Origin: Myxococcales bacterium
Lineage (GTDB): Bacteria; Myxococcota_A; Polyangia; Polyangiales; Polyangiaceae
Reading direction: 5' to 3'
Assembly: GCA_012514535.1 (NCBI GenBank)
Contig: JAAZAA010000111.1
Location: forward strand, 1-50,522
Length of the DNA: 50,522 bases
Shown: one piece after another, positions 1 to 50,522 of the stretch
Layout: each line of letters starts with the position of its first letter
Numbering within the stretch: position 1 is the stretch's first letter
Translations under genes and position numbers: made by a program
The notes under the pieces: generated by a model
Told to the model about the DNA's origin: nothing
What the model saw: the letters and a program-made list of their open reading frames with translations, nothing else
Databases searched by the model: none

Positions 1-40
1 ACACGTGGCGCGAGGACACGGCTTCACGGAGTACGACGTC

Positions 41-81
41 GCTGCGCTCCCCAGGGAGCGCAGCGCTGGCGCGTCCAGCGC
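41..81. terminator. Twin hairpins downstream of the acetyltransferase
   Basis: Two adjacent inverted repeats lie just past the 3' end of the minus-strand acetyltransferase gene. The first has 11-base arms at 41-51 and 54-64 (GCTGCGCTCCC and its complement). The second has 7-base arms at 63-69 and 75-81 (GCGCTGG / CCAGCGC). There is no U-tract, so termination is inferred from position and stem strength only. Confidence 0.4.
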
Positions 82-102
82 CGGGAACTCGGGACGGCCT
101 CG

Positions 103-540
103 CTACGCCGGCAGGCGCTTCACCATGAGGTGCGAGGAGCTCGGGCACAGGCTGGTGAACTGCTCCGTGGCGCAGAGGGGAGGCGGCGCGTCGTCGCGCG
201 CGGTGCGCTGATAGCCGAGCCGCGCAAAGAACGCGCTCGCCGTCGTCGTGAGCAGGTAGAGGCGGCGCACACCCAGACGCCGCGCCTCCGCTTCCGCCGC
301 GGCGACGAGGGCCGCACCGAGCCCTGCTCCCCGCCAGCGGGGGGCGACCGCCAGGGAGCGGAGCAGACCAATCGCCCCATAGCGCTCGATGCCGACCGCC
401 CCGGCGAGCCGACCTCCACGCCGACACCCGAAGAAGCGCCGATCTCCCACGACCCCGAGATCGGAGAAGAGGAGGTCGCACTCGGCCAGGAGCTCTCGAA
501 GCTCCTGACCTGGGGGAATGGGCATGATCTCCGGTTCCAT
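103..540 (-). CDS. GNAT N-acetyltransferase, ArsN2-like
   Basis: A 145-residue GNAT-fold acetyltransferase. The acetyl-CoA-binding A motif is visible as RSLAVAPRWRGAGLGAALV around residues 61-79. The C-terminal half (YLLTTTASAFFARLGY, then the Asp-Ala-Pro-Pro and SLCPSSS segments) closely resembles ArsN2, the acetyltransferase found in arsenic-resistance operons. Length fits the family and the ATG at 540 gives a full domain. No arsR, arsB, acr3 or arsC gene is present in the window, so an arsenic role is inferred from family resemblance alone. Another small-molecule acetylation role is possible. Confidence 0.82.
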   Translation of the reverse strand: MEPEIMPIPPGQELRELLAECDLLFSDLGVVGDRRFFGCRRGGRLAGAVGIERYGAIGLLRSLAVAPRWRGAGLGAALVAAAEAEARRLGVRRLYLLTTTASAFFARLGYQRTARDDAPPPLCATEQFTSLCPSSSHLMVKRLPA

Positions 541-771
541 CTCTGGCTCGGGAGAGAGAGTACGTCAGCCGACGAGCCTACGGGAAGCGATGCGCACCAC
601 GCCCGCCACGGAGCGCACGCACGACGGGACGCGCCCACCGCGACGCACGAAGCGCCCTCGGGCGCGCGCCACGACGCGCGGCAAGCGCGACGCGTGACGC
701 ACGCCACGCTCCACGACGGGCGTCCCACACGCCGCGGATCTCACCCGAACATCCCTGCGGCGCGCCGCGCG

Positions 772-2565
772 TCAGAGCTTCGCGGCTTCGCCTTCGGGCG
801 CGCTGATGAAGAACTCGACGAAATCCTTGCGGAGGCGGACCCGATACGCGGGTACGGGACCCCGGAAGCGGAAGGTGATGCTCGCGCCGCGATCCGTATT
901 GCTCGTCTTGACCTGAGCGATGCGCTTGTCGCGCTTCTCGATGCTCCGCCCCTCCTCCATCGCCTTGCGCCCCGGGATCACCACCGTGAACCCGGTGGCC
1001 TCCATCGCGCCCGCGAGCTGGGCGCCCGGACCGTCGAGGCGAATGCGGTGAATGGTGGGTAAATGGAGCTTGCCGCGCCCCCACGGCTTCACGTCCGCTG
1101 GATCGGCCGCCGCGGCGGCGGGCTTCTCGTCCTCGCCCCACGTCTGATCGTCGACCGCTGCCGCGGCCGCCAAGCGCTCCGTCTCCGCGGAGTCGACGTC
1201 GTCGGCGACGGCCAGAGGCGCGGGCTCGGCGGTCGCCATCGCCTTCGGGCCGAACAGGGGGACCTCGGCGATGACGTCGTTGCTCGCGACGTTCGCCGCG
1301 GGCGCTGCGCTGGCCGCTGCCGGCTCCGGCGCCGCCTGCGGGGAGACCTCCTCGACGGGAGCTTGCTTCGAGAGAGCCGGGCCGGGGCCGTCGCCCAAGG
1401 AGCGCATGGCGAAGGCGGAGCCGACGGCGACCACGAGCGCGGCGGTCCCCAACACCGCCAGGCGACGCGAGCGAGTCCGTGTCGCCGGAGGCGCCGCGAC
1501 GGCCGCGTCGCGCGCAGGGCGGGTCGAACGTCGCGGGGCGGCGTTCGCCTCGGGACGCCCGGTGCTCTTGAGGGCCTGGACGGGAGAGCGCGTCGCGGCC
1601 GCGGGCGCGGTGGTGCGGCGCTTTCGAGCGGGCGCACGTCCCTGACGTCCCAGGTGCGCCGAAGCCCCTTGCGCGAGCTTCGTCGCGCCGTGGGCCGCGC
1701 CCCCCGCCACACGCCCCAGCACGCCGTGGGTCTGCCGCGCCGCATGTCCGGCGCTGCGAGCGACGCCCTCCAGGCGTCGCCGGAAGCGATCCACGCCGTC
1801 GAGCCAGCTCGTCCCCTCCGCGGGCTCCTCCGCCGGCTCGAGCTCCTGCTCCAACGCGAGCCCGTGAAGCTCGTCGTCCTCGGCAGCGGCCGGGTCGACG
1901 ACGCTGGGCTGCGGGGTCGCGTCGGCCCCCTCGTAACGCAGCACGACCACGAGCTCCGGCACCCGCGTCGCGGGGTTCACCGTCACGCTGACGGAGTCCA
2001 CGTGGGCGCCCTGACGCGCCCCACCGCGCACGTCCTCGATCTCGAGGCTGCGCCCGACGCGAAGGAATTCCAGGTTCGATCCGACGCGGACCTTGCGCGC
2101 GTTGCCGTCTTGCACCCGCGCCTTCATGGGGGCCCCCAACCCATCGATGTGGAGGCGCACCTTGGCTCCCGGCTCCGCGGCGAGGCCGCGCTCGACCTCT
2201 TCGTCGACGTCCTCCTCCTCGGGAGCGGGATCCGGAGCCCCGAGCTGCCGAAGGATCTCGACACTGCCCGCGTCCAGCGCGGTGAACTGGATGCCGAACT
2301 CACCGCCGTCCTCGCCCTCGGCGCGCCAGGCCACCCGGCCCTCCACGAGGATCTCGCTCCCCTCGTGCTCGAAGCGGCACACGAGAGCGTCGCCGATCTC
2401 CGGCAGGTAGCTCGTCCGCACCTGCATCCCGAGGCCGCTGACGTTGCAGCTCTGCGCCTCGAAGGCGGGGACCGCGCCGTCCTGTCCGCAGATCTCCACC
2501 AGGGTGGCGATCGGCACACGAGGAACTCCGGGACTGCGGCGGTCTTCCGTGGGAGGACGAGTCAT
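772..2565 (-). CDS. PilZ-domain membrane protein with C-terminal AMIN-like domain
   Basis: A 597-residue protein with an N-terminal PilZ domain (about residues 10-110). It has an Arg-rich start (R9, R10, R16) and the N41-x-S43-x-x-G46 motif of cyclic-di-GMP-binding PilZ domains. A second beta-rich segment (about 130-212) may be another PilZ-like fold. A long Ala/Arg/Pro-rich linker follows, then one transmembrane helix at about 369-388, a second Ala/Pro-rich linker, and a beta-rich C-terminal domain (about 500-590) like the AMIN module of peptidoglycan- or secretin-associated proteins. The expected topology is cytoplasmic PilZ and periplasmic C-terminus. This suggests second-messenger control of an envelope process, an inference. 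It diverges from the FHA gene by 83 bases. Confidence 0.78.
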   Translation of the reverse strand: MTRPPTEDRRSPGVPRVPIATLVEICGQDGAVPAFEAQSCNVSGLGMQVRTSYLPEIGDALVCRFEHEGSEILVEGRVAWRAEGEDGGEFGIQFTALDAGSVEILRQLGAPDPAPEEEDVDEEVERGLAAEPGAKVRLHIDGLGAPMKARVQDGNARKVRVGSNLEFLRVGRSLEIEDVRGGARQGAHVDSVSVTVNPATRVPELVVVLRYEGADATPQPSVVDPAAAEDDELHGLALEQELEPAEEPAEGTSWLDGVDRFRRRLEGVARSAGHAARQTHGVLGRVAGGAAHGATKLAQGASAHLGRQGRAPARKRRTTAPAAATRSPVQALKSTGRPEANAAPRRSTRPARDAAVAAPPATRTRSRRLAVLGTAALVVAVGSAFAMRSLGDGPGPALSKQAPVEEVSPQAAPEPAAASAAPAANVASNDVIAEVPLFGPKAMATAEPAPLAVADDVDSAETERLAAAAAVDDQTWGEDEKPAAAAADPADVKPWGRGKLHLPTIHRIRLDGPGAQLAGAMEATGFTVVIPGRKAMEEGRSIEKRDKRIAQVKTSNTDRGASITFRFRGPVPAYRVRLRKDFVEFFISAPEGEAAKL

Positions 2566-2648
2566 AGCTGTTTTTCCCTACGTTCACCGAGTCCTACGGG
2601 CCAAATAATTGGACTCGTCCGCCTGCTCCGGGATATTGAGGCCCACGG

Positions 2649-3632
2649 ATGGCGGTGACCATCGTCGTGCTGAGCGCGGACAGCGATCCGCTCCCCAGCA
2701 TCACCTTCGATGCACCGCGCGTGGTGCTCGGTCGAGGTGACGGCGCGGACGTGCGCCTGCCGGATCCCAGCGTCAGCCATCGCCACGCCAGCCTGCGCCA
2801 GCGCGGTAGCGACTACCTGATCGTCGACGAGGGCAGCACCAACGGCACCTACGTGGGCGGCGTCCGCCTGGCGCCCCAGTCGCCGCGCATCGTCCGTGAC
2901 GGCGACGTGGTGCGCGTGGGTCGAATCGAGCTGCAGATCCGCGTGGAGCACGGCGCCCCGATCACCCAGGGCCCGCTGGCCACCCGAGAGCTCGCCCTCG
3001 GGCTCGTCTCGGCTGCCCTGGCCGCTCAGGGCGAAGCCCTGGTGGTCCGTGTCCGCGCCGTGACCCGAGGGGGCACGGATCAGGACCACGCGGCGGAGCT
3101 CGAGCTCCCGGAGCTCGGGCGGGAGTACGTCCTCGGACGCGGACGCGGCTGCGACCTCGTGCTCCCCGACGCCGATTGCTCCCGGCGGCACCTCGGCATC
3201 ACCCGTCGCGGCGACGGGCTGTTCGTCCGGGATCTCGGCTCGAAGAACGGTTCGCGCCTCGACGGGCGTGAGCTCACGCCGGAGCAGGAGACCCCCTGGA
3301 AGCCCGACACCAGCCTGCACATCGGTGACACCGTGCTCACCTACGAAGATCCCCTCGCCGGGGTCTTGGAGGAGCTGGAGAGAGCGGCGGACGAGCCCGT
3401 CACCGGGCGCCCACCGGCGGAGGCCGCGCCGGGCATCGACGCAGCGGACGATCCCGATCCCGACCCCGCTCCGCGCGCCGGTACGGCGGAGGGCGTCCCG
3501 AGGCAGACGAGCATCGCGCCGCGGAGGCGGCGTCCCCTCGACCCGGGGCTCACGGATTTCCTCGTGGGCACCCTCGCGGTCCTCGTCCTCGCCTCCAGCC
3601 TCGTGGGTCTTTACTGGCTGCTCTCCTCGTGA
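2649..3632 (+). CDS. Double FHA-domain tail-anchored protein
   Basis: A 327-residue protein with two forkhead-associated phosphothreonine-binding domains. FHA1 (about 20-98) shows G28-R29, S43-x-x-H46 and S63-T-N65-G66. FHA2 (about 155-235) shows G163-R164, S178-x-x-H181 and S198-K-N200-G201. Both therefore keep the canonical peptide-binding residues. An acidic, Pro-rich linker leads to a single transmembrane helix at about 303-325 almost at the C-terminus, so the FHA domains should be cytoplasmic and tethered. A GAGG-like ribosome site lies about 8 bases before the ATG. FHA proteins usually read Ser/Thr-kinase output; two kinase-fold proteins are encoded 20-30 kb away. No specific partner can be named. 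Confidence 0.88.
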   Translation: MAVTIVVLSADSDPLPSITFDAPRVVLGRGDGADVRLPDPSVSHRHASLRQRGSDYLIVDEGSTNGTYVGGVRLAPQSPRIVRDGDVVRVGRIELQIRVEHGAPITQGPLATRELALGLVSAALAAQGEALVVRVRAVTRGGTDQDHAAELELPELGREYVLGRGRGCDLVLPDADCSRRHLGITRRGDGLFVRDLGSKNGSRLDGRELTPEQETPWKPDTSLHIGDTVLTYEDPLAGVLEELERAADEPVTGRPPAEAAPGIDAADDPDPDPAPRAGTAEGVPRQTSIAPRRRRPLDPGLTDFLVGTLAVLVLASSLVGLYWLLSS

Positions 3633-3819
3633 AGTCGCGAAAGCCTCACGGCCCGCGCCTCGGGAACGGACCACGTTGAAGGGACCGTATGGCCATACCT
3701 TCCGGCACGCGTGCGCCGTATCCTGGATCGACCATGGATTCTCCCGCTCCCCTCCGGCGACCGACGGTCGCGCCCCTGCAGCCGCGCAACGCGCCGCAGC
3801 CGCCCCAGAGGGGGCGAGG

Positions 3820-4395
3820 GTGACCCCCGGCGCTTGGGCCGTCGCGGTCGCCCTCACCGCTGGCTCTTTCCGCGCGGCCCAGCTCTGGCGCGCTGCGGCG
3901 CGCGTCGACGCCGTCAACTCCGTGATCCTCACGAGCTTGGGAGAAGGGCGCGGCGCCGAGCTCCCGGGGATCCTGCGTCGGGCGGGCAGCGGCCTCTACC
4001 TGGACGTCGCGACGTCCATCTGCGAGCCCATCGAGAAGCTGGCCCAGGGCGACGACGCCGAGCTCCGGCAGCGCCTCGACCGCGACGCCCACGCCGGGCT
4101 CCTCCGTGCTCTGAAGCGCCTGCGACGCTGGGCCTGGCTCGACCACGTCACCCTGCTCTGCGTCCTCTTCACGGGCCTCGGGGCCCTCACGGGACAGCGA
4201 CCTTCCCTCGTCCTGACCGCGGAGGTCGTCGCCGCCACGCTGCTGTGGCTCTCGAACCTCTACGGCGCGCGGTCCACGGCCACGAGCGCGTTCGCAGGCG
4301 CGACCGCCCTCGTCGACGGCCTGATCGAAGCGCGGCGCCACCTGACCTGGTCGACGAATCCGGCGCCCACCAGCTCGCCCGAGGTGACCGAATAG
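3820..4395 (+). CDS. Membrane protein of unknown function
   Basis: A 191-residue protein read from the GTG at 3820. It has a hydrophobic N-terminus, a helical charged middle (residues about 30-105), and two transmembrane segments at about 107-124 and 130-150. The layout (N-terminal helix, cytoplasmic helical region, two helices) loosely recalls MotA/TolQ/ExbB proteins, but I see no diagnostic motif and do not assign that family. The GTG overlaps the TGA of a 29-codon open frame beginning with an ATG at 3734 (start MDSPAPLRRP). The protein may therefore be translationally coupled to a leader peptide, or the real gene may begin at 3734 with a frameshift near 3820. Confidence 0.6.
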   Translation: MTPGAWAVAVALTAGSFRAAQLWRAAARVDAVNSVILTSLGEGRGAELPGILRRAGSGLYLDVATSICEPIEKLAQGDDAELRQRLDRDAHAGLLRALKRLRRWAWLDHVTLLCVLFTGLGALTGQRPSLVLTAEVVAATLLWLSNLYGARSTATSAFAGATALVDGLIEARRHLTWSTNPAPTSSPEVTE

Positions 4396-4427
4396 CTGGC
4401 GTCGCGCCGCTCACCTCCCACGACGTC

Positions 4428-4465
4428 CGCCAGAGCCGCATCCGCCAGAGCCGCATCCGCCAGAG
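4428..4465. repeat. 15-base tandem repeat
   Basis: About two and a half copies of the 15-base unit CCGCCAGAGCCGCAT lie in the spacer before the helicase gene. The function is unknown; slippage expansion is the simplest explanation. Confidence 0.7.
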
Positions 4466-4625
4466 CACCACGCCCTCCGCGGTCCGCAGCGCAGCTCGAT
4501 CTCCGGAACGGGGTCGACCCGCGGTGGAACTCCGACGAAAACCATAGTACGCGCGGCGCAACGCCCGCCGCTGGTGGCGCCCCGCGCGCTCCTCTCCCGT
4601 GGGAGCGCTCCCGTCCCCTCTCGTC

Positions 4626-7244
4626 ATGCCTGCCTCCACCGAACTCCCCACCACCACGCCGCGAGCCCCCCTCGACCCCGAGCTCGACGGCGGGCACCTC
4701 GACGGCTCGTCCGCGGAGGCAGCGGGCTCTCCCGAGGATCGCTCCCCCGACTGGTTGCTGGAGCGCATCCTCGCCTACGTGGAGAGCCTCGGCCTCGAGC
4801 TCTATCCGGCCCAGGAGGAGGCCATCCTGGAGGTCACCTCCGGAAAGAACGTGATCCTGAACACGCCGACCGGGTCGGGGAAGTCCCTCGTCGCCCTCGC
4901 CGCGTGCTTCACGTCCCTCGCGCGGGGCCGCCGCGCCTTCTACACGGCACCCATCAAGGCCCTGGTCAGCGAGAAGTTCCTCGCCCTCTGCAAGGTCTTC
5001 GGCCCCGAGTACGTCGGGATGATGACGGGCGACGCCAGCGTCAACCGTGACGCGCCGGTGATCTGCTGCACGGCGGAGATCCTGGCCAACGTGGCCCTGC
5101 GTGAGGGCCGCCACGCGGATCTCGAATGGGTGGTGATGGACGAGTTTCATTACTACTCCGATCGCGATCGTGGCGTCGCCTGGCAGGCGCCGCTGCTCTG
5201 TCTCCCCCAGGCGCGCTTTCTGCTGATGAGCGCCACCCTCGGCGACACGCGGCGCTTCGAGGAGGCCCTCGAAGATCTGACCGGGGTCGAGACCGTCTTG
5301 GTGCGATCCAGCGAGCGCCCCGTCCCGCTCGACTTCCACTACGCGGAGACCCCTCTGCACGAGACCATCGCGAAGCTCCTCGAGGAGGGGCGGGCCCCCG
5401 TGTACATCGTGCACTTCTCCCAGGCCGCCGCCTCCGAACAGGCGCAGCGCCTGACGAGCCTCGATTTCCTCACCCGGGAGCAGAAGCTCACGCTGCGCGA
5501 GGAGCTCCGGGGGTTCCACTTCGACAGCCCCTTCGGCAAGGCCCTCGCGCGATACATCCCCCACGGCATCGGTGTCCATCACGCGGGCATGCTGCCGAAG
5601 TACCGCCTGCTCGTGGAGAAGCTCGCGCAGAAGGGGTTGCTCAAGGTGATCTGCGGCACCGACACCCTCGGCGTGGGCGTGAACATCCCGTTGCGCACGG
5701 TCCTGTTCACCCAGCTCTGCAAGTTCGACGGCGACAAGACGAAGATCCTGTCCGTACGCGACTTCCAACAGATCGCCGGGCGGGCGGGGCGCAGGGGCTT
5801 CGACGATCGCGGGAGCGTCGTCGCCCAGGCTCCCGAGCACGTCATCGAGAACCTCGTGGCGGCGCGGAAAGCCGTCGGCGACCCGAAGAAGCTCAAGAAG
5901 CTCCGCGCGAAGAAGGCCCCGGAGCACGGCTACGCGCACTGGGACGCGCAGACCTTCGAGCGCCTGCGCACCTCGGCGCCGGAGCCCCTGGTCTCGCGCT
6001 TCCGGGTCAGCCACGGGATGCTCTTGAACGTCCTGTGTCGGACCGAGGAGAACGGCTGCCGAGCGCTGAAGCAGCTCATCCGCGACAGCCACGAGTCGCC
6101 CGAGAAGAAGCGCCGCCACGGCCGCTCGGCCCTGTCGTTGTTCCGGGCCCTCGTCGAGGCTGACATCGTCTCGCTGGTGCCCGGCGGGGTGCGCGTCAAC
6201 GCGGATCTCCAGCAGGACTTCTCCCTCAACCAGACGCTCGGGCTCTACGCGGTGCAGGTCATCGAGACCCTCGATCGCGAGGATCACAACTACGCGCTGA
6301 CCGTGCTCACCGTCATCGAGTCCATCCTCGAGGATCCGGGCGCGGTCCTGCGGCGCCAGGTGGACAAGCTCAAGGCGCGCCGCGTGGCGGAGCTCAAGCA
6401 GCAGGGCGTCGAGTACGAGGAGCGCATGGAAGAGCTCGCCAAGGTGACGCACCCCCAGCCGGAGCGGGAGCTCCTGGAGGCCACCTTCGAGCTGTTCGCC
6501 AAGGAGCACCCCTGGGTGCTCGGCAGCACGGTGGCGCCCAAGTCCGTGGCGCGGGACTTCTACGAGCTCGGCCTGACCTTCAACGGGTACGTGAAGGAGT
6601 ACGGCCTCGAGCGGGCCGAGGGCGTGCTGCTCCGCTACCTCTCCGAGGTGTACCGGACGCTCGAGCAGACCGTGCCGGAGCAGGCGAAGACGGACGAACT
6701 CCTCGACGTCATCGATTGGCTCGGCGGTGAGCTCCGCGCAGCCGACGCCAGCTTGCTCGAGGAGTGGCAGCGCCTGAGCAACCCCGACGAGCTCACGAGG
6801 CAGCTCGAGCCAGAGGCAGAGGAGTTGCCGGAGGACGTCACCCGCGATCGCCGCGGGTTCACGATCTTGGTGCGCAACGCCGTGTGGCGGCTCGTGCAGG
6901 CCCTGGCGCGGCGCGGCTACGCCGACGCCGAGGAGCTCCTCCGCGACGCCGCGACGAGCGACACGACCCCGCGACCGCTCGGCGATTTCCCCTGGACCGC
7001 GGCCACCCTCGAGGAGCGCTTCGCGGCGTACTGGGAAGAGTATCCCGAGCTCCGCGTCGATCCGTCCGCGCGGAGCCCACGACACCTCACCATCGACGAA
7101 GGGGACGATCACTGGCGCCTGCAGCAGCTGCTCGTGGATCCCGAGGACGACCTCGGTTGGTCCCTGGAGCTGCTCGTCGATCTGGAGGCGTCGCGCGAAG
7201 TCGGGCGCCCCTGCTTTCAATTGGTGGAGATCCACGCGGGGTGA
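4626..7244 (+). CDS. SKI2-like DEAD/DEAH-box helicase with DUF3516
   Basis: An 872-residue superfamily 2 helicase. The first RecA domain has Walker A TPTGSGKS (80-87), motif Ia in [11 protein letters not shown], motif II DEFH (172-175) and motif III SAT (202-204). The second RecA domain ends in motif [14 protein letters not shown]. The pattern and long helical C-terminal half match the SKI2/MTR4-like bacterial helicases carrying DUF3516, known mostly from Actinobacteria and Myxococcota and thought to act on RNA. The ATG at 4626 is preferred over a GTG 27 bases upstream because the extra residues are not domain-like. The perfect 12-base palindrome GGGAGCGCTCCC lies at 4601-4612, just ahead of the start. 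The stop overlaps the next gene's ATG (TGATG). Confidence 0.93.
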
Positions 7245-7441
7245 TGGAACGGGCCAGCGTCGCTCCGGGTCTCTGCGCCACCTGCCACCACGGACGGAGG
7301 ATCACCTCCGCGAGAGGCTCCGTGTTCTGGCTCTGCAGACAGGGCGCGCTGCCCCGCTACCCCAGGCTGCCGGTGGTGAGGTGCCCAGAGTATCGGGAGC
7401 GCCGCGAGGACGAACGCCGAGAGGACGAGCGCCGGGGGTGA
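7244..7441 (+). CDS. Small Cys-motif protein, probably zinc-binding
   Basis: A 65-residue protein starting with the ATG at 7244, which shares its A with the helicase stop (TGATG), implying translational coupling. It has a CxxCHHGR motif at 11-18, a further Cys at 31 in FWLCR and one at 47 in RCPEY: four cysteines, sufficient for a zinc site. It resembles a widespread family of uncharacterised small proteins with a CATCxxAR...FWLCR...CPGY pattern. The tail (about 50-65) is a run of Arg/Glu/Asp. Function is unknown; coupling suggests it could be a partner of the helicase. Confidence 0.72.
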   Translation: MERASVAPGLCATCHHGRRITSARGSVFWLCRQGALPRYPRLPVVRCPEYRERREDERREDERRG

Positions 7442-7523
7442 CCCGAGCGCCGGGGGATGAGCCGATTCTCGGGTCGACGGCGGGAGCGTCGACGCTCGAT
7501 CGTCCCTGCACTAGCCTGCGGCC

Positions 7524-8318
7524 ATGCGGAGCGGACGGCATTTCCGGGGGGCGCTTCTCGTCGCCTCCTTCGCGATCGCCCTCCTCTCGCTCCGTTGCGC
7601 GCCGAGCCCGCCGTCCGCTCCACCGTCCGGCACGGAGCCAGACGGTGGCACCGCGGCCCCCCCCGCGGACGAGCCCCCCCCGGCTCCACCCGCTCCTTCT
7701 CCGACCGGTCCCGCGCCTTCGGAGAACGGCGCTCCCCGAGGTGCACCCGATGGGAACCGCGCCGGGTCCGCAGGGTCCCCGCTCGGCTGCTATCGCGTGA
7801 AGCGGCCCGCGACCGAGACCGAGCCCCCCTCGAGCGCCTGGCTGTGCTTGCTGGAGGATCGCTTCGTCATGTGGGGCGAGGGCATGTACGAGAGCCGCTA
7901 CGTCGTCTGGACCGAGCGCAGCGCCACGGTCTGGTCCGGCATGTCCCCCGGAGACTACAGCCGCACCCTCGAGCTCCGGGTCGAGCACCGCGAGGACGGA
8001 GACGTCTTCGTCATGGCGGACGAGGCCGCGCCCCTCCGACGGCTGAGCGCGGACGAGCACGCGCGCGTCGTCGCCGAGATGCGCCGACTGCCCACGATCG
8101 AGGAGGTGTGTGAGCCCGCGCATCGCTGCCTGATGGCCGTCGAAGCGGCGCGCTCCAAGGCGACGGGAGAGCCCCCCACCGAGCCACCCGTCTTCGGGAA
8201 ATCCGTCGTCGAGTGCCACATCCAGAGGGCGCTCGCCCTGCGGATGCTCCCGGAGGGGATGGAGGTGCCCGAGGCGTGCCGGGTCGAGCCAGAGGCGCCG
8301 CGCGGGGCCGGAGAGTAA
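7524..8318 (+). CDS. Hypothetical lipoprotein
   Basis: A 264-residue protein with a lipoprotein signal peptide (Arg-rich n-region, hydrophobic core, lipobox LSLRC with Cys at about 25). A Pro/Ala/Ser-rich linker runs to about residue 80. The C-terminal part looks like one folded domain starting LGCYRVKRP, with several Trp/Tyr residues and Cys pairs. I do not recognise the domain. The ATG at 7524 is the only start giving an intact signal peptide. It sits alone between the helicase pair and the aldolase gene, all on the plus strand. Confidence 0.72.
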   Translation: MRSGRHFRGALLVASFAIALLSLRCAPSPPSAPPSGTEPDGGTAAPPADEPPPAPPAPSPTGPAPSENGAPRGAPDGNRAGSAGSPLGCYRVKRPATETEPPSSAWLCLLEDRFVMWGEGMYESRYVVWTERSATVWSGMSPGDYSRTLELRVEHREDGDVFVMADEAAPLRRLSADEHARVVAEMRRLPTIEEVCEPAHRCLMAVEAARSKATGEPPTEPPVFGKSVVECHIQRALALRMLPEGMEVPEACRVEPEAPRGAGE

Positions 8319-8428
8319 CCAGAGCGCCCCGAATCGCCTGCTTGGGTCGTCCCGGGCCCGCGGGGAGCATCGAGATGCGCTCTCGGGGCTGGACGACGGC
8401 GCAGAAACGGCTAGTTGTCACCGAGTCC

Positions 8429-9400
8429 GTGGCCACTCTCCGCACCATCCGCTCAGCCGCCGAGCTCCAAGGCGTCTTCCCCGCCCTGTTCACCCCGCTC
8501 GTGGACGACGATCCCAAGCGGCTGCACAACCGCATCGACTTCGAGAAGGCGAAGCGGATGATCGACGATCTGGTGGCCGCCGGCGTGCACGGGCTCGTCC
8601 CCATCGGCACGACGGGCCAGAGCCCGACGGTCACGCACCAGCAGCACCTCGAGTTCATCCAGTTCACCGCCGACTACCTCGACGGGCGGCTCCCCTTGCT
8701 CGCGGGCATGGGCTCGAACTGCACCCGCGAGAGCGTCGAGATGATCACCGAGCTGCAGCGGCGGGTCGGTCGGTGCGCGGTGCTCTGCGTCACCGGGTAC
8801 TACAACAACCCGCCCCAGGCCGGGCTCCGCGAGCACTACCGCACCCTCTCCCGGGAGACGGGCGCTCCCATCGTCCTGTACAACGTGCCCGGGCGTACGG
8901 CGAGCTATCTCGAGCCCGAGACCCTCATCGAGCTCGCCGAGGACGCGAACATCATCGGGCTGAAGCAGGCCGTCGACTTCTGCCACCCCGGTCGTCACCA
9001 GGAGGACACCGCCCGCGTGATCCGGGAGACGAGCCACCTCGGCTTCTCCGTGGTGAGCGGCGAAGACGACGGCTTGCCGACCATCCTGGGGATGGGAGGC
9101 AAGGGCATCATCTCGGCGACCGCGAACATCCCCGAGGCGGCGCGCTTGTTCTGCAAGATGCTCGACGCGGCGCAGCGCCACGACGACGACGCCCTCGCGG
9201 CGCTGCAAGGGGAGCTCGCGCCCTTCGTGGAGGCGGTGTTCTGCCGCAAGAACCCGATCCCCCTGGGGACGCTCTTCAACTCTCCCCTCTACCTCCCGCT
9301 GGTCTCCGTGCGTGAGACCCCCGACGGGGCCGCCGCGGAGGCGCGGCTCCTCGAGCTGGTGAAGACGCGGGCGCAGAGCCTGCGCAAGTACCATCCCTGA
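8429..9400 (+). CDS. dapA: 4-hydroxy-tetrahydrodipicolinate synthase family (DapA-like)
   Basis: A TIM-barrel class I aldolase of the DapA/NAL family. Visible motifs are the pyruvate-binding GTTGQSPT, the YYNNPPQAGL segment, LYNVPGRT with the catalytic Tyr, the Schiff-base Lys in GLKQAVD, and SGEDDGLP. The YYN-x-P and NVPGRT forms fit dihydrodipicolinate synthase, which condenses pyruvate with aspartate semialdehyde in lysine/diaminopimelate synthesis. Other family members (N-acetylneuraminate lyase and sugar-acid aldolases) are not excluded. The GTG at 8429 gives 323 residues; the in-frame ATG at 8375 would add 18 residues. No other lysine-pathway gene is nearby. Confidence 0.82.
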   Translation: MATLRTIRSAAELQGVFPALFTPLVDDDPKRLHNRIDFEKAKRMIDDLVAAGVHGLVPIGTTGQSPTVTHQQHLEFIQFTADYLDGRLPLLAGMGSNCTRESVEMITELQRRVGRCAVLCVTGYYNNPPQAGLREHYRTLSRETGAPIVLYNVPGRTASYLEPETLIELAEDANIIGLKQAVDFCHPGRHQEDTARVIRETSHLGFSVVSGEDDGLPTILGMGGKGIISATANIPEAARLFCKMLDAAQRHDDDALAALQGELAPFVEAVFCRKNPIPLGTLFNSPLYLPLVSVRETPDGAAAEARLLELVKTRAQSLRKYHP

Positions 9401-9456
9401 CGGGGGTCGTCCGCGCGGCGTCGCCCTCGCCGCCTCGCCCGCGACCCCGAAACGAC

Positions 9457-9487
9457 GCCGGGCCGCCCGCGACGCGGGCAGCCCGGC
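9457..9487. terminator. Hairpin between convergent genes
   Basis: An inverted repeat with arms of 14 bases and one mismatch (GCCGGGC-C-GCCCGC against GCGGGC-A-GCCCGGC, three-base loop) lies between the 3' ends of the aldolase and YceI genes. The position suits a bidirectional terminator; there is no U-tract. Confidence 0.5.
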
Positions 9488-9525
9488 AGCAGCGCCTCCC
9501 GGGGCGCCTTGGCTCGACGCGCGGC

Positions 9526-10179
9526 TCAGCCGGCCTTCTTCTTGCCCTTGATGGCGAACTTGATCACCACGTCGTCGTGGATCAGGTCGTCGGGCATGCC
9601 CGGGTAGACGATCCCGAAATCCTTGCGGTTGATCTTGAACTCGGCGTTCACGTCGACCGTGTCTCCCTGCACGGCGATCGTCGCCGGGAAGGTGATGCTC
9701 TTGGTGACCCCGTGCAGATCGAGGTTCCCAGTGACGTCGTACTTGCCGGGCTCGCCCGCGGCCTTCACGGACGTCGACTCGAAGGTGCTCTTCGGGAACT
9801 TCTCCACGTGGAAGAAGTCCTCGCTCTTCAGGTGGCCCGTGAGCTTCTCGGCGTCCGAGAAGACGGAGGCGAGGTCGATCTCGACCTTCACCTTGCCCTT
9901 GGTCACGTCGTCGCCGGGCACCTCCACGGTACCGTTGAACTTTTCGAAGCCTCCGTCGTGCTTCAGGCTGACCTTGGCTCCGACGAACTCCAGCTTCGAG
10001 CCGTCCTCGGAGAACTCGAAGGTGTGGACGACCGTGTCCGCGGGCGCGGCCACGGGCGCGGCCTCGACCGGCTCCGACACCTGAGCGGCGGTCTTGCCTT
10101 TGGCCGGGTCCTCACAGGCCGCCATGAGCAGCGCGGAGCCGAGGATGACGGAGGAAGTGATGCGATACATTGCTGACAT
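9526..10179 (-). CDS. YceI-family lipoprotein
   Basis: A 217-residue protein with a lipoprotein signal (lipobox LLMAAC, Cys at about 22), a short Ala/Pro linker and a YceI-like lipocalin-fold domain. Typical YceI features are the strand KLEFVGAKVS, the HLKSEDFFHVEKFP segment (the family's L-x-S-x-D/E-F-F-D-V pattern) and the GVTKSITFP strand. Members bind isoprenoid or other hydrophobic molecules; no enzyme activity is established for most. The ATG at 10179 has a GGAG ribosome site 8 bases upstream; a second ATG follows at 10170. A paralogue without a lipobox lies at 21360-21890. Confidence 0.87.
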   Translation of the reverse strand: MSAMYRITSSVILGSALLMAACEDPAKGKTAAQVSEPVEAAPVAAPADTVVHTFEFSEDGSKLEFVGAKVSLKHDGGFEKFNGTVEVPGDDVTKGKVKVEIDLASVFSDAEKLTGHLKSEDFFHVEKFPKSTFESTSVKAAGEPGKYDVTGNLDLHGVTKSITFPATIAVQGDTVDVNAEFKINRKDFGIVYPGMPDDLIHDDVVIKFAIKGKKKAG

Positions 10180-10514
10180 GTCTTGATCTCCAGCGGGGGT
10201 CTCCAACGGGGTCTCGATCTCCCGCGGAGGAAAGGGGGGTCGCACGTCGATGCGTGATTCTCGACCGGTAGGTGCCGAACTTGGTCCCCCCACCCCTCGG
10301 CCGCAAGGGCCCGCCGAGAAAAGCATCTTTGCTCTCCGGGCAAAAGACGGTCGGCACGGCGTGGGGGCCTCGGCGTGGCGCCCCGCAGGCGTCCCCGCCG
10401 CTGGGCCGACCCAGAAAAGGCGCTCCACCCGTCCCACGGTCGCCGCCCCCCTCAAGGTCCGTGGCCGCGCCCGTCCATGGACCGGGCGGAGGGGCAGACC
10501 TCCGCGGAGCAAAT
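10180..10514. other. Divergent intergenic region
   Basis: 335 bases between the divergent YceI lipoprotein and small lipoprotein genes. It must hold both promoters, but I see no convincing -10/-35 pair, operator or small gene. Confidence 0.4.
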
Positions 10515-10820
10515 ATGACGAGAGCAGCCTCGATGCAGCAGCAGCACCGGCACCGTCGTCGACGAGCGACGCTCCTGGCGCTCCTGGTGGGGGTGGGCGG
10601 GGCCTGCGACTCGGACCCGCGCTTCGACTCGGGGTGCCCCTCGGGCACGGCGGGCTGCCCCTGTCTCCCCGACCGCGAGTGTGAAGACGGCGAAGGCGAA
10701 TGCCTCGAAGACGTCTGCGTGCGCGCGCCCATCGACGAGCCGATCCCGCCACAGGATCACGGCTTTGGCCTGGGCGGAGAGGGGGGGCGCTCGACGGGCG
10801 ATCCTTCGACGCGGCGGTGA
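10515..10820 (+). CDS. Small Cys-rich lipoprotein
   Basis: A 101-residue protein. After a His/Arg-rich n-region and hydrophobic core comes the lipobox GGAC (Cys at about 31), then a short cysteine cluster: C-PSGTAG-C-P-C, then CEDGEGECLEDVC. This resembles the short disulfide-rich modules common in myxobacterial lipoproteins. The last 30 residues are Gly/Pro/Arg-rich and probably unstructured. The ATG at 10515 is chosen because it gives a complete signal peptide. Function unknown. Confidence 0.6.
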   Translation: MTRAASMQQQHRHRRRRATLLALLVGVGGACDSDPRFDSGCPSGTAGCPCLPDRECEDGEGECLEDVCVRAPIDEPIPPQDHGFGLGGEGGRSTGDPSTRR

Positions 10821-10936
10821 GCGGCGCAGAGCGGCGCCGGCGCGGCGCTCGACGGGGCCCCCTTGGCGACTTACGTTGTCTGGAAGGGCTCGACCCGAAG
10901 GACCCGATCGTGGGTCCCCCCTTCGAGTGTGTTGCC

Positions 10937-12145
10937 ATGAACGAAGTCTCGCGGCGCGATACCCTCAAGCTCCTCGCAGCCGGTGGCGCGGGAGCCGCTT
11001 GCACCCCGCGACAGCCCTCCGAGGAGAACATGTCCGAGAAGCACCGCCTCCAGGCGTCCGCAGGAGATCCCGCCCTGTCACCCACCTCCGAGAACCCGAT
11101 CCTCCGGACCCGCCCGCTACCGCGGCTCGGTCCTTGGCCCACCCCGGATCCCTTCCTGTTCTGCGTCCACCACCTGGACCATTACCCCGCGGGCAACGAG
11201 CGCCTCGGCCCTGCCGTGTCCCTGAGCGGGCGGAACATCGGCCAGGATTTCGAGGGCAAGGACGGCTGGAACATGTACCACGGGCGCGTCGTCCCCGGGT
11301 TCCCTGCCCACCCGCATCGAGGCTTCGAGACGGTGACCGTCGTCCGTCGGGGCCTGCTCGATCACGCGGACTCCCTCGGCGCCGCCGCTCGCTATGGCGA
11401 GGGGGACGTCCAGTGGCTGACCGCGGGCGCGGGGATCCAGCACGCGGAGATGTTCCCGCTGCTCCACTCCGACAAGGACAACCCCCTGGAGCTCTTCCAG
11501 ATCTGGCTGAACCTGCCAGCGGCCAAGAAGATGGCCACGCCTCACTTCACGATGCTGTGGAGCGACACGATCCCGACTCGCGAGTTTCGCGACGCCGACG
11601 GCAAGCGCACACGGGTGACCCTGCGCGCGGGGCGGCTCGGCGACGTGGCTCCGCCCGCGCCGCCCCCCGAGTCCTGGGCGGCCCAGCCCGGGAGTGAAGT
11701 GGCGATTTGGGAGATCCAGCTGGATCCTGGCGCCCGCTGGACCTTGCCGGCCGCCAGCGCAGGGCTCAATCGCGCGCTTTATTTCTTCCAGGGTTCCGAG
11801 CTCCGCGTGGCGGGGCGTCCCGCCGCTCCCCGGCACCAGCTCGAGCTCCGCCCGGACGTGGAGGTGGAGCTCGAGTGCGGCAGCGAGCCGACGGAGCTCC
11901 TGCTCTTGCAAGGGCGCCCCATCGGGGAGCCCGTCGCCCAGCATGGCCCCTTCGTGATGAACACCCACCAGGAGCTGCAGCAGGCCTTCTTCGACTACAG
12001 CCGCACCCGCTTCGGGGGCTGGCCTTGGGAGAGCGACGCGCCCGTCCACGGCCGCGAACCCGTGCGCTTCGCGCGCCTCCCGGACGGAACCGTGGAGCGC
12101 CCCGCAGGCGCCAGCTCGTCGATGCCGGACACGAGCGCCGGGTGA
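10937..12145 (+). CDS. Pirin-family (bicupin) lipoprotein with Tat-like signal
   Basis: A 402-residue protein. Its N-terminus (SRRDTLKLLAAGGAGAAC) combines a twin-arginine motif with a lipobox Cys at 22, predicting Tat export and lipidation. The mature part is a pirin-like bicupin. The N-cupin carries the metal-binding residues in PAHPHRGFETVT and in GIQHAEMF (His/His/His/Glu set), and the C-cupin ends in the typical PxGEPVAxHGPFVMNT element. Cytoplasmic pirins include quercetinase-like dioxygenases and regulators; an exported form is less common and its substrate cannot be told from sequence. The ATG at 10937 gives the whole signal. Confidence 0.86.
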   Translation: MNEVSRRDTLKLLAAGGAGAACTPRQPSEENMSEKHRLQASAGDPALSPTSENPILRTRPLPRLGPWPTPDPFLFCVHHLDHYPAGNERLGPAVSLSGRNIGQDFEGKDGWNMYHGRVVPGFPAHPHRGFETVTVVRRGLLDHADSLGAAARYGEGDVQWLTAGAGIQHAEMFPLLHSDKDNPLELFQIWLNLPAAKKMATPHFTMLWSDTIPTREFRDADGKRTRVTLRAGRLGDVAPPAPPPESWAAQPGSEVAIWEIQLDPGARWTLPAASAGLNRALYFFQGSELRVAGRPAAPRHQLELRPDVEVELECGSEPTELLLLQGRPIGEPVAQHGPFVMNTHQELQQAFFDYSRTRFGGWPWESDAPVHGREPVRFARLPDGTVERPAGASSSMPDTSAG

Positions 12146-12246
12146 CCCAGGAGCGCTGACCCGACGTCGGGGCCTCGGGTGAGGCCCCGCTCGGGTCGAT
12201 GCGAGCCCCCATTGCCTCGCGCAGAGCGTCGCTCACGCTCTGAGGT

Positions 12247-13062
12247 ATGGAGGAGTTCGCGCAGCTCCTGGCCGTCTCCGCGGTGGTCACGGGCCTGTCC
12301 CACACGCTCACGAAGGAGCGCATCTTCGCGCCACTGCGTGAGCGGCTCGGCGGGATGGACACCTGGCTCGGGTACCTCGTCAGCTGTCCCTACTGCGCGT
12401 CCCACTACATCGCGTTCGTGCTCGTCCCACTCACGAACACCTACGTGATCCGCGTGCCCCACGACTGGGGTCTGGCCTCCGACGTCCTCGGCTGGTTCCT
12501 CTCGTCCATCCTGGTCACCTTCGTGGCGGCCTTCTTCCGGATCGCCTTCTACTTCGTCGACGAGAAGCAGAGCCTCGTGCGCTCGGAGAAGGAGCTCGTG
12601 CGCCAGGAGGCACGACGTGAGCCCTCGGGCCCCGCTCCAGCGCACGCCGTGCCCCCAGAGGGGGCACCACCGCGCCCGGTTTCGGCGCGCCCGGTCTCGG
12701 CGCACTCTGTCTCAGCGGGCTCTGTCTCGGCGGGCTCTGTTTCTTCAGCGCAACCCGTCGCGGCCTCCGTCTCAGCGCACGGTGTCTCACCGCACGGTGT
12801 CTCACCGCACGGTGTCTCACCGCGCGAGGCCCCACACTTCGTGCCACCGCACCAGGCGCCGGCCGACCCTCGAGAACGCCGCACGGAGTCACCCTCGGGG
12901 CCCCCCACGGAGCCCGGTCCGGAGCCCGCCCCGCTGCCCGCGCCCGCGCTCCACAGGTACGAGCTGGAGGAGCGGCGCTCGGGACGGCACGCGGGCTACG
13001 TGCCTCCCGGCAACGGATCCCAGCATCCCGACGACCTCGGCGATCCCCGAGCCCCGCACTGA
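12247..13062 (+). CDS. DUF1360 membrane protein with pentapeptide-repeat tail
   Basis: A 271-residue protein. The first 115 residues form a DUF1360-like membrane domain: hydrophobic N-terminus, SHTLTKERIF, then LVSCPYCASH with paired cysteines, and hydrophobic helices at about 55-70 and 80-103. The rest is low complexity: about ten pentapeptides of the type x-V-S-x-x (for example SVSAG, GVSPH), then a Pro/Glu-rich tail. The tail is encoded by 15-base DNA repeats. DUF1360 proteins have no established activity. The tail looks like a recent slippage expansion. Confidence 0.75.
   Translation: MEEFAQLLAVSAVVTGLSHTLTKERIFAPLRERLGGMDTWLGYLVSCPYCASHYIAFVLVPLTNTYVIRVPHDWGLASDVLGWFLSSILVTFVAAFFRIAFYFVDEKQSLVRSEKELVRQEARREPSGPAPAHAVPPEGAPPRPVSARPVSAHSVSAGSVSAGSVSSAQPVAASVSAHGVSPHGVSPHGVSPREAPHFVPPHQAPADPRERRTESPSGPPTEPGPEPAPLPAPALHRYELEERRSGRHAGYVPPGNGSQHPDDLGDPRAPH
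12675..12825. repeat. 15-base coding repeats (pentapeptide xVSxx)
   Basis: About ten imperfect 15-base units within the DUF1360 gene. The last three (12778-12792, 12793-12807, 12808-12822) are identical copies of CACGGTGTCTCACCG, encoding HGVSP. The identity of adjacent copies indicates recent duplication. Confidence 0.9.
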
Positions 13063-13092
13063 TCGCGGCGTCAGCCGCCGCTCACGACGAAC

Positions 13093-13716
13093 TCACAAGA
13101 AGAAGGCCACCCCCACGGACCAGGCGGGGTACCCGATGCGCGCGGTGAGGGCCGCCCAGTCGGAGAAATGCCAACGCCCCCCGACGTGGAGGACGGGGCT
13201 GACCCCGAACTCCACGGAGCCGTCCACGTCACGGCTCTGGAGGTAGAGCGCGAGCCCGGGCTCCGCGAAGACGCTCCACTCTTGGTGCAGCCAAAAATTC
13301 CATTGTAACACGGCGGGCAGGTAGAAATAGCTCGCGTCGCCCCCCACGCCGGCGATGCGGCGACAGATCGGCTGTCCACCCGGTCCCCGCCCCCAGTCGG
13401 CGCAGGGACCCGCGCCCACGCCCGAGTCGAAGTAACGGACCCAGTCGAGGCCGAAGCCGATCGCGACGGAGTCGTTGATCGTCGAAATGAAGCCGTCGTC
13501 TTCGATGACGATCGTGGCCCGCCCCCCGAGCCCGAGCCCGGGTCCGCTGGTGTCACCCGGCGGTGAGAACGGCGTGAGCAGCGCGTGGGGCTCGAGCTCC
13601 ACCGAGTACTTCGGGTGTCGTCCCGGCTGCCGGATGAGGCTCTGTGCAGCCGCCACGGACGAGAGGCACGTGCTCACGGCGACCGCAGCGCACGTGACGA
13701 CGAGGCTCACTCGCAT
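13093..13716 (-). CDS. Putative outer-membrane beta-barrel protein
   Basis: A 207-residue protein with a clear Sec signal peptide (cleavage near SVAAAQS, about residue 24). The mature part has alternating hydrophobic strands rich in aromatic residues and ends with a hydrophobic strand closing in FFL, as in outer-membrane barrels. Two cysteines near the middle (GPCADWG and QPICRR) may pair. Function not recognised. It overlaps the upstream Cys-repeat gene by 10 bases, so the two are probably co-transcribed. Confidence 0.7.
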   Translation of the reverse strand: MRVSLVVTCAAVAVSTCLSSVAAAQSLIRQPGRHPKYSVELEPHALLTPFSPPGDTSGPGLGLGGRATIVIEDDGFISTINDSVAIGFGLDWVRYFDSGVGAGPCADWGRGPGGQPICRRIAGVGGDASYFYLPAVLQWNFWLHQEWSVFAEPGLALYLQSRDVDGSVEFGVSPVLHVGGRWHFSDWAALTARIGYPAWSVGVAFFL

Positions 13717-14276
13717 ACGTATCCTCCAGCGGTGCTGCGCCGGGTGAGGCCGGGGGCGCAGCTGACGTCACAGCGGTCCACGTTCCTGCACGTCACGTCG
13801 CAAGGACCGTCACAGTCGACCTTGCAGTGGGCGACGCTGCGGCAGGTGATTTTGCTCCGTGGCCCGACGCGCACGGCGCATTCGCTCACGTCGTGGCACT
13901 CGTAATCACAGCGCGCGCCACACTCGCCCGCGCAGCTCGGCGCGTGATGACACAGGTAGCGGCAATCGTCGTCGCACAGGGCGGAGCAGTGGTTCGTGTC
14001 ATGGCACTCGAAGCTGCACCCATCCTCACAGATGGCGCCGCAGCTCTCGGAGGTGTGGCTGCACGCCAGATCACATCCGTCCCGCGCGCAGCCGAGGATG
14101 CACTCCCGGCGACCGTGGCAGTCGCAGTACTCGTCGTAGCAGCTGCGATCGCCGCTGCAGGCGCCCACGAGGACGGTCACCCCCAACACGAGCGCGAGGA
14201 GGGCGAGGGAACGTCCCAGGGGGTGCCCGGAACGACCAGGGCCGCGCCGGAATCGGGAACCAAGGGGGAGGTCCAT
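13707..14276 (-). CDS. Cysteine-repeat lipoprotein
   Basis: A 189-residue protein with 29 cysteines. An Arg-rich n-region and hydrophobic core lead to the lipobox LVGAC (Cys 40). The mature part is built of 18-residue units with the spacing C-x3-C-x3-C-x3-C-x5; at least three consecutive units are regular and related ones flank them. This predicts a regular disulfide ladder or a metal-binding array outside the cytoplasm. Similar Cys-rich lipoproteins occur in myxobacteria, with unknown roles. The stop codon lies inside the following outer-membrane protein gene, suggesting an operon. Confidence 0.75.
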   Translation of the reverse strand: MDLPLGSRFRRGPGRSGHPLGRSLALLALVLGVTVLVGACSGDRSCYDEYCDCHGRRECILGCARDGCDLACSHTSESCGAICEDGCSFECHDTNHCSALCDDDCRYLCHHAPSCAGECGARCDYECHDVSECAVRVGPRSKITCRSVAHCKVDCDGPCDVTCRNVDRCDVSCAPGLTRRSTAGGYVCE

Positions 14277-14459
14277 CGTCGAGTCGGGACTCTAGCTTGG
14301 ACGGGGCATCACCGACATCCGGTGCCGCCATCGATTGTCTCGGAATGAGCCGTCTCGGATTGGGACACGGTGCCCATTGCGCAGGGCGCACATTTTGCTC
14401 ACCACCACTCACACTTGCGCACCTTATCCCACCTGGTAAGTAAGTGGAGGGGGGTGAAC

Positions 14460-14879
14460 ATGGTTCTGAGAGCTACGTGCATGGTCTTGGTAGCAGGGGC
14501 GCTGGCGGCCTGCGGCAGTTCAGCGACCCAGTATTCCACTCGAGGCATGGGTACCGCCGTCGGGGCCGACGCGACGGTGACGATCGCGGAGAAAGAGAAC
14601 GAAAATTTCGAACTCGATCTGAAGGTCGAACACTTGTTGCCGCCGGACCGCGCGGCGCCGGGCGCCCAGAGCTATGCGGTCTGGATCCAGCCGGACGGGC
14701 AGGAGTCACCGTTCCACATCGGAAACCTCACCTACAACGATGACCGCCGCACCGGCGAGCTCACGACGATCACGCCACACCGGGCCTTCGACGTCTTCGT
14801 GACCGCCGAGCCGACGGCGACGCCGACGGAGCCAAAGGGGCCGGAGGTCGTGAACAAGCGAGTGCAGGAGGAACCCTGA
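14460..14879 (+). CDS. Small hypothetical lipoprotein
   Basis: A 139-residue protein starting at the ATG at 14460, with a strong ribosome site (GGAGG about 8 bases upstream). Signal peptide with lipobox ALAAC (Cys at about 18). The mature domain (about 30-120) is beta-rich and contains YAVWIQPDGQ and a strand pattern resembling an anti-sigma-K-factor RskA C-terminal or immunoglobulin-like fold; this is a weak resemblance. It ends with a short Thr/Pro/Glu tail. Function unknown. Confidence 0.68.
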   Translation: MVLRATCMVLVAGALAACGSSATQYSTRGMGTAVGADATVTIAEKENENFELDLKVEHLLPPDRAAPGAQSYAVWIQPDGQESPFHIGNLTYNDDRRTGELTTITPHRAFDVFVTAEPTATPTEPKGPEVVNKRVQEEP

Positions 14880-14909
14880 TCCCCGGAAATCGGTGACGAA
14901 CGACCGCAC

Positions 14910-15022
14910 GGCGCCACCGCACTCTGCGAGGTGGCGCCGTCGCGCACTCTGCGAGGTGGCGCCGTCGCGCACTCTGCGAAGTGGCGCCATCGGCGCACTC
15001 TGCGAGGTGGCGCCGTCGCGCT
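14910..15022. repeat. Hairpin-derived tandem repeat, four copies
   Basis: The block opens with a perfect 9-base inverted repeat (GGCGCCACC at 14910-14918, GGTGGCGCC at 14930-14938, 11-base loop). The loop plus right arm is then repeated in tandem: CACTCTGCG starts at 14920, 14945, 14970 and 14996 (periods 25, 25, 26). It lies between the 3' ends of two convergent genes, so it is probably a terminator whose distal arm has been amplified. Confidence 0.75.
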
Positions 15023-15041
15023 TCGGGAAAAGACCGACTCG

Positions 15042-16661
15042 TTAGAAGAGCCACCAGATCGTGAGCACGGCGAGCACGAGCGCACAGCTCGCCCAGAAGC
15101 TCGCGGTCGGTCGAAAGCGTGACGCCTCGACAGGCGCGGCGCTGGTCACCTCGGGCGCGGGGCGGAGGCACAACGCCGTCGCCTCCGCGCGCGGCGGTGC
15201 CGTGAGCAGACTGACGCCGACGAGGATCGCGCTGGTCGCCACGAACAACAGGACGGCGAAGTGCAGGAAGTTCATCTCCGCGAGCCGCAGCAACCAGCCC
15301 GGCGCGAGATGGCTCCTGTTCAGCTCGAGGAGCAAGCGGGTCGCGCCCAGCACCAAGCCGCTCCACAGAGCTGCCACGGCACCCGCGGCGTTGAGCCGTC
15401 GATAGAGCACGCCGAGCAGGAACACGGCGGCGATGGGGGGTGAGATGTAGGCCTGGACGCTCTGCAGGTACGTGTAGAGCTGGCCGCTCACGAGCTTCAT
15501 GAAGGGGATCCAGGCGAGGCCGAGCAGCACGAGCAGCGCCGTCGCGCCCTGACCGACGCGCACGAGATGCTTCTCGTCGGCGTCCGGGCGCCACTTTTTG
15601 TAGAGATCCCAGGTGACGACCGTCGAGCAGGAGTTGAAGACGCTCGAGAGCGTGCTCATGAGGGCCGCCAGGAGCCCCGCGCAGACGAGCCCGCGGACGC
15701 CGCTCGGCAGCAGCGTCACGATCAGGGTCGGCAACGCCTGATCGCTGGCGGCGAGGCTCAGCTTGCCCTGCGCGCTGAGGGCCACCGCCAAGATGCCGGG
15801 CCCGACGAAAAGAAACAGCGGGAGCAGCTTGAGGAAGCCGGCGAACACCGTGGCGCGGCGCGCCTCTTCGACGTCGCGCGCCGAGAGGACGCGCTGGACG
15901 ATGAACTGATCGGTGCACCAGTACCAGATGCCCAGGATCGGCGCGCCGAAGAGGATGCCCGTCCAGGGGAACTCCGGGTGGGTCGCCGGCTTCCACATCT
16001 CGAAGAACTCGGGGGCGACCAGGGTCCGCACTTCGTCCCAGCCCCCGACCTCCCGGAACCCGAGCCAGGTCACCAACGCCGCGCCGAGCAACAACACGGC
16101 CGCTTGGACGGTGTCCGTGTAGAGCACGGCCTTCAGCCCGCCGAACACCGTGTACACGCCCGTGGCGATCACGACGATCGTCGCCCCCACCCAGAAGCCC
16201 ACCCCCATCAACGACTCGAAGACCACTCCGCCGGCGTAGATCGTGACGGAGATCTTCGTGAGCACGTAGGCGACGATGGAGACCACCGCGAGATACCAGC
16301 GAGCCGCGGGTGAGTAACGACGCTCGAGGAACTCGGGCATCGTGAACACGCCGGATCGCAGGTACAGGGGGACGAACACCCAGCCCAACACCAACAGGAT
16401 GAGCGACGCGAGCAGCTCGAAATGACCGACCGCGAGCCCGCTGGCGGCGCCCGTCCCCGCGAGCCCCACCAGGTGCTCCGAGCCGATGTTGGAGGCGAAC
16501 AGAGAGGCCCCCGCGATCCACCAGGCGACGTTCCTGCCCGCCAAGAAGTAGTTCGTCGACGTCTTCTTCGTCTCCCCGCGAGCGCCGAGGAAGGCGATCG
16601 CGAAGACGAGCAGGAAGTAGCCGGCGATGACCACCCCGTCGAAGCTGGAGAGCGCTCCCAT
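15042..16661 (-). CDS. Sodium/solute symporter, SLC5/SGLT-like
   Basis: A 539-residue integral membrane protein with about 14 hydrophobic segments. The N-terminal signature, with GRNVAWWIAGASLFASNIGSE then LVGLAGTGAASGLAVG, and the segment IWYWCTDQFIVQR are typical of the sodium/glucose (SGLT) branch of the solute:sodium symporter family, as in Vibrio vSGLT. It should couple sodium entry to uptake of a sugar or similar polyol; the substrate cannot be read from sequence. Length fits the family. It has its own upstream region and no catabolic partner nearby. Confidence 0.9.
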   Translation of the reverse strand: MGALSSFDGVVIAGYFLLVFAIAFLGARGETKKTSTNYFLAGRNVAWWIAGASLFASNIGSEHLVGLAGTGAASGLAVGHFELLASLILLVLGWVFVPLYLRSGVFTMPEFLERRYSPAARWYLAVVSIVAYVLTKISVTIYAGGVVFESLMGVGFWVGATIVVIATGVYTVFGGLKAVLYTDTVQAAVLLLGAALVTWLGFREVGGWDEVRTLVAPEFFEMWKPATHPEFPWTGILFGAPILGIWYWCTDQFIVQRVLSARDVEEARRATVFAGFLKLLPLFLFVGPGILAVALSAQGKLSLAASDQALPTLIVTLLPSGVRGLVCAGLLAALMSTLSSVFNSCSTVVTWDLYKKWRPDADEKHLVRVGQGATALLVLLGLAWIPFMKLVSGQLYTYLQSVQAYISPPIAAVFLLGVLYRRLNAAGAVAALWSGLVLGATRLLLELNRSHLAPGWLLRLAEMNFLHFAVLLFVATSAILVGVSLLTAPPRAEATALCLRPAPEVTSAAPVEASRFRPTASFWASCALVLAVLTIWWLF

Positions 16662-17060
16662 CGGGGGCGGAGCTTACAGGAACCCACGACCACACCTCGT
16701 TCGCCCCGGAGCGAAGTCGCAGTTTCGTTGAAGAAGCAACTTTCCACCTCCGACGTCACGCGAGGACGCCCTGCGCGGGAAATCCGCGAGGTCCCCGCGT
16801 ACGAGCTCGCGTCAGGAAGAGGTGCGGATCGCGCGAACGCTGCCTCCCTACGAGCTGCCCCTCTCGCTCCCCTCTCGCAAAGCCCGCAAGAGCGCCCATC
16901 ACGGAAGCCATCGGGCGCGGGGTCCTGCTCCCCGCGGGTTCGGCGCCGGGCCTGCTGGAGAGCGACGTCGTTGGGGTGAAGCGATGAGCAGCTCCGAGGG
17001 GCGGTGTCGCTGGGAGCAAACAGGTTGCGCTCGGCACGCCCGTCGCGGATCGTCGGGGGT
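16662..17060. other. Divergent intergenic region without recognisable gene
   Basis: 399 bases between the symporter and P460-like genes. Short open frames are present on both strands but have biased composition and no recognisable motif, so I call no gene. It probably holds two promoters; I see no convincing hexamers or operator. Confidence 0.4.
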
Positions 17061-17585
17061 ATGATTTCCCTCAGAGTCGTGCTCGTCGCCGCTTGCATCG
17101 CCCCGCTCGTCGCGTGCGGCAGCGACGATTCCTCCTCCACCGACACGTCCCTCGTCCCCACCGACTTGTCGGTGGAGGGGCTCACCGCCTTCCTGGAAGA
17201 GGAGCGGTATCGACAGACCGGTTGGACGCCGGAGTCCGAGGCGCCTCGACCCCAGGAGAGCGGATCGCCCCACAGCACCGTCCGGGTCTGGCTCAACGAC
17301 GTGACCGTGGCCGCACAGGCGGAAGACCCCGAGAACCTCCCCGTCGACAGCATGGCCGTGAAGGAGCTCTTCGAGGGCGACACGCTGGTGGGCATCGCGA
17401 CCGTCCTGAAGACGACCGAGGGCGAGTCACCGAACACCTGGCTGTACTACTGCTACGGCCCCGCTGGCCGCTGCAGCAACAACGACCCCGAAGCGACGAA
17501 GGAAGAGCCGATTTACGGACGCGGCCTGGACGTCTCCTGCGGGTACTGCCACTCGGGCATCATCACCTCGCTGACGCCACGCTGA
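17061..17585 (+). CDS. Cytochrome P460-like lipoprotein
   Basis: A 174-residue protein with a lipoprotein signal (lipobox PLVAC, Cys at about 19). The C-terminal half carries VKELFEGDTLVGIATVLK, a Trp-Tyr-Tyr segment and a single heme-attachment motif CGYCH near residue 163. The order (V-K-E, then aromatic W-x-Y/F, then CxxCH close to the C-terminus) matches the cytochrome P460 domain, whose c-type heme is cross-linked to a lysine. The family includes hydroxylamine oxidases and cytochromes c'-beta. Whether this divergent member is an enzyme or an electron carrier is unknown. Start ATG at 17061. Confidence 0.62.
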   Translation: MISLRVVLVAACIAPLVACGSDDSSSTDTSLVPTDLSVEGLTAFLEEERYRQTGWTPESEAPRPQESGSPHSTVRVWLNDVTVAAQAEDPENLPVDSMAVKELFEGDTLVGIATVLKTTEGESPNTWLYYCYGPAGRCSNNDPEATKEEPIYGRGLDVSCGYCHSGIITSLTPR

Positions 17586-17712
17586 GCCAACCACCGGATC
17601 GCAGGCGCGTCGCAGTGCGATACGGCGAATGGACGCGCAACGACGTGGTACGAACGGCCCGCGCGACGTCGTGACCGCCAGACCGTGATGTGCCGGCGCG
17701 CAGAATCGCGGT

Positions 17713-17738
17713 GCCGCGCGGCCCTGGAGCCGCGCGGC
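17713..17738. terminator. Perfect 9-base-stem hairpin
   Basis: Arms GCCGCGCGG (17713-17721) and CCGCGCGGC (17730-17738) with an 8-base loop lie between the convergent P460-like and hsp20 genes. A bidirectional terminator is likely by position; there is no U-tract. Confidence 0.5.
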
Positions 17739-17743
17739 TGCAG

Positions 17744-17784
17744 TGCATCGCGATCACGGCGTCGCGATCAGTGCATCGCGATCA
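17744..17784. repeat. TCGCGATCA repeats over the hsp20 stop codon
   Basis: TCGCGATCA occurs three times (17748-17756, 17762-17770, 17776-17784). The outer two are within the longer unit TGCATCGCGATCA (17744 and 17772). The last copy includes the hsp20 stop codon. Confidence 0.7.
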
Positions 17785-18240
17785 GTGCACCTCGATCTGC
17801 CGCGCCCGGGTGCTCTTCTGGGGATTCTTCGGGACGACGACCTTGAGCATCCCATCACCGAAGGTCGCCTGGATCTTGTCCGGATCCGCGTCGTCGGGCA
17901 GCGCGAAGCGGCGCATGAAGCTGCCGTAGCTCACCTCACGGCGGTGGAACTTCTCGCGCCGATCGTCCGTCTCGATCCGCCGCTCCCCGGTGATCGACAG
18001 CACCCCTTCCTCGAGCGTCACCCGAACGTCCTCCTTCTTCACGTTCGGGAGCTCCGCCAGCACACGGTACTCGGTGTCGGTCTCGCTCACGTTGCAGGCG
18101 GGGCGCCAGTCACCGAGCGCCAGCTCCTCGCGCTCCTCCCCCGGCCTGGCCAGGCCCAGGAGGCGATCGAAGCGCCCTCGAATCTCCTCGAGTTCGCGAA
18201 ATGGATTCCATTCCTCCGGTCTTCGCATCAACGACGGCAT
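17782..18240 (-). CDS. Small heat-shock protein Hsp20
   Basis: A 152-residue Hsp20/alpha-crystallin protein: N-terminal WNPFRELEEI segment, then the crystallin domain (about 45-140) with YRVLAELPNVKKEDV, GVLSITGERR, the YGSFMRRFALP loop and the family signature GMLKVVVPK. The C-terminal extension is short, without a clear I-x-I anchor; only QIEVH remains. It acts as an ATP-independent holdase forming oligomers in the cytoplasm. An AGGAGG ribosome site precedes the ATG. On the minus strand upstream there is TTGACA (18359-18364) and CTCCATAC (18332-18339), but their spacing fits neither sigma-70 nor sigma-32 well, so heat control is not shown. Confidence 0.93.
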   Translation of the reverse strand: MPSLMRRPEEWNPFRELEEIRGRFDRLLGLARPGEEREELALGDWRPACNVSETDTEYRVLAELPNVKKEDVRVTLEEGVLSITGERRIETDDRREKFHRREVSYGSFMRRFALPDDADPDKIQATFGDGMLKVVVPKNPQKSTRARQIEVH

Positions 18241-18466
18241 GCGCTGTCCTCCTTCCGGATCGACGAGCGCCAGCCGTGCGCCCCCCGTGGCGCTTGATCC
18301 CGACGGCGCCCGCCCTCGATGTCCGGCCCTCGTATGGAGTGGATCGCGGCCCCGGGACTGTCAACGAAGCGGGTGAGCTGCCCCTAGGGCGCACCCAAAC
18401 CCGAGATCGGCCGGCGTCCTGGTCCGTTGGGATGCCATCGATGGAGCTGCCTCTCGTCGATGCGTC

Positions 18467-20335
18467 TCATTCGGCTCGAGTCCCCTCCGAGCGCGGCCCC
18501 TGGTTGTAGCCCCGAGGACGATAGCGGGGATCGACGCCTCGATGGGTGGCGCCGTTGTGGACGACGTCCCGCGCGAGATACCCGAGCCAGGTCCCCGGGT
18601 GCTCGTCGGCGAGCTCCAAGAGCCGATCGTGGTGCGCTTCGATGGCGCCCCGATCCCACAAACACTGCAGAGCCAGGGCGATCTGATTCTGCGCGGTCGG
18701 CTCCAACAGAAAACCACGCTCGTAATGGTGCCAGGCCTCTTCGAGGCGCCCCAACCGGCAGAGCACGTCGCCCTGATACACGTGCGCCATCCCCCACTCG
18801 GGGGCCAGCTCGATGGCCCTCTGCCCTGCTTCGAGGCGCGCTGGCAGGTCCCCCCGCGCGCCCACCATCACCGCGTAGTTGAGGTGCGCCTTGGCGCTCT
18901 GGGGGGAGGAGATCTTCGTCGCGCGCCAGAACACGAGATCGTCGCTGTAGTGCATGGCGTGGGCGCGCGCCTGCGCCCCCTGGAACACGAAGAAGCCGAC
19001 GACCAGCGCCCAGGCCCAGGCGCGACGCAGCTGCAGGAGCCGCGCCGCGCTCACACCGACGAGGAGCGCGCTGCCGAGGGCGGGCAAGTACCAGAACCGC
19101 TCCGCGCGCACCGTAGGCAGCGGCACGACCAGGTTGGAGTGCGGAAAGTATGCGAGCGGAACCCAAAGCAAGGCCAGGCCGACGAGGAGCCGGGCGCTGC
19201 TCGTGGGACGCCGACGAACGGCGTCGAGGGCGATCCACGCGCCCACCGCGATCGGGACCACGAACAGGAGCGCGCCCGACACGCTCCCCAACGACCAGAC
19301 CCCGCCCGGCGCCTCGAGCTGCGGCGCCGGCAGCTGGGGCGCCGAGTAGTCCCCCGACAGGGACCACGGGAAGAACACCTGGACCAGACCCGCCGCGTAG
19401 ACCCCGAGAGCGCCCGCGACCCGGGCGAGCGGCGCGGCATCGAGCAGGGGGTTGTTCCGGGGATCTCGCGGCAGCTTCGGCTGATGGAACCACACCAAGA
19501 AGTCGTGGAAGAGCTGCCCGCCGCGGCTCGTGGGGACGGCCTCGGCGAGCTCCGCCGGGAGGGGCGTCGGAAAGAAGTACTTCCTGAGCTCCGTGTAGAG
19601 GACCAGGGCGACGCAGGCGGCGAGGAGCGCCATCGCCCCGCGCGCCCAGGGCCGAGGACGTTCGGGGTGCAGACAGGGGGCGCTCACGAAGGCGGCCACG
19701 CCGACCAACGGCACGAGCGCCACGACGCTCTCCTTGCCGCCAAACCCCAGGCAGAGCGCCGCGAACACCCCGACGGGCATCCAGAGGAGAGGCAAGCGCA
19801 GCGCCTGCAGCGCCAGCACGCCCCCGAGCCCGCCCAGGATGTCGGCGAGGCCCACCACGCCGGTGACGGCTTCCGTGAGCACCGCCGTCAGGAGGAACGC
19901 GCCCCCCGTCATCCAGCCAACGAGCCCCACGCCGCTCACGGCGAACGCGAACGACGCCAGACCCGCCGCGACGAGGGCATGCCCCACCAGGTTGACGAGG
20001 TGGAGCACCCACGGCCCGATCGGCTCGAGCACGGGCCACGAGAGCGCACGCCAGATCAGGTTCGGCAGGGGGCGATAGGAGCCGATGGTGCGCTGGGGCG
20101 GGAGCCCCCAGAAGTCCCGGCGCAGCACCTCGCTCCAGGGCACGTCGCCGGCGACGTACGGATTGGCGAGGAGCGCCTCCTGCTCGTCGAAGATGTGGTT
20201 CGAAGCGGGGCTGCGGACGTAGATCGCGAAGACCACGAGCAACGCAGGCAACAGGAACGTGCCGAAGGTCGGGTCACGACGCAGGGAGGTTCGCCAGCGC
20301 CCCCCGTGGATCGCCGCGCGCAGGCTCAGCGCCAA
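18467..20335 (-). CDS. TMTC-like membrane glycosyltransferase with TPR domain
   Basis: A 622-residue protein. About 11 transmembrane helices occupy residues 20-460; after the first, a loop reads FDEQEALLANPYV, the acidic loop typical of GT-C enzymes and close to the FDD/E pattern of TMTC proteins. From about 475 onwards are TPR-like helices (KAHLNYAVMVGARGDLP, EWGMAHVYQGDVLCRLGRLEEAWHHYERG). Eukaryotic TMTC1-4 are O-mannosyltransferases with the same architecture; bacterial members are uncharacterised. The start is a TTG at 20335, overlapping the hydrolase gene by 10 bases, with no better start nearby. Lipid-linked sugar transfer to envelope proteins is inferred. Confidence 0.78.
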   Translation of the reverse strand: MALSLRAAIHGGRWRTSLRRDPTFGTFLLPALLVVFAIYVRSPASNHIFDEQEALLANPYVAGDVPWSEVLRRDFWGLPPQRTIGSYRPLPNLIWRALSWPVLEPIGPWVLHLVNLVGHALVAAGLASFAFAVSGVGLVGWMTGGAFLLTAVLTEAVTGVVGLADILGGLGGVLALQALRLPLLWMPVGVFAALCLGFGGKESVVALVPLVGVAAFVSAPCLHPERPRPWARGAMALLAACVALVLYTELRKYFFPTPLPAELAEAVPTSRGGQLFHDFLVWFHQPKLPRDPRNNPLLDAAPLARVAGALGVYAAGLVQVFFPWSLSGDYSAPQLPAPQLEAPGGVWSLGSVSGALLFVVPIAVGAWIALDAVRRRPTSSARLLVGLALLWVPLAYFPHSNLVVPLPTVRAERFWYLPALGSALLVGVSAARLLQLRRAWAWALVVGFFVFQGAQARAHAMHYSDDLVFWRATKISSPQSAKAHLNYAVMVGARGDLPARLEAGQRAIELAPEWGMAHVYQGDVLCRLGRLEEAWHHYERGFLLEPTAQNQIALALQCLWDRGAIEAHHDRLLELADEHPGTWLGYLARDVVHNGATHRGVDPRYRPRGYNQGPRSEGTRAE

Positions 20336-21192
20336 CGGGGGTCGTCCTCCAGCACCCAGTCGAGGGCCATGAGCACCTTCTCGGCGACGGCGCCTCCGTA
20401 GGTGTGCCCCGCGCCCTCAGCGTACTCCACGCGCGCGTCGAGCCCCGCCCGGCGCAGGGCGTCCGCGGAGCGCCGCGCCTTCGTGTCACAGGTGCGGATC
20501 CCGCAGGCGAAGAGCACACGCTGCCCGCCGCTCGCGCCGTACCTCTTGGCGATGCTCACGTTCCACTCACCGTAGCCGCCCTCGACGAGCACGAGGCGAT
20601 CGAAGACGTCGCCGTGGTTCACCAGCATCAAGGCCCCCATCGTGGCCCCCTGGGAGTAGCCCGTATAGACCAGAGGCCCCGGCGCGAGGGCGTCGCCGTA
20701 GGCCTCTCGCAGGGCCTCCAGGGCCGCCAGCACCTCGCGTTCGAGCTCGTGGTGGTTCCGGAAGAAGGCGCCAGCTTCGGGATCCTTGCCGAACGGCACG
20801 CCCGCCGGGCACAGCACGAAGCCCCGTGCGGCGAGGAGGTGCCGCCACATTTCACATTGCCAGCGCGCCCCGTCCCCGGCGCCGTGAGCCGCGACGAGGG
20901 CCGGACGTGGACGGCTCCAATCTGCCGGGAGCGCCACCACCGCCGGCAAGAAGCCGGGGACCTCGAGCTCCACGAAGGCGGGGCGGTCCGCGTGAGGCGC
21001 CGGATCCCGCCGCTCCTCTCGGGGGTCCGGTTCTGCGGCGGCAGCAGAGGAAGAGGCGGAGGAGTCCTCCATCGGGCCCCCCGACTCCCCACGCGCTCCC
21101 GCGCCCTCGGGCCGCTCGCTCGGCTCCACCCCGCGGGCGCAGGCGACGCCCAACGCGCAGCACAACACCATGGCCGTACCGACGAGACGCAC
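20326..21192 (-). CDS. Alpha/beta-hydrolase lipoprotein
   Basis: Read from the GTG at 21192 this is a 288-residue protein with a compact lipoprotein signal (MRLVGTAMVLCCALGVAC, Cys 18). A GTG at 21276 would add 28 Arg-rich residues. An acidic, Ala/Ser-rich linker precedes an alpha/beta-hydrolase domain. It has the oxyanion segment AAHGAGDG, the nucleophile elbow GYSQG (Ser 180) and the catalytic His in GAGHTYG (263); the acid is probably an Asp between them. The fold resembles serine esterases or dienelactone-hydrolase-like proteins. The substrate is unknown. It overlaps the TMTC-like gene by 10 bases, so co-expression is likely. Confidence 0.8.
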   Translation of the reverse strand: MRLVGTAMVLCCALGVACARGVEPSERPEGAGARGESGGPMEDSSASSSAAAAEPDPREERRDPAPHADRPAFVELEVPGFLPAVVALPADWSRPRPALVAAHGAGDGARWQCEMWRHLLAARGFVLCPAGVPFGKDPEAGAFFRNHHELEREVLAALEALREAYGDALAPGPLVYTGYSQGATMGALMLVNHGDVFDRLVLVEGGYGEWNVSIAKRYGASGGQRVLFACGIRTCDTKARRSADALRRAGLDARVEYAEGAGHTYGGAVAEKVLMALDWVLEDDPRWR

Positions 21193-21359
21193 ATCCGCCC
21201 GCCCGGGACGCAACGCGGCGCCCCGGTCCCGACGCGCCGTCCAGGCACGAAATACGGCCAGCCACCCACGGAGCACGGGCGGAGCTTATCACGCTCCCCT
21301 CGGGCGCGAGCCGGCTCCTCGGACGTCCGCCGCCGCGCCCCGCGGGGTTCGGCACGCGG

Positions 21360-21890
21360 TCAGGTCGCGCGCACCGCCTCGACCTCGATCTCGATCTCCA
21401 CCTTGTCGCCGACCAGCACGCCGCCCGTCTCGAGCGCCTGGTTCCAGTTCAAGCCGTACTTCTTGCGGTCGACGCTCGTCCGCGCGGAGAACGCCACGCG
21501 CTCGCTGCCCCACGGATCCTTGACGCGTCCGCCATACTCCACGTCGAGCACCACGGGCTCGGCGTGGCCGCGCACGGTCAGCTCACCGTGCACTCGGTAG
21601 TTCTTCCCCTCGCCCTCCACCTTCGTGCTCTCGAAGCGGATCGTCGGGTGCGTCTCCACGTCGAGGAAGTCGGCGGAGCGGAGGTGCTTGTCTCGAGCCT
21701 CGTCGCGGGTGTCGATGCTGTTCGCGTCGATCTCGACCCTCACCTTGCCTCGCGTGGGCTCCGCCTCGTCGAACTCGAGGCTCCCTCGCCACGCCCCGAA
21801 CCTCCCCCGGACCTTGGCCACCATCAGGTGCCGCACCCAGAACTCGATGCTCGAGTGACTCGGATCGAACTCCCACTTGCTCGTCGCCAT
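21360..21890 (-). CDS. YceI-family protein
   Basis: A 176-residue YceI domain with no signal peptide: DPSHSSIEFWVRHLMVAKVRG, then HLRSADFLDVETHP, FESTKVEGEG, the GELTVRGHAEPVVLDV strand, and C-terminal RKKYGLNWNQALETGGVLVGDKVEI. These are the hallmark strands of the family, which binds polyisoprenoid-like ligands within an extended lipocalin barrel. Its lack of a signal peptide suggests a cytoplasmic version, unlike the lipoprotein paralogue at 9526-10179. An AGGA ribosome site precedes the ATG at 21890. Confidence 0.92.
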   Translation of the reverse strand: MATSKWEFDPSHSSIEFWVRHLMVAKVRGRFGAWRGSLEFDEAEPTRGKVRVEIDANSIDTRDEARDKHLRSADFLDVETHPTIRFESTKVEGEGKNYRVHGELTVRGHAEPVVLDVEYGGRVKDPWGSERVAFSARTSVDRKKYGLNWNQALETGGVLVGDKVEIEIEVEAVRAT

Positions 21891-22077
21891 GCGTTGTCCT
21901 CCACGGTTGGTGGTCCGCCCCGGCTGCTCGCCCCCGGCTCTGCCGACGAGCTCGCGCGACCGGCATCCGACCGATCGAGGCCGGACCCCCCTCGATCGTC
22001 GGCTCTATCTTGGTTCACGGCGGCCGCGGCGCAAAACTCGCCGGGAGCGCCGCCTCCACTCCCTCTGATTCGTCGCT

Positions 22078-22818
22078 CTAGCGACTCGGAGGCATCCGAT
22101 CCGTCGATCCCTCGACCCGCTCCACGGCGTCGAGCAGGGCGTCCAGATCTTCCACGACGACGTTGCGCCCCTCGAAGCGGACCAGACCGCTGCGTTTCAG
22201 CTCCTGGGCGCTTCGGCTGACGCTCTCGGGGGTCGTGCCGATGAGCGACGCCAGGACCCGCCGCGAGAACGGCAAGGTGACCACGAGAGACCCGTCCTCG
22301 CGGGTCGTCCCGCAGGGCTCCCGCAGGTCGTAGATCGTCTTCAGCATGCGCCGGCGGATCGACATGGGCAGCAGCGCCATGCGATCCCGCACGAGCTGCA
22401 CCACCTCGGCGCTCAACGTCGAGGCGATCACGGAGGCGATCTCCGGGGACGAGCGCAGGAGGCGATCCAACGCCCGGGCGTCGATGGTGCACGCCGTCAG
22501 GGGGGTCAGCACCTCCGCCGAAGACGTGTGCACCCGCGCCGTCGACATCGCGTCCACCAGCCCCACCATGGAGCTGCCGAAGGCCAGCGTGCGCACCACG
22601 CTCTCGCCGGCGTTGTCGTCCCAGCGAGACAGCACGCAGCCGCGCTGCACGCAGTACACCCTTTGTACGGGCTCGCCCTGGTGAAAGAGCGTCGTCCCCT
22701 CGGGATAACTCCGGACCACGACCCACTGCATGAGCAGGTTGCGAGCCGCTTCGCTCAAGCCCAGCGGGGAGCCCGCCTCGAAGGCGCAGCGCTCACATTC
22801 CGCTCCGCGAGGACGCAT
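22078..22818 (-). CDS. Crp/Fnr-family transcriptional regulator
   Basis: A 246-residue regulator with an N-terminal cyclic-nucleotide-binding-like fold (YPEGTTLFHQGEP, LAFGSSMVGLVD), a dimerisation helix and a C-terminal winged helix. The recognition helix TTPESVSRSAQEL keeps the E-x-x-S-R pattern by which FNR reads TTGAT half-sites. Two N-terminal cysteines (C8, C11) are present, but the third of the FNR iron-sulfur cluster is missing, so oxygen sensing is not shown. The ATG at 22818 is preferred to a GTG at 22923 because that GTG lies only a few bases past the predicted transcription start; neither has a strong ribosome site. FNR-type palindromes upstream suggest autoregulation. Confidence 0.88.
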   Translation of the reverse strand: MRPRGAECERCAFEAGSPLGLSEAARNLLMQWVVVRSYPEGTTLFHQGEPVQRVYCVQRGCVLSRWDDNAGESVVRTLAFGSSMVGLVDAMSTARVHTSSAEVLTPLTACTIDARALDRLLRSSPEIASVIASTLSAEVVQLVRDRMALLPMSIRRRMLKTIYDLREPCGTTREDGSLVVTLPFSRRVLASLIGTTPESVSRSAQELKRSGLVRFEGRNVVVEDLDALLDAVERVEGSTDRMPPSR

Positions 22819-22937
22819 GGCCGGGTCTGGCCGTTGCACCGGGAGCACGCGGTGCGTGCCCGATGTCGACTCGTCCCGGCCCTTGGATCCGGGGGCGTGA
22901 TCTCCGGCGGATGATGCTCCCACGGCTCGACGTTCAG

Positions 22938-22976
22938 ACTATACGGCTCGTCAGGTCACGCATTGACGATCGTCAA
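22938..22976 (-). promoter_or_regulatory. FNR-type operator and promoter of the regulator gene
   Basis: The perfect palindrome TTGACGATCGTCAA occupies 22963-22976. On the minus strand a TATAGT -10 hexamer lies at 22938-22943, which puts the palindrome centre about 39-42 bases upstream of the expected start, the spacing of class II FNR/CRP activation. It probably binds the adjacent regulator. Confidence 0.68.
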
Positions 22977-23012
22977 GACGACGAAATCTAAAGACCCAGC
23001 AAAGGGTTGGCC

Positions 23013-23053
23013 TTGACGGCCGTCAATCGCCTCCGAGCACTCCGTAGTAAGAT
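23013..23053 (+). promoter_or_regulatory. FNR-type operator and promoter of the phosphatase gene
   Basis: A second perfect palindrome, TTGACGGCCGTCAA, occupies 23013-23026, 50 bases centre-to-centre from the first. On the plus strand TAAGAT at 23048-23053 is a plausible -10. Its predicted start near 23060 places this site's centre at about -41, again a class II position. Confidence 0.65.
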
Positions 23054-23108
23054 GGCCTCATTCGAGCGCGAGCACCCTGCCCGCAGCTGCCCCCCATCTT
23101 AACCTCCC

Positions 23109-23702
23109 ATGAACCCGCTGACACGGTCTCCCGCGCGACCGAGCATCGCCTCGGTGCGTCCAGGACGACACCGCACCGCTCACCGTGACGCCGCTGGCGC
23201 GTCGGCCCTCGTCACCTGGGTGCTCCCCGAGAGCGTCGCCATCGTGACGCCACCCCAGGAAGGCGAGCCCATCACAGACTGGCTCAGGTCCTTGAGACAC
23301 CAGGGGATTTCCGTCCTCGTGAGCCTCGATCGAGCCGTGAGCCTGGATTCCACGTCGTTGGAGCGCTGCCCCATGCACGCCATCCGCTGTCCGCTGCGCG
23401 CGGACGTCATCCCTCCGCTCGATCGGACGATGACCTTGTGCGCGGGTGTGCTCCGCTTGCTCCGGCAGGGGGATCGCGTGGCGATCCACTGCGACGCCCT
23501 CCTCGGACGGAGCGCGCTCTTCGCGGGTGCGCTCCTGCTCTGGACGGGACACCCTCTCGAAGAAGCCCTCGAGCTCACCCAGCGTCTGGGGCACGGCGAC
23601 ATGTCCCCGGCGAAGCGGGCGGCCTTCCTGCGGGAGTTCCAGGGAGCGGTTGCCGGCGCGGAGCTGACCGGAGCGATGGGGCCCCGGCGTCTGGTCGGCT
23701 GA
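23109..23702 (+). CDS. Protein tyrosine/dual-specificity phosphatase-like protein
   Basis: A 197-residue protein. The P-loop is H127-C128-DALLG-R134-S, a complete CX5R signature with the following Ser, preceded by the hydrophobic strand VAI. Upstream are a beta-strand/helix layout (SVLVSLD) and a CPLRADVIPP loop that could supply the general-acid Asp. The first 30 residues are Arg-rich and poorly structured, so the true start may be later. The compact size suits dual-specificity or cysteine phosphatases of the DSP fold; substrate unknown. It lies 107 bases before the kinase-like gene on the same strand and shares a divergent operator region with the FNR-type regulator. Confidence 0.72.
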   Translation: MNPLTRSPARPSIASVRPGRHRTAHRDAAGASALVTWVLPESVAIVTPPQEGEPITDWLRSLRHQGISVLVSLDRAVSLDSTSLERCPMHAIRCPLRADVIPPLDRTMTLCAGVLRLLRQGDRVAIHCDALLGRSALFAGALLLWTGHPLEEALELTQRLGHGDMSPAKRAAFLREFQGAVAGAELTGAMGPRRLVG

Positions 23703-23809
23703 CGCGAGCCAGCCCACCTCGAGCCGTTCGGAGCGGCGGCAGAAGCGGAGCGGCGGCGCGTCGGACGGGGTCCACGGCCGGAACCCCTTCCTTTGCTATA
23801 GATGGCCCC

Positions 23810-25153
23810 ATGACCGAGCCGTTCGAGGGCTGCCGGGTCGTGGGGCTCCTGCGCTCGGGCCCCGTCGCGGACCTGTACGAGGCGATCCAGGAGCCTCTCG
23901 GCAGACGTGTGCTCATCAAGGCCCTGAGCCCGAGCATCCTGCCCTCCTCCCCCTTCGCCGCGGTGCTCGAGCGGGAGGCGCGGGTCGTCGCGGACCTCGA
24001 TCACCCGGGCGTGGTGCGGCTCTTCGATTTCGTGCGGCGGGCGGATCGCATGTGGCTCGTCCTCGAGCTCGTCGACGGCTGGGAGCTCCAGGAGGTGCTC
24101 GCCCGCGTGCCCGACGGGACGCCCCTGGGCGCGGCGGCGGGGGCGGCGATCGCCTTGCAGCTGGCCGAAGCGCTGGATCACGCCCATCGCCGCGGGGTCG
24201 TCCATCGGGAGCTCAACCCCGAGCGCGTGCTCCTCAGCCGTGAGGGTACGGTGAAGCTGACGGGATTCTCCGTACACCTCGACGACGGCGTCGCGGCGCT
24301 CCCGGAGGCGGTGGACGTGACCGGCGTGCGCAGCGCCGGGTACCTCGCCCCCGAGCAGATCCTCGGCGAAGGTGCCGATCCCCGGGGTGATCTCTTCTCC
24401 CTCGGCGTCATCCTCTACGAGCTCGTCGGGGGCCGCTGCCCGTTCATCGGTGAAGGAGACGTGAGCACCGCGCAGCGCGTACGCCACGACTCACCGCCGC
24501 TCCTGTCCCGGCTCAACCCGGATGTCCCCGGATCCCTCGAGCGCCTGGTCGCGCGCTGTCTGGAGAAGCTCCCCGGCGATCGTTTCCAGTCCGCCGCGGA
24601 GGTCGCCGCAGGCCTGCGGGGTGTGCTGGCGGAGCTCGGCGTCCCGGACGCGACCGCCGCCGTCCGGGACGCGCTGGCACGGGTCGGCCTGCTCGCAGAC
24701 CGTGAGAGCGTCCCCCGTGCGCCTCGCAAGGAGCGTGAGCGCACCCCGGGGGTCCCTCTGCGCGGCCTGGTGATCGCCTTCGCGCTCATGGCGGGTGGCG
24801 GCGTGTTGATTCAACGGATCGACGCCGCGACCGCCGGCCCGGAGGGGAGCCCAGGGGCGCTCCCCCTCGAGCTCGCGCCGCCGGAAGCCGGGAGCTTGCG
24901 GGTCGTGGCGGATCCCTGGGCCCACGTCTTCGTCGATGGTCAGCAGGTCGCGACGACTCCCTTCGCGAAGCCGATCCCTCTCCGGCCCGGGACGCACCAC
25001 GTGCGGTTGGATCATCCGAAGGCCCCCAGTGAACACCGCACCCTCACCTTCGCCCCGGGGGAGTCCATCCTGCTCGACGTCACCCTGAAGGTCGAACGCC
25101 CCGCGCCCGAGCCGAGCCCGCTGCCTCCGATCGAAGAGGACGACTCACCGTGA
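23810..25153 (+). CDS. Predicted Ser/Thr pseudokinase with PEGA domain
   Basis: A 447-residue protein with a kinase fold (about 8-275), one transmembrane helix (318-336) and a C-terminal PEGA domain (361-428). Retained kinase features are the ATP-site Lys (K37), the alpha-C Glu in EREARVV, A-P-E (180-182) and DLFSLGV. Lost features: the Gly-rich loop is LRSGPVADLY, the catalytic loop is HRE-L-N (132-136) where active kinases have HRD-L-K, and the metal-binding DFG is TGF (151-153). Both catalytic aspartates are thus absent, which predicts no or very weak phosphotransfer. The ATG at 23810 starts directly at the kinase domain. The 3' end overlaps the convergent OPT gene by 9 bases. Confidence 0.88.
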   Translation: MTEPFEGCRVVGLLRSGPVADLYEAIQEPLGRRVLIKALSPSILPSSPFAAVLEREARVVADLDHPGVVRLFDFVRRADRMWLVLELVDGWELQEVLARVPDGTPLGAAAGAAIALQLAEALDHAHRRGVVHRELNPERVLLSREGTVKLTGFSVHLDDGVAALPEAVDVTGVRSAGYLAPEQILGEGADPRGDLFSLGVILYELVGGRCPFIGEGDVSTAQRVRHDSPPLLSRLNPDVPGSLERLVARCLEKLPGDRFQSAAEVAAGLRGVLAELGVPDATAAVRDALARVGLLADRESVPRAPRKERERTPGVPLRGLVIAFALMAGGGVLIQRIDAATAGPEGSPGALPLELAPPEAGSLRVVADPWAHVFVDGQQVATTPFAKPIPLRPGTHHVRLDHPKAPSEHRTLTFAPGESILLDVTLKVERPAPEPSPLPPIEEDDSP

Positions 25154-27136
25154 TCCCACGCGGGGCGCCCCGCTGACACGTACGAGCAGGAACAACACGA
25201 GCGCCATCAGCGCCAGACTCGGCCAAATCGCCTCGATCGCTCCCCAGGGCGACAGCACGTCGGCGCGCCCGCTGGCCACGATCGGGATGGCCAACCCGAT
25301 CCCGGCGAGAGCCTCTCCGGTGATCAGGCCCGCGCAGAGGAGCAACCCTCGACGCTGCGCGACCGCGCCCCGCTCCTCCACCGGCTCGGAGGTCGTCCCC
25401 GTCGCAGCACGCGGCCGGCGCCAGCTACGGCGCGCCACCTCGGCGACGAGCCCACCGAGGAGGATCGGCACCGACAGCTCGAAGGGCAGGTACACGCCGA
25501 CCGCCACGGCGAGCACGGGGACCCGCACGGGGCTCTGGCGCGCCTCCAGGGTCCGGTCGACGACGATGACGACCACCGCCAGCGCCGCGCCGACGGCGAT
25601 GATCGGCCAGGGCAGATCCCCCGTGAACACTCCGCGAGCCACGGCCGCCATGAGCGTCGCTTGGGGCGCCTTGAGGGGGCGGGGGCGCTCCTCCGTGGCC
25701 ACCCCCATGCCGTAGGCCTCGAGCAACAGATCGAGCACCGGGGCGAGCACGAGCGCCGCGGCCAGCACCCCCAAAAATTGCATGAACTGCTGCCTGTACG
25801 GCGTCGCTCCGAGCAGGTGGCCCGCCTTCAGATCTTGCATGTTGTCGCCACCGATCGCCGCCGCGCAGCACACCACGCTGCCCACCAGGATCGCCGCCGC
25901 AGGACCCACCGCCTCTCCTGGGCCCAACACGCCCAGGAGCAACAGCGAGGTCAACAGGATGGTGGCGATGGTCACCCCCGACACGGGGTTGTGCGAGGAG
26001 CCCACGAGCCCCGCCATGTAGGCCGCGACCGCGCAGAACAAAAATCCGCTGACCAGCATCACCACCGCCAACAAAGCGCTCACCCACAGGACGCCCGTCA
26101 CGTGGTAAAAGACCCAGCCGAGCGGCAGCAACGAAGCGACCAGCGCCCCGAAGACCCAGGGCATCGGCGTGTCGCGCTCCGTGCGCCGCAGCACCGCGCC
26201 CCCGGTGACGGCGCGGTAGGCGCGCACCCCTGTGCGGATCCCGGCCATCAGGGTCGTGCGCAGGGACGCGAGCGTCCACAAACCGCCCACGATCATCGCG
26301 CCGACGCCCAGGTAGCGCGTCTGCTCCGACCAGATCCGCCAGGCGGCGCGCACGGGATCCTCGGCGTCGATCCCCTGCCACGCTCCGAGGAGCGGGACGG
26401 CCACGAGCCAGTTCAGGGCACCGCCAGCGAACACCACCGCGGCCACGTTGAGCCCGACGATGTACCCGACCCCCAGCAGGGCGGGCGAGAGGTTCGCGCC
26501 CCCGTAGACGACCGTGCCGAACAGGGGACGCGCTCCCTCGAGCACCCCTTGCCACAGCCGCAGCCCGGACTCGCCGATCTTGAACAGCGCCCCCGTGACC
26601 CCGCCCAGGAGCACGAGCGCCGCCCCACCCCGCGCCTCTCCCGCGCCTGCGTCACCCCGACCGTGCCCGACCTTGAGGACCTCCGCCGTGGCGACGCCCT
26701 CCGGGAAACGCAGCGGCCCCTCCGTCACCAGCGCGCGCCGCAAGGGCACGGTGAACAGCACCCCCAGCAACCCGCCGAAGCCGGTCAAGAGCGTCGTCTG
26801 CAGGTAGTCGAACTCGCGCCAGACGCCGAGGAGGATCAGCGCGGGCAGGGTGAAGATGGCGCCCGCCGCGAGGCTCTCCCCCGCCGACGCCGCGGTCTGC
26901 ACCGCGTTGTTCTCGAGGATCGTCCCTTTCGTCACGCGGAGCAAAGCCATCGACAGCACCGCCGCCGGGATGGAAGCGGACACGGTCATGCCAGCGAACA
27001 AACCCAAGTAGGCGTTCGCGCCCGCCAGAACGGCGCTGAGCACCACGCCGAGGACGACCGCCTGCGGCGTGAACTCTCGGAGCTGCGCCCCGTCCGGCAC
27101 GTAGGGCGCCTGTTCGGGGGACTCGCGAGGCGTCAC
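25145..27136 (-). CDS. OPT-family oligopeptide/metal-chelate transporter
   Basis: A 663-residue polytopic protein with about 15 transmembrane helices. Family landmarks are GANAYLGLFAGMTVSASIPAAV near the N-terminus, ENNAVQTAASAGES, RFPEGVATAEVLK, SSHNPVSGVTIAT and GGDNMQDLKAGHLLGATPY. These match the bacterial OPT (oligopeptide transporter / yellow-stripe-like) family, proton-coupled importers of peptides or metal chelates. The substrate cannot be deduced. The start is a GTG at 27136. Its 3' end overlaps the pseudokinase gene tail to tail. Confidence 0.93.
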   Translation of the reverse strand: MTPRESPEQAPYVPDGAQLREFTPQAVVLGVVLSAVLAGANAYLGLFAGMTVSASIPAAVLSMALLRVTKGTILENNAVQTAASAGESLAAGAIFTLPALILLGVWREFDYLQTTLLTGFGGLLGVLFTVPLRRALVTEGPLRFPEGVATAEVLKVGHGRGDAGAGEARGGAALVLLGGVTGALFKIGESGLRLWQGVLEGARPLFGTVVYGGANLSPALLGVGYIVGLNVAAVVFAGGALNWLVAVPLLGAWQGIDAEDPVRAAWRIWSEQTRYLGVGAMIVGGLWTLASLRTTLMAGIRTGVRAYRAVTGGAVLRRTERDTPMPWVFGALVASLLPLGWVFYHVTGVLWVSALLAVVMLVSGFLFCAVAAYMAGLVGSSHNPVSGVTIATILLTSLLLLGVLGPGEAVGPAAAILVGSVVCCAAAIGGDNMQDLKAGHLLGATPYRQQFMQFLGVLAAALVLAPVLDLLLEAYGMGVATEERPRPLKAPQATLMAAVARGVFTGDLPWPIIAVGAALAVVVIVVDRTLEARQSPVRVPVLAVAVGVYLPFELSVPILLGGLVAEVARRSWRRPRAATGTTSEPVEERGAVAQRRGLLLCAGLITGEALAGIGLAIPIVASGRADVLSPWGAIEAIWPSLALMALVLFLLVRVSGAPRVGSR

Positions 27137-27156
27137 GGGCGGGAGCCTACATCGAG

Positions 27157-27969
27157 TCAGAAGTAGGCGACCAGGCCCGCGGCGATCCCCGTCGCGTGCA
27201 CGCGGTGGCTCCCCTTGCTGCTCTGGGTCGGCAACCCCGTGACGACGAACGAGCTCTTCACGCTCCCCGCGACGCCGACGTCGACCAGCGGCTGGATGAG
27301 GATGCCCACGTGCGGCACGGGCGAGATGAGGAACGTCGGCTCCACGCTGATCTGGAGGGACTGGATCGTCTGGCGTGCCCCCGCCGCGCCGAAGACCCGT
27401 TGCACCGCGTAGGCAGCCCCGACGCGCGGCCAGAACGCGACCTTGGCGCCGAGGGGCAGGAGGTAACCGACGCGCGCGCCGCCGAAGGCCGTCACCGAGT
27501 CCGGATAGGTGATCTCCGCTTGATCGACGCCGTCGATCGTCAGGTCCTCCGTCCCCGTCGAGCCGAGCACGGTGATGAAGCCGCCCACCGTGACGCGGTG
27601 GCTCACGACCACGTCCAGGGCGAGCCGTGGGATGGCCGAGTAGTTGATGCTGTCCTGTCCGTCACCAGCGTGGGCGCTCGCACCGAACAGGTGGAGCTGG
27701 GCGCCGACGCGCTCCCGCTCGAAGCGGCCGAAGTCGTTCTCCGTCACCGAGCGTGTCAGCCACCCCAACGCGCCGGTGATCCGCTCGACGGACAGCAGGA
27801 AGCGTGAGCCATCGAGGACGTCGAGGGGCTCCTCGGCGCCCCGCGGTTCCGGGGGAGGACGCGGCTCCTCGGCGCTCGCATCGGTCGCCGCGCCCACCAG
27901 CCCCAGCGCGGCGCCGAGCGCCCAACCACGGGACCGGAGGGCACGGGACCAGGGCAAGTGAAGGCTCAC
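27157..27969 (-). CDS. Putative outer-membrane protein
   Basis: A 270-residue protein from a GTG at 27969 with a signal peptide (cleavage near DASAEEP, about residue 34), a short Pro/Glu linker and a beta-rich remainder of amphipathic strands (for example RLALDVVVSHRVTVGGFITV, AFGGARVGYLLPLGAKVAFWP) ending in VAYF, as expected for an outer-membrane barrel. No family recognised. It lies 20 bases upstream of the OPT gene on the same strand, so the pair may be co-transcribed; a link between them is only suggested by position. Confidence 0.7.
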   Translation of the reverse strand: MSLHLPWSRALRSRGWALGAALGLVGAATDASAEEPRPPPEPRGAEEPLDVLDGSRFLLSVERITGALGWLTRSVTENDFGRFERERVGAQLHLFGASAHAGDGQDSINYSAIPRLALDVVVSHRVTVGGFITVLGSTGTEDLTIDGVDQAEITYPDSVTAFGGARVGYLLPLGAKVAFWPRVGAAYAVQRVFGAAGARQTIQSLQISVEPTFLISPVPHVGILIQPLVDVGVAGSVKSSFVVTGLPTQSSKGSHRVHATGIAAGLVAYF

Positions 27970-28076
27970 CAGAACGAAACCGGCAAGCTCCTCCTTCGAG
28001 TTAAGGGCCGCTCCGGGCCAGCCAGCCCACGCACGGAGCGTGTCGGGCCCGTCGCGTCGAGGCGACTCGTGTCGGC

Positions 28077-28829
28077 TCAGTTGTTGCGCCAGCGCAGGCG
28101 CTCGAGCCCGAACATCGTGTCGAGGCGGCGCTGCTCCTTCAGGAACGCAGCGTAGGTCCGCGGCACGCGGACGTCGTTCAGGAACGCGAGCATCACGCGC
28201 CCGGCGGCTTCGGCGTCGTCGGTCGCGCGATGCGCCCGCTCGAGCGTGATCCCCAGGCGCGCGCAGACGTCTGCCAGCGCGCGGCTGCGCTCTTCCTTCT
28301 GGAGTTCGCGCGCCCAGTGGAGTGGATCGAGCCAGGCCACGTCACTCCGCGCGGCAGGGGGCAAGGGCCCGGGGATGCCAGCGGCGCCGGCGACTCTCCC
28401 GATCTCCGCCTGGAGGAAGTCGCGATCGAAGGCCGCGTTGTACGCGAGGGGCAGGCACCCGGCCACGAACTCCAGGTACTCGGGGAGGACCTCCGCGAAG
28501 GTCGGCTTCCCGGCGACGTCCTCGTCGCGGATCCCGTGCACCTCCGTGGCGTCCGCCGGGATGGGACAACCGGGATCGATGAGCCACCCCTTGCGCGCCA
28601 CCACCTCTCCGCCGCGAAAGATCACACAGCCGAGCTCGATGATGCGGTCGACGGCGGAGTCACGCCCGGTCGTTTCGGTATCGATCGAGACGAACGGGAT
28701 GTCCGTCATCAGGTCCTCGCCGCTCCATTCCTGGGCGAGCCCCTGGACGACGATCTTGATGAGGTGCGCGATGCCCGGGTAATGGCGGCCGGTGCGGAAG
28801 CACCCGCCGCCATCCATGGCTCCCTTCAT
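28077..28829 (-). CDS. DnaQ-like 3'-5' exonuclease (DEDDh)
   Basis: A 250-residue exonuclease of the DEDDh family. ExoI is SIDTETTGRD (D50, E52); HGIRDEDV is the typical substrate-proximal segment; ExoII is YNAAFDRDFL; ExoIII is HRATDDAEAAGRVM, giving the catalytic His and last Asp. It resembles the epsilon proofreading subunit of DNA polymerase III, but free-standing members also act in repair or RNA trimming, so I do not name it dnaQ. The ATG at 28829 overlaps the stop of the upstream thioredoxin-like gene (ATGA), implying coupled translation. The first 40 residues lie outside the nuclease domain. Confidence 0.88.
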   Translation of the reverse strand: MKGAMDGGGCFRTGRHYPGIAHLIKIVVQGLAQEWSGEDLMTDIPFVSIDTETTGRDSAVDRIIELGCVIFRGGEVVARKGWLIDPGCPIPADATEVHGIRDEDVAGKPTFAEVLPEYLEFVAGCLPLAYNAAFDRDFLQAEIGRVAGAAGIPGPLPPAARSDVAWLDPLHWARELQKEERSRALADVCARLGITLERAHRATDDAEAAGRVMLAFLNDVRVPRTYAAFLKEQRRLDTMFGLERLRWRNN

Positions 28830-29992
28830 CGGGGCGCCCCCGCCGGCGCCGCGGCGTTCTCGGGCGCCGCAGTCCGCGGGGCTCCCGAAGTGCCCTCGGC
28901 AGGCGCCGGGGCGGGCGCTTTCGGGGCGGCCCCCTCGGGGGAGGGCGCCGGCTGGGTGGGCTGCTGGGGCGCGGGGCTGCCGGCGTCCGCTGGCGCAGGG
29001 CTCCCGGCGTCCGCTGGCGCGGGGCTGCCGGCGTCCGTCGGCGCAGCACCGTGAGGCTTTGCGGCGCCGTCGGGTTTCTCGGCCCCGTCGGGCTTCGCGG
29101 CGCCGAGGAGCTCGAGCTCCAGATCGATCCAGTCGTTTAGCTCCGCGCCGAGGTCCTCCGAGTAACTGAACTCGCGACCGTTCACGTAGATGGTGGGAGT
29201 CGCCCGGAGCCGCACCGCCTCCCCCTGCTTCCGATCCTGAGCGACGCGATCGGCGACCGCCTCGCTCTCGATGTCCTGGGCGAACCGCGCCGCGTCCAGG
29301 CCGATCTGCTTGGCGAGCCCGTCGATGACCGAGCGGGTCGGCGGCGTGTCGACGGAGAACAGCGCGTCGTGCATCTGCCAGAACTTCCCTTGGCGGTGGG
29401 CGGCGATCGCCGCGCGCGCCGCGGTCTCGGCGTTCGGGTGGATGTCGAGGGGGTAGTTCTTGAAGACCAGCTGCACCTGGTCGGGGCGCTTGTTCACCGT
29501 CTGGGCGAGCACCGAGCTCGCCGCGCGACAGGCAGGGCACTCGAAATCCGCCCACTCGACGATGACCACCGGCGCCGTGGGGGAGCCCTTGCGGGGTGAG
29601 TCGGCGAGGTCGATCGACTTGACCTGGTCCTTGCCGAAGCGCGCCCGATAGGCGGCCTCCGCCTGGGTCCGCGTGCGCCCCTTGCGCACCTCGTTGACGA
29701 GGAAGCGCGCCGCCGGGACGCAAGCCGCGCACGGTCGGCTCTCCTGCACGCACTGGGCGATGCTCACGGGCTGATCGGGGCAGGGGGCGAGCAGCTCACT
29801 CACCTGCGACGACCACTCGCGCTTCTCCCGGGCCGTGAGCTCGGACGTGTCGACGCCCGGCAGCTGCACGTCTGCGGGTGCGCTCTGAGGGGCAGGATCC
29901 GGCTCCGTCTCCCCTGGGGAGCGGCACGTGGTCATGTTCAGGTTGATCAGGATCGAGCCACCCAGGGCTCCCATCAGGCGCCAGCTCAGCAT
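28826..29992 (-). CDS. DsbA-like thioredoxin-fold lipoprotein
   Basis: A 388-residue protein with a short hydrophobic N-terminus and a possible lipobox-type Cys (C23). A Cys-rich helical segment (about 70-118, with CPDQP, QC and RPCAAC followed by a helix ending in RARFG) loosely recalls the CcmH/NrfF helical hairpin. A DsbA/DSBA-like domain follows (about 140-295) with the redox motif C152-PA-C155 and the cis-Pro loop ATPT (P266). The last 90 residues are Ala/Pro/Gly-rich, including three DAGSPAPA repeats. It is expected to work as a periplasmic thiol oxidoreductase or disulfide isomerase. It is translationally coupled to the downstream exonuclease gene, a pairing without obvious biochemical logic. 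Confidence 0.82.
   Translation of the reverse strand: MLSWRLMGALGGSILINLNMTTCRSPGETEPDPAPQSAPADVQLPGVDTSELTAREKREWSSQVSELLAPCPDQPVSIAQCVQESRPCAACVPAARFLVNEVRKGRTRTQAEAAYRARFGKDQVKSIDLADSPRKGSPTAPVVIVEWADFECPACRAASSVLAQTVNKRPDQVQLVFKNYPLDIHPNAETAARAAIAAHRQGKFWQMHDALFSVDTPPTRSVIDGLAKQIGLDAARFAQDIESEAVADRVAQDRKQGEAVRLRATPTIYVNGREFSYSEDLGAELNDWIDLELELLGAAKPDGAEKPDGAAKPHGAAPTDAGSPAPADAGSPAPADAGSPAPQQPTQPAPSPEGAAPKAPAPAPAEGTSGAPRTAAPENAAAPAGAPR
28974..29040. repeat. 24-base coding repeats (DAGSPAPA)
   Basis: About three near-identical 24-base units within the C-terminal linker of the DsbA-like gene, encoding DAGSPAPA. Low-complexity linker expansion is likely. Confidence 0.75.
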
Positions 29993-30069
29993 TGCCGCGG
30001 GAGCCTAGTGCCCCCGCCGGCTCGTTCCAACCCGTGACAGGGCGGCGGCTGTGCTAAACCCGGCCAGCC

Positions 30070-31659
30070 GTGACGATCCCGCCCTCTTTCCCAGCATCCA
30101 CCGGGTCCGCGCTGCCCCCGGGAGTTCGGCGCGTGATCGCGGTCGGCGGCGGCCGCCCCGGCGTCGGCCACAGCATCCTCGCGGCGAATCTGGCGCTATA
30201 CTTGGCTCAGCTGGGCCGCAAGGTCGTGTTGGTCGACGCCGACCCCTGCGGGGCCACCCTCCACACGATGCTCGACGTGGAGCCGCCGCCGCCCGCGGAC
30301 TCCGAGCACCCCGCCGATCCCCTCGCGGACGAAGAGCTCGTGCCCATCCCTACGCCGGTCCCTGGCCTGGCCTTGCTGCCCCAGGTCTACTCGATCGGCA
30401 GCACCGTGCCCGTACGCCCTGGGCGGAAACCCCGCTGGGCACGCGGCCTGCGACAGCTGGACGCCGACTACATCGTGCTCGATCTGGGCCCGGGGACGGC
30501 GCCGGCCACCCTGGACCTGTTCCTCGAAGCGGACCTGGGGATCTGCGTCACGACGCCGGAGCCTCCGAGCGTCGAGGCCGCCTACCGCTTCTTCCGAGCC
30601 CTGTTCCAGCGTCGGGTGCGGCGCACGCTCGTGAAGGATCGTTTCAAGCTCCGCATGCTGGAGCGAGCCCTGGCGCAGCTCGAGCCCCTGCCGAGCCCCA
30701 TCCGCTTGATCCAGACCGCGGCGCGCTACGACTCGTCCATCAGCGAACGGGCCGCGACGGAGCTCTCCAAGCTGCGCCCGCGCCTCGTGGTCAACGGCGC
30801 CCGGCTCCGCCAGGACAGCGAGCTCGGCCCGGCGATGGTGGACATGGCGGCGCGTTACCTCGGCGTGACCGTCGACTACGTGGGGCACGTGGAGCAAGAC
30901 GACGCGGTGTGGCTGAGCGTCGTGCGTCGCAAGCCCCTGCTCGTCGACGGACCGACGAGCAAGAGCGCCCGGAACGTCGAGCGCGTCGCCCGCCGCATCC
31001 TCGCCCTCGCGACGTCCCGTGAGCAGCCGCGCCAGGTCGACCCCATCCCGCTCACGGAGCAGGAGCCGAACCTCTACGACGTGCTGTGGACTCACCGCGG
31101 CGCCACCGATGAGGAGCTGCGACGCGCCTACAAGCGGCAGCGAGACATCTACCAGCCCGGCAGCCTCCCCATCACCTCGCTGCTGAGCGAGGCCGAGCTG
31201 GCCCGGGAGCGGGCGCGGGTCGAAGAAGCCCACGACACCCTCCTCGATCCGGTACGCCGACGCGCCTACGACATCTCCGTCTTCCCCGATGCGGACGACT
31301 CGACGCGCAGCGCGCGCCCGGAGGTGGACGGCGCGGTGCTCGCGGAGCGCGCCATGCTCCGGGAAGAGCTGGCCCGGGAGATCCACGCCGAGACCGAGTT
31401 CACCGGGCGCCTGCTCGAGCGGGTCCGGGAGTCGCAGGGCGTCGAAATCGAGGACATCGCCCAGCGCACGAAGATCGCCCCCGCCCACGTGCGCGCCATC
31501 GAAGCCGAGGACTTCGGCAAGCTGCCGGCGCAGGTCTACACCCGCGGGTTCGTGCAGCAGATCGCCAAGCTCCTCGGCCTCGATCCGACCCAGGTCACCC
31601 GCACGTACCTGCGGCGCATGCGCCAGTGGCAAAAGACCCAAGACGTGCCGCCGGTCTGA
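30070..31659 (+). CDS. ParA/MinD-like, J-like and RodZ-type HTH fusion protein
   Basis: A 529-residue three-part protein. Residues 20-315 have the ParA/MinD/FlhG fold: VIAVGGGRPGVGHSILAANLALYLAQLG, then VVLVDADP (D56, D58) and YIVLDLGPG. The deviant Walker A is damaged: the signature Lys is R29 and the P-loop Lys is H34. Residues 333-405 align with a J domain (LYDVLWTHRGATDEELRRAY ... EEAHDTLLDPVRRRAYD), but HPD is replaced by QPG (362-364). Residues 443-513 form a RodZ/HTH_25-type helix-turn-helix. It starts with GTG 30070 and overlaps the next gene's ATG (TGATG). A structural or localisation role is inferred, since neither ATPase nor DnaK stimulation seems possible by normal chemistry. Confidence 0.86.
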   Translation: MTIPPSFPASTGSALPPGVRRVIAVGGGRPGVGHSILAANLALYLAQLGRKVVLVDADPCGATLHTMLDVEPPPPADSEHPADPLADEELVPIPTPVPGLALLPQVYSIGSTVPVRPGRKPRWARGLRQLDADYIVLDLGPGTAPATLDLFLEADLGICVTTPEPPSVEAAYRFFRALFQRRVRRTLVKDRFKLRMLERALAQLEPLPSPIRLIQTAARYDSSISERAATELSKLRPRLVVNGARLRQDSELGPAMVDMAARYLGVTVDYVGHVEQDDAVWLSVVRRKPLLVDGPTSKSARNVERVARRILALATSREQPRQVDPIPLTEQEPNLYDVLWTHRGATDEELRRAYKRQRDIYQPGSLPITSLLSEAELARERARVEEAHDTLLDPVRRRAYDISVFPDADDSTRSARPEVDGAVLAERAMLREELAREIHAETEFTGRLLERVRESQGVEIEDIAQRTKIAPAHVRAIEAEDFGKLPAQVYTRGFVQQIAKLLGLDPTQVTRTYLRRMRQWQKTQDVPPV

Positions 31660-33140
31660 TGAGGTCCCTCCCGCTCGGTTCGCGCCCGGACCTGGCGTTC
31701 ACCTGGGCACTCGGGGTGGTCGCCCTGGTCCCGCGCCTCTTCGTCGCCCTGGCCTGGGCGCGCGAGCCGGTCTGGGACGGCCACTACTACCACTTCGGCG
31801 CGGAGCGCATCGCGGCGGGGCTCGGTTACTCGGAGGACGTCCTCGTCGACGGGCAGGCCATCTGGAAACCATGGGCTCACTACCCCGTGGGCTACAGCGG
31901 ATTTTTGGGCGCCGTGTATCGCGTCTTCGGCTCCTCCATCGAGGTGGCGCCCATCGCCAACGCTGTCCTCGGCACGGCGACGGTGCTCGTCGCGTACCGG
32001 CTCGCGCGCTACCTGCTCTCGGAGCGGCGGGCCGCGGTGGCCGGAGCGCTGTGTGCGCTGCACCCGGGGTTGATCGTCTACTCGGCGGTGGTGATGACCG
32101 AGCCCCTCGCCGCGTTCCTCTTGCTCGTCACCGGTTGGGTCGCCGTCGCCCAGCGTGGCCGCTGGCGCGGGGTCGTCGGGGCGGGGCTCCTCCTCGGCCT
32201 CGCCGCGCTGGTCCGCCCGGCGTCCCTCCTCGCGGGGCCTCTGCTCGCGTTCGTCTACGGCCGCCCCAGCTGGCGCGGCCTGGCGCAGCTCACCGCGACC
32301 GGAGCGATCACGATCCTCACAATCCTCCCCTGGACCCTCCGCAACTGCCGCGTGATGGACGACTGCGCCCTGATCTCCACGAACGGAGGCTGGAACCTCG
32401 CCATCGGGGCCCTGACCACCACGGGTCGCTTCCAGACCCTGCGCGCCGCCGACGGCTGCCCGGTGGTCACGGGACAGGTGCAGCAGGATCGCTGCTGGGC
32501 GGAGGTGGGCGCGAACCTGATCCGCAAGGATCCCGCAGCGTGGCTCGGGCTGGTGCCCCTCAAGCTGTCGCAGACCTACGATCACGAGTCCTTCGCCATC
32601 GAGTACCTGCGCGAGGCAGCGCCCGAGCAGTGGCCCGAGCCTCGGCGCCGGGCAGGGCGCGGCCTGCTCAGCCTGTTCCATGGGCTCTTGGTCATCGCCG
32701 CGAGCCTCGCGCCCGTCGCCTGGGTGGGTCCTCGACGCGGCGCTGGGAAGAGCTCCTCGGGGCCCTCCGGCGCGTCGACCGTCGCCCGCTGGACGCAAGG
32801 AGCCCTGCTCGGCGCCGTCCTGGTCTACGGCGCCTGGTGCCTCACCCAACACTCGCCTCCGTTCTATCTTCTGGTGGCGTTGCTCCCGCTGGTCGCGGCC
32901 CTGCCGCTCCCGGGCCGCCCTCGCTGGATCGGCGCCGTGTCGACCCGGGCGGGCGGCGTGGCTGGCTACCTCTTCGGGCTCCTCGCCATCACGACACTCA
33001 CCCACGCTGTGTTCTTCGGTGACGATCGCTATCACCTAGTCGTGACACCTGCGCTCTGTCTGCTCGCGGGGGCCGCCCTGCGTCCCCTCGGTCCGTCGGC
33101 GTCGAGAGGCCCAGCCCCGAGCCCCGCCAGCGCCCGCTAG
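31659..33140 (+). CDS. GT-C membrane glycosyltransferase (GT39/ArnT-like)
   Basis: A 493-residue protein from the ATG at 31659, which shares its A with the preceding stop. About 10-11 transmembrane helices. The first periplasmic loop has PVWDGHYYHFGAERIAAGLGY, with the acidic residue and the tyrosine/alanine pattern of the GT-C superfamily; another landmark is VRPASLLAGPLL. This matches the PMT/ArnT-like (GT39/GT83) family using polyprenyl-phosphate sugars. The acceptor is unknown. Translational coupling to the ParA-J-HTH fusion suggests the two act in the same envelope process. Confidence 0.84.
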   Translation: MRSLPLGSRPDLAFTWALGVVALVPRLFVALAWAREPVWDGHYYHFGAERIAAGLGYSEDVLVDGQAIWKPWAHYPVGYSGFLGAVYRVFGSSIEVAPIANAVLGTATVLVAYRLARYLLSERRAAVAGALCALHPGLIVYSAVVMTEPLAAFLLLVTGWVAVAQRGRWRGVVGAGLLLGLAALVRPASLLAGPLLAFVYGRPSWRGLAQLTATGAITILTILPWTLRNCRVMDDCALISTNGGWNLAIGALTTTGRFQTLRAADGCPVVTGQVQQDRCWAEVGANLIRKDPAAWLGLVPLKLSQTYDHESFAIEYLREAAPEQWPEPRRRAGRGLLSLFHGLLVIAASLAPVAWVGPRRGAGKSSSGPSGASTVARWTQGALLGAVLVYGAWCLTQHSPPFYLLVALLPLVAALPLPGRPRWIGAVSTRAGGVAGYLFGLLAITTLTHAVFFGDDRYHLVVTPALCLLAGAALRPLGPSASRGPAPSPASAR

Positions 33141-33176
33141 AGCGGGGTCGACCAGCGCCCGCTAGAGCGGGGTCGA
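33127..33176. repeat. 25-base direct duplication across a stop codon
   Basis: Two copies of a 25-base unit beginning CCAGCGCCCGCTAGAGCGG start at 33127 and 33152. The first copy contains the glycosyltransferase stop codon, so the second is a non-coding duplicate of the gene's 3' end. Confidence 0.85.
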
Positions 33177-33289
33177 CGCTCTCGAGTCCGGGGGTCGGGG
33201 CCATCCCCGAGGGGACGCCTGCGGAGCAATCCGGGGTGACCTGGCCGCTATATGCGCTACGCGTCAGAGCGAGTATCCTTTCGCTCAGC

Positions 33290-35077
33290 ATGGGGCCGGG
33301 CGATACCATCGGAGCCGAAAGGAAAGCTCTGGCCGCGAGCGGCGGCGGACGCGAAGAGCTCCGAGCCGCCCTGCTCCGCCCGTACCTCCTGCGTCTCGCG
33401 GAGGAACACGGCAACGAAGCGGTCCAGGACGTGCTCGCCGAGGCGCGCATCCGGCGCTCGGACGTCGACAACGACTCCGCCTGGATCCCGGTGGCGAGCA
33501 TCTCGCGGGCGCTCGAGGCGCTGGCGCACCGCCTCGGCCCCGACGCCCTCGGGACGCGGGGCCGTTGGGCGACCCACCCCGACGTGCTCGGCATCTACGT
33601 GCGGCTGCTGCGGGTCGCCACGCAACCCGGCGACGCTTACCAGCATCTCGCAGAGTACTCCGGCGAGTACACCCGCGTCGGGAGCTACGAGGTCACCCTG
33701 ACCGAGCCATCGCGGGTCGTCCTTTGTTACAAGCCGCGCCCGGAGAGCCCCGATCAGTCCAGCCGACGCCTGTGTGACACGCGCCGCGCGGAGCTGCGGT
33801 CCATCCCCTGCCTCTGGGGTCTGCCGGAGGCAGAGCTCAGCGAGACCAGCTGCATCGCCGACGGCGATCCGAAATGCACCTACGAGCTGCGCTGGAAGGC
33901 CCGGCGCCGCACCACCGCCGTGCTGGGGACGGCCGTGGGCGCGCTGGGCTCCGGAGCGCTCATCGCGTTGCTCGGAGAGCGCGTCGGCGGTCCCCTCGTG
34001 GGCGGTTTCATCGTCGCGATCGGGACCACCTGGGGCGGCAGCCTCGGCCTGCTCCTGGAGCGCATGCGCGCCGATCGCCAGGCCCGCACCCTCGAGCGCC
34101 ATCGCATCGCCGCCCTCGAGCACGGGCTCGATCAGCGCGGGCACTACGTGGACTCCCAAGGCGCCCTCATCAACACGGTCCTCGGCGGCAAGTACCGCAT
34201 CCTGAGGAAGATCGGCTCCGGAGGCATCGGTGCGGTGTACGCCGCGGAGCATCTGGCCCTCGGCTACCAGGTCGCCGTGAAGGTACTCCGGGGAGCGGCG
34301 GCGGCGGACGGCGCGGAGATCGCGCGCTTGCGACGAGAAGCTCGCGTGCAGGTGTCCATCGAGCACCCGAACGTCGTGCGCACCATGGATCTCGATCAAA
34401 TGCCCGACGGATCCATCTACGTGGTGATGGAGCTGCTCCAGGGCATGAGCCTGCAGGAGCGCCTCGCGGAGGAGGGCCCCCTGGCGCCGGGCTTCGCGAT
34501 CCCGATCTTCCTCCAGGTGTGCCGCGCCCTGTCGGCGGCCCATCGCCTCGGCATCGTGCACCGCGACCTCAAGCCGGGGAACATCTTCATCGGCACCGAT
34601 CAGGTGGTGAAGGTGCTCGACTTCGGGATGAGCAAGCTGGCGGAGGCGGACGCGCTCACCCAGGACGGCTACACCCTGGGGACCCCCGAGTACATGAGCC
34701 CCGAGCAGTGCATCGGCGCCCCGGTGGATCCCAGGAGCGATTTGTATGCGTTCGGCGCGCTCATGTACGAAGCCCTCACCGGCGAGCTGCCCCTGTCGGG
34801 CCCCACGCGACGGGATCTCCTCGAGATGCACCAACGGGCCATCCCCGAGCCGATGCGGGAGCGCCGCCCGGACCTGGACATCCCGCCCGAGCTGGACCGC
34901 ATCGTGATGGCTTGCCTCAAGAAGCGCGCCGCAGAGCGCCCCGAGAGCGCTCACCAGCTGGAGCGCCTGCTCGCGTCCATCCCGCCCCACGCGCTCGTGT
35001 ACGAGTACCCGGAAGAGACGCTGGCACAGAGCCCGGATCGCCCGAGCCGCCGCCCCACCTGGCGCTTCAGCCACTGA
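33290..35077 (+). CDS. Membrane Ser/Thr protein kinase with N-terminal sensor-like region
   Basis: From the ATG at 33290 a 595-residue protein; a GTG at 33236 would add 18. Residues 1-205 form an uncharacterised soluble region whose end (ETSCIADGDPKCTYELRW) resembles the C-terminus of 4-vinyl-reductase-type sensor domains. Two transmembrane helices (208-226, 233-255) form a hairpin, so both ends should be cytoplasmic. A complete Hanks-type kinase domain follows (302-565): GSGGIG loop (309-314), Lys 331, HRD (424-426) with LKPGN, DFG (444-446), SPE and DLYAFG. All catalytic residues are present. The DNA-level neighbours are unrelated, so substrates are unknown; the FHA proteins of the same genome are plausible readers. 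Confidence 0.87.
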   Translation: MGPGDTIGAERKALAASGGGREELRAALLRPYLLRLAEEHGNEAVQDVLAEARIRRSDVDNDSAWIPVASISRALEALAHRLGPDALGTRGRWATHPDVLGIYVRLLRVATQPGDAYQHLAEYSGEYTRVGSYEVTLTEPSRVVLCYKPRPESPDQSSRRLCDTRRAELRSIPCLWGLPEAELSETSCIADGDPKCTYELRWKARRRTTAVLGTAVGALGSGALIALLGERVGGPLVGGFIVAIGTTWGGSLGLLLERMRADRQARTLERHRIAALEHGLDQRGHYVDSQGALINTVLGGKYRILRKIGSGGIGAVYAAEHLALGYQVAVKVLRGAAAADGAEIARLRREARVQVSIEHPNVVRTMDLDQMPDGSIYVVMELLQGMSLQERLAEEGPLAPGFAIPIFLQVCRALSAAHRLGIVHRDLKPGNIFIGTDQVVKVLDFGMSKLAEADALTQDGYTLGTPEYMSPEQCIGAPVDPRSDLYAFGALMYEALTGELPLSGPTRRDLLEMHQRAIPEPMRERRPDLDIPPELDRIVMACLKKRAAERPESAHQLERLLASIPPHALVYEYPEETLAQSPDRPSRRPTWRFSH

Positions 35078-35147
35078 GCGAGGCGCGCCGCCCCGGGAGC
35101 ACCACCGAAGACGTGTCCCCGGACTGGCCCCCCTTCGAGCCGCCCCT

Positions 35148-35210
35148 CGACGGGACCGCCCCCCCGACGGGACCGCCCCTCGACGGGCCCGCCCCTCGAC
35201 GGGACCGACG
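35148..35210. repeat. 16-17-base CGACGGG repeats
   Basis: CGACGGG recurs at 35148, 35165, 35181 and 35197 within near-identical 16-17-base units rich in CCGCCCC. They lie in the non-coding stretch between the kinase and the SmtB-type regulator. No function is evident. Confidence 0.75.
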
Positions 35211-35286
35211 GCCCCTACGGGAGGACGCTCCGGAGAGACGACGCCGAGCGCCCGCATCGCGGACTTGACGCGCACCGGTTCTCGCG

Positions 35287-35310
35287 TCATCAATTCATCG
35301 ATTGATGAAT
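35287..35310. promoter_or_regulatory. Operator-like palindrome over the SmtB-type gene start
   Basis: Two nested perfect inverted repeats overlap: TCATCAAT (35287-35294) with ATTGATGA (35301-35308), and ATTCATC (35293-35299) with GATGAAT (35304-35310). The AT-rich block stands out from its GC-rich surroundings and includes the ATG at 35305. It is a good candidate binding site for the regulator it overlaps. Confidence 0.7.
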
Positions 35311-35730
35311 CGTTCGTCTGATGACTTCACCCCGGCCTGCGACCACGCGCCCCCCTCCGCGGAGACCCGCAAGGATCTCTTCGCCATCGATCCAGCCTTA
35401 CTGGAACGAGCAGCGGAGTTCTTCCGAGCCGCGGGGGACGCGGGGCGTCTGCGCCTGTTGGCGGCCCTCGAACACCGGGAGCTCTGCGTCACGGACCTGG
35501 CCGCCCTCACGGGCGAGGGGATGTCGACGATTTCGCAGCGCCTGCGGGTGCTCCGGAGCGCCGGGCTCGTGAGCCGGCGCAGGGACCACAAGCACGTCCT
35601 GTACTCCCTGGCGGACGACCACATCGCCCAGCTGATCCGGAGCGCCCTGGACCACGCCGGTGAGCCAGAGGCTCCGGAGCGCAAGACCGAGACGGGAGGG
35701 CCCGTAACCCCTGGTCCCTCCCCTTCATGA
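35305..35730 (+). CDS. ArsR/SmtB-family zinc-sensing repressor
   Basis: A 141-residue winged-helix regulator: alpha-3 segment ELCVTDLAALTGEGMSTISQRLRVLRSAGLV with the recognition helix, then the wing and a last helix. The last helix carries the complete alpha-5 metal site D104-x-H106-x10-H117-x2-E120 of SmtB/CzrA/ZiaR zinc sensors. C61 and D64 also match the second SmtB site, with C12/H14 near the N-terminus. In that family zinc binding releases DNA. The ATG at 35305 lies inside the palindrome described above and has no ribosome site, so leaderless translation or the TTG at 35302 is possible. Its stop overlaps the His-rich gene's ATG (ATGA). Confidence 0.9.
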   Translation: MNRSSDDFTPACDHAPPSAETRKDLFAIDPALLERAAEFFRAAGDAGRLRLLAALEHRELCVTDLAALTGEGMSTISQRLRVLRSAGLVSRRRDHKHVLYSLADDHIAQLIRSALDHAGEPEAPERKTETGGPVTPGPSPS

Positions 35731-36101
35731 CCGACGAGGAACGACCCATGAGCCACCACGATCACCCGACCCACGACCACCCCGATCACGTCCACGGACC
35801 CAGCTGCGGCCACACGGCGGTCCAGCACGGAGACCACGTCGACTACCTGCACGACGGACACCTCCACTTTCCCCACGGCGATCACTGCGACGAGCATCGC
35901 CTGGAGGTCACCGACGCTCACCCCGCGGGCTGCACCCCGGACCACTCCTGCGGCGCTCACGACACCGCTCACGTTCACGGTCCTGGTTGCGGCCACGAGG
36001 CGGTGCCCCACGGGGACCACGTCGACTACCTGGTCGATGGCCATTTGCATCACCCCTGCGAGGGGCACTGCGACCACCACGGCACCCTGACGACGCTCTG
36101 A
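35727..36101 (+). CDS. His-rich metal-binding protein with duplicated module
   Basis: A 124-residue hydrophilic protein with 30 histidines and 7 cysteines and no signal peptide or membrane helix. It contains two copies of a module of about 37 residues (HGPxCGH, HGDHVDYL, DGHLHxP, then GHC/DHC-D-x-H), at about 20-57 and 82-118. The N-terminus is a looser His/Asp run. It should bind several Zn, Ni or similar ions and could act as a cytoplasmic metal buffer or chaperone. The start overlaps the zinc-sensor stop (ATGA), so the pair forms a tight metal-responsive unit. No transporter follows, which is unusual for an SmtB-type operon. Confidence 0.85.
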   Translation: MTDEERPMSHHDHPTHDHPDHVHGPSCGHTAVQHGDHVDYLHDGHLHFPHGDHCDEHRLEVTDAHPAGCTPDHSCGAHDTAHVHGPGCGHEAVPHGDHVDYLVDGHLHHPCEGHCDHHGTLTTL

Positions 36102-36174
36102 GCGGCCCCCGCCGAGCCTCGTCGGAGCCGGGGCGCCGGACTTGCTCCCGCTGGAAACCACCTGCTAGAGCAAC

Positions 36175-36202
36175 CAGCGGCTCGCCTCAGAGCGAGCCGC
36201 TG
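36175..36202. terminator. Strong hairpin terminator candidate
   Basis: Perfect 11-base arms CAGCGGCTCGC (36175-36185) and GCGAGCCGCTG (36192-36202) with a 6-base loop lie 73 bases after the His-rich gene and 30 bases before the LysM gene. They probably separate the two units; there is no U-tract. Confidence 0.6.
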
Positions 36203-36232
36203 GGCGCGGTGAGAATCGCCGGGGCGGCGACC

Positions 36233-37369
36233 ATGAGCAGAAATCTCGCTGACAGGAGCCCGTCGGACCGCCCGTGTGGGAGCGCCGGCGCGGCGCGCAT
36301 TTTCCCGGGGGGGCAGGGGCCCTCCACGGGCGCGGGCGGGCGTCGATCGAGGACCGTCTGGAGCACCGCCGGTGCGCTCCTGTTGTCCTTGGGCGCGGCG
36401 CTGACGTGCGGACTGAGCGTCCGGGACGCGGACGCCTTCCCCCACGTGGTGCAGGAGGGCGACACGTTGGCCGCCCTCGCCGAGCGCTACTACGGGCGTA
36501 TCCAGAACGAACGCATCCTGGTGATCGCCAACGGGCTCGATCGCGCCGATCGCGCGGCGATCACCCCGGGGATGGTGCTGGAGATCCCCGCCCTGACCCA
36601 TCACCGGGTGCAGGCGGGCGACACCTGGAAGAGCCTCGCCACGGAGCTGCTCGGTGCGCCCCACCGGGAGGTGGTGCTGGCCCTCGCCAACGACTCGAAG
36701 CCGTGGCTCATCCCCGAGCCGGGCACGATCGTGCGCGTCCCTTACAACCTCGTCCTCGTCGCCACGGGTGAGGACAGCTTGGCGACGGTGGCGTACCGCT
36801 ACATGGGGAGCACCAAGCAAGCCTGGACCTTGAGCTACTACAACCAGCTGCAGGATCGCGGTCTGCGACGGGGCGACCTCTTCCTCGTTCCCCTGGTGGA
36901 CCTGCCTCTCACGGCCGAGGGACGCGACGCGGCTCGCAAGGCGGCGCGGGTGCTCGCCACCCAGGCGGACGCCCCCGAGCGGTCCAACCAGCAGCGCGTG
37001 GAGGCGGAGCTGCCCGCGCTGGTGGCAGACGTGCGCGCCGGACGCTACGTGCAGGCCGTCACCCGCGGTGTGCGGTTGCTGAGCAGCGCGGAGCTGTCCG
37101 AAGCCCAACACGCGCGCATCCATCGACAGCTCCTCGAGGCCTACGTGGCGCTCGACGCGGTGGGGCAAGCCGTCGAGGCCTGCGCCCTCTGGCGCAAGCA
37201 CGATCCCAACGTGGTGCTCGATCCCGATCTGCTGAGCCCCAAGATCCTCGCCGCGTGTGAGCGGACGCAAGCCGAAAGCGCCACCGCCGCGGAGCTCGCG
37301 GGCGACCCCGGCGGGCAGGGCGCTCCCGCCCCAGGGACGAGCGACGTCGCCTCGAAGACCTCACCATGA
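36233..37369 (+). CDS. LysM-repeat exported protein
   Basis: A 378-residue protein. A 38-residue Arg/Gly-rich leader precedes a hydrophobic segment (about 42-65), acting as a signal or anchor. Then come three LysM-type units: HVVQEGDTLAALAERYYG (70-118), HRVQAGDTWKSLATELLG (123-171) and a weaker ATGEDSLATVAYRYMG (172-222). The remainder is helical (about 230-345) with a Gly/Pro tail. LysM units bind N-acetylglucosamine polymers, so peptidoglycan attachment is likely. It is the first gene of a four-gene overlapping operon: its stop shares ATGA with the 53-residue membrane protein. Confidence 0.84.
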   Translation: MSRNLADRSPSDRPCGSAGAARIFPGGQGPSTGAGGRRSRTVWSTAGALLLSLGAALTCGLSVRDADAFPHVVQEGDTLAALAERYYGRIQNERILVIANGLDRADRAAITPGMVLEIPALTHHRVQAGDTWKSLATELLGAPHREVVLALANDSKPWLIPEPGTIVRVPYNLVLVATGEDSLATVAYRYMGSTKQAWTLSYYNQLQDRGLRRGDLFLVPLVDLPLTAEGRDAARKAARVLATQADAPERSNQQRVEAELPALVADVRAGRYVQAVTRGVRLLSSAELSEAQHARIHRQLLEAYVALDAVGQAVEACALWRKHDPNVVLDPDLLSPKILAACERTQAESATAAELAGDPGGQGAPAPGTSDVASKTSP

Positions 37370-37527
37370 GCTCACCTCCCTCCCCCACCCCCGACCCGAC
37401 GGAAGACGCCCACGACTCGTCCAAGGGGCTCCGACTGACCCCGGGCTGGATCGCCGTCGGCGTGATCGCCGTGCTCATCGGAGTGGCGATGGGCTTCATC
37501 ATGAGCAGCGTGTGGCTCGTTCGGTGA
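37366..37527 (+). CDS. 53-residue single-pass membrane protein
   Basis: A short gene whose ATG overlaps the LysM stop (ATGA at 37366-37369) and whose TGA overlaps the next gene's GTG (GTGA at 37524-37527). The protein has a Pro/Asp/Glu/Ser-rich hydrophilic N-terminus (1-22) and one transmembrane helix (about 28-46) followed by SSVWLVR. The double overlap and clean membrane segment support it as real. No family recognised. It might stabilise or connect the LysM and DUF58/BatA proteins at the membrane; this is inference from gene order. Confidence 0.75.
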   Translation: MSSPPSPTPDPTEDAHDSSKGLRLTPGWIAVGVIAVLIGVAMGFIMSSVWLVR

Positions 37528-38465
37528 GGCCCGGGCAGGGAGCACCGGCGGGAGGGCTGCGCCAGGAGCTCGACTGGGGCAGCATCGCTCCTCTCGCGTT
37601 GCGCGCCCGCGCCGTGGCGGACGGCGCCTACACGGGCGTGCATCGCTCCGCGCGCAAGGGCGCGGGCGTGGAGTTCGGCGGGCACCGCAACTACGTCCCC
37701 GGTGACGACCTGCGCTGGCTGGATCGCCACGCGTTGATGCGCCACTCGCGCCTGGTGGTGCGCCAGTTCGAGACGGAGACCGAGCGCCACGTCCAGCTGC
37801 TGCTCGATGCCAGCGCGTCCATGGGGTACCGGAGCGAGCACGCCCCCGCCGCCAAGCTCGCCTACGCCGCGCTGCTCGCGGCCGCCCTCGGCTACGTGGC
37901 GACCAAGGAGCGTGACCCGGTGGGCCTGAGCTGGATCGGCGGCGCCGAGGTCGAGTCCCTTCCCGCGCGGGCGGGCAGTGACGACTTCGAGCGGCTGCTC
38001 GCGACCCTCGAGCGCGCTCAGGCCTCCGGCGCGGATGCCGCGGGTGTGGCGAGCTGGCAGGAGGCCCTGCGCCCGCTCGGTGAGCGGTCACCGCGCGGCT
38101 CGGTGCTCGTCGTGTTCAGCGACCTGATGGACATCCCCCTGCAAGCGGCGGACGAGCTCGCCCGCGTCGCCACGCGCTCCCGCAAGATCGTGCTCGTGCG
38201 GGTGCTCGATCCCGCGGAGGCAGACTTCCCCTTCGAAGGTCCCTTGCGGCTGCGCAGCCCCGAGGGCTCGCAGCTGGTGGAGACGGACGGGGGGCGCGCG
38301 CGCCGCGGGTACCTGGAGGCGCTCCAGCGCATCTCCGACGAGTGGAGTCAGCGTCTGCTCCCCCGCGGGGGGAGCCTGCTGACGGTGGTGACGCGCGACG
38401 ATCCGGTGCGCGCGCTGCGCCGTGTGCTGGGCACCATCGCCGGCAACGAGGGTGAGCGGGCATGA
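37524..38465 (+). CDS. DUF58 protein (BatA/MoxR-associated)
   Basis: A 313-residue protein from the GTG at 37524. The DUF58 core reads GVEFGGHRNYVPGDDLRWLD, then ALMRHSRLVVRQFETE, followed by a von Willebrand-A-like strand with the metal-site motif DASAS (D-x-S-x-S). The C-terminal half continues the VWA fold (VLVVFSDLMD). DUF58 proteins normally work with MoxR AAA+ ATPases and BatA/B proteins in aerotolerance or envelope maintenance; no moxR lies in this operon. The start overlaps the small membrane protein and the stop overlaps the BatA gene (ATGA at 38462). Confidence 0.87.
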   Translation: MRPGQGAPAGGLRQELDWGSIAPLALRARAVADGAYTGVHRSARKGAGVEFGGHRNYVPGDDLRWLDRHALMRHSRLVVRQFETETERHVQLLLDASASMGYRSEHAPAAKLAYAALLAAALGYVATKERDPVGLSWIGGAEVESLPARAGSDDFERLLATLERAQASGADAAGVASWQEALRPLGERSPRGSVLVVFSDLMDIPLQAADELARVATRSRKIVLVRVLDPAEADFPFEGPLRLRSPEGSQLVETDGGRARRGYLEALQRISDEWSQRLLPRGGSLLTVVTRDDPVRALRRVLGTIAGNEGERA

Positions 38466-40477
38466 GCTTTTTGTTTCCGGCGGCGCTGGCCATCGCGGTG
38501 CTCGTGGGCGTCCCCGTCGCGGCGCATTTCCTCCGTCGCGGACAGGCCCGGGAGGTGACGTTCCCCGGAGCGTCCCTGGTGCCGGCGGCGCGCGCCACCG
38601 CCAAGCAGCGCGCGCGGCTCGAGGACCGCGGCCTCCTGGCGCTGCGCGCCCTGTTGATCCTGGCGCTCGCCTTGTTGGGCGCGAGCCCCCTGATGCAGTG
38701 CTCGCGCCTCTCGGTAGCGCGGCCCGGGGGAGCGTCGATGGCGCTGGCGATCGTGCTCGACGACTCCCTGAGCATGCAAGCGACCACCAGCGAGGACGAC
38801 GTCCGCTGGGAGCGCGCGCTGGCGGGGGCGCGGCAGCTGCTCTCCAACGCGCGGGAGGGCGACGCCTTCTCCATCGTGCTCGCCGGGGCGCCCGCGCGGC
38901 TCGCTCTGGCCGCGACGACGGAGTTGTCCGCGGTGCGGGCCTCGCTGGACACCCTCGCCGCCTCGAGCCGCAGCACGGATCTCGCGGGTGCCCTCGGGCT
39001 CGCGGAGTCGACCCTCGCGGAGCTGCCCCACGTCCACAAACGGGTCGTGCTGTTCTCGGACCTCGCGACGGCCGAACCCCTCGGCGCGGACGAGCGCGCC
39101 ACGCCCCTGCTGCTGCCTCTCCCCGAGCTGCGGGAGCCCTTCGACAACTGCGGGCTCGTCGCGGCGCGGGTCCGGGGCCAGGCCGTCGACGTGGAGATCG
39201 CCTGCACCGAGGGCGCGGACGTCTCGGGGCGGGGCGTCGAGCTCCGCGTCCGGGAGGGTACGGCGGCGTTGGGGACGGAGGGGAAGCCCGCGCCGGCGGA
39301 CGCCGTGCTGGCGCGGGCGGAGCTCACCGCGCGGGAGGGACACGCCACCGTGCGTCTCGGCGCGGACGCCCTGTATCGAGACATGCGCGTCCAGCTCACG
39401 GGCAGGGACGCCATCGCCGCGGACGACGAGACCCCCGTGATCCCGCCCGGGCACGACCTCGTCGTCGGCGTGCTCGTCGACCCCGCGACGGCCTCGGTGC
39501 AGACGGGCGGCGCGACGGTGCTCGAGACGGGGCTGCGGGCTCTCGACAGCGGCGCTCGCATCGAGCCGCTGACGTCTCTGCCGGAAGAGGCCGCGGATCT
39601 GGAGCGGTTCGGAGCGTTGATCCTCGACGATCCCCCCGGGCTCACCCCGGAAGCGCGCAGCGCGCTCCAGACCTGGCTCGAGCAGGGCGGCGTGGCGCTG
39701 GCGCTCTGGGGTCCGGCGCTCCGCAGCGCTCCCCTCGGCTCCACCTTCGAGCCGTTCCTCGGGGGCGCGCCCATCTGGGAGACGAACACCCCCGACGGGA
39801 TCGATCCGGAGAGCGCGGGCTGGCTCGGCGAGCCGGCGCGGAGCCTCGGGGCCCTGGGCGCGAGCGGTCGCGCGCGCCTCGCGGAGAACGGCGCCGTGCT
39901 CGCCCGATGGACGGACGGCGAGCCGTGGCTCCTCGAGCGCCGTCACGGGCGCGGGATCGCCTCGAGCTCCGGGCTCCCCGTGTCCGTGGACCAGAGCGAT
40001 CTCGCCCTCCGGCCTGGGTTCCTGGCGCTCCTCGATCACGTGGTGCAGCAGGCGCGGAGCCGCCGCGGTGGCCGCGAGACGGTCGTGGGCCAGGCCTGGG
40101 AGGTCGGTCCAGGGATCCAGGTGGAGGGGCCCGCGGGGGTGTTGCGGGCGCAACACCAACCGGAGAGCGATCGCACCTACGTCGAGCCCCCGCTGCACGG
40201 GCGTTACCATCTGCGCCAGGGGGAGACGACGGAGGAGCGCTTCGCGACGCTGCACCCCGAGGAGATGGTCCGCCAGCCCCGCAGCGGTCCCGCGTCCCTC
40301 GCGCAGGAGACGGAGCAAGCTGCTTACACGGACGTCGACGTCTCCCGGGAGCTCGCCTTCGTGGTCCTCGCCCTCGGCTTCATTGAGCTGCTCGCCCGTG
40401 CATGGCTCAGGCGCGGCAGAGCGGGTGCGCCAGGAAGCCGCCCTTCGTCCCGCCCCGCGACGACGGAGCCGACGTGA
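38462..40477 (+). CDS. BatA-like membrane protein with von Willebrand-A domain
   Basis: A 671-residue protein. The N-terminus is the BatA-type element MSFLFPAALAIAVLVGVPVAAHFLRR, with a second helix (about 60-77), then a VWA-like domain whose metal site is DDSLS (D-x-S-x-S) in AIVLDDSLSMQ. The middle (about 210-560) is a mix of beta-rich and glutamine-amidotransferase-like segments (GALILDDPPGLTPEARSALQ is typical of such membrane VWA proteins). A final transmembrane helix lies at about 621-640. It is the last gene of the operon with LysM, mini-membrane and DUF58 proteins. A role in assembly or integrity of the cell envelope is inferred from the family. Confidence 0.84.
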   Translation: MSFLFPAALAIAVLVGVPVAAHFLRRGQAREVTFPGASLVPAARATAKQRARLEDRGLLALRALLILALALLGASPLMQCSRLSVARPGGASMALAIVLDDSLSMQATTSEDDVRWERALAGARQLLSNAREGDAFSIVLAGAPARLALAATTELSAVRASLDTLAASSRSTDLAGALGLAESTLAELPHVHKRVVLFSDLATAEPLGADERATPLLLPLPELREPFDNCGLVAARVRGQAVDVEIACTEGADVSGRGVELRVREGTAALGTEGKPAPADAVLARAELTAREGHATVRLGADALYRDMRVQLTGRDAIAADDETPVIPPGHDLVVGVLVDPATASVQTGGATVLETGLRALDSGARIEPLTSLPEEAADLERFGALILDDPPGLTPEARSALQTWLEQGGVALALWGPALRSAPLGSTFEPFLGGAPIWETNTPDGIDPESAGWLGEPARSLGALGASGRARLAENGAVLARWTDGEPWLLERRHGRGIASSSGLPVSVDQSDLALRPGFLALLDHVVQQARSRRGGRETVVGQAWEVGPGIQVEGPAGVLRAQHQPESDRTYVEPPLHGRYHLRQGETTEERFATLHPEEMVRQPRSGPASLAQETEQAAYTDVDVSRELAFVVLALGFIELLARAWLRRGRAGAPGSRPSSRPATTEPT

Positions 40478-40566
40478 GCGCCGCGCGGAAGCCCACTTCG
40501 AGCTCGACACACGACGACACTCGAGTGCGGTGCGCGCTGGCCGTTCGTGCTAGAAGTCGCCCGCCC

Positions 40567-41559
40567 ATGCGTTGGACACGGCCCTTCGTCGTCGGCGCGC
40601 TCAGCGCCTCCCTCCTTGGCCCTGCCCTGGGTCTGATCACCACCCTGGTGCCGGCTCGCGCGGACGCGGCGGTGGTGGAGCGCGTGGTGGCGGTGGTCGG
40701 CGAGCGCGCCATCCTGCTGAGCGAGGTGCGGGAGCGCTCCCGCGCGTTCCTGCTCCGAGTCTACGACAGCGTGCCCGCGGGACCCCAGCGCGACGCGGCC
40801 ATCTCCCAGGTCTACCGCGCGGTCCTCGGCAAGATGGTCGAGGAGGAGCTCGAGGACGCCGCGGCGGCCAAGGCGGGCATCGTGGTCACGGCGCGGGAGA
40901 TCGATCAGGCGCTGACCCGCGTGGCTGCCCAGAACGGGCTGACCACGAACGTCATCCTGGCGGAGGCCAAGCGCAGCGGGCTCACGGAGGAGCAGTATCG
41001 GAGCGAGCTACGTCGTCAGCTGCTGCAGGCGAAGCTCGCCAACGTCCGCCTCCAGGGGCGCATTCGCGTGACGGAGTCCGACCTCAAGAGCGCCTATCGC
41101 AAGCTGCTGCTGGAGGAGCGTCAGCGGCTCCAGCAGCGCTTGGTGGGGCTGGTCCTGGACGCGGGCAGCACCGAAGAGGAGCAGCGGGCGAGCCGGGCCC
41201 TCGCGGCGAGCATCGTGGAGCGGGCGCGGGCGGGAGAGGACTTCCGCGCGCTCGTCCAGCAGTACTCCTTGGTGCCCTACGACCGAGCGCTGCAGCCGCC
41301 GCGACCGCCCCTGCAGGAGGCCGAGCCCGTCCGCCGAGCCACGATCCTGCTGGAGGTGGGGGAGGTCTCCCAACCCATCCTCCACGGCAATCACCTGGTG
41401 ATCTTCCTGCTCGCCGAGCGCGAGGAGAGCACCCTGCCCGACTTCGAGGAGGCGCGCCCCGCCCTCCATGAGCGCGTCTACATGGAGAAGATGGGGACGG
41501 CGCGGCAGCACTGGCTCGACGGGCTCAAGAACCGCACCCACGTCGACATGCGCCTCTGA
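40567..41559 (+). CDS. SurA/PpiC-like periplasmic peptidyl-prolyl isomerase
   Basis: A 330-residue protein with a signal peptide (cleavage near ADAAVVER, about 36). The SurA N-terminal domain (about 36-185) starts with the characteristic RVVAVVGERAILLSEVRERS, followed by KMVEEELEDAAAAKAGI and a helix-rich segment. A parvulin-type domain (about 190-310) follows, with ARAGEDFRALVQQYS and the VGEVSQPILHGNHLVIFLL core. The parvulin domain is partly degenerate in its middle loop, so isomerase activity is uncertain. SurA-type proteins escort outer-membrane barrel proteins across the periplasm. The ATG at 40567 gives the complete signal. Confidence 0.87.
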   Translation: MRWTRPFVVGALSASLLGPALGLITTLVPARADAAVVERVVAVVGERAILLSEVRERSRAFLLRVYDSVPAGPQRDAAISQVYRAVLGKMVEEELEDAAAAKAGIVVTAREIDQALTRVAAQNGLTTNVILAEAKRSGLTEEQYRSELRRQLLQAKLANVRLQGRIRVTESDLKSAYRKLLLEERQRLQQRLVGLVLDAGSTEEEQRASRALAASIVERARAGEDFRALVQQYSLVPYDRALQPPRPPLQEAEPVRRATILLEVGEVSQPILHGNHLVIFLLAEREESTLPDFEEARPALHERVYMEKMGTARQHWLDGLKNRTHVDMRL

Positions 41560-42091
41560 GGCGCCACACGCCGCGCGCCGACGGCGCGCCACCGCAGGCT
41601 GCCCATTCCCGGACGCAGACCCCACCGGCTCGACACGCCCCACCGGCGCGCCACCGGCACGCCACGCCCCGCCGGCGCGCGACCGGCACGCCGCGCCCCC
41701 ACACCGGCACACGACCTCCTCCCGATCGCCCTCCGCGCAGCAGCCGCAAGTGACCCACGGATCTCCGGCGGTGTGACACTTCGTCGTCGTGACAATCGTC
41801 GTGACACTCTGTCATGACAGAGTGTCATGGCGAGGTCGCGCTGCTTGACAAAGCGACGTGCCGCGAGCGCCAACGACCCGCGGAGGTGGCGCTCGCGATC
41901 GAAGATCCGCCGCTCTGCCTGGAGCGACGAACGATCTGCCAAAAAGCAGGCCGTTCGTCGCGACCGAAGAAGACTCGAGCGCCGATCCGCGAGCAAGACC
42001 GAGGCTTGGGGCGGAGCGCTCCCGATGGCGAAGCGAGCGGTGCGCGAGGCGTTTGCGCGTTGGCACGGCCTATGCTCAAACGAGCGCGACG
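41560..42091. other. 532-base intergenic region with repeats and palindrome
   Basis: No convincing gene. The first 150 bases carry short GCACGCC/CGGCGCGC repeats. Around 41774-41827 lies a TGACA cluster ending in a perfect 26-base palindrome (separate entry). The last 260 bases before the MYXO-CTERM-like gene contain several short open frames with biased composition only. Confidence 0.5.
41774..41827. promoter_or_regulatory. 26-base perfect palindrome with flanking TGACA half-sites
   Basis: The palindrome spans 41802-41827: TGACACTCTGTCA (41802-41814) followed directly by its exact complement. Additional TGACA elements start at 41774 and 41790. With no loop it fits an operator or cruciform better than a terminator. 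It lies 240 bases after the SurA-like gene and 265 bases before the next gene. The binding protein is unknown. Confidence 0.6.
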
Positions 42092-43210
42092 ATGCCGCGC
42101 AGGACGCCTCGCCTTCTCGCTGCCCTCGCCCTCGTGGGCGTCACGGCCTTGCCCGGGCTCGCCGAGGCCCAGAGCGTCACCCTCAACCAGGCGGCGTTCC
42201 GTTTCCTGAGGCAGGTGCGCCGCCCCGACGGGCAGCTCCCCAACTGGATCAGCCGGCGGGATTGCCTCGAGGACAACCCGACCTTCGGCGCGGACCCGAA
42301 CCTACAGCGAGCCACCATCCAGATGAGCCCCAACGTGCAGGGCGCGCGGACGGGCTGGTCCCTGCAGGTCTGGGCGGGTTCGGGCGTCGATTGCACGGAC
42401 GTCAACCAGCGCCAGGGCGCCGTCGCCCGCTGTTGGGAAGTGGGCAGGGCCGCCAACCCGAACATGGCCGTCGTCACCATCGACGTCTCCCCCCGCAAAA
42501 TCGCCGGCCAGCGCGAGATGCAGGACGTCCTCCCGGACGACATCGGCGAGGAGGTGTGCCAGCAGCAGATCCAGCTGCCCATCACCCTGTACCTCATGCT
42601 CGTGGACGGCGGCGGGAACATCCAGGGCAGCGTGGCCAAGTGGGAGAACACGACCCTCGACCTGCTCGGTCCACCCGCTCCCACAGCCATCAGCGCGGGC
42701 ATCGCCGAGAACGCCCTGGTGGCCAACTGGACCGTGCCCATCGCCGGCGATCTGGACGACATCGACGGCTTCGCCGTCTACTGCGCCGAAGCCGGCGGCG
42801 TCCCCGCGGACGGCATGGGCGGCGCGACGGGCATGGGGGGAGCCTCTGGAGGCGGCGCCTGCAGCTCCTCGCTCCTCATCCCGGGCAGGCTCCCGGATCC
42901 CGCGCTCCAGTGTGGACGCTCCGGGGGACGAGGGACCCGCGAGACGCGCACGAACACCCTGCAGAACGGCGTCGAGTACGCGATCGCCGTCGCCGGCGTG
43001 GACCGCGTGGGCAACTCGGGCCCCCTGTCCCCCATCGCCTGTGGCACGCCCCAGCCGGTGACCACCTTCTTCGAGGCCTACCGAGAGGCTGGCGGACGCG
43101 GTGGAGGCGGCTTCTGTAGCTGGGGTCCGCCGGGGCCTGCGGGCGGGGTCGCGGCCTCGTTGGTGGGTGTGGGGCTCTGGTGGCTCCGCCGGAGGAGACA
43201 GCGGGCGTGA
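42092..43210 (+). CDS. Surface protein with MYXO-CTERM-like tail
   Basis: A 372-residue protein with a Sec signal peptide (cleavage near AEAQS, about 27). The N-terminal domain (about 28-205) is beta-rich with several Cys and is followed by a fibronectin-III-like domain (about 208-330: PPAPTAISAGIAENALVANWTVP, GVEYAIAVAGVDRVGNSGP). The latter contains a Gly/Met-rich insertion near residues 240-255. The C-terminus has GGGFCSWG, a transmembrane segment and an Arg cluster, the layout of myxosortase-processed MYXO-CTERM anchors, although the Cys context differs from the common form. It is expected at the cell surface. Its stop overlaps the next gene (GTGA). Confidence 0.74.
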   Translation: MPRRTPRLLAALALVGVTALPGLAEAQSVTLNQAAFRFLRQVRRPDGQLPNWISRRDCLEDNPTFGADPNLQRATIQMSPNVQGARTGWSLQVWAGSGVDCTDVNQRQGAVARCWEVGRAANPNMAVVTIDVSPRKIAGQREMQDVLPDDIGEEVCQQQIQLPITLYLMLVDGGGNIQGSVAKWENTTLDLLGPPAPTAISAGIAENALVANWTVPIAGDLDDIDGFAVYCAEAGGVPADGMGGATGMGGASGGGACSSSLLIPGRLPDPALQCGRSGGRGTRETRTNTLQNGVEYAIAVAGVDRVGNSGPLSPIACGTPQPVTTFFEAYREAGGRGGGGFCSWGPPGPAGGVAASLVGVGLWWLRRRRQRA

Positions 43211-44118
43211 GGACTCCTTCGATGTCCCGCTCGGCGGGAGCCACGTCGGAACCGTCGAGGGTTCTGCGCTCCCCCACGGTCGCCCGCACGCTCGCCTGGA
43301 GCGCCGCCCTCGGCTGCCTCCTCTTCGCGCCGTCGCTCCTGGCCCAGACGGCGTCCGGGACGGCGACGGCCGACGACGTCCCCGGAGACGAAGAGACCGC
43401 CGAAGACGGCGAGGTGATCGGCGCCTCGCGAAGCCAGCGGGATCTCCGCCGCCCGGGCACCCCCGATCTCAGCGCTTATCGCTCGGACCAGTTCGGCGCG
43501 TTCGAGCTCCGCTTCGGCCCCTACGTGCCCGACGTCGACGACGAGTTCGACGGCCGAGCCACGCCCTACGAGGATCTCTTCGGGACCTCGCAGCGCTACT
43601 CCATCGGCTTCGAGGTGGACTGGCAGGCCCTGCGCATCCCCTACCTCGGCTCCCTGGGGCCAGGCTTCAGCCTCGGCTACACGCGCTCGAGCGGGCGCGC
43701 GCCCTTCACCTCCGGCGAGGGCTTCTCCGCAGAGACGACCTCCCTGTGGATCCTGCCCGCGGCCGTGCTCGCCGTGCTGCGCGTCGACGTGCTCGCGCAG
43801 CGCTTCAGCATTCCCCTCGTGCCCTACGCGAAGGTGGGCTTCAGCTACGCCCTGTGGAGCATCGGCGGCGGCGACGGGGTCGACCGCTACGAGGGGCTCG
43901 TGGGGCGAGGCGCCGAGACCGGGTATCAAGGGGCGGTGGGCCTGATGTTCTGGCTGAACGTGCTGCACCCCCAGTCCGCCCTCGACATGGACAACGCGAC
44001 GGGCATCAACAGCAGCTACGTCTTCGGCGAGCTGTTCACGAGCGACATCGACAGCTTCGGGACCGGCATGCAGGTCGGCACCACGAGCTGGGTCGTCGGC
44101 CTCGCCTTCGAGTTCTGA
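43207..44118 (+). CDS. Outer-membrane beta-barrel protein (MXAN_2562-like)
   Basis: A 303-residue protein from GTG 43207 (ATG 43222 is an alternative) with a signal peptide (cleavage near LLAQTAS). A Glu/Asp-rich linker precedes the barrel: FGAFELRFGPYVPDVDDEF, then PYEDLFG, FEVDWQALRIPYLGSLGPGF and later strands, ending in the outer-membrane C-terminal pattern VVGLAFEF with a terminal Phe. The central motif resembles the myxobacterial MXAN_2562 family as I remember it. Function unknown. It overlaps the upstream surface-protein gene by 4 bases (GTGA), so the two are likely made together. Confidence 0.76.
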   Translation: MRTPSMSRSAGATSEPSRVLRSPTVARTLAWSAALGCLLFAPSLLAQTASGTATADDVPGDEETAEDGEVIGASRSQRDLRRPGTPDLSAYRSDQFGAFELRFGPYVPDVDDEFDGRATPYEDLFGTSQRYSIGFEVDWQALRIPYLGSLGPGFSLGYTRSSGRAPFTSGEGFSAETTSLWILPAAVLAVLRVDVLAQRFSIPLVPYAKVGFSYALWSIGGGDGVDRYEGLVGRGAETGYQGAVGLMFWLNVLHPQSALDMDNATGINSSYVFGELFTSDIDSFGTGMQVGTTSWVVGLAFEF

Positions 44119-44130
44119 ACCCGGCTGGAG

Positions 44131-44247
44131 AAATAATGCGAGCCGGCCGCCGGAGGACCTGTCCCGGCGACCGGCCGCAGAGGATCCGGTTGGGAAAATA
44201 ATGCGAGCCGGCCGCCGGAGGACCTGTCCCGGCGACCGGCCGCAGAG
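44131..44247. terminator. Duplicated 52-base hairpin element
   Basis: Two identical 52-base copies (44131-44182 and 44196-44247, period 65) each contain 12-base arms, GCCGGCCGCCGG and CCGGCGACCGGC, that pair with one mismatch around a 10-base loop. They sit between the convergent outer-membrane protein and recA genes and probably form a tandem bidirectional terminator. Confidence 0.72.
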
Positions 44248-44272
44248 AATGTGCTTCTCGGCCGAGGGGAAC

Positions 44273-45412
<1,140 letters not shown>

Positions 45413-45794
45413 CCGTTTGCTGGAGGCTCTGTCACCTCCGGATCCCCGTGTCCACCCTTGGGTGGCCTCGGAGGGCCCGGCGGCTCACCAGAGGGTCGTC
45501 GTCCCCACACCGTGCCTGTGGTGGGACACTTATGGAAGGTCCCCGCTGGAGGAAACGCCCCCAGCAGCGACCTCATCTGTACTGTTCCGCCGTTCAGCTG
45601 TCAACCTGTTCAGTAGGAGCTCGGACAGGAGCTGTCCGGCCCGTTCCGTGCCCTGCGGGGCCTTCCATCTCCCGCCGCCCGCTCCGTCGCGGCCCGCCCG
45701 TCTCCCGGGGAGGCGCTCCGTCGGGCTCGTTCCGTCTCCCTGGGAGCGGCGGGACCGCCCTGAGCGCGGAGCACGGCCTCCGACAACCGTCCCG
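45413..45794. other. recA leader and upstream region
   Basis: 382 bases between recA and the CNNM gene. On the minus strand the recA leader (about 45413-45570) contains short inverted repeats, among them CCACCC/GGGTGG near 45452-45465. The promoter is a separate entry. A small hairpin (CGGACAG 45622-45628, CTGTCCG 45632-45638) lies upstream. The rest, up to 45794, is GC-rich with repeated GGGAG/CTCCC elements and no gene. Confidence 0.5.
45576..45614 (-). promoter_or_regulatory. recA promoter with LexA-box candidates
   Basis: On the minus strand a perfect TTGACA (45599-45604) is followed after 17 bases by TACAGA (45576-45581). The 17-base spacer on the plus strand, CTGTTCCGCCGTTCAGC (45582-45598), matches 14 of 17 positions of the Myxococcus SOS box as I recall it (CTRHAMRYBYGTTCAGS). 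The next 17 bases (45598-45614) match 15 of 17. LexA bound here would block polymerase directly. Confidence 0.68.
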
Positions 45795-47072
45795 CTAGCG
45801 CTCGGCGGCCCCGTCCCCCGCGCTCCGCTCCGAGGGGACCCGATCGATCTGGATCCGCTCCGCCCGCCGCGCCGAGGCGCGGAGCACCCGAAACCGATAC
45901 CCCCCGAGGAACACCTGATCGCCCACCGTGGGCACGCGCCCGAGCTTCTCGGCCATGAAGCCCCCGAGGCTGACGGACTCGACCTCTTCGGTGATGTTCA
46001 GCAGATCGAACACCTTGCGTGTCTCCGCCAGCCCACGACAGAGCAGCCCCTCGTCCGGGCGCCGGATGATGAAGGGATCGACCCGATCGCTCTCGTCCTG
46101 GATGTCCCCCACGATCTCCTCGAGCACGTCCTCGAAGGTGACGAGGCCCTCCGTGCCGCCGTACTCGTCCACCACGATCGCCATGTGGTTGTGCTGCTCC
46201 TGGAAGTTGCGGAGCAGCTTCTCGAGGGGCATGGCGTCGGGCACGAAGAGCGCTGGCCGGGCGATGGCGTCCAGGGATTCGCCGTCCTCCCGCGGGCCCT
46301 CGCTCGTGGAGGACCGCTCGTGCAGCATGAACAACAGGTCGCGCACGAGCACGATCCCGTCGATCCGATCCACCTCCCCCTCGCGGGAGTAGGGGAAGCG
46401 GCTGTACCCGGACTCGCGCACCACGGCCAGGTTCTCCTCGAGGCTCTTGCGCCCCGAGAGGAAGCTGATCCGCGTCCGGGGCACCATCACGTCGTACACC
46501 GTCAGATCCCGGAGCTTCGTGGCGCCCTCGATGATGGCGGCGGTCCGCTCCGCGACGGCTCCCTCCGTGCGCCCCAGGGCCACCAACAGGCGGATCTCCT
46601 CGATGGACGTCACGGGGCCTTCCTTCCCGCTCCTCACCATCGGCATGAGCTTGCGCATGGCGAAGATGAGCGGAGTGAAGACCCACACGAGGCCGCGCAC
46701 CCCGTAGGTCACCGGCACGATGATCTTCTCGAGGTGCACCACCCCGAGGGACTTGGGCAGGATCTCGCTGAGGACGAGGACCACCGCCGTGAACCCGATG
46801 GAGAAGGGCAGCAAGGACCCTTCGCCGAACACCCCCGCGAAGCTCGCCCCCGCCACCGCCGCGCCGACGGTGTGCGCCGTCGTGTTGAGGATCAGGATCG
46901 CGGAGATCGGGATGTCGATCTCCCGCTTGAACCCGCGCAGGATCCGCCCGGCGCGCGTCTCGCCCAAGCGCTGCACCTGCGCGTGGCTCACCGAGAGCAG
47001 GCTCGCCTCGGCGAGGGAGCACAGAAACGAGGTGACGAGCGCGATGCTGACGGAGAGGACGAGGATGGTCAT
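45795..47072 (-). CDS. CNNM/CorC (HlyC)-family transporter-like protein
   Basis: A 425-residue protein with the CNNM transmembrane domain (about 1-145; LSVSIALVTSFLCSLAEASLLSVS and the LSEILPKSLG loop). Next is a tandem CBS domain pair (about 190-320, with DVMVPRTRISFL and MAIVVDEYGGTEGLVTFEDVLEEIVGDIQDE). A CorC/HlyC C-terminal domain (about 340-410) follows. This is the standard architecture of the CNNM/CorC magnesium-transport-related family; old hemolysin names are historical. Transport of Mg2+ or a related role is inferred from characterised CorC/MgpA homologues. The start is ATG 47072. It is transcribed in the same direction as recA but separated by the recA promoter. Confidence 0.92.
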   Translation of the reverse strand: MTILVLSVSIALVTSFLCSLAEASLLSVSHAQVQRLGETRAGRILRGFKREIDIPISAILILNTTAHTVGAAVAGASFAGVFGEGSLLPFSIGFTAVVLVLSEILPKSLGVVHLEKIIVPVTYGVRGLVWVFTPLIFAMRKLMPMVRSGKEGPVTSIEEIRLLVALGRTEGAVAERTAAIIEGATKLRDLTVYDVMVPRTRISFLSGRKSLEENLAVVRESGYSRFPYSREGEVDRIDGIVLVRDLLFMLHERSSTSEGPREDGESLDAIARPALFVPDAMPLEKLLRNFQEQHNHMAIVVDEYGGTEGLVTFEDVLEEIVGDIQDESDRVDPFIIRRPDEGLLCRGLAETRKVFDLLNITEEVESVSLGGFMAEKLGRVPTVGDQVFLGGYRFRVLRASARRAERIQIDRVPSERSAGDGAAER

Positions 47073-47149
47073 GCCCGCGGCCCGTCGAGCCTACCAGAAA
47101 GGCCGCGGGCCAGGGGACGAACGAGCCTGCGCCCTCAGCGCGCCGGGTT

Positions 47150-48304
47150 TCAGCGCGCCGGGTTGGGAACCGCCAGGCGCTGCTGCTGCTGCTGGAGGAA
47201 CTGGGCGACCACTCGGGAGCGCTCGATGGCGAACTGCTTCACCTCACGGTTCGTCGAGCCCGCCAGGGCGTTCAGCAGGCGCGTGACCCGATCCAGATCG
47301 CGCTTCTGGAAGAGCGCCTCGAAGTAGTTGTTCGCCAGGCGCACGTCGCTCGCCATCTTCCCCTCGTGCTTCGAGAGCAGCTGGATGACGTCGTCGAGCT
47401 TGCCCTGCTGGCCCCACAGGGCGCTCAAGCACACGAGCGCCAGGGCGTCGTTCGGGTTGCGATCGACGGCCTTCTGCGCCCACTCGGTGGCCTTCTCCCG
47501 CGTCTCCTCGCGGGCCGCGAACACGCCCTGCACCGCGATGAACGGCGCGGCGCTCTTCTTGTTCGGCTCGGCGTCGGCCAGCTCGAGCACCGCCCGCACC
47601 GCCTCCTCCTCGCCCTGCTGCTCGCGCACGCGGTTGAACAGGTACGCCCACGCGTCGACGCAGTTCGCGTCCGTCGTGATGGCGGTCTCGACCGCCGCGC
47701 GCTCCTGCTCCACGTCTTCCTTGCCGCGGTACACCTTCGCCAGGTGGAGCGAGGGGAACGGGTTGTTGGGCAGCAGGTTGCGGGCCCCCTTCAGGGTCCC
47801 CTCCGCCTTGTCCCAGTTCTCCTGCTGGAGCTGGGCGACACCCAGGCCGAGCCAGTCCTCGCCCGCGCCGCCGGAGGCGACGACCTTGGCCATGACCTTC
47901 TCCGCCTCCTCGAAGCGGCCGTACTTCATCAGCTCCTGGGCGAACAACCGCCCGCGCCCGAGATCGTTCTTGTCCTCGGACCAGTGCTTGCGGAGCCCAT
48001 CGAGCAGATCCTCGAGGCCGATGGTGAGGGGCCGTCCCTCCGCGTCCTGCACCTGCACCGCCGGACCGCGGAAGCCGAGGAGCGCCCACATCTGTTCCTG
48101 CGTGACGACGACCGGGCCCTTCTCGAGGGACTGCGTCAGGTCGTCCGTGGGTTTGGTGACTGGAAGGACCACGAGGGCGTTGCCAGGCACCCCCCCGGGG
48201 AACGCGGTCACGGGTGCCACGATCGCGGCCCCCCCCTTGAGTTGCAAATTGGCGGCTACGTTGCTCGGAGCGCCGGCCGTTCCTGTGGGAGGCTGCTGCG
48301 TCAT
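47150..48304 (-). CDS. TPR-repeat protein
   Basis: From the ATG at 48304 a 384-residue protein; a TTG at 48322 would add six residues. No signal peptide. After a flexible N-terminus, residues about 60-100 form a small domain (QEQMWALLGFRGPAVQVQDAEG). TPR-like helical pairs follow (AQELMKYGRFEEAEKVMAKVVASG, GVAQLQQENWDKAEGTLKGARNLLPNNPFP, and more to about 350). The end carries a QQQQQQ run. It is probably a cytoplasmic scaffold; partners unknown. It is divergent from rseP and lies 77 bases upstream of the CNNM gene. Confidence 0.75.
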   Translation of the reverse strand: MTQQPPTGTAGAPSNVAANLQLKGGAAIVAPVTAFPGGVPGNALVVLPVTKPTDDLTQSLEKGPVVVTQEQMWALLGFRGPAVQVQDAEGRPLTIGLEDLLDGLRKHWSEDKNDLGRGRLFAQELMKYGRFEEAEKVMAKVVASGGAGEDWLGLGVAQLQQENWDKAEGTLKGARNLLPNNPFPSLHLAKVYRGKEDVEQERAAVETAITTDANCVDAWAYLFNRVREQQGEEEAVRAVLELADAEPNKKSAAPFIAVQGVFAAREETREKATEWAQKAVDRNPNDALALVCLSALWGQQGKLDDVIQLLSKHEGKMASDVRLANNYFEALFQKRDLDRVTRLLNALAGSTNREVKQFAIERSRVVAQFLQQQQQRLAVPNPAR

Positions 48305-48515
48305 GGCGGCGGAAGCTACCAAGGCGCCCCGGGCCGGGCAACACGAGAGCCGCAGGCCAACGCGCGTTTGGCGCGATGCTCGGCCGACCGCTATACAAGA
48401 GGAATAGGCAGGTCTGGGACGTTGTCGCCGTCGCCCCTCCGCTGCCGCTGGTTTCGATTCTCTCAGGCCCCGTCCCGCCGCTCACCGCCTCCGCTCGCGC
48501 CCTGCCCGAGATCCC

Positions 48516-49586
48516 ATGCTTTACGCCATCGTAGCCCTCGCGGTGCTGATGATCGTCCACGAGACGGGCCACTTCCTGGTGGCCCGCGCCTTCGGCATGC
48601 GCGTGGAGCGGTTCAGCATCGGCTTCGGCCCGGCGCTGTGGCGCCACAAGCCCAAGGACAGCGACACCACCTATCAGGTCGCCCTCATCCCGTTCCTCGC
48701 CTACGTGCAGATCGCGGGGATGAACCCCTTCGAGGAGATCGATCCCGAAGACAAGGGCAGCTACGCCAACGCGTCGCTCACGGGCCGCATCCTGGCGATC
48801 CTCGCCGGGCCCCTCGCCAACTATTTGTTCGCGTCCGTGGTGTTCTTCGGCGCGCTCATGTTGGGCGGGAAAGAGGTCGAGACCACCCACGTCGAGATCA
48901 TGGACGACGGCGCCGCCGCCGCCGCCCAGATGCAGAACGGTGACAAGATCGTCGCCATCGACGGCAAGCCCATCGAGAAGTGGGCGGAGATGCGGGACAT
49001 CATCCTGGCGCACCCGAACCAGGCCCTCGCCATCGAGATCGAGCGCGGCGGGGACCGACGTGTGCTGCAGGTCACGCCGGAGCCGAAGGGCGAGAACGGC
49101 GGCGGCATCATCGGTGTGCGCCCGGAGCGCGCCCCCATGCCCGCCGGAGAGGCCGTCGAGCAGGCCATCATCCAACCCGCGATGATCGTGGGGCTCACCG
49201 TGGTGAGCCTGGCGCGCATGATCCAGGGGGACACGGAGGGCGGTCAGCTCACGGGGCCCATCGGCATCATGCGGGAGACCAAGCGGGCCGCCGAGCGGGG
49301 CTTGCCCGTGTACCTGTCCATCGTCGGCTTTCTGAGCACGTCCGTGGGCTTCTTCAACATGCTGCCGTTCCCGGCCCTGGACGGCGGGCGGCTCATGTTC
49401 CTCGGCTACGAGGCCATCACGCGTCGGCGCCCGAACCAGAAGATCGAAGCGCAGATCCACGCGGTCGGCATGCTCATGCTCCTGGCCCTGCTGCTGGTGG
49501 TGAGCTTCCGCGAGCTCGGTACCGACAAGAGCCCCAGCGAGGAAGCCGCGGAGCGCGCCAACGAGACCACCGAACCGGCGAAGTGA
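48516..49586 (+). CDS. rseP: Site-2 intramembrane metalloprotease RseP
   Basis: A 356-residue M50 protease. The first transmembrane helix carries the zinc motif H15-E16-T-G-H19 (the common form is HEFGH), followed by the FGMRVERFSIGFGP loop and LIPFLAYVQIAGM. One PDZ domain (about 125-195, with GDKIVAIDGKPIEKW) is followed by the second zinc-ligand segment FPALDGGRL and terminal helices. It cleaves membrane-bound regulators such as anti-sigma factors after a first periplasmic cut. With a single PDZ it is shorter than the E. coli protein, as in many bacteria. The ATG at 48516 gives a complete first helix; no sigma-E gene lies in the window. Confidence 0.92.
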   Translation: MLYAIVALAVLMIVHETGHFLVARAFGMRVERFSIGFGPALWRHKPKDSDTTYQVALIPFLAYVQIAGMNPFEEIDPEDKGSYANASLTGRILAILAGPLANYLFASVVFFGALMLGGKEVETTHVEIMDDGAAAAAQMQNGDKIVAIDGKPIEKWAEMRDIILAHPNQALAIEIERGGDRRVLQVTPEPKGENGGGIIGVRPERAPMPAGEAVEQAIIQPAMIVGLTVVSLARMIQGDTEGGQLTGPIGIMRETKRAAERGLPVYLSIVGFLSTSVGFFNMLPFPALDGGRLMFLGYEAITRRRPNQKIEAQIHAVGMLMLLALLLVVSFRELGTDKSPSEEAAERANETTEPAK

Positions 49587-49984
49587 CGGGGCGCTGAGCG
49601 GACAGCGCTGAGCGCTCAGCGCTGACGGGGGCCAGCGCTGAGCGGAGGGCCCTGAGCCGCGGCGCTGAACGGGGGCTGAGCGGACAGCGCTGAGCCCGAC
49701 GACGAGGTGTGCGCCGCGGCGGAGCCGTCCGGGGGAACCGGGGGGGTGGGGCGGGGGTTGCGGACGCCTGGGGTGCCGAGCCGTATGGGGCTGGGCGGTG
49801 GGGGGTGGGTGAGGCTGCGGGGGGTGGGTGAGGCTGCGGGCGGTGGGGGGACGGGCGGGGCTGGCCCGCGGGAGCGGACGCGCGGCGGGCGCGGCGTCGA
49901 GAGAAAAAACGCACGAAGGCTTCCGCGGAGGCGCGCGATCTCCGGCCTTGGCCCGGGTGGCCTGGCTTCGGTACGGTTCCCCCC
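49587..49984. repeat. Repeat- and G-rich spacer after rseP
   Basis: No gene in 398 bases. 17 bases after the rseP stop is a perfect 22-base palindrome (49603-49624; half-site CAGCGCTGAGC). The 20-base unit CTGAGCGGACAGCGCTGAGC occurs at 49594-49613 and 49676-49695. Farther on, the plus strand has runs of G (around 49740-49757 and 49792-49860) with a 19-base tandem duplication around GTGGGTGAGGCTGCG (49805 and 49824), able in principle to form G-quadruplexes. Confidence 0.7.
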
Positions 49985-50522
49985 ATGGGCCCCCTCTTCG
50001 GCCGCGCTCCCTGCGGGGCGCCGCGTCTTCAACGGTTGCGCGGCGTGTTGGTCGGAGCGTTGCTCGGCGTCGGCGCGCTCTCGGGGAGCGGATGTGCGTC
50101 CCCCCGCGTGGAGATGGCGGAGGGGCCGCGGGAATACGTGGCCACCGACTACGACGCGGTGCTCCGCAACTGGACGCGGAGCAAGCAGCTGACGAGCATC
50201 AACGAGCTCGACAACGTGCTCACCGTCACGGCGACCTTCGAGTCGTGGGATTTCCGGTGGGCCTACGTCGTGCGCTACGCGGAGGACTATCGCCTCACCG
50301 TCGATCAGCGGCGCACCCTCCTGGAGCGCGCGCTGTCCTCCACGCAGGAGCGTCACGAGTTCTACGTCGCGCTGTACGCCCAGCGGCACAAGTGGAACGA
50401 CCTGAACCTCGAGGAGCCCGCGTGGATCGTGCGCCTCATCGACGACATGGGCACGGAGACGGCGCCCATCGAGATCCGGGCGATCCCCAGGCCCGGCGCC
50501 ATCGAGCTCACGTACTTTCCCT
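49985..50522 (+). CDS. Lipoprotein, 3' end cut by the window
   Basis: The frame opened by the ATG at 49985 stays open to the window end (179 residues seen). The signal peptide has an Arg-rich n-region, a Val/Leu/Gly core and the lipobox SGSGC (Cys about 38). The mature part, starting SPRVEMAEGPREYVATDYDAV, contains a helical TRSKQLTSINELDNVL segment and strands such as TVTATFESWDFRWAYVVRYAEDY. I recognise no domain; the beta-strand content and lipobox suggest an envelope-attached domain. Transcribed away from rseP's end across the repeat-rich spacer. Confidence 0.72.
   Translation, partial: MGPLFGRAPCGAPRLQRLRGVLVGALLGVGALSGSGCASPRVEMAEGPREYVATDYDAVLRNWTRSKQLTSINELDNVLTVTATFESWDFRWAYVVRYAEDYRLTVDQRRTLLERALSSTQERHEFYVALYAQRHKWNDLNLEEPAWIVRLIDDMGTETAPIEIRAIPRPGAIELTYFP

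Follow-up and report, generated by a model that had tools for sequence, protein, structure and literature searches.

FlhG- and MinD-type proteins are understood as switches that require ATP. Among the ParA/MinD-type positioning ATPases, McdA lacks the signature lysine of the nucleotide-binding motif and yet displays vigorous ATPase activity (PMC6328274). In the RodZ family, an aromatic pair in the HTH domain of Ct009 and of E. coli RodZ is needed for binding to MreB (PMC4047632), and the J-like domain of mitochondrial Pam16 serves as a docking partner (PMC3806816). Herein, we describe a protein that combines parts related to all of these systems and is encoded in a 50,522-nt stretch of DNA from a Myxococcales bacterium (GenBank contig JAAZAA010000111.1, hereafter the window). 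It had originally been predicted to be a three-domain fusion in which all hallmark catalytic residues are replaced.

Domain composition and predicted fold

As summarized in Table 1, the fusion was borne out by the Pfam matches to ParA (residues 19-174, 2e-15), DnaJ (residues 334-401, 1.8e-6; 28.4 bits, just above the cut-off of 27.8) and HTH_25 (residues 449-508, 1e-22) within a single open reading frame (ORF). Full-length orthologues were found across the order with 38-71% identity, indicating that the ORF is neither a chance nor a frameshift product; Sorangium cellulosum is among the named organisms with a full-length relative. Comparison with KGGVGKS located Arg29 and His34 at the two lysine positions of the KGGxxGK[ST] motif, both lysines thus being missing in the window protein, whereas most orthologues keep the second; likewise, the alignment paired YQPG (residues 361-364) with YHPD of DnaJ. 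These substitutions were as originally predicted, and so was the retention of the DAD aspartates. The statement that all hallmark catalytic residues are replaced was, however, accurate for the lysines and HPD but overstated as a whole, as Ser35, Asp56, Asp58 and Asp138 are all retained.

Table 1. Features of the fusion gene and its neighbors (positions in the window)
Feature	Position	Strand	Basis or remark
Whole fusion ORF, 529 aa, GTG start	30070..31659	+	ORF translation, Pfam, orthologues
FlhG/FleN/MinD-like P-loop domain, residues 19-315	30124..31014	+	Pfam ParA/CbiA/AAA_31; FleN Z 27.0 (model comparison)
Deviant Walker A GGGRPGVGHS, residues 26-35	30145..30174	+	R29 at signature Lys site, H34 at P-loop Lys site
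DAD, residues 56-58, intact	30235..30243	+	
DLG, Walker-B-like, residues 138-140, intact	30481..30489	+	
Helical insertion relative to FleN, approx. residues 187-235	30628..30774	+	FleN alignment, homologue alignment, model helices
J-like domain, residues 333-403	31066..31278	+	PF00226; family profile vs DnaJ 2, 6e-14
QPG at HPD position, residues 362-364	31153..31161	+	Alignment
RodZ-type HTH_25, residues 449-508	31414..31593	+	Pfam; aligns with solved RodZ-type domains 3fym, 4gqm, 2wus_R
Y490 to F494, two aromatics equivalent to those of RodZ required for MreB binding	31537..31551	+	Alignment; PMC4047632
GT-C (PMT_2) glycosyltransferase, ATG overlaps fusion stop by 1 nt	31659..33140	+	
Divergent DsbA-like thioredoxin-fold lipoprotein-like gene, upstream neighbor	28826..29992	-	Kept in part of family

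The presence of a SIMIBI-class P-loop fold was indicated by Pfam, by an AlphaFold model of the fusion built from 14 input sequences (mean pLDDT 82.5), and by structure comparison. When the modelled P-loop domain was compared with solved folds, FleN was the best match (Z 27.0, rmsd 2.4, 236 residues), followed by FlhG (Z 26.4), with MinD and Soj behind. FlhG/FleN was the closest match by sequence as well as by fold; the N-terminal domain is thus nearer to FlhG/FleN than to ParA and is better called FlhG/FleN-like. The helical insertion was also present in stand-alone homologues. Because the Foldseek lists were dominated by the P-loop domain, the assignment of the J and HTH folds is based on sequence profiles together with the full-length model; a single-sequence model of the isolated J-HTH half was of low quality (pLDDT 56.7) and was left out. 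No curated NCBIfam model reached its cut-off on either the P-loop half or the J-HTH half, and no description of the three-domain architecture was found in searches of the open-access literature, where absence is no proof. As far as can be judged from sequence, the fusion is a new variant built from known parts, and its function is a predicted one.

The J-like domain and the fused and split forms

The J fold was indicated by the PF00226 match above the cut-off and by the model helices at residues 335-404; all 22 diverse J-like members tested also matched PF00226, and the family profile in turn found DnaJ 2 (Table 1). HPD was missing at its position in all of the 112 J-like domains examined; the two strings that resemble it, of the form HP[DEN], lie in other parts of the domain. 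In place of HPD, the loop holds a hydrophobic stretch that is conserved, [SG]-L-[AP]. From this alignment evidence, the loss of HPD is an ancestral trait of the family, in which the domain is nevertheless still maintained. A true co-chaperone was ruled out by the same count, which supported the originally proposed binding, rather than catalytic, role for this domain.

All 59 of the 59 near relatives gave a match to the fusion gene, which spanned the full length in almost every case, one genome giving weak partial matches only, and 135 of the 284 genomes sampled over the phylum carried a match at 1e-20. Outside the fused form, the ParA-type half was found in SAR324 and in one Spirochaetales genome, and 34 loci in Myxococcota and SAR324 carried adjacent, co-oriented genes for a ParA-type protein and a J-HTH protein, the latter containing both DnaJ and HTH_25. 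The junction in most of these split pairs was a -4 nt overlap (ATGA or GTGA). This arrangement showed the fusion protein to be, at the level of the predicted genes, the joined form of a conserved two-protein module that has been hard-wired in the order to which the window belongs.

Two further observations were made on the split pairs. At loci L116-L119, the P-loop and J-HTH genes lie in the same frame with one stop between them, so that fusion or fission is seemingly one step off. At the SAR324 loci L043-L049, several pseudopilin-like genes with prepilin-type N-termini come after the split pair, which points to a link with type II secretion or a pilus in that lineage.

Recurrent loss of the P-loop lysine

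The two lysine positions differed in their distribution. Position 29 was occupied by Arg in 52 of the 80 fused members and by Lys in 26, whereas 32/34 split members had Lys. Arg29 is hence, on the aligned sequences, the ordinary state in fused members, with no sign of decay, and it is unlikely to be an inactivating replacement, given that McdA is active without its signature lysine (PMC6328274). At position 34, 98 of the 128 ParA-type sequences retained Lys, the rest having T, R, A, H, Q, S or V; the Sorangium orthologue (L037), for example, combines Arg29 with Lys34. The loss of the P-loop lysine as a family property was therefore not borne out, and of the residue losses expected across the orthologues, only that of HPD proved to be general. 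It had been argued originally that intact residues in most orthologues would point to sequencing error or recent decay; although most orthologues do keep Lys (but not HPD), both explanations are still disfavored, because none of the three species in the genus of the window has Lys at this position (H, H and Q; clade support 97), the loss recurs in other lineages, and purifying selection persists in lysine-less pairs.

As for recurrence, at least six lysine changes were forced by well-supported branches of the 128-sequence tree, which was built quickly and contains many weakly supported branches, and 11 by parsimony. The latter comprised 10 changes in the 80 fused members, 1 in the 34 split members and 0 in the 14 ParA-only members, a class in which one locus (L075) is in fact a fusion with a broken frame. 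As for selection, the dN/dS values of the P-loop domain in lysine-less close pairs (0.087, 0.038 and 0.178) fell within the range of those in lysine-bearing pairs (0.04-0.20); the lysine-less pairs were taken from relatives, as dS within the window's genus was saturated or high. In lysine-less close relatives, the P-loop domain thus stays under purifying selection, as estimated from these substitution rates. Asp58 was lost in 13/30 lysine-less and in 3/98 lysine-bearing sequences (Fisher 2e-7 on raw counts); this co-loss was not significant in phylogenetically independent pairs, and it was dropped as proof of inactivation.

A separate kind of replacement was seen in one clade of split homologues (L106-L112 and L142, family f37), which carries KGG[TSA]GR[ST] with arginine at the P-loop lysine position and resembles the KGGVGR-variant group NCBIfam NF047398. 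The window protein gave a weak match to NF047398, below the curated cut-off, and one split homologue gave a stronger match.

The replacement of Lys34 by His is alone no proof of lost ATP binding, as Ser35, Asp56, Asp58 and Asp138 are intact. The protein might accordingly be a working nucleotide switch, in which His34 and Arg29 suffice for ATP/ADP and which undergoes slow monomer/dimer cycling like FlhG/MinD. The intact fold, the four retained residues, a constraint on the P-loop domain equal to that of Lys-bearing relatives, and the precedent of active deviant motifs such as that of McdA (PMC6328274) would all agree with such a switch. The lysine lost from McdA is, however, the other one; the spread of T, A, S, V, Q and H at position 34 over the fused lineages resembles what would be expected of a dispensable residue and not of one particular chemistry, and some of the lineages without Lys34 have also lost Asp58. 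We thus regard a working switch as somewhat unlikely. A binding role of the P-loop domain in the window's genus is likely, as deduced from the pattern of replacement, so that the original proposal that the protein works by binding holds in the case of the J-like domain, whereas for the P-loop domain it is only likely.

The RodZ-type domain, gene surroundings and proposed role

In the family alignment, Tyr490 and Phe494 were conserved in 98% and 96% of the members, respectively, and aligned with Tyr66/Phe70 of Ct009 and Phe60/Tyr64 of E. coli RodZ. This conservation may be structural, since the aromatic pair is also a general HTH_25 signature. The membrane contacts that had been suggested for the HTH_25 module were not borne out: no transmembrane segment was found in the fusion, the top 19-residue mean hydropathy being 1.36 (at residue 36), whereas the RodZ-like protein encoded elsewhere in the genome reached 3.07. 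This genome encodes MreB in addition to that separate, transmembrane-bearing RodZ-like protein, and a canonical RodZ was therefore ruled out for the fusion. The RodZ-like protein itself (170 aa; locus L147, positions 1411-1923 of contig C275) has no large periplasmic domain, and its gene adjoins a recO-like gene.

MreB or an associate is the best candidate partner of the fusion, as we infer from the RodZ-type sequence. Since MreB is near-universal in the phylum (268/284 genomes), its co-occurrence with the fusion gives no signal. One genome of the same order (99% complete) has neither MreB nor the fusion gene, and another has the fusion and no MreB hit, these cases being too few for a test.

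The HTH might instead bind DNA, or the FleN-like domain might restrain an enhancer-binding protein in the way that FleN restrains FleQ, making the protein a transcriptional or DNA-level regulator. FleN/FleQ complexes are indeed the nearest solved relatives, and the HTH formally belongs to a DNA-binding superfamily. HTH_25, however, fits RodZ proteins in particular, the recognition-helix region is acidic (VRAIEAED), the RodZ aromatics are conserved, and the relatives have no FliM or flagellar context. FliM was absent from all 39 genomes searched, which comprised relatives and the window's own genome; a flagellar role in this lineage was ruled out on that result, and a DNA-level regulator is in our view improbable.

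The gene surroundings raised another alternative, namely a dedicated factor that places or regulates the co-encoded GT-C glycosyltransferase. The stop codon of the fusion gene (TGA, 31657-31659) shares a base with the ATG of the GT-C gene (TGATG), which confirmed the predicted translational coupling, and the GT-C gene comes next in nearly all loci of family f1 and in several of family f8. In contrast, the neighbors differ in the remaining fused lineages and in every split pair, and comprise housekeeping genes (RluD-like, Maf, YggS and ProC, named by reading their sequences) or, in SAR324, the pseudopilin-like genes. A GT-C factor thus cannot represent the ancestral function; judged from these differing neighborhoods, the GT-C partnership is secondary and lineage-limited, and we consider such a dedicated factor very unlikely. 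Farther downstream in the window (33236-35077, + strand), there is a Ser/Thr protein kinase preceded by a match to PF12625, the arabinose-binding domain of AraC type, a combination that is unusual.

Finally, a decaying gene or a sequencing or assembly artefact is hardly credible and was rejected: although the Walker A lysine is gone in a single metagenome-assembled genome and a Lys-to-His change, which takes more than one substitution, is conceivable, the ORF is intact, its product has 56-61% identity to those of two congeners that also lack Lys, and lysine-less relatives show long-term purifying selection.

We tentatively favor, at a little short of an even chance, a binding adaptor, that is, a fused FlhG-like/J-HTH module in which the ATP switch became dispensable after fusion and the HTH most likely acts on MreB or an associate. 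In the ancestor, the nucleotide-driven dimerization of an FlhG-like protein would have controlled its contact with a J-HTH adaptor. Fusion would have made this contact permanent, and ATP turnover, no longer needed for it, could then have become dispensable in several lineages, that of the window included. In the window's genus, the P-loop domain would be a nucleotide-independent platform for binding and dimerization, the J-like domain a docking surface as in Pam16 rather than an Hsp70 activator, and the HTH with its RodZ aromatic pair would most likely dock on MreB or an MreB-associated partner. The protein would thereby act in the cytosol as a positioning factor or scaffold for envelope growth. 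A wider proposal, which we advance as doubtful, is that an undescribed spatial-organizing module of Myxococcota and SAR324 was freed from ATP by fusion and repeatedly gave rise to pseudo-ATPase scaffolds on the MreB machinery. The existence of the same module as two coupled genes and as one chain, with the lysine lost many times and mostly after fusion, constitutes a natural experiment on the purpose of the nucleotide cycle; the family further offers a conserved bacterial J-like domain with HPD nowhere, and a cytosolic RodZ-type domain alongside an ordinary RodZ.

Compared with the known systems, the window protein resembles Pam16/Tim16 in having a J fold without HPD; Pam16/Tim16 is, however, eukaryotic and pairs with a true J protein. 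With RodZ (T. maritima, 2wus; Chlamydia CT009, 4gqm), it shares an HTH_25 domain and, within it, the two aromatics that RodZ requires to bind MreB, but its HTH is C-terminal, and it has neither a transmembrane segment nor a periplasmic part. FlhG/FleN is the closest solved fold (5j1j, Z 27.0, in the range of 26% identity), likewise with a single-chain P-loop domain and the deviant Walker A position; the window protein differs in the replaced P-loop Lys, the insertion, the C-terminal J-like and HTH parts, and the lack of a flagellum in its relatives. NCBIfam NF047398 (KGGVGR-motif variant AAA ATPase) likewise gathers ParA-type proteins whose P-loop lysine is altered, there to Arg and here to His. 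McdA and other ParA/MinD positioning ATPases show that family membership can be kept when the signature lysine is gone (PMC6328274), but McdA, an active ATPase, retains the P-loop lysine, which is the one lost from the window protein.
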